From Catenaria anguillulae PL171 (taxonomy: Eukaryota; Blastocladiomycota; Blastocladiomycetes; Blastocladiales; Catenariaceae), in the NCBI GenBank assembly GCA_002102555.1, contig MCFL01000129.1, forward strand, positions 1-64,000: DNA of 64,000 bases. The letters are read 5' to 3'. A model generated the notes under the pieces. That model saw only the letters and a list, made by a program, of their open reading frames with translations, made no database searches and was not told the DNA's origin. Within the stretch, counting starts at the first letter, position 1; the number at the start of each line of letters is the position of its first letter. The translations under genes and the position numbers were made by a program. Positions 1 through 64,000 of the stretch are shown here, in pieces.

Positions 1-344
1 CACATTGCCAAAGTAGGCGAAACGCGACCAGCGTCCACTGCAACCTTGTCGAACTGGTGGATCACGTTTTTCACGTCCGGGTGGTCGGGCGCAACGCCGT
101 AGCGTACGAGGCCGTAGGGCGCGGGCAGCCGGTCGTACAGGTGGATGTGCAGCGACGGGTGGTCTTTGAGCAGGCGGTGCGACGTGTAGAATCCTGCGGG
201 GCCGGCGCCGATGACGGCGATGGTGGGCGGCGGGTGGGTCGGCGATGTGGAGGCGGATGAGAAGAGGCGGTGGCGAGGGAGTGGCCGCAGGGCCGTGGAG
301 GTGGACGACTCGGAGGAGTGGCCGCAAAAGGTTGGTGCTGATGG
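1..344 (-). CDS. FDXR/ARH1: Mitochondrial NADPH:adrenodoxin/ferredoxin reductase, N-terminal part (partial)
   Basis: Reverse-strand reading gives an FAD-binding Rossmann start (IAVIGAGPAGFYTSHRLL) followed by LYDRLPAPYGLVRYGVAPDH and PDVKNVIHQFDKVA, the signature of FDXR/Arh1, which passes electrons from NADPH to mitochondrial ferredoxin for Fe-S cluster, heme A and Coq synthesis. The residues before it (RHRLFSSAS, many Ser/Thr/Pro) look like a mitochondrial targeting peptide. The C-terminal part lies beyond base 1. The start is unresolved: this frame has a stop at 345-347, while the only nearby ATG (346-348) is one base out of frame. A missing base in the presequence, or an unseen upstream exon, would explain it. 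The family call is firm; the 5' end is not. Confidence 0.88.
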
Positions 345-2217
345 TCATGTCGGTTTTGGCAGGTTGTGGAAATGGACGGTCGAGAGGGCGGGGCGGGGCA
401 CAAGGAATATATTTAATATTTACCGAGCGACAGCACTGTGCATTTACATCTTTCATGGGTGTTTGTCTCCGTTAGGATGGTCGACTGATAAATAAATTAA
501 TGCCGACGGAATCACTCGTTGACTACAACCACGAGCAAGGATTGTGGCCCTCCGATTGGACGCGACTTTTACTGTTTGCGACGGGATCATTCTGGAATTT
601 CTGGTCCTTGACCTTTCCATGCAGTAAATCAATAAAGAAATTTTGTCTCGCAACGTCTCGCATAACTCCACTTTATCTTTATTGACACAGTGCAATGCAA
701 CGCAATTTCAGATTGGACCGCCAAGTAAGTGCGGGGGAAGAAGGGAATTCAAAAGAAAAGTGCCACCACATGACTGTCGTGAATCGTGTTCCAATAATTG
801 AAGTGAGACCGTTCGACACTGCCACCAAGTCCAAACGTATAAAAGCTGGGAATGCCCCCCCCCCCCTCCGGTGCTTCTCCTTTCCACAGTCAAGATTTCC
901 TTTGGCTTTCCCAAGTGACTCACTCGCTCCACCCCTTACTTATTATGACCCGGCAACGATCACTCTCGCGACTCTCTTCAATCCGGACCCTGCGTCGAGC
1001 AACATCAATCAACCTGCTTTCGTGCCCGCCGTTCCGCCCATGCATCCGGTCTGGTACTGTGTTCTACGTCTCTGCATCTCCCTGTGCCTGCCTGCCTCTC
1101 GCTGACATGCCGTGCTTCCATTTCTCAAGGCTTACCTCTGATCGGCTCTGTGCCTCCGTTTCGGCAAAGTCAGCCATCGACACCGCACCCGCCCGACGAC
1201 GATCCTGTCGACCAGAAACGCCTCAATGATGCAGACACGGGTGCCGTGGCCCGCGACGTTGTTACCGGCCCTTTTCCCTTTGTTTGCGCTGCCGCTTCGG
1301 CCACAACGACCGCGGACACTGGGGCTGCAACCGCGATTCCCGCTGTGGATCCAGGAGGCTGTCGCTGCTGCCGGCCCCGCTTCCAGGCCTGGCGCAACCT
1401 GGCGATCACCTTCGACCACTGGCGACGGCGTGGACTGTGGAGAAGGCGTTCGAGGAGTCGGATCAGGTCATGACGGTCAGCATCCACCATCAAGGGAACC
1501 AGGTGCGGGGCGAGACGGAGAAGCGGGTTGGGTCATTCTTCCCTGGTATGACATCAATTTCAATTCTTTATTCACATCCTGATTCATGGTTGACTCAAGC
1601 TAACGCCGGCTTGCTTCCACCGACATGTTCCAGCGACATCTCCAACGTCGCAAGAGCAAGTACCATGCCCGGCCCGCAATATGCCGATCAAGGCTGGTAT
1701 CGACGACTCATCGTATGTCGGCCTGCTTCGCTGCGCTCTTCATCATCCAGACAGAATCCGCTTGCCTTGTCATCGAGTACACAAGGATAGACACTCAAAA
1801 GCACTCTCTGCATTGCATTTGACATACACGTACTTTCTAAAGCAACACACAAGCCTGCAAACCGTCCAAATTTCCGAGCCGAAGCCTGTCTTCCTCATCT
1901 CAGCACGACGTCCGACACACGGCGATTCCCACGCTCCATCCACACTCGCAAACCAAGCAACCGCAAGAACAACCAACTGCGACGACAAGGTGTCCGCGTA
2001 CTCACGCAAGAGCTGCTGAATCGAGCCAACCTCAATCCTGCAACCAACTTCATCTGTGACAGCCAGTACGTGTAACACGTGCCACGTGCCTGCCTGTGGC
2101 CGTTTCCCACGCTCCATAACGTTTCCTGACGCGTCACATTCTCATCCACCCACCCATAACCGTGACCAGCCTTTGAATAGCCTGCTCGAGAGCCACGAGA
2201 ACACGCATAATACCCCA
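345..2217. other. No supportable gene
   Basis: About 1.9 kb without a convincing gene. It begins with the upstream region of the FDXR gene and is AT-richer to about 1000. Several overlapping open frames between 1080 and 1800 have coding-like base composition but none is continuous, spliceable by clear signals, or recognisable. A possible donor/acceptor pair (GTATGA near 1545, TTCCAG near 1633) was seen but links no known protein. Confidence 0.5.
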
Positions 2218-2680
2218 AACCCTTCCCACCATACCCCTGTACTTTGGCAGCGACCGGTTGAAGCTGTGGGACGGCGAGGCCCGTGATGAAGCGTACGTGG
2301 CCAAGCAGAGGAGGCGCCGGGACGCGCCGCTTCCCGAGAGGCACAAGGTGGCATACGGCCGCAACGGGGGCGCCACAGCGTGGACGACCGTTGCCGTCGA
2401 GAACGACTTGCTCGCCAAGGCCCGCACCAACAATGGCCCGAGCACCATGCGCGCTTCATCCGCCTCTGCCTCGCACATGTCCACGCCGACGGCCACGCTC
2501 ACGCCCATAGACATGGTCGAATACGACCTTGCCACTGCCGACGACCTGCTGTTCGCGCTGTCACGGTCATGTCCCCTAGTTGAATCAACCCCGTTGCTTG
2601 TCCATAGAATATCATGCAACGTGCCGCCCGTTTCCAAGCCGGTTTGGCCCAGCCGGCCCCGGCCGATCCGAAGGCCATGA
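2218..2680 (+). other. Unrecognised open frame, possibly coding
   Basis: One frame stays open from before 2220 to a stop at 2680 and reads like protein (for example PLYFGSDRLKLWDGEARDEA, later ERHKVAYGRNGGATAW and MVEYDLATADDLL). I do not recognise the family. The first in-frame ATG is at 2258, but the coding-like reading starts before it, so an upstream exon is likely if it is real. It is followed directly by disrupted coding sequence in other frames, so it could be the front of the same decayed gene. Confidence 0.3.
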
Positions 2681-3532
2681 TCGTTGACGCCACCGCCGTT
2701 GCCCCCGTCCGTGCCCCCGTCCTGGCCCCCATCGCCGAATTTGCCCCTGCTCCCGAGGTGGTGGCAGCCGCCTCGTTCCGGGCTCGCCCCCGGGTGGCAC
2801 GCGCTCGGTACAGGACGTCAAGATGGACCAGGCGCGCGGTGAGTTTTTGGGCGTCATGACCAAGCACATGACGCAACTGGTTTTGAGCCCCGGCACGATG
2901 CAGTCGGACCACCAGGTCTACGAGCTGGCGCAAGTGGGCGGCGGCGCTCTGCGTCTCGTCGGGCGGCCGATTGGCGAGGCGCTCTTACGCCGCTGCTAAG
3001 TCAAGAACATCGATCAAGTGCCGCAGGCGCACATTCGCGAGTCCTTGTCGGGCGCGTCCAGGTCAGCGTGCTCGGGTTCGCGCTCAACGCGCGTGTATTC
3101 AAGGTGGACTCGGCTGGCAGCGTCAAGAATGGCGCTGTGGTAATTCAAGTGGACGAGGAGCGCGAGGGCAGCACGGCACCAACCCTGCGCATGCCTACCG
3201 CCACAACGGCAGAAAAGCGGCAGCGCGAAGAGGAGACAGGTGAAGGGATGAATGACGTAGATGCCGAGGAGGGCAGTGCAATTGGGTTGGCGAAGTGCGC
3301 GACAAAGAAGCGCACAGTCGAAGCAACCGAGGCAACGAGTGGGGGCAAGGGCACGGAGATTGTCGCCGGGGGAGTAAAGGGAAAAGCAAAGGCCAAGGCC
3401 ACCAAGGGCAAGGGCAAGATGGCGTCGGGTAGCTCGAGAATGAGTGAGGGGGCGGGATCACTGGCCGTGATCAAAGGTCGAGGCCGTCGTGGTGGCGGCG
3501 GTGCAGCCAGCAAAGCAGGAGGCGTGGGTTAA
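2614..3532 (+). pseudogene. Disrupted gene of unknown family with basic C-terminus
   Basis: Three stretches of coding-like sequence lie in order but not in one frame. An Ala/Pro-rich segment (from 2614) shifts frame near 2770 into a stretch containing MDQARGEFLGVMTKHMTQLV and QVYELAQVGGGALRLVGRPI. That frame meets a TAA at 2997, then continues in the same frame as coding-like VKNIDQVPQAHIRESL. It shifts again near 3050 into VQVSVLGFALNARVFKVD and a Lys/Gly/Ala-rich tail with GRGRRGGGG, ending at 3532. The tail resembles nucleic-acid-binding tails in general; I recognise no family. A stop plus two frame changes favour a pseudogene over introns, since no good splice sites bracket the breaks. 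Confidence 0.4.
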
Positions 3533-5178
3533 GGTCAAGGTCGCGGCCGAGGCACCTTGAAATCGGTGCCCGAGACGACCGAGTAGGGCGTCGGACTGTG
3601 CATTGCGGGCAGTGGCATTGGCATTGTGTCATCTCTGATGTCTTGCTGACCTAACTGGCTTTGACTATGTAGCCATCATGCGCAGAGAGTGCACGGTTTT
3701 GACCCTCATAAACCAGTAATTCCTTCAATGCATGGCGATTGCAGTGATTTAATGCAACTAAATGAGCTGAATAGCGTTAAATCCGCACTGTATTCGTTGG
3801 CGATAATTGTGGCATGGGAAGTGGGACGTTTATGTATGTGCATTTGACGCAAAATCCATACGGTGCGAACATGATCTCACGCGTGCACTCCAATCTTGAA
3901 GCTGGCATGTTCACATTGCCTCAAAAATCGGCGTTCTTGCATAAATATAGTGGGCGTGACCGTTCCTTGAAGCGGGGGTCAAAGAAGAAAACTCTGGGTG
4001 GCATGGATTGACTGGTGGACGAGTCATCATGTGGAAGGAACACGCGTGTAAAAGCCAGTGGCCCCCACTCAGCTACATATATGCAGCCACAACGCTACGT
4101 ACACCGCTCGGTATGGTTCGCTATGTTGCTGAGCTATGGCCGTGCGGCCGTACATGAGTTGTCGTACATATGCCTTCTAATCATGCAATGTATGCGACAG
4201 AGTTTTGTTCAAAGTCGATTCAAATTGCCATTACCTCGAGCTGGCCCCGTGGTCGACTTGCACTTACACTCGACCGTCAAACGTCGAACGGCAAGTAGGC
4301 CGCCTGTTCCAACCTCGCTATAGGTCCCGTAGAATGATTTTTTTTTTCTGTTTTGCTTCCTTTCTTTTGGTGCTTTGTCCTTCCCGTGAGGATGCTCAGT
4401 TGACGCGTCAGTTGGTTTTGAACATTCACTCTTAGCACACCTCAAACAAACAATAGTCACAACAAGAAGAGACATTGAGTAGGTATTGGATACATAACAG
4501 GTCGATCGAGTGCAAAGGAGCAGAAAGAGAGAGAGTAAAAACGACGACACAAACACACAAAGTGACGATGCTCATCAGCTACCGCAGCTCGTTGGCGCAC
4601 ACACGTGCCGCTCTATCAGCACATATGTAGCGCCGCTCTTCCAGCGGCTAACTTGAGCATGAGTTACTTCGCAGTACAATATTTATGCATACAGTACTCA
4701 ACACACGGCTTCGTGCCGTCCTGGGGCCATTGTCCTCAATCACCGACACGTGCGCCGGCCTAGGTAAATCAAGAGTACGAAATTGTTGCACGCCCAGCCA
4801 AACTTAACATGCAGCCAACGATACTATATCCGTGCAACATTTCGTCTCATGGCATGGCGTCTGAACGCGCGAATAACCGCTTCAGTTGTCGCTCTCCCGC
4901 GAATCCGCGAGTGCCAGAATCGGAAAGGAGGCAGGATATGATATATAAAGAAAGAGAAAAAACGAAGAAGCGGGATCCGCAATCACAGGAGACGCAGGAC
5001 TCAGATATGCTGGTGGGGTTTGGAGATGGGTTAAGGGGTAGAATGGTGAAGCGAAAGAAGGGGACAGGAAGGGATACACTCGACAAGGAAGGACAACGTG
5101 TGTGCCGAACTGGGACAGGTTGAAGAGGCAAACAAATCACACATCTGCCACCAGCGCCAAGCAGCACATGCACCCGTG
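3533..5178. other. Gene-free, AT-richer spacer
   Basis: No gene seen. The left half follows the disrupted gene; the right half (about 4800-5178) lies downstream of the minus-strand SERF gene and probably holds its 3' untranslated region. Short open frames here have no recognisable content. Confidence 0.6.
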
Positions 5179-5713
5179 TTACTTCTTCTTTGGCGCAGGA
5201 ACAGCTCCGCCAGCAGCGGCAGCAGCCGCCTTTTTAGCTTCTGCCTCTTGCTGTTTCCGGCGCATGATTTCGGCGTCGCTATGGGTCGGCAAGGAAACGC
5301 ACCGTTAGCAACACCGGGCCACCATGAAACGATCGGATGGTTGCCGTGCAGTTGGCGGGAGCTCACGCATTGAGCATGGGCAAGTGAGGCAAGTGCGGCG
5401 GGAAACGAGTGAATGGTGGGTGACATACCTCTCCATGCGCTTTGACGGATCACCTTCCTTCTTCTTGGCCTTGGCAGCGTCCTGCTGCTTCTTGAGATTC
5501 TTGGCGCGGGCAAGTTCACGTTGGTTCCCACCTGGAATCAATCCAAAAGTGGGGCCGGGAATGGCAAGTGTTGACGGCGGCGAGGGTTGAAATCGAGAAA
5601 TGGAGACGCAGCAAGGGAGATGGCGGATCGGTGGTGCCGATAGGTTAGAGTGCTGTTGACAAGCGTCGGTTTGCTGGCCGAGGTACACGAGTGGGTGCGT
5701 GCGTACGGGTCAT
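5179..5713 (-). CDS. SERF: SERF / 4F5-family small protein, three exons
   Basis: Spliced product of 69 residues. Exons: 5707-5713 (ATGACCC, only 7 bases), 5429-5531 and 5179-5278. The join gives MTRGNQRELARAKNLKKQQD, the classic SERF/4F5 N-terminus, then KKKEGDPSKRMERSDAEIMR and an Ala/Lys-rich end AAGGAVPAPKKK. SERF proteins are small, highly charged, disordered factors that bind nucleic acid and modify protein aggregation. Splice sites read GTACGC/CCAG and GTATGT/ATAG and keep phase exactly (7+103+100 = 210 bases). The 7-base first exon means gene finders would easily miss the true start; the unspliced frame begins with unrelated intron sequence. Confidence 0.9.
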
Positions 5714-6306
5714 GGTGTTGAGAATGGAATGGCAAATGCGAGTGGCGGGGTGGATGTGCTCTCGGGAAAGGCACACTGCTGAAGAAAAAGAAGGTGGGCG
5801 GAGCTGGGGGGCAGCCGGAAGTCGTGGAGGGCGCAAGGAAAGTGCAAATCAACAAAGCAGGAGTCGGCCAGCGGCTTGGAATCCGTGGGCGAGAGGTTCG
5901 CTGGGGCGGCGAGAATGAGCGTCCAGAGCAATTCGTAGCGTGTTTAAATGGGGGGTTCTCTTTGAATAATACAGATGACCGAGAGAGGAGATGTTTGCGA
6001 GCTGAGCTGAGCTGATTGCAGACGAGGCAACACAGCTGACAGCCCGCAATGGAAGCGAACAGAATCCCGATCGAGGTCTGCTGGTACGCCGATCCGCCTC
6101 TTGCTTGACTCGTAGCCAACGACTGACCTGACCGTACCAGTAACCCGTCATTTCAAGTGTAACGACTACACATAATATTCGTCGAAGGAACTTGGAAATT
6201 AAGGGAGAGGATGTGGTACCAATCACAGTCCACAGCGCACAAGCCAACTGCGCACATTTTTCCTGCAGGTGTTTACATTATGGGCAACAAGGGCGTGTCA
6301 AACAAG
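5714..6306. other. Spacer between SERF and SF3A2
   Basis: Both flanking genes are on the minus strand, so this holds the SERF promoter/5' UTR and the SF3A2 3' UTR. No further gene seen. Confidence 0.6.
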
Positions 6307-7008
6307 TCACCGACCACCATACACGTTCTTGTACAGCATCTGCACCGCATACTGCTTTGTCTCCTCGTCCCAAAACTCGACAAACTTGCCCTCGCCCTTA
6401 TCCACCTCCTTTGCCGGAATCTTGAACGCAATCGTCTCATACGGCTCGGCCGCCACCACCAAATACTGCCACCGGTGGTTCGGCACATCGACCCGCTGCT
6501 CATACGCCCCCATGAACCTGTGCCTTGGCTTGACCCCAGCGCCAATCATGGGCAGCTCAATCGTAAACAAAAACCCATGCTGCTTTGTATCTGGATCGCG
6601 CACTTTGATCACCTGATATCCCGGTCGACCAATCTTGTTGAACACCCGCTTGGGCACGCCACCCGCTTCGCCCATGCCTGAAGGTCCTGCAGATGCAAGC
6701 TGGGCCACCGTCATGCCGCCCTTGGCCTCAGCAAACCGGTTTTCTCGCGCGGCCCGCCGCGCTAGGTTGGCTTGGTGTTTCTTGCCCTGCGTGTGTGCGA
6801 GGTAACTACCCTCGTTGGTGTGCAGTGTCAGGCACAGCTTGCATTCGTACGATCCCAAGTGGTTCTTGAGAATGTAGGGGTCTTTGGCAATGTCAATGGA
6901 TTCCATGGCCAGCTTGCGCAGCCGCTCGCGGCGGTCCACGTTGGATTCCGACGAGCCGGCGACGCCGCCGGAGCCTGGCTTGGAGCCTACTCGGTTTTGA
7001 AAGTCCAT
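6307..7008 (-). CDS. SF3A2: Splicing factor 3a subunit 2 (SF3a66 / Prp11)
   Basis: Single exon, 233 residues, starting MDFQNRVGSKPGSGG, which matches the SF3A2 family start. A U1-type C2H2 zinc finger follows (about residues 56-78; CKLCLTLHTNEGSYLAHTQG then KKH), then the conserved block IGRPGYQVIKVRDP and the C-terminal region with YEPYETIAFKIP-like sequence (AAEPYETIAFKIPAKEVDK) and FWDEETKQY. This is the SF3a component of U2 snRNP that helps engage the branch site. The Pro-rich C-terminal repeats of the animal protein are absent, as in Prp11 of yeasts. The start codon is a clean ATG at 7008. Confidence 0.96.
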   Translation of the reverse strand: MDFQNRVGSKPGSGGVAGSSESNVDRRERLRKLAMESIDIAKDPYILKNHLGSYECKLCLTLHTNEGSYLAHTQGKKHQANLARRAARENRFAEAKGGMTVAQLASAGPSGMGEAGGVPKRVFNKIGRPGYQVIKVRDPDTKQHGFLFTIELPMIGAGVKPRHRFMGAYEQRVDVPNHRWQYLVVAAEPYETIAFKIPAKEVDKGEGKFVEFWDEETKQYAVQMLYKNVYGGR

Positions 7009-7696
7009 TGCGGCGGGTTGATTAGTGGTTGGTTAGGGGTTTGGATGCATGAATACATAGAAACTTCATTGCATCAAGTCTGGATCAGCAATTGGACTTG
7101 GTCCGGAATGCTCGTGGAAGTAATGGAAACATGATGGAATGTCACGGATCCCATCCAGCACGCGAACAGAAGAAGGGGTCAGACAATCGCTGGCAAAGAA
7201 GAAGGGCCGTTTGCCCTTTGTAGATTCCAGGCTATGAAAGATGTAATGTATGGAACCCGTGGAAGGGACAAGACAATGAATCTACCGAGCTCCTAACGAC
7301 CATCGTTGGCCAACCCAAGATGTTTAAATACGTTTCCGGAAAACAGAACTGCCCGCCTGTTCGCACTCTTTCGACACACACCTTCCTTGATTCAACACGG
7401 CCACACGATTGTGCTTCACAAAACGACTACAGTGGAACTGTCCATGCAAGCAACACTTGATGCAACCGTGACTCTACGCATTACACTTTTACGAGCCTTC
7501 TGTCAGGCTTCCGTTGCCCACGGGGTTAATGCCAGCCAACCTGTCCAGGGCCCCTGCTCCAGTCCCACGCGTCGCTCGTCGCCCCTCCTATCCTCGAGCA
7601 ACTGAAAAACAAGGTCAATTGTGATAGACCAGCCCTGGAATAGCGACAAAAGTGCAATTGAGATCCTACCGAGGCTGAACTCGCAAGTCCAATATC
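7009..7696. promoter_or_regulatory. Divergent intergenic region between SF3A2 and Ras-type GTPase
   Basis: About 690 bp between two genes transcribed away from each other; it must hold both promoters. No specific element can be assigned by eye. The open frame at 7306-7605 has no recognisable content. Confidence 0.45.
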
Positions 7697-8700
7697 ATGC
7701 CTGCGCCGGAAGACAAGTTTGAATTGGTAATTTGCAACTCTTTGGAACCGCTCTCGCTCGTTTTTGTCTTTGCCTCACAAGTGCAACCCGACTTCTCTGG
7801 GGAATTCAATGTAGGTGGTCGTGGGATCGGGAGGTGTCGGCAAGTCATGCCTTTCCATTCGATTTCTCAAGGATGACTTCACATCCGACTATGACCCGAC
7901 CGTTGGTATGCATTAACTAACCTACTCTTGATCGTTTCGGTAACATGCAACTCACTTTTCGAGAAAATACAGAGGAAAACTACCGCAAAAGCGTCGTTGT
8001 CGACTCGCTGCCTTGCCAGCTGAGCATCATCGATACTGCTGGCCAGGTGCATATGCTTCCGCTCAGTTTTTTTTTGCCGCTGCCACACAATCTGATCAAG
8101 TGACTGCCGCTTCACAATATGACAGCATGAATATGAAGCGCTTCGTGACCAGCACCTTGCATCGGGCAATGGATTCATTCTCGTGTTTGCACTCAACTCG
8201 GCCGACAGTTTGGAGGAAATCAAACAGCTCAGGGAACGTATTGTGATGGCGCGAAACAAGAAACGGTTACCCATGGTTGCAGTTGGAAACAAATGCGTAC
8301 GTTGAAGACATGATTGGGGTGCACCTGTGGAAGCATGAGCGATTGTTTCTGACATGTCGTCGTCCACCACAGGATTTGCCCGAGAATGAGCGCGAGGTGA
8401 ATGCCGATTCGGCACAAGCATACTTTTCCCAGTTCAAGATTCCGTACTTTGAGACATCAGCCAAGGTGCGCGCAATGTCATTCTCATTCTCTCTCAGTCA
8501 ACAAATCCATTGCTCACCAACACGGTTGAGAACAGGTCAACATCAATGTGACGGAAGCTTTCCAAGAACTCGTGCGCCAATGCCGAAAGGATGTCGTCAA
8601 AGCAACCTCAACCGCAGTAGAAAAGACGGGTGCAGTGGCAGCAGCAGCGACACCGGCAGCGCCACAAGAGAAGAAGGGAGGATGCTGCATCATTCTGTAG
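7697..8700 (+). CDS. Ras-subfamily small GTPase, six exons
   Basis: Exons 7697-7726, 7815-7905, 7973-8046, 8126-8296, 8373-8465, 8536-8700, all with GT/AG ends and matching phase. The product has every Ras landmark: P-loop [10 protein letters not shown], effector loop YDPTVEENYRK, DTAGQ in switch II, NKCD (joined across the fourth intron) and ETSAK, ending GGCCIIL. The CIIL box predicts prenylation; a final Leu favours geranylgeranylation. The residue after the catalytic Gln is His where Ras has Glu ([10 protein letters not shown]). The Ras/Rap branch fits better than Rheb or Rho. A signalling switch at the plasma membrane is expected. Which fungal Ras (Ras1, Ras2, Rsr1) it matches needs a tree. 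Confidence 0.92.
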
Positions 8701-9102
8701 AATGCGTCGAGTCGCTCTATTACGTCCGCCGCACCCACACTCAAAGCTGTTTGTTCGCAGCCAAAACGTCGTGAGCGATACCAACCCGTTCCTGTTCCCT
8801 CCGCTTTCGTAGTTTTCCTTGCCCGTTTGATTCTTGCTCTCTTTGTAATGATTTGGGTTGATTTCCTGTTTCTTTTGTCTGTTTCTTGTGTCCGCCGCCG
8901 TCCTGTTGCTCATACATTACTCAAAGCCGTCAAGCTCCCTTTGACTTTGCCCACAGGCGAGGCGATGCCTTGAATCCACGACAAATATGCGAACCAACAC
9001 CGTGACGCTCGACGGAGCACCAACTCGTACAAAATAACCGTATCAATGAAGCCAATTTGGGTCTAGCGCACAATATCACTCGATGAAATCACTGCCACAG
9101 CC
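8701..9102. other. Spacer, Ras-type gene to DEAD-box gene
   Basis: T-rich stretch after the GTPase stop (probable 3' UTR) and promoter of the next gene. Nothing else seen. Confidence 0.5.
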
Positions 9103-10704
9103 ATGAATCGTACCCTCGTCATGTGGCGCCGGACAGGCCCACACCTCACCCGTTACCGCCTTCACCATCGAGTGGGATGTTCCGTCCACCCGTACTCGAC
9201 GTCAGCGTCCACTTCGGGCCAAGATGTCCAAGACCCCATTTTGCTGCCTTTCACCCAATGCGGCGTACGCCCAGCCCTCGCCCGCGCCATGGCCACAGCC
9301 TTCAACATCACCTCCCCAACCCCACTGCAAGCCAACCTGCTCTCACTCATGGCCCGCTCGCCCACTCGTGACTTGATTGTGCGCAATGCTACCGGGTCGG
9401 GCAAATCATTTGCACTTGCCGTGGGCCTGCTCAACTCGCCGCGCCCACCTTCCCCGCTTGCCGAGCGCAACGGCGGCATCCAACCTGCACACTTGCTCCT
9501 CGTCCCACACCCCGACCTCGCACATCAACTCACCCGCTGGATGCACGCTCTCGTCCCCAAAGACATGCACGCGCACGTCGTTGCACATGCACTACCCGGC
9601 ATGCCGGATACCTCGGCGGCCGACAAGCCGCACGTGCTCATAGGCACGCCCGCGCGCATGCTTGATCTACTGGCCACTGGTGTGCTGGACCCACGGGCAA
9701 TTGGGACATTGGCGCTAGACGAGGTGGATCAATTGACGCCGCCGATCCCTCGGTGGGACGTGCAGCGTGCAAGTGTACGGCGCAGGCACCCGAGGCCCGT
9801 GGAGGTGCTTGTGGCGCAACTTGCGGCCAAGCGGTCGGGGTCACCAGAGTTGGCCGACATGCCGGGCGACGAGCTTGTGCGGATGCTGACGAGCGGAAAG
9901 GAGAAGGAGGGGAGGTTGCCTGATGGGCAGTTCAAGGCCTGGCTCAAGGCAAAGCCCAGGATGGTGTGTGTGTCGGCAACGGCGTCATCAGTCGTCAGGA
10001 CGCATTTGGTGAGCCGGCTCAAGTGGATGCATCCGCGGCGGTGGGCGTTTGTGGATGGGGAGCAGCATGTTGTGGGGCAGCGGGTCAGGCATTGTGCGAT
10101 TGTGGTTGGGGCGGGTAAAGAGTCGGTTGCGAGTTTGGGTCTTGTGGACCGCCAAGAGTCGGAGCAAAGTAGTTTGGTCAAAGCGGAGGAGGACAAGGAT
10201 GCACAGCAGGCAAGTGTCACGGACCTGGTCTCTTCGCTTGTGGCGTATGCAAGGGCAACCGAGGTCAAGCATGCGCTTGTGGTTGTATTGGGTGACGTTG
10301 GGGTGAATCGGACCGTCGACGAGTTCAACAAGTTGTTCAACATTCGCGCATCCGTTTGGTCGCCGTCGTCGTCGTCCTCGCAACAGTCCACGGCGGCCGT
10401 GGATCCTTGGATTCAGTTCCAAGTTGTTTCATATGGCGGCATTCGTGGTCTCGACATTCCCGACCTGACGCACGTGTTTCTGCTCGGTGCACCCGCAGAT
10501 GTCAGCGAGTACCAACACATTGCCGGACGTGTGGGCCGGCTGGGTGGCAGCAACGCCAAGGATGCGATGGTAGTGACATTTTGTGATGTTAAGGGTGGGG
10601 AACGGCTCAGGCAGATTTGGCAGTGGATGGGTGACAAAAGGGTCAAGGTTGAGTTGGTGGATGCAGAGGTGGTGGACAAGGTAAAGTTTGGTGGGACTGT
10701 TTGA
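9103..10704 (+). CDS. DEAD-box-like RNA helicase, probably mitochondrial
   Basis: Single exon, 533 residues. The N-terminus is basic with few acids (MNRTLVMWRRTGPHLTRYRL), a likely mitochondrial presequence. Helicase motifs in order: Q-motif region ending SPTPLQANLL, motif I ATGSGKS, motif II LDEVD (DEVD rather than DEAD), motif III SAT (VCVSATASS), motif V region RGLDIPDLTHVF and motif VI HIAGRVGRLGG. Length and divergence recall Mrh4, the mitochondrial DEAD-box protein needed for large-subunit ribosome assembly, but this is a resemblance only. RNA remodelling in the mitochondrion is the reasonable role. Motif V and VI arginines are present, so it is probably active. Confidence 0.85.
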   Translation: MNRTLVMWRRTGPHLTRYRLHHRVGCSVHPYSTSASTSGQDVQDPILLPFTQCGVRPALARAMATAFNITSPTPLQANLLSLMARSPTRDLIVRNATGSGKSFALAVGLLNSPRPPSPLAERNGGIQPAHLLLVPHPDLAHQLTRWMHALVPKDMHAHVVAHALPGMPDTSAADKPHVLIGTPARMLDLLATGVLDPRAIGTLALDEVDQLTPPIPRWDVQRASVRRRHPRPVEVLVAQLAAKRSGSPELADMPGDELVRMLTSGKEKEGRLPDGQFKAWLKAKPRMVCVSATASSVVRTHLVSRLKWMHPRRWAFVDGEQHVVGQRVRHCAIVVGAGKESVASLGLVDRQESEQSSLVKAEEDKDAQQASVTDLVSSLVAYARATEVKHALVVVLGDVGVNRTVDEFNKLFNIRASVWSPSSSSSQQSTAAVDPWIQFQVVSYGGIRGLDIPDLTHVFLLGAPADVSEYQHIAGRVGRLGGSNAKDAMVVTFCDVKGGERLRQIWQWMGDKRVKVELVDAEVVDKVKFGGTV

Positions 10705-10794
10705 TTAGATATGTTTTTTGCATGTATTGATTAAAGAATAACAGCGTGAACGTTTTGGCTCGACGAATGAATGAAGAGCGATTGCCAGTGTGTG

Positions 10795-11339
10795 CTAGCC
10801 AGGACCAACCTATCATCAAGAAGCCGCCCAAGAGCAGCAATAATGAGTGAGCTCACATGCACACACAAAGCAGCAATCATGTCAAGAGGTGGACATACCT
10901 TGGGGATATCGTGGTGCTCGGACAGCGACTCGAGGTACTTGTTAAAGTCATCCACCTTCTCCTTGTGGCTCTTTGACGCCATCTTGTGAATCCTGTCTCT
11001 TTGCCGCTTGCGTTGGGCCTCCTCAAATGCCAACTGGGCCGCCGTCTTTGTCACCACAATCACCGGTTCAGTTGATGGTGGCCGATCGCTTAAGTGGTCC
11101 CGGTTGGCGGCCGACGAAGACGACGGCGATGAGGTGGAGGATGGGTCTTTGTCGGACTTGCTCTTCTTCTTCTTCCTGTTGAGTGTCGTGTGAATGACCC
11201 TACACATTCATTTGTGTGCCAAACTATGCATCAACGCAACGCACTTTGAGACTTTGCCACCGGCAACCTTGGCCAACTTCTCGCCGCCCTTGAGCTTGAG
11301 GCCGCCCTTTGTGATGACGTCGTCGTACGCGGATGACAT
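10795..11339 (-). CDS. FAM32A: FAM32A-like nuclear protein
   Basis: Three exons: 11245-11339, 10899-11175 and a 15-base last exon 10795-10809; 128 residues. The N-terminus MSSAYDDVITKGGLKLKGGE plus a Lys-rich block, and the C-terminal AAQLAFEEAQRKRQRDRIHK, KSHKEKVDDFNKYLESLSEH and HDIPKV match FAM32A along its length. Human FAM32A is a spliceosome factor that reaches the active site through its C-terminal tail; here the family's DIPKV is completed by the tiny last exon as DIPKVGPG, shorter than the animal DIPKVSWTK. It overlaps no neighbour and converges with the DEAD-box gene. Confidence 0.9.
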
Positions 11340-11562
11340 TGTGGCTCTTGCTACGATTTCATCGAGTCATTATCAGAGCTGGCATAGCACTCTATGGATA
11401 GTGCTCGATTCCGCTTGCGACCATTCGATGGCTCCCATCGATAGACTGACCGCTGAAAGGCATTTATCAACATCTATCGGCCCATCACGAGACTGAATGG
11501 ATATGTAAATATTGATGCCAAGTGGGAAGAAAGCGAATAATAAGTCATGAAAAATGCGATCC

Positions 11563-14204
11563 TTAATCGTCAATCACCACGACAATTGTTGGCTTCTTTT
11601 CACCGTCCCTGTTCTTCGTCGCGACCCGCTTGCTCGGCTGCTCCCCGATAGCGTTTTCCTTCTCTACAACGGGCAGCACCGTCGCCGCTATACTACTCTC
11701 CACTGGCAACACTGCAGCTGCTCCGCTACTCCTCTCCACCACCTTGACCTCGCCCACCGCGGCGCGTGCCGTGTCCACCATGGACATGACCGTCTTTTCG
11801 GCAAACCCATAGATGTTGAACAAATCCTTTGCCGAAGCAATCCCGCCACACGCCCGTGCATGGTCCACGATTTGCTTTGCCTTGCCGTGGATTCCAAACC
11901 CGGGAAACCGCGCAGCAATCTTTGCGGGATCACCGCAATTGACCATCTGGAGCAAATAATCGGATGCTTGGGCCGACATGACAATATCGGGCAATGTGCC
12001 CGATGCCTTTGCCTTTTTCTTTCCGTGTCCGCGGCCACCCGACGTCCTTGAAGCGGTGGGCGAACTCGGCGCAGGCCCGAGGGGCGAGTCGGGAATGGTC
12101 AACGAGAGCGGCGGCGCGGCAGCGAGGCCCGACGAGACCTTTGGCAGCGGCGTCGATCGGTACTTTGCCAACACCTGGTTGGCACGCGCCAGCGTCTCTG
12201 CACGCGACCGCGACCGGGGCGTCAGCGGTACAGTGGAGACTTTGGCCATGCCACCACTTGCACTTGCAGGCACCTTGCCCTTCTTGATCCTTGAGAGCTT
12301 GGCGTCGCTCCCGCTCCCGCTTGCGCTCTCGCCCTTGACTGCATCGAGCAAGTGCTTGGCGCCAGAGTTACACGCGTCAATCGCCTGCTTGCACGCCTTG
12401 CGCACGCGGTCGTCCACGCGGGAATCCTTGAGCACATTGCCAAAGTATACGGCGGCCATCTTGAGATTGCCGTTGCGCACGTGGTCTTGCGCGAGCCTGA
12501 GCAAGTCGGCCGACAACAACGCCATCGTGCCTGGCGTGTGTGCAGGAGCCGTGGGCATCAGCGGGGCACGTCGCGCGGGCGTGGCAAATGGCTGGGCCGG
12601 CACAGGTGGCGGCGGAGGCGGTTGCGTGGCGGCCGCAAACAAGAGCTCGAGTTTGGCAGTGACATTGGCCAGCTCCTTTTTGATAGCGTCGAGCGCTGGG
12701 TCGGGGTCGGTGCGCTGGCGTTTGTGCGCGGGACCGAGTGACGCCGCGTCGTCGTCGTCGTCGTCGTCGTCATGGGTCGGGTCCACGGGCGCTGCGCGTT
12801 TACGTGACGCTGGTGCCGTCGGCGGAGGCGGCGGCGGCGGAGCAACGAGGAGCGTGTTGGCGACGGGTTCGTTGACGATCTGCACACTTTTCGTGGCAAA
12901 CGCCAACGTGGCTTTGGTTTCACGGGCACAATCCGCCGACGGGCCGGCGTTGGCAATGATGAGGGCCTGTGCATGGCCGCCCAGCGAATCCTTGAGAATC
13001 TTTGTGAGTTTGGAGTCGCCGTAGGGCACGTGCCCGCGCTTGGGCCGGTTGAGCGCAGTCACCACCTTGTCGAGGGCAAACAGAGATGAGTTGATGGCTT
13101 TGGACTCGTCCATCTGCAGACCCTTGTTGCCGGTCTTTTTGTTGTTTTCCGAACCGGCAAGGTCGACAAGGTTCACCTTGGCGAAGGTGATGGCACCAGA
13201 GGGGTGCGCCGAGCGAGAAACGAGAACGAGTTGCACAAAGAGATGCGAGCGGGACGACTTGGCGTTGAGGTTGGTGGCCCCAACCGCCCGGGATTTGAGC
13301 CCACGCCTGGGTGCAACGCAAAGGTGAAGGTGACATTGGCTTATGTCAGATGCAAACAAAGCGCACAAGCAAGAAAGAAAGCATGATGGACGTACTGGTA
13401 GAGGGCCACAAACTGGTCGTAGTCGACCACATGCCGCATTTCTACTTGCCGGTACTCGTGGCAAGTGTCGGCCACCAGCTTGGCCCGAATCGCGCCCAAG
13501 AGTCCATCCTCGTGCCCAGACCCAGACCCGCCCACCCTATTCCCAATTCCCTTGGGTTTATTGGGCACCCCAACCCGAGCCGATCCCACACCCGATCCCG
13601 ATCCTGACTGTTTTGAGATGACGAGCAAATCCTCAATGGCATCCATGTACAATTCAAACATGGCCATATGCACCTCGACTTGCGCCAGCTTGCGCGCCGC
13701 TTTGACTTGGGGTGCCTTGTGGAACAAGTACTGCGCCGATCGGTACACGACGCCACGGTTGTCGGCGCTGCCCTCGATCGTGAACGTCTTTCCCGACCCG
13801 GTCATGCCATAGGCAAAGACGGTGGCCGACACACCGCCAAAGGCGTCATCAAGCATGGGCCGGACGTGCGCAAACACATCGTCCTGCGAGGCAGTTGGCG
13901 GCAAGCAATGGTCGAGCTTGTACTGGGACCAGGTGCCATGGTCGTTGAGGTTGACGATGGTTGGATTGTGTGGGTCCAGGCGCAAGCATTCGGCGGGAGA
14001 CTCTTTGTTGGCAAGTGGCGGGCGGACGCGAAGGATGGCGCGGACAGCTTTGGCTTTGGAAGAAGATGCTGATGTGGCGGCGGCCGCGGCGGGCGTGGAC
14101 GAATCCTTGCGTTTGAACATGGGAACCGGCTTGGCGGCGGCGCTTGCGCTGCTGGCGGAGGTGAGGAAGGACGGGATGGTGGTAGTGGGGGGCTTCATCT
14201 TCAT
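11563..14204 (-). CDS. KIF22: Kinesin-10 family chromokinesin (KIF22/Kid-like) with helix-hairpin-helix
   Basis: Two exons, 13396-14204 and 11563-13306; about 850 residues. An N-terminal kinesin motor: strand RAILRVRPP near residue 55, P-loop YGMTGSGKT near 135, switch I NAKSSRSH and switch II LVDLAGSE. It is followed by a long low-complexity linker with an acidic run, a basic Ser-rich region and, near the C-terminus, a helix-hairpin-helix DNA-binding segment (FPGFGIHGKAKQIVDHA to FNIYGFAEKTV). Motor plus HhH is the KIF22/Kid layout: chromosome-arm transport on the spindle. I chose ATG 14204 (MKMKPPTTT); the open frame continues ten codons upstream without an ATG. The intron keeps phase (CA|G) inside the motor. 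Confidence 0.92.
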
Positions 14205-14608
14205 GGTTCCGATCCGCTCGGACGCAATGCTCAATCATTATATCATTGGGCCAATGATGGAATCTTTTCAAGTTCAATACTTACATCAAACGGAGGCGAC
14301 ATGGACATGAGCTGCAGAAGCTGATCAGCGGCAACCGTCCACGTGATCACGGGCAGCGCAAGAATGCAACCCCCAACCGTCACTCAATGTCTGAACACGG
14401 CCGACAATGGAGACGACGGCTGCCCGCCAACCACACTGTGTGCTCCCATGTCCTTGTGTCTATAGTGTCAGCCAGCACCCGATACTCAACCGACGCACCG
14501 ACCACCTCAACCTTTCAACCGCCCCGCCGACCGCTCCCAACGAGTCGCTGCGTATCGTATCGTCACCCGACCGCCACCCTATACGCCAAAGAAATCAACG
14601 CAAAAAAA
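14205..14608. promoter_or_regulatory. Divergent promoter region, kinesin and NOG1
   Basis: About 400 bp separating a mitotic kinesin gene from a ribosome-biogenesis gene transcribed in opposite directions. The frame of NOG1 is open upstream to 14387, but the conserved start is at 14609. No specific factor site assigned. Confidence 0.5.
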
Positions 14609-16507
14609 ATGTCCTACTACAACTTCAAGCGCATCCAAGTGGTGCCGTCGTCGTCCGACTTTGTCGACATCATCCTGTCCAAGACGCAGCGCAAAACGCC
14701 CACCGTCATCCACCCAAACTACTCGATCGGCCGCATCCGCCAGTTTTACATGCGCAAGGTCAAGTATGCGCAAGAAGCCTTCAACGAGAAATTCACCGAC
14801 CTGCTGGGCCAGTTCCCCAAGCTCGACGACATCCACCCGTTCTACTCGGACCTCATGAACGTGCTCTACGACAAGGACCATTACAAGCTTGCCCTGGGCC
14901 AGCTCAACACGGCCCGCCACCTCATTGAACAGCTCGCAAAGGACTATGTGCGCCTGCTCAAGTTTGGTGACTCGCTGTACCGCTGCAAGCAGCTCAAGCG
15001 CGCCGCCTTGGGCCGCATGGCCACCATCATCAAGGGCCAGCGCGACTCGTTGGCCTACCTCGAGCAAGTCCGCCAGCACTTGGCGCGTTTGCCGTCGATT
15101 GACCCAAACACTCGTACTTTGCTCGTGTGCGGGTACCCGAACGTGGGCAAGTCGTCGTTTATGAACAAGTTGACGCGCGCCGATGTTGAGGTGCAGCCCT
15201 ATGCATTCACCACCAAATCCTTGTTTGTCGGCCATATGGATTACGAGTATGTGCGGTGGCAAGTCATTGATACGCCCGGAATTCTCGACCATCCGCTCGA
15301 GGACCGCAACACGATTGAAATGCAATCCATCACGGCTCTCGCGCATCTCAAGGCCGCCATCTTGTTCTTCATTGACCTTTCGGAACAGTGCGGGTACTCA
15401 ATCAAGGAACAAACCAGCCTGTTCCACTCGATTCGCCCCTTGTTTGCCAACAAGCCCGTGCTGCTTGTCGTTAACAAGATTGACGTGCGCAAGTACGAGG
15501 ACCTGGATGCCGACGAAAAGGTGCTTGTGGACGGATGCCTGACCGAGGGCGTGACGCTTGTGCAGCAGAGTTGTTGGACCGACGACGGCGTCATGCAGGT
15601 GCGCAACTCGGCGTGTGCAAAGCTGCTGGCCATGCGTGTGGAGACCAAGCTCCGCGCAAACAAAATGGACGATGTGCTTTCCCGCCTTAATGTGGCCATG
15701 CCGCAAGCGCGCGATAACAAGGCCCGGCCGGCGTTTATCCCTGCCGAGCTCGCGTCGCGCAAGCCTTATGATGCCAACGATCCGGACCGCCGCAAGCTCG
15801 AGCGCGACCTTGAGTTGGAGCAAGGTGGACCAGGCGTGTACTCTGTCGATTTGCGCAAAAAGTACTTGTTGGCCGACGACGAGTGGAAGTACGATGCCAT
15901 GCCCGAGATCATGGACGGCAAGAACGTGGCCGACTTCTTTGATGCCGAGATTGAAGAGCGGCTCAAGATGCTCGAGCTTGAGGAGGAGCGGCTGGCCGCC
16001 GAGGGCCACTATGATTCGGACCAGTGGGACGAGTCGGACGAGGAGGAGGCGGCGGCAAACTCGGAGCTCAAGGCAGCCGCCGAGACCCTGCGCGCAAAGA
16101 AGCTGCTCATTCAACAGGCCAACCAGCTCAAGCGCGGCAAGAACCGGCCGTCGGTCGGGCTCAAAGTCAAGGCAAAGACAAAGACCATTGACGAGTTTGC
16201 AGAGTCGCTGGCCAAGGTGTCAATGGAGCCCGACATGGACCGTGCGCGGGATCGTGTTGCCAACCAGCGCAAGCGCAGCAGGTCCGAGGTGCGTCCGCAA
16301 GACCACGATGCCAACAAGCGCAGCAGGTTGGTTGCTGGGTTGGCCACCACTGGTCAAAAGGACAAGGCAGAGTCGCTCAGGAGGCAGACGCAGAAGGTGA
16401 CGCTCAAGCACGGCCGGGCGGGCGAGGCCGACAGGCACATTGCTGCAAAGTTGCCAAAGCATTTGTTTACGGGCAAGCGCGGGTTGGGCACTTCGGATCG
16501 CCGTTAA
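14609..16507 (+). CDS. NOG1: Nucleolar GTP-binding protein 1 (Nog1 / GTPBP4)
   Basis: Single exon, 632 residues from MSYYNFKRIQVVPSSSDFVD, matching the family N-terminus; the open frame upstream (from 14387) is not conserved and I leave it out. The N-terminal helical domain (IHPNYSIGRIRQFYMRKVKY) precedes the GTPase: G1 GYPNVGKSS, G3 DTPGILD and G4 NKID. The C-terminal half carries the conserved IPAELASRKPYD-like segment, acidic clusters and a basic tail ending KHLFTGKRGLGTSDRR. Nog1 binds pre-60S particles in the nucleolus and is needed for large-subunit maturation. All motifs intact. Confidence 0.97.
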   Translation: MSYYNFKRIQVVPSSSDFVDIILSKTQRKTPTVIHPNYSIGRIRQFYMRKVKYAQEAFNEKFTDLLGQFPKLDDIHPFYSDLMNVLYDKDHYKLALGQLNTARHLIEQLAKDYVRLLKFGDSLYRCKQLKRAALGRMATIIKGQRDSLAYLEQVRQHLARLPSIDPNTRTLLVCGYPNVGKSSFMNKLTRADVEVQPYAFTTKSLFVGHMDYEYVRWQVIDTPGILDHPLEDRNTIEMQSITALAHLKAAILFFIDLSEQCGYSIKEQTSLFHSIRPLFANKPVLLVVNKIDVRKYEDLDADEKVLVDGCLTEGVTLVQQSCWTDDGVMQVRNSACAKLLAMRVETKLRANKMDDVLSRLNVAMPQARDNKARPAFIPAELASRKPYDANDPDRRKLERDLELEQGGPGVYSVDLRKKYLLADDEWKYDAMPEIMDGKNVADFFDAEIEERLKMLELEEERLAAEGHYDSDQWDESDEEEAAANSELKAAAETLRAKKLLIQQANQLKRGKNRPSVGLKVKAKTKTIDEFAESLAKVSMEPDMDRARDRVANQRKRSRSEVRPQDHDANKRSRLVAGLATTGQKDKAESLRRQTQKVTLKHGRAGEADRHIAAKLPKHLFTGKRGLGTSDRR

Positions 16508-17448
16508 TTTTTTTCCTGTGTTCTTGGTTTGGGGCTTGTCCTCGTTGCTTTCTTTGCCCCCGCTCCCTTTTGCTCTCGTTGTATAGTCCTCTCGTCTTCT
16601 TTCTTGCCCCTTTGGTCTCTCTTTGTGTGTACTACTCCCAGTGAGATCTCTCTGTGCCCTCCCTCGCAATTTGACTTTTCTTTTTGGTTTCGTTTAGTTG
16701 CTTTTCTTTTTCCGTTTTCCTGCCCCTCTGTATAAACGTATTAATTCTCTGCACCATCCTTGATACACATTGTGCCTACTCACTGTACATTGCTGCCTGA
16801 TGAGTCTCTGGCCCATAACTTTTCACCTGCGGTGCCTCCTCGCTTCGGCGCAGACTTGTCAATCAACCAGTATGAGCAGATTATATGCATACCTGGACCA
16901 AGAAGACCAAGAGTGCTCAGTGATTTCTTGAATAAGTACTCTTGTGCTTGTGCATGAGCTATTTAACATGCCTGGGAGAGCCATTCTTGGCGCCGACTGG
17001 AGCCTGAGCGCGCTGGCCCCAGGGTGGGTGAAGCCTGGAGATGTATTTGGCTGGGGACAAATCCATGAACCAGACGAGTCCCGATCAAGGCACGGTGAGA
17101 CATTTCACCCGCGCTTCCATCAGCCAGAGGACATGATCTCAAGGCCGCTGCTCAATGTTGGCTCTGCCCGAGGTCATGAGTAGATGGCATGGACTCTGTC
17201 TTACGAAGAGCACTCCGAACAGGATACTACCAGGCTCCAGCCCGTCACCACAGCAATAAAAAGACTGCACACTACCCGGCCGTTCAAGTGCATTTTGGCA
17301 GGCTCAAGAACCCACACCCAACAATTCGAAATCCTTGGCAGATATTTTCTCTCAGCGCGTATTCATACATCTTACACGCGTCTCCACGTCCCCTCCTCTC
17401 ACTACCTCTCAACTGTCCCCCCGCCTCTCGACTCTTTTTCCTTCCACT
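16508..17448. other. Spacer, NOG1 to subtilase
   Basis: T/C-rich 3' UTR of NOG1 followed by about 700 bp with no recognisable gene; the last 100 bp before the subtilase start are C/T-rich, typical of a fungal 5' leader. Confidence 0.55.
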
Positions 17449-19024
17449 ATGCATACACCCACGTTCTTATTGTGGATTGCCGTGGTTGCATCCGCAACAA
17501 CCCTCGCCGCTCCAGCCGTCCGTCAAACTACCCAAGAATGGATCATCGAGCTCGACACGTCGGCCCCTGAAGCATCTGTCACGCAGGCTCGTGACAGCGT
17601 CATGCAATGGTACCAAACGCGCGGACTGGCCAACCTTGCCGGTGAATCGGCCATGACCTCCATTGCGATTGGCACTGGGTTCAACGCGTTGACCATGCCT
17701 GCTGCTGGCAGCGAGCAAGACATGGCTGCGCTCGAGGCATTGGCGACAGTCAGGAGCGTGAGTGAGGCAACTGAGTGGCAAGTGTTTGGTTCACAGACGA
17801 ATGCATCAGCTGGACTGGGTACGTGTTGCGATCATTTTCAGTTATAATCGGACGGGGAGGCCAACGGAATGTTGCCACTAAACCTCAGATCGGATCGATG
17901 GCGTTCGCGATGGCGTCTTCAACTTTCCCGACAATGCGCAAGGCCGTGGTGTCGATGTGTATGTTATTGACTCTGGGCTCGACACAAACCACACCCAGTT
18001 TGCGGGTCGTGCGGCTGCTTTCGACTTGACTGGCAATCGCAACGGCACGTCCACCACAACGGATCCCAATGGGTATAATACTTGCATTCACCCGTGTATT
18101 TGGAACGTTGGCTGACCCGGGTCAATTGTTTTGCTTAGGCATGGATCGCACGTGGCCGGCATCATTGGTGGAACCATCAGCGGCGTTGCCAAGCAAGTCA
18201 ACCTGATTGGCCTACAAGTGTTTGACGCGAGAGGCCGCGGGTCCAACGCCGCCATCTTGCAAGCACTGCAGTCCGTCTCCAACAAGGGGAAAGAGAATGG
18301 GAATCGGCCAGCAGTCGTCAACATGTCATTGTACGCCCACTGTTCCCTTAAAATTCTTGTCATGGACTGGTCTCACAATCGCAATATACTCAATACAGAG
18401 GAGGACCTCGCTCACAAGCCGACGGTGCTTTTCAACGCGCCATCGAGGTACTCATCCAGCAAGGAATTGCCGTTGTTGTGGCCGCAGGCAATTCGGCTCA
18501 AGACGCTTGCACCGTGTCGCCAGCATTCATTCCGTCCGTCATCACGGTTGCGGCGGCAAACACGACCAACGACCAGCTCGCGACCTTTTCCAACGTTGGT
18601 TCGTGCGTATCCATCATTGCGCCTGGTGTGGACGTGCCATCGGTTCGGGCAGGTACCAAGGATGGGCTTACAAACAAGTCAGGGACGAGTATGGCGAGGT
18701 ACGTCTTGGGAATCATCTTGTGGGCTCGAGGTCGACGGGACGGGGCAGGTTTTTTTTTACTGACTGACTGTCATTTCCTGTTTATGTAGCCCATTTGTCG
18801 CTGGCGTCATGGCGGCGCTCATGTCGACCGGCCTCAATGCCGAGACAGCAAAAGCGCAGCTGCTGGGCTCGGCGCAAAAAGGCATCATGAGCGGCAATTT
18901 GAGGAACACAACAAACACGTTCCTCCTGTTTGACCAAAACTTGGGCCAGAATCGGAATGGGAATGGCACGGCCAGGAATGGCGGTGATGGTGGTCGCCAG
19001 GCGGAGCGTTGTCAAGCTGCTTAG
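17449..19024 (+). CDS. Secreted subtilisin-like serine protease (S8, proteinase K type)
   Basis: Five exons: 17449-17818, 17889-18072, 18139-18330, 18399-18698, 18790-19024; phases agree. A signal peptide (MHTPTFLLWIAVVASATTLA) precedes an I9-type inhibitor propeptide (WIIELDTSAPE... LEALATVRSVSEATEWQVF). The catalytic domain begins near AGLDRIDG, as in proteinase K. Catalytic triad: Asp in VYVIDSGLD, His in NGHGSHVAG (joined across intron 2), Ser in SGTSMASP (joined across intron 4); oxyanion Asn in AAGNSA. It ends with a short Asn/Gly-rich tail. Expected role: secreted protein digestion; in nematode-parasitic or saprobic zoosporic fungi such enzymes act on host or substrate protein. Appears complete and active. 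Confidence 0.93.
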
Positions 19025-19482
19025 TTGTTGATGTGGGATTGTTTTATTCCATGTAATGTATGCCATGATTTGACATCTGGATTGGTCCTCGCGGAAGGGC
19101 ACTCATTCGCAGGTGCGAGTACATATGAGTTGAAGCCCCGGTGTGTTGATGTTTCTGTCCTGGTGCTCGAATCTTGAGCTCGAGTCAAGCTGGATGGACT
19201 TGATGCGGACATGATGACGGGGGCAGATGATCACGATGGCAAATGACATCAGGAACGCTGCTGTGGTCGAAAATTCAACGCACACCACGCGCGCGTGATG
19301 TCAAAAAGGAGAAACGCTCGATCCACGGCGGCCTTCGATCAGGCCGAATCCTTCCATGTCGCCCATTCAAGATATTTACTTCCTTGACGCTGACCTTCCC
19401 GAGCTTGCTCAAGCTCTCCTGTCGACGTCGTCACCGCCATCCTCGTCTTGCAACACCCCACCTCACCATACTACACGACATC
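19025..19482. other. Spacer, subtilase to acyl-CoA dehydrogenase
   Basis: No gene. The frame of the next gene is open upstream from 19243, but those residues are not conserved and the mitochondrial presequence begins at 19483. Confidence 0.55.
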
Positions 19483-20807
19483 ATGATGCTCCGCACGCTG
19501 ACTGCCGCCGCCTCGCGCACCCCCGCTGCCCGCCGCGCCTTTGCGTCCGCCTCTGGGTCTGCCCCGTCGGGCATTTCCTTCTCGCTGACCGAAGAGCAGG
19601 CCTCGCTGCAAGACCTCGCGCGCAAGTTTACTGCTGACCACATCACGCCCAACGCGGCGCACCACGACCGCACGGGCGAGTACCCGACCGACATTATTCG
19701 CGCGGCCTGGGAGCTCGGCCTTGTCAACACGCACATTCCCGAGGCGTACGGTGGACTTGGGCTCGGCGTCATGGACGGCGCGCTCATCTCGGAAGAGTTG
19801 TCGTTTGGTTGCTCGGGCATTCAGACGGCCATTGAGGCCAACGGATTGGCCGAGGCACCCGTGATTTTGGCGGCCAATGAGGAGTTGAAGAAGAAGTACC
19901 TGGGTCGCATGACTGAGGAGCCATTGATGGCCGCCTACTGTGTCACGGAACCTGGTGCGGGTTCCGATGTGGCGGCCGCCAAGACCAAGGCCGTCAAGAA
20001 GGGTGACAAGTATGTGATCAACGGCAGCAAGATGTGGATGTACGTCTTCTCCTTGTCTCGTTTCTCGCGCTCTTCAACACGTGCCTCACAAAATCACGCA
20101 CGTACGTCGTTCACAGCACCAACGGCGGCAAGGCCAACTGGTACTTTGTGCTTGCCCGTACCGCCGAAGACCCAAAGACCCCCGCCGGCAAGGCCTTCAC
20201 TGGGTTCATTGTCGAAGCCGACTCGCCCGGCATCACGGTTGGCCGCAAGGAAATCAACATGGGCCAGCGCGCCTCGGACACGCGCCAAATCACGTTTGAG
20301 GACGTGGAGGTGCCCGCGGCCAACATTGTGGGTGCCGAAGGTGCTGGCTTCAAGGTCGCCATGGGTGCCTTTGACACGACCCGCCCGCTGGTTGCTGCGG
20401 CGGCCGTGGGCCTGGCGCGCCGGTGCTTGCACGAGGCGGCGAGCTACGCTGCACAGCGCAAGACCATGGGCCAGCCCATCATTCACCATCAGGCCATTTC
20501 GTTCATGTTGGCCGATATGGCCATGGGCATTGAGGCGTCGCGGTTGCTTGTGTGGCGGTCGGCGGCCATGCGCGATGCGGGCGAGCGCAACACGTACTAT
20601 GCGTCGGCCGCAAAGTGCATGGCGAGTGAGGTGGCCAACAAGTGTGCGCAGGACGCGGTGCAGATCTTTGGTGGTGCTGGCTTCAACACCGAGATGCCCG
20701 TCGAGAAACTGTATCGTGACGCAAAGATCTTTATGATTTACGAGGGCACCAGTCAGATTCAGCGGTTGATCTTGTCCAAGTTCATTGCGGACGAGTACAC
20801 CAAGTAA
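19483..20807 (+). CDS. ACADM: Medium-chain acyl-CoA dehydrogenase (MCAD type), mitochondrial
   Basis: Two exons, 19483-20039 and 20117-20807; 415 residues. Presequence [20 protein letters not shown], then the ACAD fold: helical N-terminus ([17 protein letters not shown]), ACAD signature [26 protein letters not shown] joined across the intron, FVIEADSPGI-like segment, [20 protein letters not shown] and the catalytic Glu in [11 protein letters not shown]. The residues around [11 protein letters not shown] and [17 protein letters not shown] fit MCAD better than SCAD or isovaleryl-CoA dehydrogenase. It catalyses the first step of mitochondrial beta-oxidation with electrons passing to ETF. Saccharomyces lacks this enzyme, so it marks a fungus with mitochondrial beta-oxidation. 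Confidence 0.94.
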
Positions 20808-21313
20808 GTCAACAACAAGACGAGTTGGGGTGAAGGTGTTTTGGTGGCGCCCGATAGTTGGCGTGTGTGTCCCCTCGTTTGCTTTATCTGTGCAATTCAT
20901 GTTTGGGTTTCCTTTTCTTTGCGCCCCATGCCATGATCCAAATCTTTCATAAATACATACACTTGTCGTCGCGAGAATCGGAATGTGGAATATGATACAC
21001 CATCTCGGCCCCATGTGTTGCGCTGCAGCCCAGTCGTGTTTGCGTAGGTATGGGGTGCATGTCATATCATATGGAAGTATTAGTACGTTGTATGCACTAT
21101 GGAATGCCGCATATGACGGTTATTAGTCGACATCGATGAGCAAGAATGCACTCTGCGCAATCACTCCATAGCCTTTGTACTCGTCAACGCCCAACCTGCC
21201 CTATTACATGGGCGTCGATACGCTGATCCCACAGTGCCCACCATCCGCAGACCCTACTGACCGCGCTTCACTCTCCCATCCGTGATCCATCACCGCCGGC
21301 ATCCTCATCAGCA
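20808..21313. other. Spacer after acyl-CoA dehydrogenase
   Basis: Probable 3' UTR and promoter of the next gene. The long minus-strand frame covering 20094-21065 is a shadow of the dehydrogenase and runs out into this spacer. Confidence 0.55.
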
Positions 21314-24146
21314 ATGAGTCATCACTACAACCCCGCAGGCTTGGCCGCATCCGTGTCGGACGATGCAGACACCTTCACGTACGACACGGAAGACGACTCG
21401 TCCATGGTATCGTACTCCACATCGCGCCTCTTGCGCCTGACCCACTCGCACGCCCAGCACGCACTCTCGCCGCCGCAGCCGCTGCTGGACCATGTTGACG
21501 AGGACACCCTTCCTCCACTGCCGGAAACACCACCTTCCTCGGTCACATCCAGCACAATGTCTGAATCGCAAAACGAGCACGAGCACCCACACTACCCGGT
21601 CGATTCCCTTGAGCTGGCACCCATCACGTCTTCATCCTCCGCTTCACAAGATCAATCCCATAAAAAGTCTTTCCGGCCACCTCCAAGCTCATTCTTCTCA
21701 CCAGATGACTCGCTCCTCGCCACTCGCCGACGCACCGCCACCTTACCTGTCCCGGACGTGCGTGCCACAGTCGAAGCCGTTGTGCATCCCGATATTGCGT
21801 TTCCACCCACGGACGTGACCTTGGCCAGCCTCGGGTTGGTGCATTCACATGGCCATTCGGCTGATGATCAAGAGGTTCAGGAGGAGGAGGAGGAAGAGGA
21901 GGAGGATTTGCCGATTGGAAGCAGGATCATGGATTCAAACAGCCGGCCCGCGTCACCTGCAGTCATGCCATCCATGCACGGCCATGGGGACCTGTCACTC
22001 GAGGAATCGCTGAGGGAGAGCAGGTTTGGTGCGCAGCAGTGTCAAGGGTGCGAGGAAGCGGAAATGGGCATGGTCATGGATCAATCGAGGGAGTTGCTCG
22101 CTCCTGGTATGTTTCGGAAAAGAAACGCTTTGCGCGAGCTGCCAAAATGAGCTCTAACTTTTCAAACATCAAGATTTCATAGGTCCTCTGCTCACATCCT
22201 CGCACGTGCTGGAGCCAAACACCTCGTCCATCATCCTCAACGCCTCGCTGCTTCCCGGCCTCCGTTGCCCCGCATCTCCAATCCGCCGCCCGAGCTTTCC
22301 GCTTGCGCTCGCAGACACGTCCACCATAGCCGACTCGTCACATCTTGCCCTGCCACCCGCCGCCCAACACGACCCAAGCTCGCTGTCATCCTCGTTGTCG
22401 GCATCACTCGACTCGTCCGCATCGCTGGCCACAGACGATCCGGACGACACACAATCGTCCATTGTCCTCGACCATCCTGCCGACTCGACACACATGTTTA
22501 CGCCGCCTTCGGCCGTCATTTCACTTGACCACGCTCGCTTCTCGTCCTCTTCGTCCTCCTCATCTTCGTCGTCGACAAGCGGGTCGGGGTCAACAAGCAC
22601 GAGCTCGTCGGGCTCGTCTCGCCACGGCCCCCGGACGAGCAGAGACGGTAGTGCGGGTGAAAGCAATCTGTTGATTGACCAAGTCGACTGCACGCCGTCG
22701 GTTCCCGCGGACCATCTCATGTTGCTTGGCACACTAGTCGAGGCGGCAGCGGATGTGGCAGATACGCAGCGCACGCCGTATACGCCAGCGTCGTCGCTGC
22801 GCATGGATGGTGCCGACGAGAATACGGATGAGGATGCTGGATGCCAAGATGGCAGCCGCGACGGCGACGGCGGCCAAGACGAGCCGTGCACGCCGCATTC
22901 GTCGGTGGCAGATTTGAGCGAGTCGCTTGGGCGGTTGGATCGCGGCCGGGTGGCGACGGCCGAGGCGACCGCGGTGGGGATTGTACATTCGCCGTCGGCA
23001 GAGACTCTGGTTGGCGATGATGCGCCCCCGGGGTTGGATTCGCGCAATGGTGAGTTTGAGTTTCATGATGGGTTGAAAAAGCCACGGGCGGGTGCGGCAC
23101 ATGTGCGGGCGAGTTGGCGCATGTGTCGGTTGACACGGCGCAAAGTGTGCTTGGCGGTGGCCGTGCTGCTTGTGCCGCTGATTGCTGGCGCCGTGCATGT
23201 CTGGCTGCGAGCGGAAAAGACCAAGGAAGGTAGCGTGGAGGAGGTTGTGGCGAGCGATTTCAAGCAACAGGTTGTGTCGCTGACCGATTCACTGCCCGCG
23301 TCCGACCCGACTGCGCGCGACGAGTGTTCCGAGCCCGTTGGGTCGCCGTTGGTCCTGGATGGGATTGCTGACGCTGCCGTGCATTCCGAGACACCGGCCG
23401 CCAACGATGAACCCAATGTTGACTTGTCGTCCTTGAATCCCGACACGCCTGTGGATGTTGACCCACCTCCTCCACCTTCGCGTCGCACACCTATCGTGTC
23501 TCCTGCCGACTTGGCACGCTTCACGTCGCTCCTGACCTCGCTCGCTTCCCTCAATGCCTGGATCGCGCAGTACGCTACCGCGGCCAAAGCCTACACGGAC
23601 TATCTGACGGCGGATGCGTGCTGGAGGCGCATACACGTGGATGCGACATGCCGGATTGCGCTGAATGCGGATGCATACGTGCACCATGTCGAGTCGATTC
23701 GCGCGTCTGTGGATGAGTTGAGGGTCGCTGTAGGGTCGATTGCGGACAGATTCGAGTCGGGTACAGGGCCGGCAAAGCAAGTGGTTGAGACGTCGCGAGC
23801 GGTTGCGGGTCAAGTGAGTGACATGCTGAGTGCATTCAAGTGTGGGTTGCACACGCACCCTGATCCAGGTGCTGAGGAAAACGTGGACCATTTGTTTAGC
23901 GACGAGGCGCGGTTGGCGTCGGATCGCGAAGCGAGGATCGAGTGTTTCAAATGCTCGGCGTTGCGGTTCAAGGCCGTGTCGTGTGGGTTGGGCAAGGACA
24001 GTGGAAGCCTGTGTTCGCAGTTGCAGGCGATTCGGTCGGTCTTGACTCGGGAGGAGGGAGATACAGGCGAGGAGCCAAACATTGCGGATGAGCAAGAATT
24101 GGAGCAGTGGGTCAAGGAGCAAGTGGCAAGGTCACGGGCCATGTGA
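21314..24146 (+). CDS. Large low-complexity single-pass membrane protein, unknown function
   Basis: Two exons, 21314-22106 and 22183-24146; 918 residues. I do not recognise the family. The first 580 residues are Ser/Asp/Glu/His-rich and look disordered and cytosolic (runs such as EEEEEEE and SSSSSSSSSSS). A basic flank (WRMCRLTRRK) leads into one clear transmembrane helix (VCLAVAVLLVPLIAGAVHVWL) near residue 590. The roughly 320-residue C-terminal part is likely lumenal or outside, with cysteines (DACWRRIHVDATCRI, CGLGKDSGSLCSQL) that could form disulfides and predicted helices. Base and codon use match the neighbours, and the intron keeps phase, so it is a real gene. Confidence 0.75.
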
Positions 24147-24452
24147 ATCCTTGTGTTGGTGAGGATCCATATTTATTTGTTGTACATACCTTGATTTACC
24201 CTGCATGTGTTTGACGTCCTCCCCAAGGAACATGCAAATTCCTTTTGTGTCTTCCTTGGTCAGATCATGAGAACGTTCATTTGCAAGGCAAGTATGAATG
24301 ACTGTTTCAATTACCATCTACACCTGCAGCATCTCCCGCCGGCGGCATTCTCACCACCTCCCTCTTGCTCAACCACCGCTTCAACTCATTGTCCTTGATC
24401 TCATCCTCGGTATGTAGACTCTGCATCGTCCATACATTGGGCACACACGGGC

Positions 24453-26038
24453 TCACCCGCCAATCGGCTGATCCACACACATCTTGGTCCCCTTAAGTGC
24501 CACGTCGCCGCCCGTGGCCTTGATCTGCTTTGGTTCGCGGTTGCCCAAGTACACGCGCTTGAGCCGTGGCTTCGGACGCAGCCGATGCATTATCGATGCG
24601 CCACAAGCCGCTGTTGGTCACGAGGGTGTTGGCCACGCACAGGTTGTGCAGCGTGTGCGCGTACTTGTCCATGATGTCCAGCACAAATCCCGAGCGAGTG
24701 AAGTATTCGTGCTGGGACATGTCGATAAACAGCGACTCGAGCCGCGAGGACGTGGGCAGCAGCTGGTCGAGATTGTCGATGTTTGGATCTTCGAGGGCCG
24801 CGTCCAGCTCGAGGTCGGCGTTGATGGCGAGCGACTTGAGGTTGGGCAGAACGGCCGAGCCGAGGCGTCAGGGCATGTCGGGCGAGTTGGGCAGGCAGCA
24901 TCATGCGCGGGATGCATGGGAATGAAAAGGCGAGCCAGGTGTAGCGCGAGAATGCCCAGGCGCACGCCACGCGTGTTGAGTTGCGTGATGCCGAGGAGCA
25001 GTCCCGGGTGGATTTGAACCAGGGCCTGACCGGTTCGAGTCTATGACGATCAGGCGGCGCCGGTGGTTGGGTGTCGCCCGACTAGGATCCAGTCGCGTCA
25101 TGGTGCTTGTGTTGCGGCGGGACTCGAGCACAGTGTTGGGTGACAGTTGTTTTTCGCCCAAAACATTCGCTTTCGCGTTTGATTTCGAGCACACACAAGG
25201 GTTTGCCAATGTGCGGCGGGCGGCGGAGAAATGCGTCCATGCACATGAGAAGGTCAAAGATGGATGTGTAGGAAGGGTGGATGTCGGGTGTTTCGAGATT
25301 AGGGAAGGCTTTGGCGAATGCGTCCATGAGCAGTAGCGATTCGACAGAGGTTGTTGGGCAAAACAATGGCGATGCCACCGTCAAGGATGCGTGGTGGCGC
25401 CAGGGCGAGTCAACGGCGGCCAGGAGGCCAAACGATCCACGAAAGAAGTGGTCCGTGATGAACATGTTGAACTATTTGGGCTCATCGTCTTTATAAATCG
25501 GCGGTGGTGGGCACATGAATTCGAGTGCGGCATTTCCGAAAAACGCGTCGCCGCGATGACGCAGGATTTGTGCGAGGTTGCAAAACCCGATCGAATTGGA
25601 TGAGGGAAGATAGGCGGCGAGTGACCAGTTGACGAGTTTGAGTCCCGGGCAAAGAGTAGCGAAATGCACCATCCAGCCCATGAGGGTGGAACGAGTGGAC
25701 GGAATATTCCCCAGCTTACCGTGAGTGTCAGGGCAATGTTGTCGTGTACAGCTGGATCCATGACCCTGGCCCGAGTAAGACGCCGTGGACATGTTTGGCC
25801 AAATTGGGATTGCCGCGGATAAGACGAGACAATTTGAGAAGTGAGGTCAAGTTGCCGAGGATTGGCAAGCGGTATCGCGACGATGCGGCGCACTTGGATA
25901 TGGATTACACGTCTTGGCGAGCGACGCAAGAGACTGCTGGGCGAATAACGGATCATCTGCATGTCTAAAGTTGCCCAAGTGGGCGCCGGATGCCAGCTTG
26001 AATGCGTCCAGTTTCTCCTTGATTGCGTCGTAGTCCAT
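24453..26038 (-). pseudogene. F-box/LRR-like gene, decayed
   Basis: Minus-strand coding-like segments run in order but in changing frames. Start near 26038 (MDYDAIKEKLDAFKLASGAH); then LPILGNLTSLLKLSRLIRGN; then MVHFATLCPGLKLVNWSLAA and GDAFFGNAALEFMCPPPPIY, ending at an in-frame TAG at 25490. The same frame resumes as MFITDHFFRGSFGLLAAVDS and FPNLETPDIHPSYTSIFDLL. Further on come LLLGITQLNTRGVRLGILAL, LPNLKSLAINADLELDAALE and DMSQHEYFTRSGFVLDIMDK, ending near 24453. The pattern (Leu-rich strands, SRLIRGNPNLAKHV) resembles fungal F-box proteins with degenerate leucine-rich repeats. At least one stop and three frame changes make a working product unlikely; some breaks could be introns. The family call is by pattern only. 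Confidence 0.5.
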
Positions 26039-26317
26039 GGCGTCCAAGATTGACGATGAATGAGCTATTTACATGGCGCTGTCAAGCTGAGAACGAAAGA
26101 TCGCGAGTCCAGATCGTTCGCGAGACAACTCAACTCATCAACTTGTCGCTCGTGTTGACTTCCGATGACAGATATACTATATTCAATTAATCCATTGTGA
26201 CAAAGGAGATGAAATCAAATGATTCAGCAACTCAAGGATAAAGGCGGAAAGCCTGGGATGACCAAGATCAATCATTGTGAATCAACCCATTCTGGGTGCA
26301 AAATTGTTTCTGCCGCT

Positions 26318-27723
26318 TTAGCTGGCAGCATCGGATGCGCTTGCGACAAAATTCTTTTCAACCCACTCCGACGTCCTCACAAGCAAATCATCCAGGCAGC
26401 GGGTCGTCACTCGGTCCGATCCTCGAAACACCACCACTGCTCGAGTGGCTACAATCGTCGAACGAAGACGATGCAACTGCTCTGGTGCAATGTGGAACGG
26501 TCCCGCCAACTCTTTGAAGAACCATTCCATAACACCGAATTCTTCATTGCCACCGAAAGCTTCATTGCTTAAAGCGGTGAAGAGCAGTTGGAGCAGCATG
26601 AGGGGGTGGGTCGCAAACGGGATTCCAATCCGCTTGTACAGGTAATCCATTGTGGGAACTGAATTCAAGTCGCATGCATCGTGCGCAAGCGCCCGAACAC
26701 TCGCCGACCCAACCAGAATGCCAGACTTGTGAAAGCGATCCAACAAAAAAACTTGATTCGGGTTCACCACAACCTCAAGCGGATAGTCATCCTTGGTCAG
26801 CAGCCCCGACTGCATCCACCATCGCAATGTTGCCCCAACTCGCGGCGCTTTCTGCCATGTTCAAAGTTGACAAGTACTTGCATCCGAAGAAAATGCCTCC
26901 AACAAGAAGCCTTCTTCAATGGGAACTCTGACGGGCAGTCCAGACTTTGATTTCCACCATTCAAGCACAGCAACACAGTTGTTCGAAGTCGCATTGAAGA
27001 CGGCACGCTCTCTGTACTGGTAGCAAGTCAATCCTGATTTCTGAACCCACCAATCCAGCACTTTAACCGACCGTTCATGCGTGCAAGCAGCGTCCAAATC
27101 GTACGGGCCCAATTGGCCTTGGACAATGGGCAAGTTGTTGGCCTGCCACCACTCAAGTACATGCACATGGCCCTGGTCGGTAGCGACCTGCAGCAGCAGC
27201 GGCGCTTGCACGGAAAAGACGAGGCATTGCGGATCAATCGTGTGCCCAAGCTCCAGCAACTCAATCAATCCATACTTTGCTCCCCAATCCAACAGCATCC
27301 CGACGTACTCTTTCCCGATGCCAAACCGGGTCATGTACCAATGTACAACGTGAATGTGCTTGGCTTGCACGGCCTCCTTGAGTAGCTCCATGTCGGCAAC
27401 CACACCTTCTTCATCCATCAACCATTCCATTATCTCGACATGACCGCTTCGAAACTCAGCCTGGCCAGCAGCAAATCCAGCAAGAAGACGTGGCCGTGAG
27501 CGCTGGCCCAGTCGCAATCGATCCACCACATTTGCATGATCGCGGTCCGGCTTAAGTCGCGGGCGGGCGAGTCCGGCAAGGCGTTGAGATAGGTGACAAT
27601 GGGTGCTGGATCCCGGAACGGAGAGTTTGCGTTTGTGTTGGTGCGCATGGCCAACACGACGACAACCTCGGCAAGCTCGATGGGCAAGCTGTTTGGTGGG
27701 GTGATGCTAGGGGCTGCATTCAT
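26318..27723 (-). pseudogene. Ankyrin-like Trp-Trp repeat protein, broken and internally deleted
   Basis: Relative of the intact gene at 32487-34514. It starts MNAAPSITPPNSLPIELAEV and matches the intact protein through the first 85 residues (ALPDSPARDLSRTAIMQMWW, HGHVFLLDLLLA). Near 27445 the reading shifts frame straight to a part matching about residue 290 of the relative (GHVEIMEWLMDEEGV), so about 200 codons are gone. It then follows with HVHVLEWWQANNLPI, VKVLDWWVQKSGLTC and VAVLEWWKSKSGLPV. Two more frame changes near 26880 and 26825 precede the C-terminal segment (WWMQSGLLTKDDYPLEVVVN, to 26318). At 26825 about five bases are missing relative to the intact copy's MVRWWVQSG. Dead copy of a local gene family. 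Confidence 0.72.
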
Positions 27724-28607
27724 TGCGTAAAGTTCTGGCGGCTGGACTCACCCTGCAAGAGTCATGTTGAAGCGTACATGTCGGTTAAGGACCCCCTCAG
27801 GCTCAAGGCAACAGGCGAAGCCATGTCATTCATGGTTTGTTGTCGGTTGGCTGATTGACAAGCAGTTGTTCCGCGTACACTGACTACGTGGTCAAAAAAA
27901 AGCAGCAAGCGTCCTCCCCGACTCGTGCGAGTTCGGAAAGGCACAAGGGTGGTATCTAACCGATCAGGACGCCCCTTAGCGTATGGGACGACGGAGCGTT
28001 GCATCGCCATCGACAAGGCCAGTAGTTGAAAGGAGGCACTTGTCTCGGTCTGGTGCCAGCTATGATTCAATCATTTCGGTTTCTTTTTCTGGTCGTTTTT
28101 GCAAAAGCGAGCAAGCGGGGCATCTAGGCCCAATGATTGCCGAGCTGAGTGGAGCAGCGAGTGGTACGGGTCGTTGTAAATACTTGAAGCGGACGCATTG
28201 CGATGCACCGTAGTCTCTGACGTTGGACCGTTTCGTCGAGGATTGGTGGCTCACTCCGCTCCATGTGAGTGGTTGCTATGCAGCACTGCTCCAGAAAGCT
28301 TCCAGAACATCCTTCTGCTTGTTTGTTCTTGGTTCTTTGAATTTGCCTTTTTGTCGTCGCAGCATCGTACACTGTGTCGGTGTTGGTGTTTCTCTCCCAA
28401 CAGTCGATGCTGTATGACTTGTTGGGCAGCTCACCAGTCCCCCGTTGACGCACGCACGCACACGCACACCAATCTCACAATGTATGTCCCGACCTGCACT
28501 CACCGGGCCGGATGCCATGCCCGGCTGGGCTGCCTGCTGTAACGCCTCCGTCTCGTGCTCGTCCGGATTGCTGACGGCCAACGATTCAATGAAAAACCAG
28601 CCCCAGG
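27724..28607. other. Spacer before uridine kinase gene
   Basis: No gene recognised. It separates the ankyrin-like pseudogene (minus) from the kinase gene (plus). A short non-coding first exon of the kinase gene could lie near 28480. Confidence 0.5.
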
Positions 28608-30322
28608 ATGTCGTCTCGCACCTCCTCGACCTATGTCTCGGGCCGCATGCCCTGGTACACCATGGATGGCGCCCCGCAGCGTCCCTACATTGTCGGCATG
28701 GCCGGTGGCTCGGCTTCGGGCAAGACCACCGTTGCCCAGCGCATCCTCAAGAGCCTCGGTCCTCAGGTCGTGCTCTTGTCCATGGACAGCTTTTACAAAT
28801 CATTGACGGACGAGCAGATTGCGGCCGCCCATCGCAAGTACATATGACCACACCCGTCACGTTCCTTGTTAACACCGAGCGAGACACACGATCTGACTTT
28901 TGTTGTCGTTTCCGCTGCTGTACTCGTATCATCACAGCGAGCACGACTTTGACAGTCCCGACTCGTTCGACTACGAGCTGCTCTTTGACGTTCTCAACAA
29001 GCTCAAGGAGGGCAAGCGTGTCGAGGTACCCGTGTACGACTTCAACACGCACTCGCGTCTCAAGGACAAGACGACCCCGATTTACGGCGCCAATGTGGTC
29101 ATCTTTGAGGGTATTTTCGCCCTGTACGACGCCCAAGTGCGCTCGCTCATGGATCTCAAGATCTTTGTGGACACGGACTCGGACATTCGTTTGGCTCGCC
29201 GTTTGTTGCGCGACATTGCCGAGCGTGGACGTGATGCTGCTGGTGTGCTCAAGCAGTATCACAAGTTCGTCAAGCCTGCTTATGGTTCGTTTTATCCTGT
29301 CTTGGCTGTCTCTTCCAGGGGAGCAACTGGACTGAGTTTGTGGCGTGATTCCTTGACCTTCTAGACAACTTTATTGGTCCCACCATTCGCCACGCCGACG
29401 TGATTATCCCTCGAGGCAAGGAAAACCTGGGTCCGTTTTTCTTGCGCCGGTTGACGTCCCAGCCGCCTCTCAGCTGAATTGTCACCACCTGTATGCAGTT
29501 GCCATCGACCTCATCACCAAGCACATTATCCGCCAACTTGATGAGCGCGGCCAATCGTTCCGCCACTTGCTCGCCAAACAAAACTACCCGGCCACCCTCC
29601 CCGCCAATGTGCTCGTCATGGAACCCCGTGGCCAGCTCAAGGCCCTGCACACCATCATCCGCGACGCCACCACGTGCCGTGACGACTTTATCTACTACTC
29701 TGAGCGCCTGTCGTGCCTTGTTGTTGAGCGCGCCTTGGCCGAGTTCCCGTACGAGCCCCTGGACGTGCAAACCCCCACGGGCGACACGTACAAGGGCCTG
29801 CGCCCCGCTGACCAGCTGTGCGGCGTGTCCATCATTCGGTCGGGCGCAACCATGGAGGCGTCGCTGCGCAGGGTCAGCAAAGACGCGCAAATCGGCAAGT
29901 TGTTGATCCAGTCGTCGCCCGTGACGGGCGAGCCCGAGTTGCATTACTGCAAGCTCTCGCAGGACATTGCTCAGCGCGCCATTTTGCTCATGGATGCGAC
30001 CATTGCTACGGGCGCGTGTGCCATGATGGCCATTCGTGTGCTGTTGGATCACAATGTGCCCGAGGATCGCATTGTGCTGGCCACGTTGATTGCCGCACCG
30101 CCTGGGTTGCATGCGGTGGCGCGCGCGTTCCCAAAGGTCAGGGTGGTGGTGAGTGAGGTGGACGCGCAAGTGAATGAGCGGTATTGGATTTTGCCTGGCG
30201 TCGGAAACTTTGGCGGTACGTCTCTTGTCTTTTCACGCTTGTTTGCTCGAGACAGTTTGCTTACCTTGCTCCTTCCTTTCGTGTGTGTGTGTCCAGACCG
30301 CTACTTTGGTTCCGATGACTGA
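28608..30322 (+). CDS. URK1/UCKL1: Uridine kinase / uracil phosphoribosyltransferase-like protein (UCKL type)
   Basis: Five exons: 28608-28837, 28938-29284, 29365-29430, 29499-30215, 30297-30322; 461 residues. N-terminal kinase half: P-loop [12 protein letters not shown] near residue 30, SMDSFYKSL, the uridine-binding [16 protein letters not shown] (joined across intron 1) and [12 protein letters not shown]-terminal UPRT-like half: [32 protein letters not shown], the PRPP-loop region [20 protein letters not shown] and [15 protein letters not shown] (joined across the last intron). The kinase phosphorylates uridine and cytidine for pyrimidine salvage. The PRPP loop is the UCKL version, not the DPMLATGGS of active UPRTs, so phosphoribosyl transfer is doubtful. 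Fits fungal Urk1. Confidence 0.94.
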
Positions 30323-30606
30323 GCCGTGCATGTGTGTGCGTTTCGTCCCACGGCCTTGCGACCGCTTGTGTCCCGTTTATTGTTTTCTTCAGTTTGCAAA
30401 ACCTCTGTCACATGTCAATTCTCCACAATTTCACACATTCAGCTTGAACAGAGCAACTTGCCTCCTTTGCCGTGTTGCATACACTGCAATCCAGGCACAT
30501 TTCCTTTTCCTGCCTTGCGCTCGGTTCATCCCTTGCATCTGCCATGAGAAAGAGCATACAGTATAAAGAGCAAATCCAGTCTCAATAGCAACAGGACATA
30601 GAAAAC

Positions 30607-32231
30607 TCACTTGGACATGACCTCAATCTTTGGCGCATTCTCCGGCGTCGGCAACGGCAATTCGCCCTTGGCTTGCCGCTCCCTAAACTTCTCGAGCGAG
30701 CTCCACAGCAGCTCGCGGCACGGCAATGTTGCACCCAGCCGGGCGCACAGCAAAAACACGCCTGACACCTTGCGGTGCAGCGAGTAGGTTTCGTCGGGCG
30801 GCGGGGTGAGGCGGTGCTCAAGCATGGTTGGGATCAGGTCGCGGACTTGCTTGGTGACTTGGCGGGCTTGTGCAAAGTCGTACATTGGAATGGTGAATGG
30901 AGCCCCAAGGGTGAGGACGGCTTGAAGGTGCGCTTGCTTCATAACCTGCGTGTCCGGATATCGAAGCAAGATAGTGAGGCTTACATGGAGAGAAAAAAAA
31001 GGGGGGGACCATGAAGAAAGGGGATGCCGCGTACATCAGTTTCATATCCAGTCAAGAACCCAAGTTCCTCGGACCACTTCATGACACCTGCCTCATCCTG
31101 CTTGGCCGCCGCCTCCAAGACATTGGCGTACCGTGCCAAAAAGCCCCAATCAAACTCCCTGGCCGACCCGAAATCCAACAACTTGATCCTCCTGGTCTCT
31201 GGGTCAAACAAGAAATTGGACCAATTGGGATCTGTCTGCATGAACCCGAGATCCAAAAGCTCGACGAGTGTCAGCTTGAGAATCTCCTCGGCCACTAAGT
31301 TGCGGGTTGCCTTGTCCATATCAGCGACGGTGCCGAGGGGCGACCCAGGCACAAAGGTCATGGTCAAGACTTTGCTGGTTGTGAGGTCCATGATGGGCTC
31401 CGGCACATCCACCACGGGGTGGTCCTTCAGCTTTTCGCCAAATCTCTGCATCCAGTGCGCCTCGCGAATGTAGTCGGTCTCCCACAAGAGCTCGCGCCGT
31501 GCAACGGCCATGGAGTTTTCCAAAAACAAGCCCTTGGGCAAAAACCCGGCCATGACGCCGATCGATTTGAGATGTGCCAGGTCGGAATCGATCGAGTCGG
31601 CCACGCCCGGATACTGCACCTTGACAGCCACCACCCGCCCGTCATGCAGCTTTGCGCGATGGACTTGGCCAATACTTGCTGCCGCAAACGGCACGGGATC
31701 AAACTCTTTAAACTTGCTGACCCAATCTTGGCCCAATTCGCCCGCCATAACCTGGCGCATCTGCCTGCGCGGCATGTAATTAGCACCATTCTGTACCTGC
31801 TGCAACACCTGCTCGATTTCGCGCGGGAACACGCCCGCATCCTGAATCGAGATCATTTGGCCCAGCTTGAGTGCCGCCCCGCGCATTTGTGTCAGCGTAC
31901 GCACAATGCGCTCGACATTGTCCGGGGTGAGGAATGGAGATGCGCCGTCAATCACGGGCGTGGATGCACCGAGCGACCGCTTGATTGATTCCGACATGGC
32001 GCCGGCCGACAGAGAGGCAGCCAGACCGCCGTATTGCAGGAAGCGGCCGATTTTGGTGGACGGGACCGACGACGAGGTGAGCGGGCGGTGGGCGGGAGTG
32101 GCCGACGGGTCCGATGAGGTCGACGAATAGGTGCGGCGGCTGAGGCACGAGCAAGCGGCGGTTGCTGTGGCGGCCGGCAGCTGAGTTTGCGGCCGGCTCC
32201 GTGCCAGGGCCGAGGCGGAGGAGCGGAGCAT
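30607..32231 (-). CDS. COQ8: Mitochondrial COQ8/ADCK3-type atypical kinase (ABC1 family)
   Basis: Two exons, 31035-32231 and 30607-30945; 511 residues. The presequence MLRSSASALARSRPQTQLPA is followed by Ser/Thr-rich sequence. Family signatures: KxGQ region GAALKLGQMISIQDAG, Ala-rich loop AAASIGQVHRA in place of the Gly-rich loop, VAVKVQYPGV with the ATP-site lysine, DPNWSNFLFD and LLDFGSAREF (DFG). The C-terminal exon (MKQAHLQAVLTLGAPF) completes the domain. Coq8 supports assembly of the coenzyme Q synthesis complex at the mitochondrial inner membrane. The frame is open upstream to 32294, but with no better start; ATG 32231 gives the best presequence. Intact. Confidence 0.95.
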
Positions 32232-32486
32232 GGTTGGATGTGGGTGGATTGCAAGAGGGTGGATGAATGTGTCAAGGGGCAGCATGCATCGCAATGGTTG
32301 TGGTCCTCAAAGAGAAGAGAAGCACTCACGTTGACTCGAATGAGGGTCGAGGAGATCTCGAGGTTGGAAGCGGCAAGGGCAAATGGCGGATGATGGGATC
32401 ACAGATTCACAGATCAGGTCAGATCGCGGCTTGGCTCCATCGAAGTTCGAATTCGAATTCGCACCAATATGGTCTGAATTCGAAAC

Positions 32487-34514
32487 ATGGATGTCCTGAT
32501 ATCATTCACACCCTTCGCAATGGACGCCTTCTCACTGTCATGCACTCCCTTACCATGCCATCTGCCCGTCGAGATCGCCGAGCACATCCTCGTGCTCGCC
32601 ATTCGTGCCAACACCAACGCCCAGGATCCGCTCATGAACCCAGCGCCCATGGCCACCTATCTCAACGTCCTGCCCGACTCGCCCGCCCGCGACATCACTC
32701 GTGCTGCCATCATGCAAATGTGGTGGATTGATTGCAACTGGGCCAGCGTTCACGGCCACGTCTTTTTGCTGGACTTGCTCGTGGCCATGGCCGAGCATCG
32801 GCCGCTGCAGTACTCGCTTCGTGCGCTCTATGGCGCCATAGAAAACTGTCATTTGGATGTCGTGAAATGGTGGTACCAGCAAGTCGAGGCGTCTCATTAC
32901 GCCACCAATCCTCACTTTTACATTGGGCCTTGGCTGGCGATTCCTGGCAGCGATTTGGAGCGGCACGTTGATGCGGCGATTCAATCGGGCGATCCAAAAG
33001 CTGTGAGTATATTTGAATGGTTTATCACTTCGATCTTGGAATGGGACACGAGCGACCTACCCTTGACGAGCGAGCAAGCTCAGCAAGTTTATCATCGCTT
33101 TCCGTTTGTCATTAAGCACGAGTATTGGCCCATCTTGTCCAAGTTCTTTGGCGACGACCGCTCGCTCGCCATTCAGCGAGCGGCGCTTTGTTTTACTCGG
33201 GCTGCAACAACAAGGTATTCTCGTGATTCCTTTTTCATTGATGTATTTGAATCAGGCAATCTGGGGTTTGTTCACCAGGTGTTGCTTGCCCTTGAGCAAA
33301 ACAAGATCGAAGTGTCTCTCGAACAGTGTACGAGAGCGGCCTTGAAAAGTGGCCATTTGCACCTGATTGAGTTGCTTGTCACTGAAAAGGGCGTGACGCT
33401 GGACTGGGATCTCGTCGTACAATATTTCATGATTGATGGTAACGGCAAGCATTTTCAGGTTCTTGATTGGTTTTTGGATCGATTCGGGCTCGCACGCGAG
33501 CACGTCGGGTTGCTTGTCGAGTTGGCAGCGAGGCACGGATCGGTTGCTTGGCTGGAGCGAGCATACGAGGTGGATCCAGGATGCGCTTCGTTCAACATGC
33601 CTGCTGCGTCCTCGCTGTTGCAAGCGGCGACAGATTGTGCGCAAGTTCAAGTGCTGGAATGGTGGCAAGAGAAGGGACTACCCGTGTGCAATGCCGAGTC
33701 GACATTGTACGATTTGGATGCAGCGTGTTTGCACGAAAACGCAACTGATGTGTTGGATTGGTGGGCTTGCAAGTCTGGATTGACCAGTTGTTATCGGTAC
33801 AGCGACAAGGCGTTTTTTAACGCATCCCTCAATGGATGTGTCGCTGTGCTTGAATGGTGGAAGATAAAGTCTGGCCTGTCTATCACATTTGCCAATCGCG
33901 GTCCCAACTTCTTGCTGCAAGTCAGCAAGGTCAATCACCAGGCTAAATTCGACCCGGAACTGAGCGAAGCGCATTCGCGAGCCAAAGCGGTCAGCTGGGC
34001 AGCCATGGTGCGGTGGTGGGTGCAATCCGGTCTGCTTGACCTTGGGGATTTGGAACTGCTGCAGGATGTCGCTGCACTCGCGGGTGACGTGCTCTTGCTC
34101 GATCACTTGCTCAAGCACCGAGTGTGGCCAGATAACGAGCATCTCTGGACCTTGCCGCTGCTATGTTCCGCAACCGTCTACGATGCGGTTCATGTCGTCC
34201 ATTACTTGACCCAGGGTCGGCCAGAGAGCGGCGGCGGTGGGCAACTGAATGATTCTGCGGTCGTGGCAAAGTTGGTGGACACGGCTTTGTGCTTTGAAGC
34301 CCGCAATGTCATTCATTGGATTCAAGAAGAGCTTGTTGGACCATTTCACATTTCGGCCAATCAAATGGAGCTTGTCAACCGAGCAATCAAGGACTCGAGG
34401 GCGATGGTCGAGATGGACTTTTCCGAGTGGCGGTTCGGCCATGTCAGTGCAATGATGGATTGGACAAATGCCAACCTTTTCATCCACTCAGAGCAGCCTG
34501 ATGCTGCAGTGTGA
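32487..34514 (+). CDS. Ankyrin-like Trp-Trp repeat protein
   Basis: Single exon, 675 residues (start could be the second ATG at 32520). N-terminal segment LPVEIAEHILVLAIRANTNA is F-box-like. The rest consists of irregular ankyrin-like units centred on 'VxxWW' helices: HLDVVKWWYQQVEA, HLHLIELLVTEKG, VQVLEWWQEKGLP, TDVLDWWACKSGL, CVAVLEWWKIKSGL and MVRWWVQSGLL, with DLDAA turns between. Such divergent ankyrin proteins form large families in zoosporic fungi and amoebae; F-box plus ankyrin suggests a substrate adaptor of an SCF ubiquitin ligase, which is inference. A broken relative lies 5 kb to the left in the opposite orientation. No frame breaks. Confidence 0.8.
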   Translation: MDVLISFTPFAMDAFSLSCTPLPCHLPVEIAEHILVLAIRANTNAQDPLMNPAPMATYLNVLPDSPARDITRAAIMQMWWIDCNWASVHGHVFLLDLLVAMAEHRPLQYSLRALYGAIENCHLDVVKWWYQQVEASHYATNPHFYIGPWLAIPGSDLERHVDAAIQSGDPKAVSIFEWFITSILEWDTSDLPLTSEQAQQVYHRFPFVIKHEYWPILSKFFGDDRSLAIQRAALCFTRAATTRYSRDSFFIDVFESGNLGFVHQVLLALEQNKIEVSLEQCTRAALKSGHLHLIELLVTEKGVTLDWDLVVQYFMIDGNGKHFQVLDWFLDRFGLAREHVGLLVELAARHGSVAWLERAYEVDPGCASFNMPAASSLLQAATDCAQVQVLEWWQEKGLPVCNAESTLYDLDAACLHENATDVLDWWACKSGLTSCYRYSDKAFFNASLNGCVAVLEWWKIKSGLSITFANRGPNFLLQVSKVNHQAKFDPELSEAHSRAKAVSWAAMVRWWVQSGLLDLGDLELLQDVAALAGDVLLLDHLLKHRVWPDNEHLWTLPLLCSATVYDAVHVVHYLTQGRPESGGGGQLNDSAVVAKLVDTALCFEARNVIHWIQEELVGPFHISANQMELVNRAIKDSRAMVEMDFSEWRFGHVSAMMDWTNANLFIHSEQPDAAV

Positions 34515-35853
34515 TCCTTGCTCACTTTTCCACTGGTCAAGACGACAATCCTTTCAATACTTTTGGTTCCCCAATTATAACTGTTCCTTCCCCCCCCCCC
34601 CCCCCCCACCACCACCACCAACTTGCATGCAGCCAGAACCTTGTGCCAGGCGAACAGCACCACACCCTCTGACGTTGCGAAGTGGCTCCCAGTACCTCTT
34701 CCCACGCTCTTGAGACCATCAATCAATGGACCAGATTTTTGCGACTGAAAGGGAGTGCTCTGATCCTTGAGCGCCATCCCTCCTTGACTGAGAAGCCAAA
34801 CATCATCGACTACTCAAATGCGAGCGACGTCATCCTCTGAACATCCAGCAGGTCAACATAACGTGTCACCTTGGAGAGGGTCAGTCTGTTGCTGTGAGAG
34901 AAGACGATCACCGCCGCAACTTACCATTCATAATTCACGGTAAACACAGAAGGACGGATGCTTGGATTGACGCCAATACATCTTATCAAGCGCATCAGCG
35001 TTCGTCAGGAAAAGGAAACGACGCATGGAGCGCCTGTCCCTGCATCTGCATGGGGCATCGAGTTTCGTCGCGCGCCAACGAGGAGTGAATTTTTTCGTAC
35101 TGAAATGGTTGGTGGATGGTACATGGTGGCTCTCCAATCACGTAGCCGCAACCCTTGCCACGGGGAGAGCGAAGCGACCACAGTTCCGCCACCGCCATTG
35201 CGCATGCCCTATTGCGGTCCCTGATTCGGCCCCTGATGTTGCGGCTGTTGCCTCCCTTCGATCGCAAATCAGACCTGCCGAGCCGCACGCGCCAGCAGTT
35301 CCCACCACAATCATAATCGAAAAACGGATCGCACAACAAAGAAATGCAATCCCAAAGATCCACTTTGCCACCCCTCAATGCAAACTGAACGCCAAACTTT
35401 CTGCAAATCCGGTCTCAGTCCTGGCTGGCTCAGAAGATTAGCGGGCTTGAATGGCCGAGCTCGAATGTTGCAGATTGACGTGAGTCCGTTCTTCTTCAGA
35501 GCGATTAATGCACCTTGATCGTGGAATCCTTGGCGACACAACCATTTCCCCACCATCATAATGCTTGCCAGCCAGCTTTCGGCCTTGAATCTAGTCCAAT
35601 CTCGACCTTTCTTGGCTGACCGGTGGTCCAAAACCATCAAGCGCGGTCCCCCTATGGACGTGACCCGAACCAACCGCTCAAATCAAGATGTAAGTGCCCA
35701 CCCGTCCTGCGCTCGAGTATCAGGAAAACATGTGCATGATGCTTGGAGGGAAATTCTTGGAACTTGAGCCTTGAGATGGGTGAAGCGAGCTTGGTAGAGC
35801 GTTCCAGGGCTGGGCATGCCATGCTGTCCAGCTCCAAGTGGGAGCTTGGACCG
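34515..35853. other. Accessory spacer, no clear gene
   Basis: Starts with the 3' end of the ankyrin-like gene and an 18-base C tract. On the minus strand at 35.1-35.7 kb there are open stretches that could be protein (a hydrophobic run IFGIAFLCCAIRFSIMIVVG; another with MVLDHRSAKKGRDWTRFKAE), but no start, splice model or family supports a gene. Confidence 0.4.
34590..34607. repeat. Poly-C tract (18 C) followed by short ACC repeat
   Basis: Eighteen consecutive C followed by about five ACC units, 75 bp beyond the ankyrin-like stop codon. A simple mutable tract; base count may be unreliable. Confidence 0.9.
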
Positions 35854-35989
35854 GGTTGTTTCTGGGTGTGCGGTCGACCATACAGAGCATTCAACTCGGT
35901 ACATAGTTAGTTATTTGTCATCGTCATCAGGTTAATATGGATGTATGTATCTCACAAATCAGCCCTAGTCTCGTTTTCAGAAGGTTTGG
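35854..35989 (+). repeat. Dispersed repeat A, copy 1
   Basis: About 136 bp starting GGTTGTTTCTGGGTGTGCGG and ending TCGTTTTCAGAAGGTTTGG. It is closely similar, in the same orientation, to 47654-47790, with scattered substitutions and a one-base difference. Similarity stops abruptly at both ends. No protein is evident in it. Confidence 0.85.
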
Positions 35990-36689
35990 GTGGATCTGGC
36001 TTCGGTGACGTGGAATGATCGGCGGGCCTGACGTCCAACGCGTCGCGACTTGGAGTTTATTTGCGAACAGCAACACTGCATCTTGCACATGAATGCAAAG
36101 GGAAAAAACAAGCAAAATGAGTGACGAATTGACGCATTCTCAACCAATCAGCTATCCGTCACGTGCTGCAATGCCACTGGCTCTCCGATTCAGCTCTGGC
36201 CCTGCATGAAGAAGACACGCCGACAGTTAATTCCCACAGGTCCCTCTCACCCCATCCCCTCTCTTTCAATTCATGTTTCAATTGTTGCCCTTCAAGCAAT
36301 TTGACCTGCCGAATACGCTCCCACCCACCTTTCGCACCGTATACGCACCCTCATTGTCCCCTCCCTCTCTGTCTTGTGGCAACGCCCCGTCGCACCACTC
36401 ACTGGTTCCCTCGTCACCTCTCAACCTCCCAACCGTCCACGGTTCCCACACACACACACCCTTTGACCCTCCCCTTCTCTCTCTCTCTCTCAATCCACTC
36501 GATCCGAGTTTCATCTACCTTTCTCTGTCCTCTGTCCTCCATCTGTCATCCGACACGACATCAACCTTCCACTACCTCCGTCTACAGCCGCATACTCGAC
36601 GCGTGCTCTTCATCCTTCGACAATTTACCTTCGACGATATCTTCCTTCTCCTTTACTACTCAATTGATTACTTTAACACGGTTTTCAAA
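35990..36689. other. Spacer with long CT-rich leader
   Basis: No gene. From about 36230 to 36690 the sequence is strongly C/T-rich with CTCTCT and CACACA runs, a likely promoter/5' leader for the small membrane protein that follows. The frame is open through it from 36273 but reads as low-complexity, not protein. Confidence 0.5.
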
Positions 36690-37274
36690 ATGACTCTCAA
36701 CCTATCTGCTTTCAATCCCCACCTTGCAATCCTTGCTCTTGCTTTCTTGCCATTTGTTGTTACCTTTGTCTATGATACCCACACTCTTCTCCGCGCACAC
36801 CCAACCGTTGTTTTCGCCCTTTCCATCTGTCTGAATGTCGGCTTCCTTATTCAACATCGCTCGTCGTCTTTGCTCAAAACTCTCGCTGCTCGCTTTGGTA
36901 CGCTACTATTTACTCTGCATCTGGCTTCCCACGCACATTTGAGTGGCTCGATCCTGACCGAATGCCTTGTCCATGTCCAAACCTATTTAGCACGCCTCGC
37001 ACCTATCTTTGCACTTTTTTCGAACGTCATGCACACTGTCGACCAGCCCAAGACCGTGATCCAACGAGAAAACGAAGAATCCAAGCCCCTACCCACGAAC
37101 ACAACAACAACAACTAATACCGCTCACTTTATCTCATCCAACAAGACATGCGCTCGGACGACGACGACCACTACTGCCTCGGTGCACCCCGTCAAATCCG
37201 TCATGCCGTCGCGTGCTGATACCAACGCGCGTGTGAGTGGGGGGAGGGGGGGTGAACTTGCCATACTATTTTGA
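36690..37274 (+). CDS. Small hydrophobic membrane protein, unknown
   Basis: Start ATG 36690 (MTLNLSAFNPHLAILALAFL). Two clear hydrophobic helices follow (LAILALAFLPFVVTFVYD and VVFALSICLNVGFLI), then a weaker one, then a Thr-rich tail (TTTTTTASVH). Unspliced it stops at 37274 (194 residues). A perfect donor (GTGAGT at 37231) and an acceptor at 37306 would instead splice it into the coiled-coil sequence that follows, which is itself broken. Part of this gene (36897-36989) is repeated at 49497-49590, so it belongs to a family in this genome. I do not recognise it. Function unknown. Confidence 0.45.
   Translation: MTLNLSAFNPHLAILALAFLPFVVTFVYDTHTLLRAHPTVVFALSICLNVGFLIQHRSSSLLKTLAARFGTLLFTLHLASHAHLSGSILTECLVHVQTYLARLAPIFALFSNVMHTVDQPKTVIQRENEESKPLPTNTTTTTNTAHFISSNKTCARTTTTTTASVHPVKSVMPSRADTNARVSGGRGGELAILF
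36897..36989 (+). repeat. Dispersed repeat B, copy 1 (inside the membrane-protein gene)
   Basis: About 93 bp, including CGATCCTGACCGAATGCCTT, closely similar in the same orientation to 49497-49590. In this copy it encodes GTLLFTLHLASHAHLSGSIL and onward, within an open frame. Confidence 0.85.
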
Positions 37275-37306
37275 CACGTTCCTCGTCCGCGTTTGATTCG
37301 CAACAG

Positions 37307-38260
37307 GCTTTCTCTTTACCATCGCATTTGCCAAGGACCATGGCCACGAAGTCCCATCCGCAACCGAGGACGCCGGCCACAAGGTTTCTCTTCCAGCACG
37401 ACGAAACTACCAAGGCGCAGCTGGCCGAGGCGCGTGCAAGCATGACCAAGCTCGAGAACGACTTGGCCGAGGAGGCGTAGTTGCGCAGGGCGGCCGAAGC
37501 GACCATCACCAAGCTGCAGCAAGAACCGGCCCAGGCTGTCGACGAATCGGAGGCAGCCGACAAGATGAAACAAAGGATTCAAGAGCTCGAGAACAAGTTT
37601 GACGCCGAGGTCAAGTTGCGCGAGGCGGCCCAACAGACAGTGCACAAGTTGCAGGAGCAGACCGAGCAAGCGGCAAAGCAAGCGGCCGAGGCAAAGGTCA
37701 AACGCATTTAGGGCACGAGGAGCACGATTCTTCAGTTCATTGACATGAATGCCGCCGAGGTTGAGCAGGGGACTGCAGCTGAGACGCGCGCGCGCGCGAG
37801 AGTTGAGCTTGCGTGTTGGTCAAGTGCACACGCAACATCAAGGCGAGATGGCGGGAGGCGCATGCTTGCCACGAGGATGCAGCTCGATTCGGTCAAGCAG
37901 GACGCGGCGATCATGGGGCTGCGATGGCCCGCCGCAATGCCGACGTTGTCAAGCTTCAAGAAGACTTGCGACTTGTGTCGCTGGCGCGCGACGAGGCCCA
38001 AGTGCGCGTCTTTGCCATGGACATCACGGTCAAGGACGAGCTCGGCACGCACGGCTTTGTGCGAGGTGCTCAACAAGCTGGAAGGCGAAAAGGACATGTT
38101 TGCCAAGCAAGTAGAGAAGCTGACGACACACCATGCTCCCGACGTGGGCCTTGCCAAGGACCAGGTTGCCAAGATGCAAAAGGCACTGGACCATGCCCAT
38201 GCGGACGTGCTCGTGCACCGAGTCAAGGTCGCTGCGCCGCTGGAAACCAGATTGCCGTAG
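37307..38260 (+). pseudogene. Broken coiled-coil protein gene
   Basis: A frame starting MATKSHPQPRTPATRFLFQH carries clear heptad-rich sequence (AQLAEARASMTKLENDLAEE), is stopped by TAG at 37478, and resumes in frame as RRAAEATITKLQQEPAQAVD, IQELENKFDAEVKLREAAQQ and VHKLQEQTEQAAKQAAEAKV. It stops again at 37709 and continues (STILQFIDMNAAEVEQGTAA). Frame changes then lead to VVKLQEDLRLVSLARDEAQV and LNKLEGEKDMFAKQVEKLTT, ending 38260. Two in-frame stops and at least two frame changes argue for a pseudogene. No family beyond 'coiled coil' can be named. It may originally have been the second exon of the preceding membrane-protein gene. Confidence 0.6.
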
Positions 38261-39021
38261 CCTCACCAACCGCGGTTCCATTTGCCCATGCACGCACGAT
38301 CAAGTCGAGTGACTCCGGCAACGCTCCCATTGTGGGCAAGCTTGGCCCCCTGCCACAAGCTCGGCTGACGCCGCTGCCTGCTGGCAACTTTCAAGTGGCC
38401 GCGTGTCGATATGTCAGCAGCAGCACCGAGCCTGGCCGCAGTCATTCGTCCATCCTGATCGTCGCAAAACAAAATCTCACTCGACCTCGCTCAACCTGCC
38501 TTCACCATCAAACCAACTGCTCCACGCCCCGCACCGCTCGAGTACTACAAGAACAAGTTTGTGTCCGGTGGATGGTTGCGACGGCCACTTGATTGCACTC
38601 GACATTCCGCGGTCGTACCATCACATCCTCAAGCATGGTGTCACAGAACGGCTGCTGCATATGTAGGACGCAAGGCTCAGGACTCCAGATCGGTTCCTCG
38701 TAAATCCTTGCATGTTGGGTGCCTTGGATTCCGATTCAAGTTGCAAGACCCTCATTCTGACGGTTCTTTACTTCAAGCTGAACATGCATTGTTGGTGGGT
38801 AAGTTGTATAGACAAAGCAGATGCACACACAGCTCGAAGCGATTCACGAAGGTTATTGAATGTAAATACTGACAATAAGAAAGAACATGTTCGCTTAGAA
38901 TTTCATGCCCACACCACTCCGCGTGTGACCTTAGTTGGGGACCTTTACAGAGAGAAAAAGAAATCAAATAAAACTCGGTGCACGCAAAAACACACCAATC
39001 GACCAACATCCTTCCGGCTCC
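38261..39021. other. Spacer, 3' of SHPRH-like gene
   Basis: Follows the broken coiled-coil gene. Short open frames (one containing EYYKNKFVSGG-like sequence near 38550) may be further decayed coding sequence but are not assignable. The last 150 bp lie just downstream of the helicase gene. Confidence 0.4.
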
Positions 39022-42000
39022 TTACAGGGCACCACCGCCGTTGGCCGCCGCGGCCTGCCGCTGTTGCTGCTCTTGATTGGCCAAAGCCTCCAACTCTGCC
39101 GCAGTCAACGGTGTCGACCGCTGGTTATGAATATCCTGCTCGAGCGTGTGCTCACACACAAAACGGACAACGTGCACGGGCCGGGTTTGGCCAGCACGCA
39201 CAGCACGGGCAATGCCTTGCATCTCGTACGCCTTTGCGGTTTGCTCGTCGCGCGCCAGGAACGGGTGCACAATGAGGACGTGGTTGGCTTCAGTCAAGTG
39301 CAGCCCGCTGGAGTACATGGACAAAATAAGTCGTCAGTGAGCATCAATGGGCAGAGATGACAAGAGAAAGTGAGGAACGGGTGCGCACCTGACACAGTCC
39401 TGGTAAGACAAGAACAAGACCTTGACGGTTGGGTCCGTCTTGAACGCCATCAGCGCCTTGCGCTTGACGTAAACGTTGCCACCAGCCATGCGCACATTGG
39501 TGACGCCCAGTGACGAAAAGGCCGACGAAATCAAATCCGACAAGCGGCGGAACTGCACAAACACCAACACTTTGGCCTTTGGATCCTGGCGCACGGTATC
39601 GTTGACGTACTGCACAAGCGCCTTGATCTTGGACCCGTACTTTGAGTAATCCAACCCGCCCGGGTTTTCCGTTTCGCGCTCCTTCTCCTTTTCCATTTCC
39701 TCGAGCTGCTTTTGCGGAATTGGCCAGCGCATCTTGATCGGGTCGCGAATCGGATGGCGGCACTGTGGGCACAAAGGTTGCCCGCCATATCCGCCATGGT
39801 GGTTTTGCAGTCGAATCACACACGGCTCGCAGTACATGTGTCCGCATCGAAGGACCATGCCCACGGCACCGGGGCCAAGCGTTGACTCGAAGCAAATGTT
39901 GCACTCAACCTCCTCGCCCGAAGAAATGAGCGTAATCACCGACTCCATGAAATTGTGCTGGCGCGTAATCTCTTCGAGGCGCTGCTGGTTCGGCACAATC
40001 TGCTGTTGGTGGAAGGCGCGAATACTCGTTGCCTTGGCACGCACTTCTTGGTCCAGCAGGATAATCTCTTGCTTGGTCATCTTCTTCTTCGTGCCGCCCG
40101 CCGCACCCCCCGTCCCAGCGGCCGCATTTGCCGCGGCATCCGCATAGTCCATCATGGCCGCCCACTGCTGCGACTGACCCTGCGAATGTTGCCCCTGAGA
40201 TCCAGCACCGGCGGCTGCCGCGGCTGCCTGTTGCTGCTGACGAATCTGAGCCTGCTGTGCGACCCATTGCTCGGCGGCGGCCACAACCTGCGCACCAAGA
40301 TACTCGTCCAGCTGCGCCAAAAACCCGTCGTCGCCCGCCAACGCCTCCCTGGCGGCCTGGCGCAAGGGCACATGGCGCTTGACCATGTGCGCCAAGGTGC
40401 GCAACTGCGCCTGCAAGCTTTGCTGCAACATTGTGTCCCGCTCCTGCAACGCCTGCATGTCGCCCGACCGCCGCGTCTGCAAAACGTCCGTCAACTTGTC
40501 GACCGACATGACATTCTCGCCACCCAAGTGCACCATCTCGTCGGTAATCTGGTGATGTTGCAGCGCCATAAGGCGCATTTCGCGCCGCTCCGCGTCAGAC
40601 ATGGACCGCGCATTGAGGTTGTGTCCCGCGTCGGCGGCAAGCGCAAGTTCCGCAGGCGTCATTTGCACCATGATGGTGCGCGGGAGCACGGGCGGAAGCT
40701 GCAGATCCGGACGCGCCGACCGCGACATGGCTGACAGGAACGCATCGGCGGCAGGATGGGTGACGGGCAAATCATAGACTTGCAACAACTGCGCAAAATC
40801 CGCCACTTTTTCGGGCGTGTCAATGGGCGGCGAGCCCGTGAGCCCGAGCATGAACCGCGTGCGCAGCGCCTCGATAAACCCACGTGCCTGCTGCGCCTGC
40901 TTGATTTGATCCTTTGTCAAGGTTGACACATGCGCCTCGCCGGCCGAGCTTTGGCCTGCGGTCGTCGCGCAAAACTCGTGGGCTTCGTCAACAATGACGC
41001 GATGCCAGTACACGCGCTCCATGACACACTGGCCCGTCGTGTTGCCAAACACTTGACGGCCCTTGTTGCGCAAACTTTCCACAAAGTCGCCGAGCGCAAA
41101 TGCAAACGCGCGCTGGTCGCGGTCGGCCGACGTGGCCGTGAGGGCTGCACGCCGCTGCGCCAGCGGGTATTGGTACTTTGGCAACCCCACAAGGGCAGCA
41201 ACCATCTTTTGATAGTTTGCGTTGCGCAGGAACGCGGTCGAGACAATGACGAGGTCGGCGAGCAGGAGCTGGTTCCACGACACCTTCTTGTGGTCGACCA
41301 TGGTGGTGAGCATGACGACACGTGCAGACTCGGGCAAGAAGCGCATGGCTTCGGTGCGCCATTGCGCCGTCAAATCGGACCGAGCTACGACCAACGTTGC
41401 GCGTGACGGCAAGTATTGGCGGGCTTCCCAGGGCGCCCAGGTCGGGATGGGCAATTCGGCGACGCTGCGGAAGGGCCTTGACATGATCAGTGCGACTAGT
41501 TCCAACATACACGGCGTCAGTATTGGTATGATGACGCAATCACAAAGGAATAGCATTGAGATCAAGAGAGACGTACGTGCAACAACCGTCTTACCCGTAC
41601 CAACCTTACTGGCCTCGACCGCTCCGCGACACTCCATCTTCTTCATGACGGGCAACAGCGGGCTCCACTTGTCGCGATCGCTAATCTCCTGGCGACTCAA
41701 ATGATACAGCACACCGCCCGGGCCAATCCTCAAAATCCTGGGCTTGCCCACATCGTCCATATTCAAATAATTGTTGACCTCCACCTCGGCATTGCGATTC
41801 GGCGCATCCTTTGGCATCACCTCAATCGTCCGTGCACCCACCTCGTTTTCAATCCGCAACAGCCACGCAAGCGACCGCTGCTGATACTGATACAGCTCGT
41901 TCTGGAACCCAGCAGGTGTTGGCGCAATGGTATCTACCTCGCGCTCGGCCACATCGGGCACGGCAAACGTAAACTTTTCGGGCTCGGTCTTTGGCACCAG

Positions 42001-44356
42001 CCTGCCCATGGCCTTGAGCATATCCATGAGTTCCCTGGTGGCCGTGAGCACGCCCGGCTGGCCGCGGCGAATTGCGGCATTCAAATCCTTGGTCTTGAGG
42101 TAGCAAACGGCGCGGTACTTGTACGGATGCATCTTGGGCGTTGCCGCGTCCATGGCGGCAAATTGGTCGTCGAGGGCATCGTTGAGTGACGTCGGATACG
42201 TTTCAAGCACGGCCGAATCGGGACGCAGCACAATGCGCACATATGGCGCCATGGTCGGGTTCACGAGCGTGGCCAATGAAAGCGTGCGGCGCCACGACGT
42301 TTCCGTTGTCGTTAACGTCGTGTTGTATCGATTGGCGCCGCCGACGGTTTCGGCTACCGAAAACACAAACGGGTGCCCGGCACGCGACGCATGGCATGCA
42401 AGCTCCACCGCCGGCAATTGCTCGCCATTGACATTGCCTGCTTCAAGCAAGTCGACGTACTCGTCTTGCTCGGGCATGGCGTCCACATGCACTGCGTCTT
42501 TGGCCAGCCGCATTTGCACAAGGACACCCAACTGGCAAGTTGCGCTGGTTGCCCCCTTGGGCCAATGCACATCCTCCTCGTCGGGCTTGACCTCTTGGGC
42601 ACCGGCGCCGGTGCCCGCGCCCGCGGCCACCTCGGGCACTGCCTTTTCGCGGATCCACGGCGTTTCGCGCACGGGGAACCAAAACATGGGCAAGCGCGAG
42701 TTTGGATCGACAACTGGGGCTCCCGTGTTGTTGCCGTACCTGTCAACGTGATCAAGCGGTTCGGGTACGGTGCGAATGGGCGAGTCGCACTTGTTGATGA
42801 GGTAGCTGACAAGGTCGTCGGGGCACGTGCGAGGGTATCCACCGTCGTAGGGCACGTCTTCCACATCGTCGGCGTCGACTTGCATGTCGTCGTTGTCGTT
42901 GTCGTCGTCACCGTCTCCTTGGCTGAGCTCCGAATTGATTGGCGGGCGCCCATTGTCACCTTCGTCGTCGAGCAGCGGCATCCCGAGTAGAACACGCACG
43001 TCCCTGGGCACGTCACCGTTGGTCCACAAGTATTGTTCCGGGTACCCTTCGCCACGCAAAATTTCGCGCATGGTAGATGCCTGTGCGGGTGACATCTCGT
43101 CAAACATGGTTGCGTCGATTGGGCCCAAATGCGCCGGCAACGGCGGGAGTTCGCGCGGGCGAGGAGGGGCGGGCGCAGCCGCCGCTTGATTGCGCACAGG
43201 CCGATTCGCCCGTGGGGTTGGCCTCTGAGCTTGGGCCTCGGCACCATCCACATCCATCGCGTCGTCGCCGCCATCGTTCTCCAGTCCCGACTCGTTCTTG
43301 ACGGATGTCGCTTTTGGCTCGTCGGGCTTGACCAACTTGAGCCTGCGACTCCACTCGTCCCACCCGGCCGCCAAGTCCTTGTGCCACACCTTGAGCAAGT
43401 CGTCGGGGGCAGGCACGTCTTCGGCATCCACGGCCATAAACTCCTTTGCTGTCAACTTGCGCACCTCGGGCATGGTCCAAGGCTTGCCCGTGGCGGGATT
43501 GGTGGCCGGAAGCAGCTTGAGCCGGATTTCCTTGCGCGTGTACGCATTGTATCCGCCATACCGGTCATTGTTGTTTTGCGATGGCCATGTGTACCGGATG
43601 AGGAGCAGCGGGCGGTGGGTCAGAGTCACGTCAGCCAAGTAGGCGGATTTACGGAATTTGGGCGGGTCGGCCGTGAGTGAGTTTTGAGGAAAGGGGAGCG
43701 CCGTTGGAGAGGACAGGGTGAATGACTCGATAAACACCTCTGTTTGATGGCAAAAACAAAACCAGTGTGAGTCGATAATCATTGATCCAAAGGATGAAAG
43801 AAAAAGACACAAAAACAGAGTGTGGCGACGGACCTTCGGGATTCTCCTTGATATCACCTGCACCCTCCTCATCTTCGTCCTCTTGTGCATCTTCCTGTGC
43901 CTGCAGCTGTGCCAGAGCTCCTCCCGCACCCATGGCATCCAAGTAGGCGCCAAACCCGGCGCGAGGCTTGTTGAATTCGGTCGGGAAGGGCCGCCACCAG
44001 GACGAGGCGAGCGATTCAAACTCCGAGTCCATGTTTTGCTGAGCAGCGGCGTTGGCGTTGGGGTCGGGATCAATGGCATCGTCGTGACCTCCGTTGGCAG
44101 CGGAGGCGGCGCGGTCGTTGGCGGAGGAGCCGCCGCCAGAGAACCAGATCGGATCGGTCAGGAGCGCTTGGTAGTTTGCATACGAGTGCTGGCCGTTGGT
44201 CGTGGCGGCCGACGGGTTGGAGGTGGAGTTGGAGCCGGTGGCGGACTCGTGATCGTCGTTGTCGGCAGGCTCCTGCTGGGGATTGGCGTCGTGTTGGACA
44301 TTGCCCAGGTTGGCAGCGGCAGCCAAGGGCAAAGGCTGAGCGGGATCAAGGTCCAT
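39022..44356 (-). CDS. SNF2-family helicase with RING finger (SHPRH/Irc20-like E3 ligase)
   Basis: Four exons: 43834-44356, 41577-43739, 39389-41495, 39022-39307; about 1692 residues. Helicase lobe 1: Walker A region SKVGTGKTVVA (41.6 kb), motif II VIVDEAHEF (41.0 kb), motif III LTGSPP. A C3HC4 RING (CNICFESTLGPGAVGMVLRC ... HMYCEPC ... CPQCRHPI, 39.7-39.9 kb) sits between the lobes, as in SHPRH and Irc20. Lobe 2: KVLVFVQFRRLSDLI, then SGLHLTEANHVLIVHP and motif VI GQTRPVHVVRFV after the last intron. Role by family: ubiquitin ligase with DNA-dependent ATPase activity in replication-stress tolerance. The N-terminus is acidic and disordered; no PHD or H15 domain seen. Start ATG 44356 chosen (MDLDPAQPLP); the open frame extends ten codons upstream without ATG. 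Confidence 0.9.
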
Positions 44357-44848
44357 GGTATCTGAGCTGGTGTTTGTGGTGGGCAACTTGAGGCTGTGAC
44401 AGGATTTGGAGAGTTCGGGGATGGTTGGGGATTGGGATCGAGGTCAACTATTAATACTATATAGGCGGGATGATTTGCGCAGAGATTGATTCGAATTTCA
44501 ATCCATGTCCATGATGAATGAGTCCATCAATCATTTCCATAAGTATGCATATTAATACTTTTTATGTATTATGATCTTGGCCGAGCGATGTGCGTGTGCA
44601 ACAGCAAACGACAGTGACTCACTCAAACGCACCGTCCACGGCTCTCGAAAAGGAGTGTTTGGCGTGAATGTCAACGAACCTCGTCGGATCGGCGGACCAC
44701 CGTCGGCCCTTCGATGGACCACTTCGGCAGGATTCCATCCATCACCTTTTCATTGAAGATTTCTTCTCGAGACATATTAACACATAAATGCACATGTTCC
44801 GGACCCAATACGAACGCGGTCGCTCCCTATTCGAATACAATCCACAAG
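44357..44848. promoter_or_regulatory. Divergent intergenic region, SHPRH-like and CHORD genes
   Basis: About 490 bp, AT-richer around 44440-44570, lying between two genes transcribed outward; both promoters must be here. No individual site assigned. Confidence 0.5.
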
Positions 44849-45958
44849 ATGACCACAGGCAACACCACCTTGATCTCGTGCACCCGCACCGGCTGCGGCA
44901 AGCTCTTTGATCCCCACCAAAACCTCCGCGGCGACGCTTGCCTCTTCCACCCTGGGTCCCCCGTCTTCCAGGACGGCCGCAAGTACTACTCGTGCTGCCC
45001 AAACACGCGCGCCTCCGACTTTACTCAATTCGTCAACCTGCCCGGGTGCACCACAGGCACCCATTCCGCTGAAAAGCAACACAAGCAACCGGCCCCTGCA
45101 CCTGTGATGCCACCTTCCGCTCCTGCTCCTGTCTCCGCTGCTGCTGCTGCTGCTGCTGGTGCCGCCAACTCCAATGCCAATACCAACACCAACGCAAAGA
45201 TCGAAACATTTTCGTCACCCGCAACCACATCCACGCCACCGCCCGCTTCTGCTCCCGCAACCCCTGCCCTGCCCGACCAAGACCCGCCCAACGCCATTGT
45301 CGCGCCCGGCACTGCTTGCTTGCGCAACGGGTGCGGCACACCCTACGTGTCAGACGCGGCCACGCGCTCCACGCCTTGCATCCATCACCCAGGCGCCCCG
45401 CTCTTCCACGAAGGCTCAAAGGGGTGGACTTGCTGCAAGTCCAAATCCGTGCTTGAGTTTGAACACTTTTTGAAAATCAAGGGATGCACCGAGGGCAAGC
45501 ACGTGTTTGTGAAACCCGCTACGGCCGAGGGCGATGACGTGCCCAAAATCCGCCGCGACTGGTACCAGACCCGCGATCAAGTTATTGTTGCCCTGTTTGC
45601 TAAAGGGTGCAAAAAGGGCGATGGCCTCACACGTGTCATGTTTCGCGACGATGCCGTTGATGCAGAGTTGCATTTGCCCGATGGCACCATTGTCACCACG
45701 GGCTGGTCCACGTTCATGCCCATTGATGTGGAGAAATCAAAGTTTGTCGTTATGAGTACCAAGGTCGAGGTTGTGTTGCAAAAGAAGCAAGGCATTTCGT
45801 GGCCCAGCTTGGAGGCCAGAGAGGGCGATGTGCCAGTGACTGAGTGGACCACGTTTGGAGCGGTTGGTGGCAGGTTTGGCACAGTGGGTGGGAAACAGGT
45901 GCATTACTTGGGCGATGCGCCCATCAAGTCGGCGGCGGCCTCGGCGTCATCGTCATGA
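44849..45958 (+). CDS. CHORDC1: CHORD and CS domain protein (CHORDC1/Rar1 family co-chaperone)
   Basis: Single exon, 369 residues. Two CHORD zinc-binding domains: residues about 10-75 (CTRTGCGKLFDPHQNLRGDA, then CLFHPGSPVF, YYSCC and a final CTTGTH) and about 155-215 (CLRNGCGTPYV, CIHHPGAPLFHEGSKGWTCC, FLKIKGCTEGKH). A CS (p23-like) domain follows (RRDWYQTRDQVIVALFAKGC to SWPSLE). An Ala/Pro/Asn-rich linker separates the CHORDs. The family works with Hsp90 and Sgt1; in animals and filamentous fungi CHORD and CS are fused as here, whereas plant Rar1 lacks CS. All Cys/His ligands seem present. Confidence 0.95.
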   Translation: MTTGNTTLISCTRTGCGKLFDPHQNLRGDACLFHPGSPVFQDGRKYYSCCPNTRASDFTQFVNLPGCTTGTHSAEKQHKQPAPAPVMPPSAPAPVSAAAAAAAGAANSNANTNTNAKIETFSSPATTSTPPPASAPATPALPDQDPPNAIVAPGTACLRNGCGTPYVSDAATRSTPCIHHPGAPLFHEGSKGWTCCKSKSVLEFEHFLKIKGCTEGKHVFVKPATAEGDDVPKIRRDWYQTRDQVIVALFAKGCKKGDGLTRVMFRDDAVDAELHLPDGTIVTTGWSTFMPIDVEKSKFVVMSTKVEVVLQKKQGISWPSLEAREGDVPVTEWTTFGAVGGRFGTVGGKQVHYLGDAPIKSAAASASSS

Positions 45959-46023
45959 GGTTAAAGGTCGAGTATCTTGTCTTGTAGCGCGATGATGGGT
46001 TTCTTGATGCGTCGAGGTCAAGG

Positions 46024-47640
46024 TTACCTGTGCATTATCGAGAAACGAATGCATTCTTCATGCTTTACTTGGACATTCCCATCAGTCCGCCTTACGCGAG
46101 CTTCTGATTTCTTCCTGTTGTGCAATGATAATGAGATTGGCGTCATCGATTTCCAGACTCGACCTAGTTGAGCAAACATACCTTCATACCTGGGATCAAG
46201 TAAATGCGCGAACATTTCATCTTGAAGTGGTAACGTAATGCCGGACATGGCTCCAGCTTGCTCCAAAAGACTCTGGCACGCTGCACCGAGCATATCCATA
46301 ACCTTAATTGACCGGACACAGGTCACGAAAATCATGCCCACCGGCATTTTCACTCTCCAACCCAGTAAGGCTTGCAGAGATGCTTGACAGCAGCCCATTC
46401 CTTGGGAACATGTCCCCGATCTCAACCTAACTGCCACGAATTGTACCATTTGGACCATCCAAGCCTTGAGCGCCTTGGCCCTGATGGTGTGTGCATGATT
46501 CCGATGAACGGATCCCCACTCCGACAAAGCTCCACCAGGCTCGTAAATGGCACACATATCGCGTATTGTGGCGGGAACGTGCCATGACCCGCGCTGCCGC
46601 AACCAGCGAGACTTGAGATGTAACGCCAAGTCGACTGTCTGAATCAGAAGGGAAAAAAACACATCCAGAGCAGGCAAATAGGCAAGTCGAGTCTATCCAT
46701 CATGACAAGGGCAAGCTGGCCCACCACGCAGGCTGCGATGACGTGCACAGACTCAGAATCGCATCGTAGGTGGCCCTGAGTTGCGAATCGGCGAGATTTT
46801 CTTGTTACGACGCTGTATGTACTGCAATTGCCCTTAGTAATGAGAGATTTCCACGAGCGGGATGCGCTGAGGACACTTGCTGAGCGCTGTGTGGGAGGAC
46901 CGATCAGCATCGTCAACGACGTGGTGGACAGTGTTGAGCAACTTGGTCTGGTAGCCGCTCGGAAACATACGAATCACGGATCATGTCATAGAGCGGCGGC
47001 CAGAGTGAGAGAGAAGCGACCACAGAATGGAGAACATGAGCGTCAAGGCAAAAATGTTGCGGAACTACAATCGCGGTCCTCCTTTGACGCCCTCGTTGCG
47101 GCCGATCGCAAAACGCGTCGGCGTCTACACTTCCCAACCCCAGTATGCGAGGACGGACTCACAACCATGGAATCCGGATGCCACATACGCTGTGCCGCCA
47201 CCCAATGTAGACGTCAAACATGCCGCAAATCCCGCCTCCATCCCACTTTTGCGGCCACCAGAATGACTCCCTCAGTGGACGTGTGACACGGTCGCGTTCC
47301 CATGATCTTGTTCACGGCCGCGTTCTCAACAACGCTTCCGAATAGATTCCCAGAGGCTGAATGTCCGTGTGCTTGCCCTTGAGACTGGACGGATCCCGTC
47401 TCCACAATTCCGGCCCGCGATTCGCACCCATGATGCATTGCCACTGAGACCCGATCAGCTGGGCAATGCGGCGAATGGATGAAGTGCGCGGCCGTTTGGG
47501 GTAGACCAAATACCGGTACAACTTGAGTGAAATACCAAGAAAATGATCCTGAAGGCGGCAAATGTTGATGCAAGTATAGAGAATTACCAGCAGAACCAGA
47601 GCCAGCCAGCCCGCAAAACAGTTGAGGCCCTTCTTCCCTG
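46024..47640 (-). other. Unresolved minus-strand coding-like region
   Basis: Several minus-strand open stretches look like pieces of a membrane protein but do not form one model. Near 47.6 kb a hydrophobic helix (GWLALVLLVILYTCINICRL) is followed by LKLYRYLVYPKRPRTSSIRR to a stop at 47312. Near 47.05 kb FRNIFALTLMFSILWSLLS, and at 46024-46677 a 217-residue frame with LQDEMFAHLLDPRYEGMF. On the plus strand 47027-47266 reads PSLRPIAKRVGVYTSQPQYA, which could equally be real. I cannot choose; the region may be a decayed gene next to the transposon. Confidence 0.25.
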
Positions 47641-47653
47641 TGGGCCGGCATCA

Positions 47654-47790
47654 GGTTGTTTCTGGGTGTGCGGTCGATCCATACATAGCATTCAACTCGG
47701 TACATAGTTACTTGTTTGTCATCGCCATCAGGGTAGTATGGATGTATGTATCTCGCAAATCAGCCCAAGTCTCGTTTTCAGAAGGTTTGG
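47654..47790 (+). repeat. Dispersed repeat A, copy 2
   Basis: Second copy of the 136-bp repeat at 35854-35989, same orientation. Its right end abuts the first recognisable transposase codons of the hAT remnant. Confidence 0.85.
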
Positions 47791-49216
47791 CGGTGACAGA
47801 CCACTGTTCGGAGTACCTGGGAAGCCCTGAAGCGACTGCTCGACTTGGAGCTGGCCATCCTCCTTGCATCCCACCAAGTCGGTGATGCACGCCTTGAGTT
47901 GCTTGAAAAGCACCATTGGGAGTACTTTGGTTTGCGTCCTTTGCTTGCTTCATTTCCTGTCATTGATCGATGTGCTAAGTTCATTCTTCCGTCCACAGAG
48001 GAATTTGTTGAACTCCTTCGTCCATTTTGGGAATACACCCAAATCACTGCCGCTGGTGTCGGCACATGGACTTTGCCGTGGATCTTGCCATGATATGATG
48101 GCCTTGTGGACACGTTGGATGAGTTCGTCGCCTCCCGCTTGCATCCATCCGACTTTGCCCGAGTTGATCAAGAAGATGTGCTTGCCGCTCTCAAGCTCAA
48201 GCAGGCGCCAGGGGATTTTGCTGCCAACCCGTTGCTGGGTGATGACGCAGCTGGCGATGTTGTTGGAGAAGTTGATCAAGATGACGAGAAGAAGGAGGCC
48301 ATGGCAGTTGAGGAAGGTCTTGATGATGAGAGGGCAAAGGAAATTGAAAAGGCGTTTGGTGGTGCTCATGATTTGGAGAGCGATGAGGTTTCCGGGGCAC
48401 ACGATATCATTGGTGGGCAAGAATCGGTCTTTGCACTGATCAGTGGGGACGATGATGTTGATGACAAGGATCAACTCATCTTTGATGTGGTCGCGGTACG
48501 GGACCGCGTGGAACAAAGTGTCCCTGGAGACAAGGTTGCTCAGAGGATTGGCGGTACTGGTACACTTTCCCTTGCCCAACTGACTGCCAAGCAAGCTGCC
48601 GCCATTGCATCAATTGCTTGTTATGGGCTAGTCCTCAAGCACTTCAACAACACCAGCGACCTGCACAGTTTGTCAACATTGCTCGACCCGGAAACCCGTG
48701 GCCGTGAGACTGTCACGCGTTGGGTTAACGACCAGGGATACTTTCAAGTATACCTGCAGGAACCGTACGTTTGAGTGTTTGCCATTTGATTGCTCAGTTA
48801 GAAAGTATACGTACCTCAAGTTTTACGGATTGATATGTAGGCTTGACCAGCGGGTTGCTGCCAACATGCCGGCGTCTACGGGGCCAAGTTCCAGCCCCAA
48901 GAAGGGCCTCAGCAGCTTGGCCATGGCGAAGGCAAAGATTCTTGGCTCAGGCAGGAGCCAACTGACGCCAAGGCCTTCTGGTGTTTCCGCTGTGCGAGGC
49001 GAGCTGGTCTTGCATGAGGCTGAGGCGCTCAGTGCGAGAGTTCTGGCCGAGGTAAGTGGAAAAGACGTGAATCCGTTTGACTTTTGGCAAATGCAACGGG
49101 ATCGGGTTCCACTGCTCTACAATGTGGCTAAGGACCTGCTCCCGATTGCTGGGACTTCAACAGGAGTAGAGCGGATTTTCTCCATCTGTGCTGAAAAAGC
49201 TGGCCATGGTGTGTGA
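47791..49216 (+). mobile_element. hAT-family transposase remnant
   Basis: From about 47797 one frame reads VRSTWEALKRLLDLELAILL, FPVIDRCAKFILPSTEEFVE and LLRPFWEYTQITAAGVGTW, the standard hAT core. A TGA at 48091 interrupts ILPxYDGLVDTLDEFV and the frame then stays open to 48768. An intron (GTACGT at 48769 to TAG at 48840) joins cleanly to the C-terminal exon. This contains the hAT dimerisation region (NPFDFWQMQRDRVPLLYNVA, DLLPIAGTSTGVERIFSICA) and stops at 49216. The N-terminal zinc finger and first catalytic Asp region are missing. One stop plus a truncated 5' end mean it is inactive, but the intact intron and long open frame imply recent loss. Confidence 0.85.
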
Positions 49217-49280
49217 GGATGAGAAATGATGTGTGTCATGCTCAGTCTGTTTTTACAATGTAATTTTCAGAGTACAGAGC

Positions 49281-49472
49281 CAATACTGCACAAGGAACAA
49301 GGTTCAAATACTCATACTCTGCTGACATCAGATTCATAAATACCAATGCTACCTCAGTACAGGACTCAGAAATACTAATACTGCCCACTCAAATACTGAA
49401 AAACGGCGAAAAGTTCCCGAACAACCAATACTGGTCCTCACAAAGAAACAGGCAAAGGGCAGATACCAATAC
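49281..49472. repeat. Cluster of short AATACTG-like motifs, probable hAT subterminal region
   Basis: Within 190 bp after the transposase stop, AATACTG occurs at about 49282, 49378, 49392 and 49427, with close variants (AATACTC, AATACTA, ATACCAAT, CAATACAG) between them. hAT transposases are known to bind short repeated motifs in subterminal DNA, so this fits the element's right end. No clear terminal inverted repeat was found. Confidence 0.5.
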
Positions 49473-49496
49473 AGCCGTATCGCTGGTTTTGAGTAG

Positions 49497-49590
49497 GTAC
49501 GCCTGTTTTACTCTGCTTCTGGGTTGCCGCGCACATTTGCGTGGCTCGATCCTGACCAAATGCCTTGTCCATGTCCAGACCTACTTATTT
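49497..49590 (+). repeat. Dispersed repeat B, copy 2 (fragment of the membrane-protein gene)
   Basis: Similar to 36897-36989, same orientation. It reads FTLLLGCRAHLRGSILTKCL then stops soon after, so this copy is a gene fragment, not a gene. Confidence 0.85.
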
Positions 49591-49918
49591 GGGTGGCAAC
49601 GATGAAAAAGGCGCTTGTCGCGTGAGGGCAAAGCAGTTCACATACAGTTGAGCTCGAGACCAAATGAACGCCGAGTGGCGCAAACTATTTGCTGTGTATC
49701 ATGGAGGGAAGAAAGAAAGGAACTCAAACAAAGGCAGGACCGACGGAGAGGTTTACAAACTGACAAGACAAAATGGGGGGATGATAAATGATGGTGAGGT
49801 GGACACACGGGCGACACAACCTGCTGATGACTGAACGCAGGTAAACCAGGAATCGAAAGAGCGAGAAAAAAAAATCAAAACAAGAAAGACGAAAAAAAGC
49901 AATCAAGCACAGCGCATC

Positions 49919-52900
49919 CTACTTCTTTTTGCCGATGCTACTCCCTCCTCCGCCAAACGAAATAGTCCACGACATTTTCCGCCTCGCGCTTGTGCCCGAA
50001 TCCAAACCATCGAGCGACGCCGTCTCGGCCTCGTCACCAATCCCATGCTCCAAATCGGGATTGGGCAAACTAATGGCCGAACTCATGCGCACCAACCCTT
50101 CACCGTCAGCACCGCCATTTGAAGAGCTAGATCCGCCAAGTCGGCGACCTGACAAACTCACGTTACTTCCACCGGCACTCGCCGATCCCGCCGTACCAGC
50201 CGGCGGCTCCTCCTCAATTGAAGTGCCCACGAGCATGCGGAACGTATCGAGTGACGACTCCGAGTGCGAGTACATGTTGTTCAAGTGGCCCCCCACGCGC
50301 GCAGCGTGCGGTGTAATGGCCGATGGGAGGCCGACAAGCGACATGCCTTCGAGACTTGGATCCGACGCGGCATCATCGGCGGCAACAATGGTCGAATCGA
50401 CGGCAGCAACCACCGTCATATCTGGCGACCCAGGCATGAGCGGCGGACTTGGGGCGTCGCCATCTTCGCCGTCCAACACGGCAAACGTCGAATACCGCGA
50501 CGTGTCGTTCCCTAAATCGTCGGCCGCCATCTCGTCGGCATCTTCACTGGATAAACCCAACACGGTCGTATCTTCGCCAATCCCATTGCCGAACGCGGTC
50601 CCGTCGACCAAGGTCAAGGACGCTAAACTTGCGCCAACCTGGCTCGCGAAATCCATGCCATTGCCATGACTTCCGCCCGATCCCGCCAACGACGGCGTTG
50701 ACACGGACGTTGGTCTTGAACTCACCTTGAGCGTGGTACTCGTGCGCTTGTTTGCAGCAGACGTGGACGCTGACCCATGCTCAAATGCGCTCGACGAAGG
50801 CGGCAACATGACGGGCCCTGTGGCCAATGGCGACGACGGCATCGAATTTGCGGCCGATGCGCCGCCCATGGGCGATCCGCGCGACACGGGCGTGGTGATG
50901 CCCAACGCGTCTTGACCACCACTTGCACCCGCACCAGGACTGGATGCGCTCGTCGGTGTGCTGACTCCCACACCGCCACTGGACACGGGAATGGTGATTG
51001 GCGGCAGGGCTTGCGGCGACAGCGACGTGATGGGCACAGCGCCCGCCGTGCGCGGTAACGAAAACACACCGCCTTCTTGCACGCGCTGATCCCTCGTGAC
51101 ACGAATCTTGTCCATGAGCGCCAGCATAAAACTCTGCCTGGCCTTTTCGTCGGTCATGTTGAGCACATACGACGACGGTAACGACGAGTCCTGTTGTTGG
51201 CCATTGGCACTACCCAGCGATGCAAGCAACCGCCCGCCGCCGCCGCCCACGCCGCCAAACGCGCCAGCAAACCCACCACTACCACTTGGGTGCTTGGCAA
51301 TAAGCGTATTGGATGCCGTTGACACACTGCCTTGCTCAATCTCGAGCACAATCATGCTGCTGCCGCGCTCCTTGACAGTTAAATCCGCCAAGTCAATGAG
51401 CCGAATAAACTTGACCTTTTTCTTGTGCACCTTGGCCATGAGCAACAAGTCGCTCATCAGGTATAGCTTGAGTGCATGTTGCTTGCCGCCCGCCGCACTC
51501 ACGAGCGCCGACAAGCCAACCATGGCCGCGGCCGACGACGCGCCCACGCCTGTCACCTCAGTGACATCCACCTCCAAAATCAGCCTGCGCGAGTACTTGA
51601 TGACAATGGGCGGGCACCCTTCCACTTGCTTAAACATGGTAAACATGCGTGTCATTTCCTCTTCTTGCTGCTTGACCTGGTTGACTTGCGCAGCAATCTC
51701 GTTCATCATAGTGAGTGCGCTCGTCAACCCAGGTGCATCCGGGTGGTCCGGTGGCGTGTGTTTGCGGACGTCCTTGAGCAGCAACGGGTATCGCGTGGCG
51801 CGCTGGATGGGCAAGATGAGAAAATCTTGCAGTTGCTGGCGGTTCGTGTCGCGCGAGTGCTTGCACCGCTCGTTGAATTGCTTGAATTGGTCGTTGGACT
51901 CTTCGGCACGCCGCACCATGTTGAGTGCGTTGGAGTAGTTGTCGACAAACTTGAGAAACACGGCAAAGTCGTCGCGGTGCGCGAGAAACAGCGGCGATAG
52001 CTGCGAAGATTCATCGTCCCAATTGTCCATGACTTGTTGCAGCTCGGCCGCAAACGACGCACTAAAGTCCAGCAGCGCTTGGACGCCCGTGAACACGAGA
52101 CGAATGAACACGGATGGCACCAGCTTTTGTTCCTCGAGTGGCGCCTTGAACTGGGTCAACAAAATGGACAAGGATTCGCGATACGAAAGTTCGGTTTCGT
52201 GCACCTCATTGGCCACGTACGACCGGAGCTCGAGCTGCTTGCGGCGCTTCTCTGGCGTCTCTGGCATGGCCACGGGCGGCGGCTGGTGTTGCGCAGGTGG
52301 CGCACCAGCGGCTTGCGAATCGCCGCCAATCAAGGTCGAGTTGGACGTGTCGATGCTCATGCGCGACGCATCGCCAACGTCTTCCCCGCCGCTGTCTGTA
52401 CCAATCGTCGACGTGCTGTCCATCATGGAATCGTGCACGGGCTGGTGCGCTTCTGCACCACCACCACCTGCTGCGGCTGCACCCGCAGATACGCTCGGCG
52501 TGTATCCAGAATCCATGCTGTGCGTCCTGGACGCCTGCCTTGGCGGCTTGCCCTGTGCCTGCCCTGCGGCTGCCTCTCCCATCTGCGCTACCGACGTGCC
52601 GGCCTCCTCGGAAACGGCGCCCAACCCGGGCGCGGCGGCCATGGGCGGCTGCGGCTGCATGGGCGCGTTTGCGGGGCGGCGGAGCGACGAATACCGTTTG
52701 TTGAGCATGCCCGGCTGTACCATGCGATGCTGCAACTGCTGCTGCGGCGTCGCAGGTAAATGCATGATGGTCTGCTGCGATTTGGGTCTGCGCAGAGACG
52801 CCGTGCGCCCGCCAACAAGTACTTGTTGCCGGTGGGCAAGGCTCGAGGCGCGCGAGGCAATTGTGTTTGGGTCGCCCGGGTGAATGGCGAGCGGTGGACC

Positions 52901-55096
52901 GCCCGGTGCACCTGGCGGCGCGACGCCGTGAGGAGGTGGGGGCGCGAGCTGTGCGCCCGGTGGAAGTAAGTGTGGCGGATGTTGAGGGTGGAATTGGGCA
53001 GGCGGAGGTTGAGGCTGGTAGGCTTGCCGATAGGGTGATGTTTGCGGATGTTGCTGTTGGCCCGGCGGGGGCAGATAATGCATGCCGGGTGGTGGCGGTT
53101 GCTGCTGCAAGTACGGCCCTGCACCCGGGGCAGGTGCTGGTGGGCGGTAACCCATTTGCTGCTGCTGAGGCGGCGGGCGCATGTACGGCGGTTGCTGGCC
53201 GGCCGCAATCATCATGGATGTTTGCCGATTGAGCCCTTGAGCACCGGCCGGTGGCGGCTGGTAGTATTGCTGTTGACCGGGGGCCGCATTCGGTCCCGGG
53301 CGCGGCGCGTATTGCATGGGGACACCAGGCGGGGGGCGGACAAACGCGGCACCGGATGGCGGGGCGGCATAGTGTTGGGGCGATCCGGGTCGAGGCGGGC
53401 CCATGTATTGCTGCTGAGGCTGACCGGGGTGCGGTGGAGCGATCGTGGGGCGGACAGAGGGGCGGCGTTGGTGCTGTTGTTGAAACTGCTGAGTTGCAGA
53501 CATGGGCGATCCGGGACGCGGAGGCATCATTCCTTGTGAAGGCTGCTGCGGCGGTCGCATTTGCGGCGACCCTTGCTGCTGCTGCTGCGACGGCGGCGGC
53601 CTTGCAATCGCCTTCTGCTGCTGCTGCTGCTGCTGCGCCATGAACATGGTCGAAGTCAGATGACGCAAATTCCTGGGCCGGAAAAAGGCCTCCTCTGGCT
53701 CGGTATGTTCCAAGCTCGTGTACACTGGCTGATCTGGATCATCGTCATCACCGATACTCAGCAAATAGTAGACGCGCGGGTAGTGTGTTTGTGCGCACGA
53801 GAGCAAGAACCGGTTCGACAGCAAAAAGAGTTGCTCCGACTGCGGGATGGAATCGAAAAACTTGATGGACAGGACGTCATCCTTGAACTCGATGAGGTAA
53901 ATGTCGCCGAAAATGGACTGGGCAAGGACCATGGGTGTGGGCGAGTTGGGAAGGCCGCTCACGCTCGTGTACGTGACAAGGTAGAGCTCGACATCGAGCG
54001 ACAGGGATGGGTGGCGTGGAATGGGGACTGATTGCGGGGAGCGGCGTTCGTGCAGCCACTGGACAATGTTGCGTCGGCAGACAAGCACACCGCCGGGACC
54101 CGATGAGCCGGCGCCTCCACCGCTTGCGCCAGTGCCCGAGGTGTCACCAGGAACGGGAATGACGAGGTTCGACGAGGATTCGACGCGCGTGTCCCATCGG
54201 CGGAAGACTTGGTTCTGCTCCAAGTCGAGCTCATAGTACACGAGCATCTTCTCACCGAGCACAATGGTTTCTTCGCGTTGCTTTTCCGAGTTGAGGGCAT
54301 TGAGCTGCGAAGCGGCAGCCGCAGCGACAGCAGCCGACGAAATTCCCGGTGACGACGAAGAGGTGGATGACGGGCGGTGGTAAGCTTCGAGGCATGCAAA
54401 GACAGGGTTGCGCCATGACGATTCAACGGACACAACCGAGTAGAGGACGGATCCAGGGATTGCGTCGACGGTGGGCAATGCCACGCTGAGCTTTGTTTCT
54501 GCCGGGTCGACGAGAATGTAGACGATTTTGCAGTCCTCGACGTTGCCGATGAGGACGCAGCGCGATTTCCAGTCGGATACCATGTTGCGGCCCCAGATGA
54601 GCCACGTGTGGAAGGTGGATTGGTAGCGCTCTTGATCGACGAGTTCAAATGTGACGTTTTGTGGGTTGTACTCGAGAATGAGGATGGCGCCACCTTCAAG
54701 AGCAGCAAGGATATAGTCTGGAAAAGGGGGGGGGGGGGGGGGGGGCAAACCGATGAGCGACTGACTGCTTCTTCATCAAAGTTGGAACGGTCGAATGAGC
54801 AAACCTTTGGGATTTGTTCCGATGCGTAGCCGCTCGAGGCCCTGAATGTTTGCGCCGAGGTAGCATTCAGCAATCTTGATGAGGGTAAAGGACTGGGGAT
54901 CGATTTGGTAGAGCTGAATGTTGGCAGCGGCGTTGGTGGTGAGCAGCAGGGCTCCCCACTCGGATCCAGCAAAGAAGCCAGTGACGGCTCGGCGCTGGGC
55001 AATCGGGATGGAGCTGTCGAAGCCGGCGCCGGCGCCAAAGGAACCGGCGTGGCCGCCATGAGGCACGAGGCCGAGGCCAGACCCGGACGAGTGCAT
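49919..55096 (-). CDS. SF3B3/Rse1 N-terminal propeller fused to a DH-PH RhoGEF
   Basis: Two exons, 54805-55096 and 49919-54717 (about 1696 residues), then perhaps more upstream: the frame is open to 55267 and already reads like SF3B3 (RTAQFIPLHSAPACPSP). The N-terminal 450 residues match the first beta-propeller of SF3B3/Rse1: GTNPKDYILAALEGG joined across the intron, ILILEYNPQNVTFELVDQER, KIVYILVDPAETKLSVALP, NPVFACLEAYHR, YYELDLEQNQVFRRWD, GGVLVCRRN, FGDIYLIEFKDD and EEAFFRPRNLRHL. There the similarity ends at a Gln/Pro-rich linker (53.65-52.3 kb). A DH domain follows (ELRSYVANEVHETELSYRES, LQDFLILPIQRATRYPLLLK; 52.2-51.7 kb), then a PH domain (to 51.09 kb) and a Ser-rich tail. The DH part should activate a Rho GTPase. 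The other two SF3B3 propellers are absent. Confidence 0.82.
54726..54745. repeat. 20-base homopolymer in the intron of the RhoGEF fusion gene
   Basis: Twenty G on the plus strand, so twenty C on the coding strand, ending nine bases before the 3' splice site: it serves as the polypyrimidine tract. An unspliced reading of it as MPPPPPPP is an artefact. Confidence 0.9.
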
Positions 55097-55609
55097 GTCG
55101 ACGTCAACGTATCGGGCGAGCGACGTCGGATATTGCGCGAACGGGTGGGTAAGGTGGGCGTAGCCAAAAGTGAAGGTGGCAACGGGAGAAGGGCACGCGG
55201 GCGCAGAGTGCAGTGGGATGAACTGGGCGGTTCTTGCGTCTTGGGAGCGAGTAGAGGCGGAGTGCGGCTAGTCCATGAGGGTATTATCCATGGGATGAAT
55301 AGATGGGTGCGGCAATCGCAGTGAACTCTGTGCCTTGCCCAAGTACATTCATACATACATGTGTAGGTAAAGGTGGCTGCGGCGGTATTTGCCGGCGATT
55401 CTCACGTGGATATTCAAAAGGTGCCATGTGCGTGCGTGGGACTGTGGGAGCCGGATCGGCGTGCCTAGTGCCTTCCCCCTTCTCGAACACTCGCAGAATG
55501 CTCGAAGAGCCCTCTTGGACCCTCTCCTCTCATTCAGGATCCCCTGACTGACTGCCACCAAACCGTTGCATTTATATTGCAAAGATCAAAACATAAATAT
55601 TATGTAAAT
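55097..55609. other. Divergent region, RhoGEF fusion gene and GPN2
   Basis: The left 170 bp may still be coding for the RhoGEF gene N-terminus (frame open to 55267, no ATG). The rest, AT-rich towards 55600, should contain both promoters. Confidence 0.5.
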
Positions 55610-56835
55610 ATGAATATCATAATGAATTCAAAGCCAATGTCCATGTCCAAAAGTCACAACAAGCAGCCGTTCGGCCAGCTCGTTATTGGCCCGCCCGGAT
55701 CGGGCAAGTCGACCTACTCGAGGGCCCTCAAGCACGCCTTCACACAACTCGGCAGGCCCACCGTTCTCGTCAATCTGGACCCAGCCAACGACTCGACCGA
55801 CTCGACCGACTCGAACGACTCGACAAACACAAGTATGGACATTGACATTGACATTGCCCACTTGATCTCGCTCCAAGACGCCATGGACGAGTTTGGCCTC
55901 GGCCCTAACGGTGCTCTCGTCTACTGCCTCGAGTACTTGGCCGCCAACCTCGATTGGCTGCGCCATCAGCTCGCCCCACACCTCGACCAGGGCTCCTACT
56001 TCCTCTTTGACTTGCCCGGACAAGTCGAGCTCTTCTCGCACCACTCGGCCATTCAGTCCATCATCCACTTGCTCACCTCCCGCTCTTCAAACATCAACAT
56101 GCGCCTGACGGTCGTCCAGCTCATGGATGCCCATCACTTGCTGTCGCCATCCTCGACGCTCTCAAACTACAAGTACATTTCAGCCGTGCTCTTTGTGCTC
56201 CAGTCCATGATGCATCTCGAGCTCCCACAAGTCAACTTGCTGTCCAAAATCGACCTGGCCGCATCGCAAGCACACGCCTACGGCCACTCGCTCCCATTAC
56301 GGCTTTCGGCGTACACGCACCCAGACGACATCCACTTGGTCCTTCCATCAACACCACCAGACGACACCTCGTCTTCATCATCACCCTTGTCGTCCAAACT
56401 CAACAAGCTCAACAAGGAACTCGCAGACTTTATTTCGGACTATGCCCTCGTCGAATTCCTGCCATTTGCAGTCACGGACCCTATGTGCTTGCAAGCAGCC
56501 ATTGCACTTGTTGACAAGGCGTCCGGGTACGCCTATGGCGCCATTGCAGGCGACGTGAGCGTGGCCGCCCTCATTGACGAGGTGGTCGAAAGTATGATGC
56601 CGAGTTGCGGCACCACACCAACCAGTTGGATGCCGACGAGCACGAGCACGAGCCCGAGCACGATTTTGGGTCCGAGGGCGTCAGTGCACAGCCTGGTATG
56701 GAGCATTTGGATCAGGACATGTTTGACCGGTGGAATCGGTTGCAGAGGGAGGTGGCCGTGGGCAAGAGCGGTGGAGCATCGACTGGGACGATTGACAAGG
56801 TTGGGGTCAAGGATATTATGGAGCGGTTAGTTTGA
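55610..56835 (+). CDS. GPN2: GPN-loop GTPase 2
   Basis: P-loop VIGPPGSGKSTYS, NLDPAND, the defining Gly-Pro-Asn loop (FGLGPNGALVYCLEYLAANL), DLPGQVELFSHH and NLLSKIDLA identify GPN2, which acts with GPN1/GPN3 in assembly and nuclear import of RNA polymerase II. Ser/Thr/Asp insertions follow NLDPAND and lie mid-protein. Near 56592 the frame changes: the main frame runs on to a meaningless end at 56830, while the frame one base off gives the natural GPN2 end (KYDAELRHHTNQLD, MFDRWNRLQREV, VGVKDIMERL), stopping at 56835. One base seems to be missing in the A run at 56590. Several ATGs (55610, 55637, 55643) could start it. Confidence 0.92.
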
Positions 56836-57058
56836 ATGCGTGTGTATAAACATCGAAATCAATCTGTATTTGTCTAAGGAGCCCTTGCTCAGGATTGTTG
56901 GTCAAGACAACCACATGAACGGTCAATTGTCGACTAGCCAAGCTACTACGGACAAGGAAAGGAACCAAAGTACGGGTATGACATGACAGGGGTAGGAAAA
57001 AAAAATCCAAAAGGAATCCAGTCCAGAAAAGTTGAGCAGCATCTCTTTCCCAACATCT

Positions 57059-57335
57059 TCACCGCTGGCCAACGAAATGCTCCGAACCAACCGACTGCAC
57101 ATCACACGCCTCGCCCTTGACAATCCACCCGCCCATGATGCCCATCCCGCCTGCGGCCCTTGCCTCGTCTGCGTCCATGCCATACTCACACTCACCATTC
57201 TCCACAATGACTGCATCCCGCAATTCGCCATCCGTCATTGCACTTGTATCACCCACGCCCACGAGCGCGCTCGACATGGGATGATTCACAATGACCCAAT
57301 CTCCGCCCGCCACTGGTGCCGATGCGCGCGACCAA

Positions 57336-57366
<31 letters not shown>

Positions 57367-59085
57367 TTGCTGACGTTGGTGCAGGGGACCCGTGCACTGT
57401 GCGATTCAGTTGCATGTCCCTGAGCGACGTGACGCTAGGCAGTTGGCCCCAGACCACGTCTGCGCCCGTCGATGGGTGCTTGCGATCCACCGACACGGCG
57501 TCCGTCAGCATGGTCCGTTGGCCATTATTGCAGGCGGCCGTGCACGACGTGCAAGGTTGAGTGACATGGTACCCGATGCAGTTGCCACTAAGTACACGCA
57601 CGAGCACGTGTGAGGCTCAGTCAATGCGGATGGATCAATAAAAACACAGAGAGACAAACATACCATCCAAGGCAAGCAATATCACGGATATGACACTTGC
57701 AATTGGCCGTCACATACGTGTCATTGACGAGTGCCACAGCGCCCTTGAGCGGCAAGTCGGTCGAAAACAGCTCTACGCGCGTGTCGGCCAGCAGAACCGC
57801 CTTCATGGCGCGGTTGCTCACGAGCCGGTGGCAGTGCCTGCACGCCAAATGGCATACGGGCTTGGTTCGGAACTGCGGGTGGGTTTGCGCGGGCGAAATT
57901 ACTGGTGGGGGTGAGATGTTTGAGGAACCCGGGGAGGATGAGGACGTCGACGAGCCGCGGTTGAATGTGGCGTTGGTCAATGTGGAGAGCGGAACCGTAG
58001 GTGTGCGCGAAAATGCCGCGGTCGTGGAAGAAACGGGTGCCGGTACTGGTCGTGCCAGTGGGAATGACGGGTGCGCGAGCGGTTGCATCCGCTGGAGCGC
58101 GTTGGAAGGCGCAGACGTGTTTGCTCCAGACGCGTTCGGTTGCTGGCTGACGGTTTCTGAACCACGGCTAAACGCTGCCGTCGCGGCTGCGGCTGCGGCA
58201 TACTGATCCGCGCCCGCGGCCGCAGATATGCCCGTGAGCGGGAACGTTGTGCGGTTCGGGTGACCAAAGGGCAGCAACGATGTCCAGTGAATGATTTGAG
58301 TCGGCGGCGTGACGGCTTGGGATTCGCGGATAGGCTCAAACGACAAGGAGGATGAGACGGTTGTGCTGCTTGGCAAAGTACTTGAAGACGGCGGAGCTTG
58401 TGCAAAGACGGCATTGGCGTGCTCTTGGGCAGTGACAATGGACGCGGCGTACGCCGCAGCAGCATTGGCTGCGGCAGACGAAAGTCGAGAACCAAATGCA
58501 GACGACGACGAGGAGGGTGTTTGGCGGTTGACTGTGCTAGATTCGTCCACGGCTGATGCGTTGGGCGCGGACACGGGCGAGCTCGACCCATTGGACGACG
58601 ATGAAGATGCGGTCACAGACAATGGAAACCGCATCCTGCGTCGGCGGTACAGCGGCGGCGTGGGTGGAGCTCCTGTAACAGCTCTTGAAGACGCAGCGGA
58701 GTTTGAAGAACTTTGCATTGTAGCTGGTAGACGCACTGGCCGGGGCCAGTGAAAACGTGAGTGTGCTATTGCTTGTGCTTGCTCTGTCGACCAACGTCGA
58801 ATCGCCAACAAACATTGGGGTTACGTCCATTGCGAACGGCGACGATGACGTAGTGACCAGCGATGTTGCGGAATCGATGCGGCCAAAGCTAAACCGTGGG
58901 GAAGGTGTCATGGGAGTCCTTGGTTCCTCAATCAATAAGGTTGCTGAATTATCGGCATTGGTAGCAGTGGTGGAAGGAGTCGATGGTGAAGGAAGTCCGT
59001 TGTATGTCGACGGCTGTTGCGACCGTTGTGAGCCTCGGCGTGATTGGCCAAGAGTGTGGTTAGTGTTAGGCGTCCTGGACGACAT
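57059..59085 (-). CDS. FAM72: FAM72-domain protein with long Ser/Ala-rich N-terminal extension
   Basis: The last exon (57059-57587) joins 57664 upstream with phase kept (TG|T). The C-terminal domain reads VCHLACRHCHRLVSNRAMKA, VLLADTRVELFSTDLPLKGA, CKCHIRDIACLGCGNCIGYH and QPCTSCTAACNNGQ, an unmistakable FAM72 core with its Cys pairs (zinc ligands). In animals the protein is about 150 residues and linked to cell-cycle control and UNG2. Here it is preceded by about 450 low-complexity residues beginning MSSRTPNTNHTLGQ. Near 58715 the frame changes from the N-terminal segment (TSNSTLTFSLAPASAS) to the central one (SSSNSAASSRAVTGAPPTPP) without good splice sites, so one base may be missing. A Ser run from a CGA repeat lies near 57350. 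Confidence 0.82.
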
Positions 59086-60249
59086 GGCTTGGGTCGATCT
59101 ATTCAATGATGTGTAAATCTCGGATGTCTAACTGAGAATTCTAAACTGTCGGTATTGATGGATTGAAAGGAGAGAGAATGGATGGGACGGCAAGGGGTTG
59201 TTGAGCGCTTTTATATGTATGCTCGAAGATCACGGTGCCCATTCTTGTTTTTTTTGCATTCGCAATTTCTTTCTGCACTCTGTTTTGCGGAGCGAAAGCA
59301 GTTTCCCCAAGCGCACCATGACCGCGTCACCAAGGCAAACAGCTCAAGGATCCTCGGTCACAGCACTGACGTTGACAGTCTGGTAGCTCATGCCGTTTGG
59401 ATGAGCGGAGAGGGAGCGGAAAGAGCGAGATTGTGTGCGCGTGTCAAGGGAGAGCAAGCTTATGCTTGGGACTTTTTTTTTTTTTTTGGCGACTCTCAGC
59501 GTTACCTTTACGCTACTTTTTTCGTCATTGCAGACGTGACGTTTGATGCGGACAAAGATTTGTCGCGTCCGATCGGTGGACCTCATACGGCCGAAGTCGC
59601 GATCGGCAGGCTTGACCGTGTACGATCGACTGGCAAGCAGCTCATCTTGGAGCAGGAGGCTTGCGACTCATGGTGGAAGGTGACGAGGCTGAACTGACGC
59701 TTGGGACGACCGACAAATGCCGGCTTCAGCCTCCCGGAAAGCCAAGGTCAGGCCGTCGAAGGCGTCGACCTCATTTTCCCACAAAATGTGTTGTTGACCA
59801 ATGCACACACTCGCTCGTGCACACACTGGCACTGGCAGCGGCAGCGACTGCTTCATGCACAGGAAGTTGCTTGGCAGGTCGCGTTCTCGTTTCTCGCGTG
59901 CTCAAAAGCGGCCCGTCCCACCTATTCAGTCTCTTGCGCTGTCGTTACTCCATTCTAAGCGTCCAGCACATTTATACACTTGACAAGGCTGTGCCTTGAC
60001 CTCTCATCCAACCACTACTACTTGCAACCCAAGCAACTTCTTTGCTTGGCCCTGCCCTCCTGACCCTCGTCCAACTCGACTCCGCTGGCCACATACTCAT
60101 CCATTGCCCGCCCTCCGTCGACTCGAGGCGCCTTCATTTCGTTCGTTGTACCTTGACCATCGTCCGAGCCGCCCGTCCCGTCCGACCGACGCCCGCGCCT
60201 CCCTCCATTCAGTCCAATCCATTCACAAGTCATCACCAAATCGCAAAAA
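59086..60249. other. Divergent spacer, FAM72 and MAP kinase
   Basis: About 1.16 kb. It includes a 15-base T run (59473-59487). The open frame 59182-59697 depends on that run and has no recognisable content. C/T-rich sequence just before 60250 is the likely 5' leader of the kinase gene. Confidence 0.5.
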
Positions 60250-61449
60250 ATGATTGGCCGCCGCGACAAGACGACCTTCCACGTCGGCGACGACTACCAA
60301 CTGCTCGACCTCATTGGCGAGGGCGCCTACGGTGTCGTGTGCTCTGCCATCCACAAGGCCACGGGCCGCAAGGTGGCCATCAAGAAGATTGCCCCCTTTG
60401 ACCACGCCATGTTCTCGCTGCGCACGCTGCGCGAAATCAAGATTCTGCGCTATTTCCAGCACGAAAACATCATTGGTATCCTCGACATTGTCAAGCCCGA
60501 GTCGCTCGACAACTTCACCGAAGTGTACCTCATCCAAGAGCTCATGGAGACGGACATGCATCGCGTCATCCGCACCCAAGAGCTGTCGGACGACCACTGC
60601 CAGTACTTTGTGTACCAAACGCTCCGCGCACTCAAGTGCTTGCACTCTGCCAAAATCCTCCACCGCGACCTCAAGCCCTCCAACTTGCTGCTCAACTCAA
60701 ACTGCGACCTCAAGGTGTGCGATTTCGGGCTTGCTCGCATCATGAACATTGACCACGAAACCAACAACCCGGGGTTCATGACGGAATATGTGGCCACGCG
60801 CTGGTACCGTGCGCCCGAGATTATGCTCACGTTCAAGGAGTATACGCAAGCCATTGACGTGTGGTCTGTCGGGTGCATCTTGGCCGAAATGTTGTCGGGC
60901 AAGCCTCTGTTCCCCGGCCGCGACTACCACCACCAGCTGTCGCTCATCCTCGACATGCTCGGCACCCCGTCCTGGAGGATTTCAACGCCATCAAGTCGCG
61001 CCGCGCCCGCGACTACATTCGGTCGTTGCCCTTCAAGAAGAAGCGCTCATTTGCCCAAGAGTTCCCTCGGGCCAACCCGAACGCGGTCGATTTGCTCGAA
61101 AGATGCTGACCTTCACCCGACCAAGCGCATCACCGTCGACGAAGCCCTGAGCCACCCGTACTTGGAGCCGTACCACGACCCCGAGGACGAGCCCATTGCG
61201 CCCCCTATTCCCGAATCCTTCTTTGAGTTTGACCGGTACAAGGACACGCTCACCAAGGACCAGCTCAAGGTGTTGCTCTACAATGAGATTATGACGCCGC
61301 CGTCATTTTACCAAGACCAAATTGTCCAGCAGCAGCAAATCTATGTGCAGCAAGCCCAGCAGCCCGCGCAAGCCGCCCCCGCCAGCAAGGGTACCCAGCA
61401 CAACCAGTACCACCAGCAGGCTACCCGCCGCGGCCGCATATGCCGGTGA
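60250..61449 (+). CDS. MAP kinase, Fus3/Kss1/Pmk1 (ERK) type
   Basis: About 400 residues. VIGEGAYG-type loop (LIGEGAYGVVCSAIHKATGR), VAIKKI lysine, HRDLKPSNLLLNSN, DFGLAR, the activation lip TEY (GFMTEYVATRWYRAPE) and a C-terminus with HPYLEPYHDPEDEPIAPPIP identify a Fus3/Kss1/Pmk1-class ERK of the fungal mating, filamentation and invasion pathway. The single open frame misreads 60975-61125: there the conserved sequence (EDFNAIKSRRARDYIRSLPF, FAQEFPRANPNAVDLLER, MLTF) is found in other frames, and the frame is regained at HPTKRITVDEAL. Three separate one-base losses explain this. As conserved sequence continues throughout, I treat the gene as functional with consensus errors. The tail is Gln-rich (QQQQIYVQQAQQ). 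Confidence 0.92.
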   Translation: MIGRRDKTTFHVGDDYQLLDLIGEGAYGVVCSAIHKATGRKVAIKKIAPFDHAMFSLRTLREIKILRYFQHENIIGILDIVKPESLDNFTEVYLIQELMETDMHRVIRTQELSDDHCQYFVYQTLRALKCLHSAKILHRDLKPSNLLLNSNCDLKVCDFGLARIMNIDHETNNPGFMTEYVATRWYRAPEIMLTFKEYTQAIDVWSVGCILAEMLSGKPLFPGRDYHHQLSLILDMLGTPSWRISTPSSRAAPATTFGRCPSRRSAHLPKSSLGPTRTRSICSKDADLHPTKRITVDEALSHPYLEPYHDPEDEPIAPPIPESFFEFDRYKDTLTKDQLKVLLYNEIMTPPSFYQDQIVQQQQIYVQQAQQPAQAAPASKGTQHNQYHQQATRRGRICR

Positions 61450-62054
61450 ACAGCCAAATCAGGCGTGAGAACCCGTTGGTGATTTGTGTATAAACATCTC
61501 TGTTTTTTGGCGAGTTTGATTTCCTGGTTCCTCGTTCATTGCGTGTGTCTTGGATTTTTCTTTGTTTCCCTTGTTTCCGTTCCTTCTTCTTATCCCCCCC
61601 AGTTTTCGTCTCCTTCACTCTTTGCCTCTTTTGTTGTCAATCAACTCATTTATTCATATCATCGTCAATCTACTTTCTCCTTGCACGCATTCCATTTCCC
61701 GTTTTGTGGTCACTTGATTTCCTTGGTCCTGCTTTTCCTACACTTAATTGTCAATCTGATTGCCTAGTTGTCACTTCTCCCTTGCCACTGCATCGTGCGA
61801 ACCGGTCCCCGGAATAAAGATCGCCACGTCCTTCAGCGCCAGCGCGAGCTGACAGTGGAGGCTGCACATGACGACATATGTACGGTACATACTGAGGTCG
61901 GCGACGCCAAGGAACGCATAAAAAGGCGACTTGACTCGCAGCAATGTATTGGTGAGATGAAGAAAAAACAAACGACGGCCAACTCCAATCGGATGCGGCC
62001 GCGACCGGGGATGAACGGGTGAGTACATGGAAAAACGAAATATACAATGAGATG
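61450..62054. other. Convergent spacer, MAP kinase and alkaline phosphatase
   Basis: T/C-rich 3' UTR of the kinase, then the end of the minus-strand phosphatase. Nothing else seen. Confidence 0.55.
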
Positions 62055-64000
62055 CTATAACCCAGCAACTACCAGACTTGATGCGGAGCCCTTGCGTCGC
62101 GTCAACCCCTCCGGCCGTGTCGAACACCTTGATGCAGATGGGTATGCTCGTGGCTGGTGCGACAAGAGCCCCGGTCCGTCGTGCTCGGGCGGCGGGCTTG
62201 GGTGCTTAAACTTGAGTTGCTGGCGCAATTGCGCCGTCAGCGCATTGACGGTTTGCTGCAAACCAGGTGTGCTGCAAAAAGAGTCCAACATCGGTGTTTT
62301 TCGTGGTTGCCGTGAAGGACTTGTGTCCCAGGTCCATACGCGTACTGAGAGATGCATGCCATGCGGTCAGAATGTGTAGGGAGTTGCAATCGTGGAGAAA
62401 CCATGGATGACGGACGTACCAGGTTCACATCCACACCGAGTGACCGTGGGTTGACCAACCCAGTTGGGCTCGAATGCTAATCACGGTAGCGAGGGCCAGA
62501 TCCAAGGTCACAACTGTGTGCAACGGATCCAACAGGGCGTCCAGCTCGTCCGGCGACAAGTCGCCAACGCCCAACCAGGTGTTGACCATGTCGACAATGG
62601 TTGCCGTCCGATCGCGCTTGGGCAAATTCACAGGAACCGCTTTCAAGATGTCCTCGGCCAACTTGACGGTACTCTTGCGCTGCCTTGCAACTACATCAGG
62701 CTTCCACAAGTACTCTGGGTACTTTGCACTCACTTGGCGCGCCAAAGCCAACCCGCCCGTCTCGTGGTCCGACGTGCTGACCATAACCGTCTCGCCCGGG
62801 TACTTGTCTACAAATTCCTTGACGGCGCGAATCACCTTGTAATAGTGCAAAATCTCGCCCGCATGCGTTCCCGGATCGTTTGAGTGTGCCGCCATGTCAA
62901 TGCGGCTGCCTTCGACCATCACAAAGAACCCGGGCGATTCGGGGTCACTCAGCGTTGCATTGTGCAGCAATTCGAGCCCGCGCCGCGTCATTTCTTCAAG
63001 AGACGGCTCGGCGGATGGGTTGCGGTCAATGTTGTACGCCATGTGGTCGGGTGTGAAGACGCCCAGGGCGGGAAGTTGCGACGATGAGCGAAGGTTGTCA
63101 AAGTCGGCACGGGAAGTCAGCGTGGTGATACCCCTGGAGCGCGCTTCGGCGAGAAGGTCGCGCGAGTCTTCGCGGACCGATTCAGGGTGCCTTGGGGTAC
63201 AAAGTGGCGCGGCCGCCACCGAGTTGCAGGTCGGCGGTGAAGCCCACGGCGGGATCCGAGCCGATTTGTTGCTCGGCAATGTCATTTTCGTAATCGCGCC
63301 AAAGTACATGGGCTGGACAATAAATACGGGTCGTCAGAGACCTGCTCAGGGGATGCAAACGGGCATACATACAGTTGAAGGAAGCAGGGGTAGCGTGTGT
63401 GATCCTGGACGTGACAATGAGGCCGGTCTTGTACTTGTGCCGCTTGGCCGCTTCAAAAACGGTACCGCATGGCAACTGGTCGTCCGTCACTGTGGCTCGC
63501 AATCCCATTCAAGTCAGTTTATGAGGACGTGATGGTCATCATCGAGTCGCCAAGATGCGTACCGCCAATGGCCCCATTGTATGACTTCCTCGCACACGAA
63601 AACGCCGTGGCTCCAGCCGCCGAATCCGTGACCCATGACGATGACGACCGCGTCCTTGATGCGCCCACAAGCAGCTCGTCCAGTGGCGTCACGGGCCCCC
63701 ACCAATCGCCATTGCTGCCCGACGTGGACGAGTTGGATCCCAGCCCAAGTAATGGTACATGGTGCGGCCAAACGTCTCGCTTGCTGGGCCAAACCCGTCA
63801 CTGACCATCATGATCACGTTCTTGCGGCGCGGGCGTGGGCCAACGGGGCCGAGGTGCGGGGATGACAGCTTAATGGTCCCGGTCCAGAGAAGGACAAGCG
63901 TGAGGACCAGAGCCAAGATGAGAGAGGACCCGAGGGCGAGAAGCGTGCGTAGGGCCACGGTGGATTTCTGGGTCGGTTCAGCGGCTGTGCGGGATGGCGA
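62055..64000 (-). CDS. PHO8: Vacuolar-type alkaline phosphatase, 5' partial
   Basis: Runs off the right edge (frame open at 64000). A cytosolic tail and signal anchor (LGSSLILALVLTLVLLW) precede KNVIMMVSDGFGPAS with the first metal-binding Asp. The nucleophile Ser is in VTDSAAGATAF. Next come CGTVFEAAKRHKYKTGLIVT, ITHATPASFNSHV (joined across an intron), VMVEGSRIDMAAHSND, STSDHETGGL and GVDVNLYAYG joined across the last intron, matching Pho8. Introns near 63490-63590, 63310-63370 and 62365-62420. Apparent one-base indels lie near 63765, 63195, 62440 and 62290 (five A where four fit), so the 3' end (stop at 62055 or about 62200) is uncertain. Type II membrane hydrolase of the vacuole, typically phosphate-regulated. 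Confidence 0.85.

What the first reader, a model, noticed from the sequence alone, without database searches (positions are those of the whole stretch)
49919..55267. SF3B3/Rse1 first beta-propeller fused in frame to a RhoGEF
The N-terminal 450 residues follow the splicing factor SF3B3/Rse1 block by block, up to the point equivalent to human FFFQPRPLKNL, then pass through a Gln/Pro linker into a DH-PH module in one 1599-codon open frame. The other two propellers and CTD of SF3B3 are absent, and the next 700 bp hold none. I know of no described protein joining a U2 snRNP propeller to a Rho exchange factor; yeast Rom1/2-type RhoGEFs carry a CNH propeller C-terminally instead. Either it is a new architecture (a propeller scaffold recruited to Rho signalling) or two genes joined by an unseen boundary: MAQQQQQQQ at about 53640 could be an independent start.
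Basis: partly seen in the sequence, partly recalled or inferred. Interest (0 to 1): 0.85.

Follow-up and report, generated by a model that had tools for sequence, protein, structure and literature searches.

The report
Splicing-factor propeller fused to Rho activator
In one phylum of swimming-spore fungi, a seven-bladed ring domain copied from a core splicing factor has been joined to an enzyme of the kind that switches on Rho proteins, a protein layout for which I found no earlier description.

Summary
A two-exon minus-strand gene (exon 1 55096-54805, exon 2 54717-49919; 1696 aa) encodes an RSE1/SF3B3-type first beta-propeller, a Gln/Pro-rich linker, a DH (RhoGEF) domain with a PH-like stretch, and a low-complexity tail. 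It is not an assembly or gene-merging artefact: the allelic contig has the same open frame with in-frame indels only, and differences across the junction are mostly synonymous. Nine annotated proteins with both Pfam domains come from Blastocladiella, Allomyces and Sorochytrium, all Blastocladiomycota; no other protein with both was listed in three capped searches. The genome keeps a separate full-length RSE1. The fusion propellers form one clade on a long stem, and a model of one (B. emersonii) matches SF3B3 propeller A, residues 13-398. The nearest RhoGEF elsewhere, from the aphelid Amoeboaphelidium, has no propeller recognised by Pfam. Best reading: an RSE1 copy, cut to its first propeller, was fused to an older RhoGEF before these genera diverged and now docks or regulates the GEF. 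GEF activity and the propeller's task are inferred; no transcript data were available. A RhoGEF with an accessory propeller is a known kind; this propeller, at this end, is a new variant.

The parts
54805..55096 (-). Exon 1: Met start and first part of the RSE1-type propeller
   Evidence: First in-frame ATG after a stop; splice inferred from GT-AG and from the relatives' unbroken sequence K-DYILA
54718..54804 (-). Intron, 87 nt, GT-AG, poly-C tract near its end; 80 nt on the other allele
49919..54717 (-). Exon 2: rest of propeller, linker, DH, PH-like stretch, tail, stop codon
53648..54717 (-). Exon-2 part of the RSE1/SF3B3-type propeller A, to LRHLTST (residue 454)
   Evidence: Pfam PF10433; coordinates; fold tested on the B. 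emersonii relative
52217..53647 (-). Gln/Pro/Ala-rich linker, residues 455-931, with R-x-x-S-(hydrophobic) motifs, three of them conserved (RASSL at residue 720, RTASL at 735, RYSSL at 772)
51680..52216 (-). DH (RhoGEF) domain, residues 932-1110, PF00621 E 9.5e-44 by the six-frame search
51050..51679 (-). PH-like stretch, residues 1111-1320 (limits approximate; not recognised by Pfam)
   Evidence: Conserved blocks after the DH; phmmer matches of P0009 to ECT2 and Prex1 run past the DH
49922..51049 (-). Ser/Gly/Pro-rich tail with the motif RK(M/L)SWT near its end (8 of 10 fusion rows)

Best explanation
It is one protein: a Rho guanine-nucleotide exchange factor that carries, at its N-terminus, a stand-alone propeller derived from a duplicated and truncated RSE1 (SF3B3) gene. 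The fusion most likely arose once, before Sorochytrium, Allomyces, Blastocladiella and this fungus diverged, and has been kept. The RSE1 copy lost propellers B and C and the C-terminal domain; in SF3B3, propellers A and C together hold the SF3B1 C-terminus and SF3B5, so the fusion should not be able to make that clamp and is unlikely to be a splicing factor. Most likely the propeller is a protein-docking module that places the GEF at a site or holds its DH domain in check, and basic-directed kinases acting on the conserved RxxS motifs of the linker tune it. Shown: architecture, conservation, one clade, separate RSE1, predicted fold. Inferred: GEF activity, docking or autoinhibition, phosphorylation.
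Against: No transcript or protein evidence. The relatives are predicted gene models, and one (P0008) lacks the first part of the DH. The own RSE1 does not fall next to the fusions in the tree, so donor and date of the duplication are unresolved. The selection test is weak for DH-PH (3 synonymous to 1, P 0.056) and tail (7 to 6, P 0.043) because few codons differ. Pfam finds no PH. Nothing tests docking, autoinhibition, phosphorylation or the GTPase partner. The RKMSWT motif is missing in P0002 and P0009, and RxxS-like motifs can be seen by eye also in the aphelid protein, so they may predate the fusion.
Confidence: 0.8

Rival explanations
1. The propeller still binds an old SF3B3 partner (SF3B1 C-terminus, SF3B5, a SAGA subunit or a cullin/COP9 component) and so ties Rho activation to the nucleus, to RNA processing or to ubiquitin ligases.
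For: 35 of 93 RSE1 near-invariant columns are kept in all nine fusions. SF3B3 is reported in SAGA and as a partner of cullins and of a COP9 subunit (passages of the review PMC7452928). The best DH match in the PDB is ECT2 for both proteins tried, which I recall as a RhoGEF that is nuclear between divisions.
Against: In SF3B3 the SF3B1 C-terminus and SF3B5 sit between propellers A and C (passage), and C is absent. 38 of 93 near-invariant columns are lost in all nine fusions; eight of them lie in residues 102-125 of the B. emersonii protein, a stretch partly fixed to other residues within the fusions.
Confidence: 0.12
2. Two neighbouring genes whose frames happen to join, with a separate start near Met 457.
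For: Met 457 stands at the head of a low-complexity tract; no transcript data; the relatives are gene predictions that could have been merged too.
Against: Met 457 is not conserved (0 of 9 relatives); no stop on either allele; linker under purifying selection in this frame; same order in three named genera besides this fungus.
Confidence: 0.03
3. The N-terminus is a CNH or WD40-type propeller of the Rom2 or ARHGEF17 kind in a shifted place.
For: Those RhoGEFs also carry a propeller.
Confidence: 0.02

Closest known systems
SF3B3 / Rse1 (U2 snRNP, SF3b; also SAGA)
   Same: First propeller, aligned over human residues 13-398
   Different: No Pfam hit to propellers B, C or the C-terminal region; 38 of 93 near-invariant RSE1 columns changed in all nine fusions; a RhoGEF follows instead
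Amoeboaphelidium protococcarum RhoGEF (P0131; Aphelidiomycota)
   Same: Sister DH domain, 100/98
   Different: No propeller found by Pfam at E <= 1; the gene model may be incomplete
ARHGEF17 (TEM4) and ARHGEF10
   Same: ARHGEF17 is a RhoGEF with a seven-bladed propeller (start of the abstract of PMC9249204 in the listing); next best DH matches after the aphelid
   Different: That propeller is at the C-terminus; no sign of it here
Fungal Rom1/Rom2-type RhoGEF (DH-PH-CNH)
   Same: Fungal RhoGEF with a propeller (domain order recalled; PF15405 and PF00780 listed for P0126 and P0173)
   Different: CNH is another family and C-terminal (recalled); DH in a separate part of the tree

Membership tests
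Dbl-family RhoGEF | DH domain | tested here: met
   PF00621 full length 1-180, E 3.4e-43
Dbl-family RhoGEF | PH domain after the DH | tested here: inconclusive
   No Pfam PH at E 0.01 in 5 fusions; conserved blocks after the DH and PDB matches running past it
Dbl-family RhoGEF | Nucleotide exchange on a Rho GTPase | not testable with these tools
   Needs biochemistry
RSE1/SF3B3 | First propeller of the RSE1 type | tested here: met
RSE1/SF3B3 | Second propeller and CPSF_A C-terminal region (PF23726, PF03178) | tested here: not met
   Absent from the 5 fusions scanned and from the precomputed Pfam lists of all 9; in this genome PF03178 lies on other contigs
RSE1/SF3B3 | Part of SF3b | not testable with these tools
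   Needs pull-down
Rom1/2-type RhoGEF | C-terminal CNH (PF00780) | tested here: not met
   No hit at E 0.01 in 5 fusions
ARHGEF10/17 | C-terminal propeller | tested here: not met
   None of the further families listed for the ARHGEF17 hits (PF23748, PF19056, PF19057) at E 0.01 in 5 fusions; the tail is low-complexity. A test at Pfam sensitivity only

The most novel reading that the evidence does not exclude
A piece of the U2 snRNP scaffold was captured by Rho signalling and still recognises one of its ancestral partners, so that in Blastocladiomycota the activation of a Rho GTPase is directly wired to an RNA-processing, SAGA or cullin complex.
Probability: 0.1. Interest if true: 0.85.

Novelty: new variant of a known kind. 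Interest (0 to 1): 0.62.

Why it matters
The propellers of SF3B3, DDB1 and CPSF1 are known to me as parts of one three-propeller scaffold. Here the first propeller lives without the other two, in what looks like another pathway, and is shared by three named genera of an early fungal phylum besides this fungus. It is a natural test of whether propeller A folds and binds by itself. It may serve as a lineage marker for Blastocladiomycota. It also explains why two of these proteins are named 'pre-mRNA-splicing factor rse1' in public records (Allomyces javanicus and A. arbusculus), which is misleading: in this genome the full-length RSE1 is a different gene.

Tried and rejected
Two-gene, CNH and mis-assembly readings: rejected as told under rivals and in the report. 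A paralogue instead of an allele for C447: rejected, since sequence on both sides aligns (window 49498-57868 at 97.2%, 48141-49493 at 93.0%). Dating the duplication by the tree: failed. The own RSE1 falls outside the fork (92/89) that holds the fusions with Mucoromycota and Dikarya RSE1, the fusions' own neighbour within it is unsupported (76/19), the stem is long, and the root lies on two short outgroup fragments with branches of 5-7 changes per site (50/79), so long-branch effects cannot be excluded. Naming the species: not done; it lies with Blastocladiella emersonii in both trees (84/63; 97/85). A 2015 table gives Catenaria anguillulae 36.22 Mb (passage of PMC4392786) against 41.07 Mb here, which settles nothing.

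Literature, all in the held open library: RhoGEF/SF3B3/Blastocladi, two of three terms (two papers, unrelated by title and abstract); RhoGEF + domain architecture + Blastocladiomycota (none); SF3B3 + beta-propeller + gene fusion (none); six locus tags of relatives (none); Blastocladiella + actin + Rho + zoospore (none). Listings only: Catenaria genome (15 of 26), SF3B3/SF3B5 propellers (10 of 11), RhoGEF + beta-propeller + N-terminal + ARHGEF17 (15 of 53). Passages only: PMC8146680 (terms RhoGEF and Rho GEF not found), PMC7452928, PMC12998509, PMC4392786. No paper was read whole. The library lacks most subscription papers.

Limits of the absence claim: each protein search scored only about 8000 candidates sharing most words, and the DH-PH search did not list P0001, a known fusion (8 of 9 listed). 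The mean selection signal is not uniform: DH-PH and tail are weak. Rows left out: the propeller tree used 7 fusions (P0005, P0007, P0008 and the C447 allele dropped as near-copies) and 25 chosen RSE1 hits; the DH tree used 6 fusions, chosen representatives of the other hits, and only those own-genome DH fragments longer than 100 residues (pieces of L003, L025, L006 dropped); the second structure model used 39 chosen RSE1 hits.

Full report
What is there. On the minus strand, the frame ending at 49919 is open for 1598 codons from 54715 and holds PF10433 (RSE1/DDB1/CPSF1 first beta-propeller) and PF00621 (RhoGEF). A short exon upstream, 55096-54805, joined over an 87-nt GT-AG intron, completes the propeller and gives 1696 aa. 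The splice agrees with the relatives, which read through K-DYILA without a break.

Not an artefact. The genome assembly (41.07 Mb, 457 contigs) holds a second copy of the locus on C447, 97.2% identical over an 8.4-kb alignment, with sequence on both sides aligned too, so I take it as the other allele. It has the same open frame (1697 aa after splicing), with in-frame indels only. Of 42 differing codons, 30 are synonymous and 12 not, against about 73% nonsynonymous expected without selection (P 2.2e-9). By part: propeller 8 to 2 (P 0.0007), linker 12 to 3 (P 2.5e-5), DH-PH 3 to 1 (P 0.056), tail 7 to 6 (P 0.043); codons 400-560, across the junction, 7 to 2 (P 0.0016). The linker therefore looks translated in this frame. 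The possible internal start, Met 457, is Leu in eight and Tyr in one of nine relatives.

Distribution. A search with the exon-2 frame gave 20 proteins at E <= 0.001 among 7964 candidates scored. Nine of them carry both domains: Blastocladiella emersonii, B. britannica, Allomyces javanicus, A. arbusculus, A. macrogynus (four) and Sorochytrium milnesiophthora. All are Blastocladiomycota (lineages of B. britannica, A. arbusculus and S. milnesiophthora looked up; the others are of the same genera). A profile search gave 124 hits, 120 listed, with the same nine and no other listed protein with both domains. A search with the DH-PH part of the Sorochytrium protein gave 58 hits: eight of the nine, then a RhoGEF of the aphelid Amoeboaphelidium protococcarum. 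Since that search did not list one known fusion, absence elsewhere is only moderately supported. Allomyces has two types of the gene (P0003, P0005-P0007 against P0004, P0008), which suggests a duplication in that lineage.

Origin. This genome keeps a full-length RSE1 on C323 (1204 aa after one splice; PF10433 and PF03178 hits), a DDB1 on C334 and a CPSF1 on C12. In the propeller tree of 35 rows, the seven fusions form one clade (100/100) on a stem of 2.94 changes per site. They lie in a fork with nine fungal RSE1 sequences (92/89), not with the DDB1 and CPSF1 fragments on which the tree is rooted. The own RSE1 falls just outside that fork, so the donor is not resolved. In the DH tree of 33 rows, the six fusions are grouped (94/77) and the aphelid protein is their sister (100/98); Rom2-type and ARHGEF17 sequences lie apart. 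The aphelid protein shows no propeller in Pfam at E <= 1, though its gene model could be incomplete. The simplest history is that an old RhoGEF gained a truncated RSE1 copy before the sampled Blastocladiomycota diverged.

How it likely works. SF3B3 holds the SF3B1 C-terminus and SF3B5 between propellers A and C (passage of PMC7452928). The fusion has no C, and of 93 columns near-invariant in 39 RSE1 rows, 38 are lost in all nine fusions, 35 kept in all and 20 mixed. Yet the propeller is well conserved within the fusions: 146 of 375 ungapped columns are invariant in the nine rows, some of which are close relatives. Eight of the lost columns lie in residues 102-125 of the B. emersonii protein, partly fixed to other residues. 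That pattern fits a new, constrained task better than decay. The linker carries 4-6 R-x-x-S-hydrophobic motifs in each of seven rows against shuffle means of 0.30-0.66; three of them recur at aligned places in 9 of 10 rows each (read), and RK(M/L)SWT stands near the end in 8 of 10. Such motifs suit basic-directed kinases and 14-3-3 proteins (recalled). I therefore propose a phospho-tuned RhoGEF whose propeller docks or restrains it. GEF activity, partner and control are inferred.

Known or new. RhoGEFs with propellers are known: ARHGEF17 with a C-terminal seven-bladed propeller (start of the abstract of PMC9249204), and fungal DH-PH-CNH proteins (recalled). Their propellers are of other kinds and at the other end. 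I found no paper on the present combination in the searches listed, in a library that lacks most subscription papers. Two database entries are named 'pre-mRNA-splicing factor rse1'. Verdict: a genuine, conserved new domain architecture of Blastocladiomycota; function untested.

Noticed in passing
window 48866-49216 (+): Remnant of a hAT transposase (PF05699 dimerisation region, E 1.3e-7), about 700 bases beyond the gene's stop codon
   Followed up: no
G000 contig C447:564970-569904 (-): Second allele of the fusion; the window contig C34 looks like an unmerged haplotig, and several other RhoGEF matches come in pairs with equal scores
   Followed up: partly
P0003, P0007 (Allomyces javanicus, A. 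arbusculus): Fusion proteins named 'pre-mRNA-splicing factor rse1' in public records, a misleading transfer of the name
   Followed up: partly
P0004, P0008 against P0003, P0005, P0006, P0007: Two types of the fusion in Allomyces, suggesting a duplication in that lineage; P0008 lacks the first part of the DH domain, perhaps a gene-model gap
   Followed up: partly
window 55610-56830 (+) and 44714-45958 (+): Neighbours: a PF03029 (ATP_bind_1) gene upstream and a CHORD-CS domain gene downstream; nothing seen that suggests a functional link
   Followed up: no
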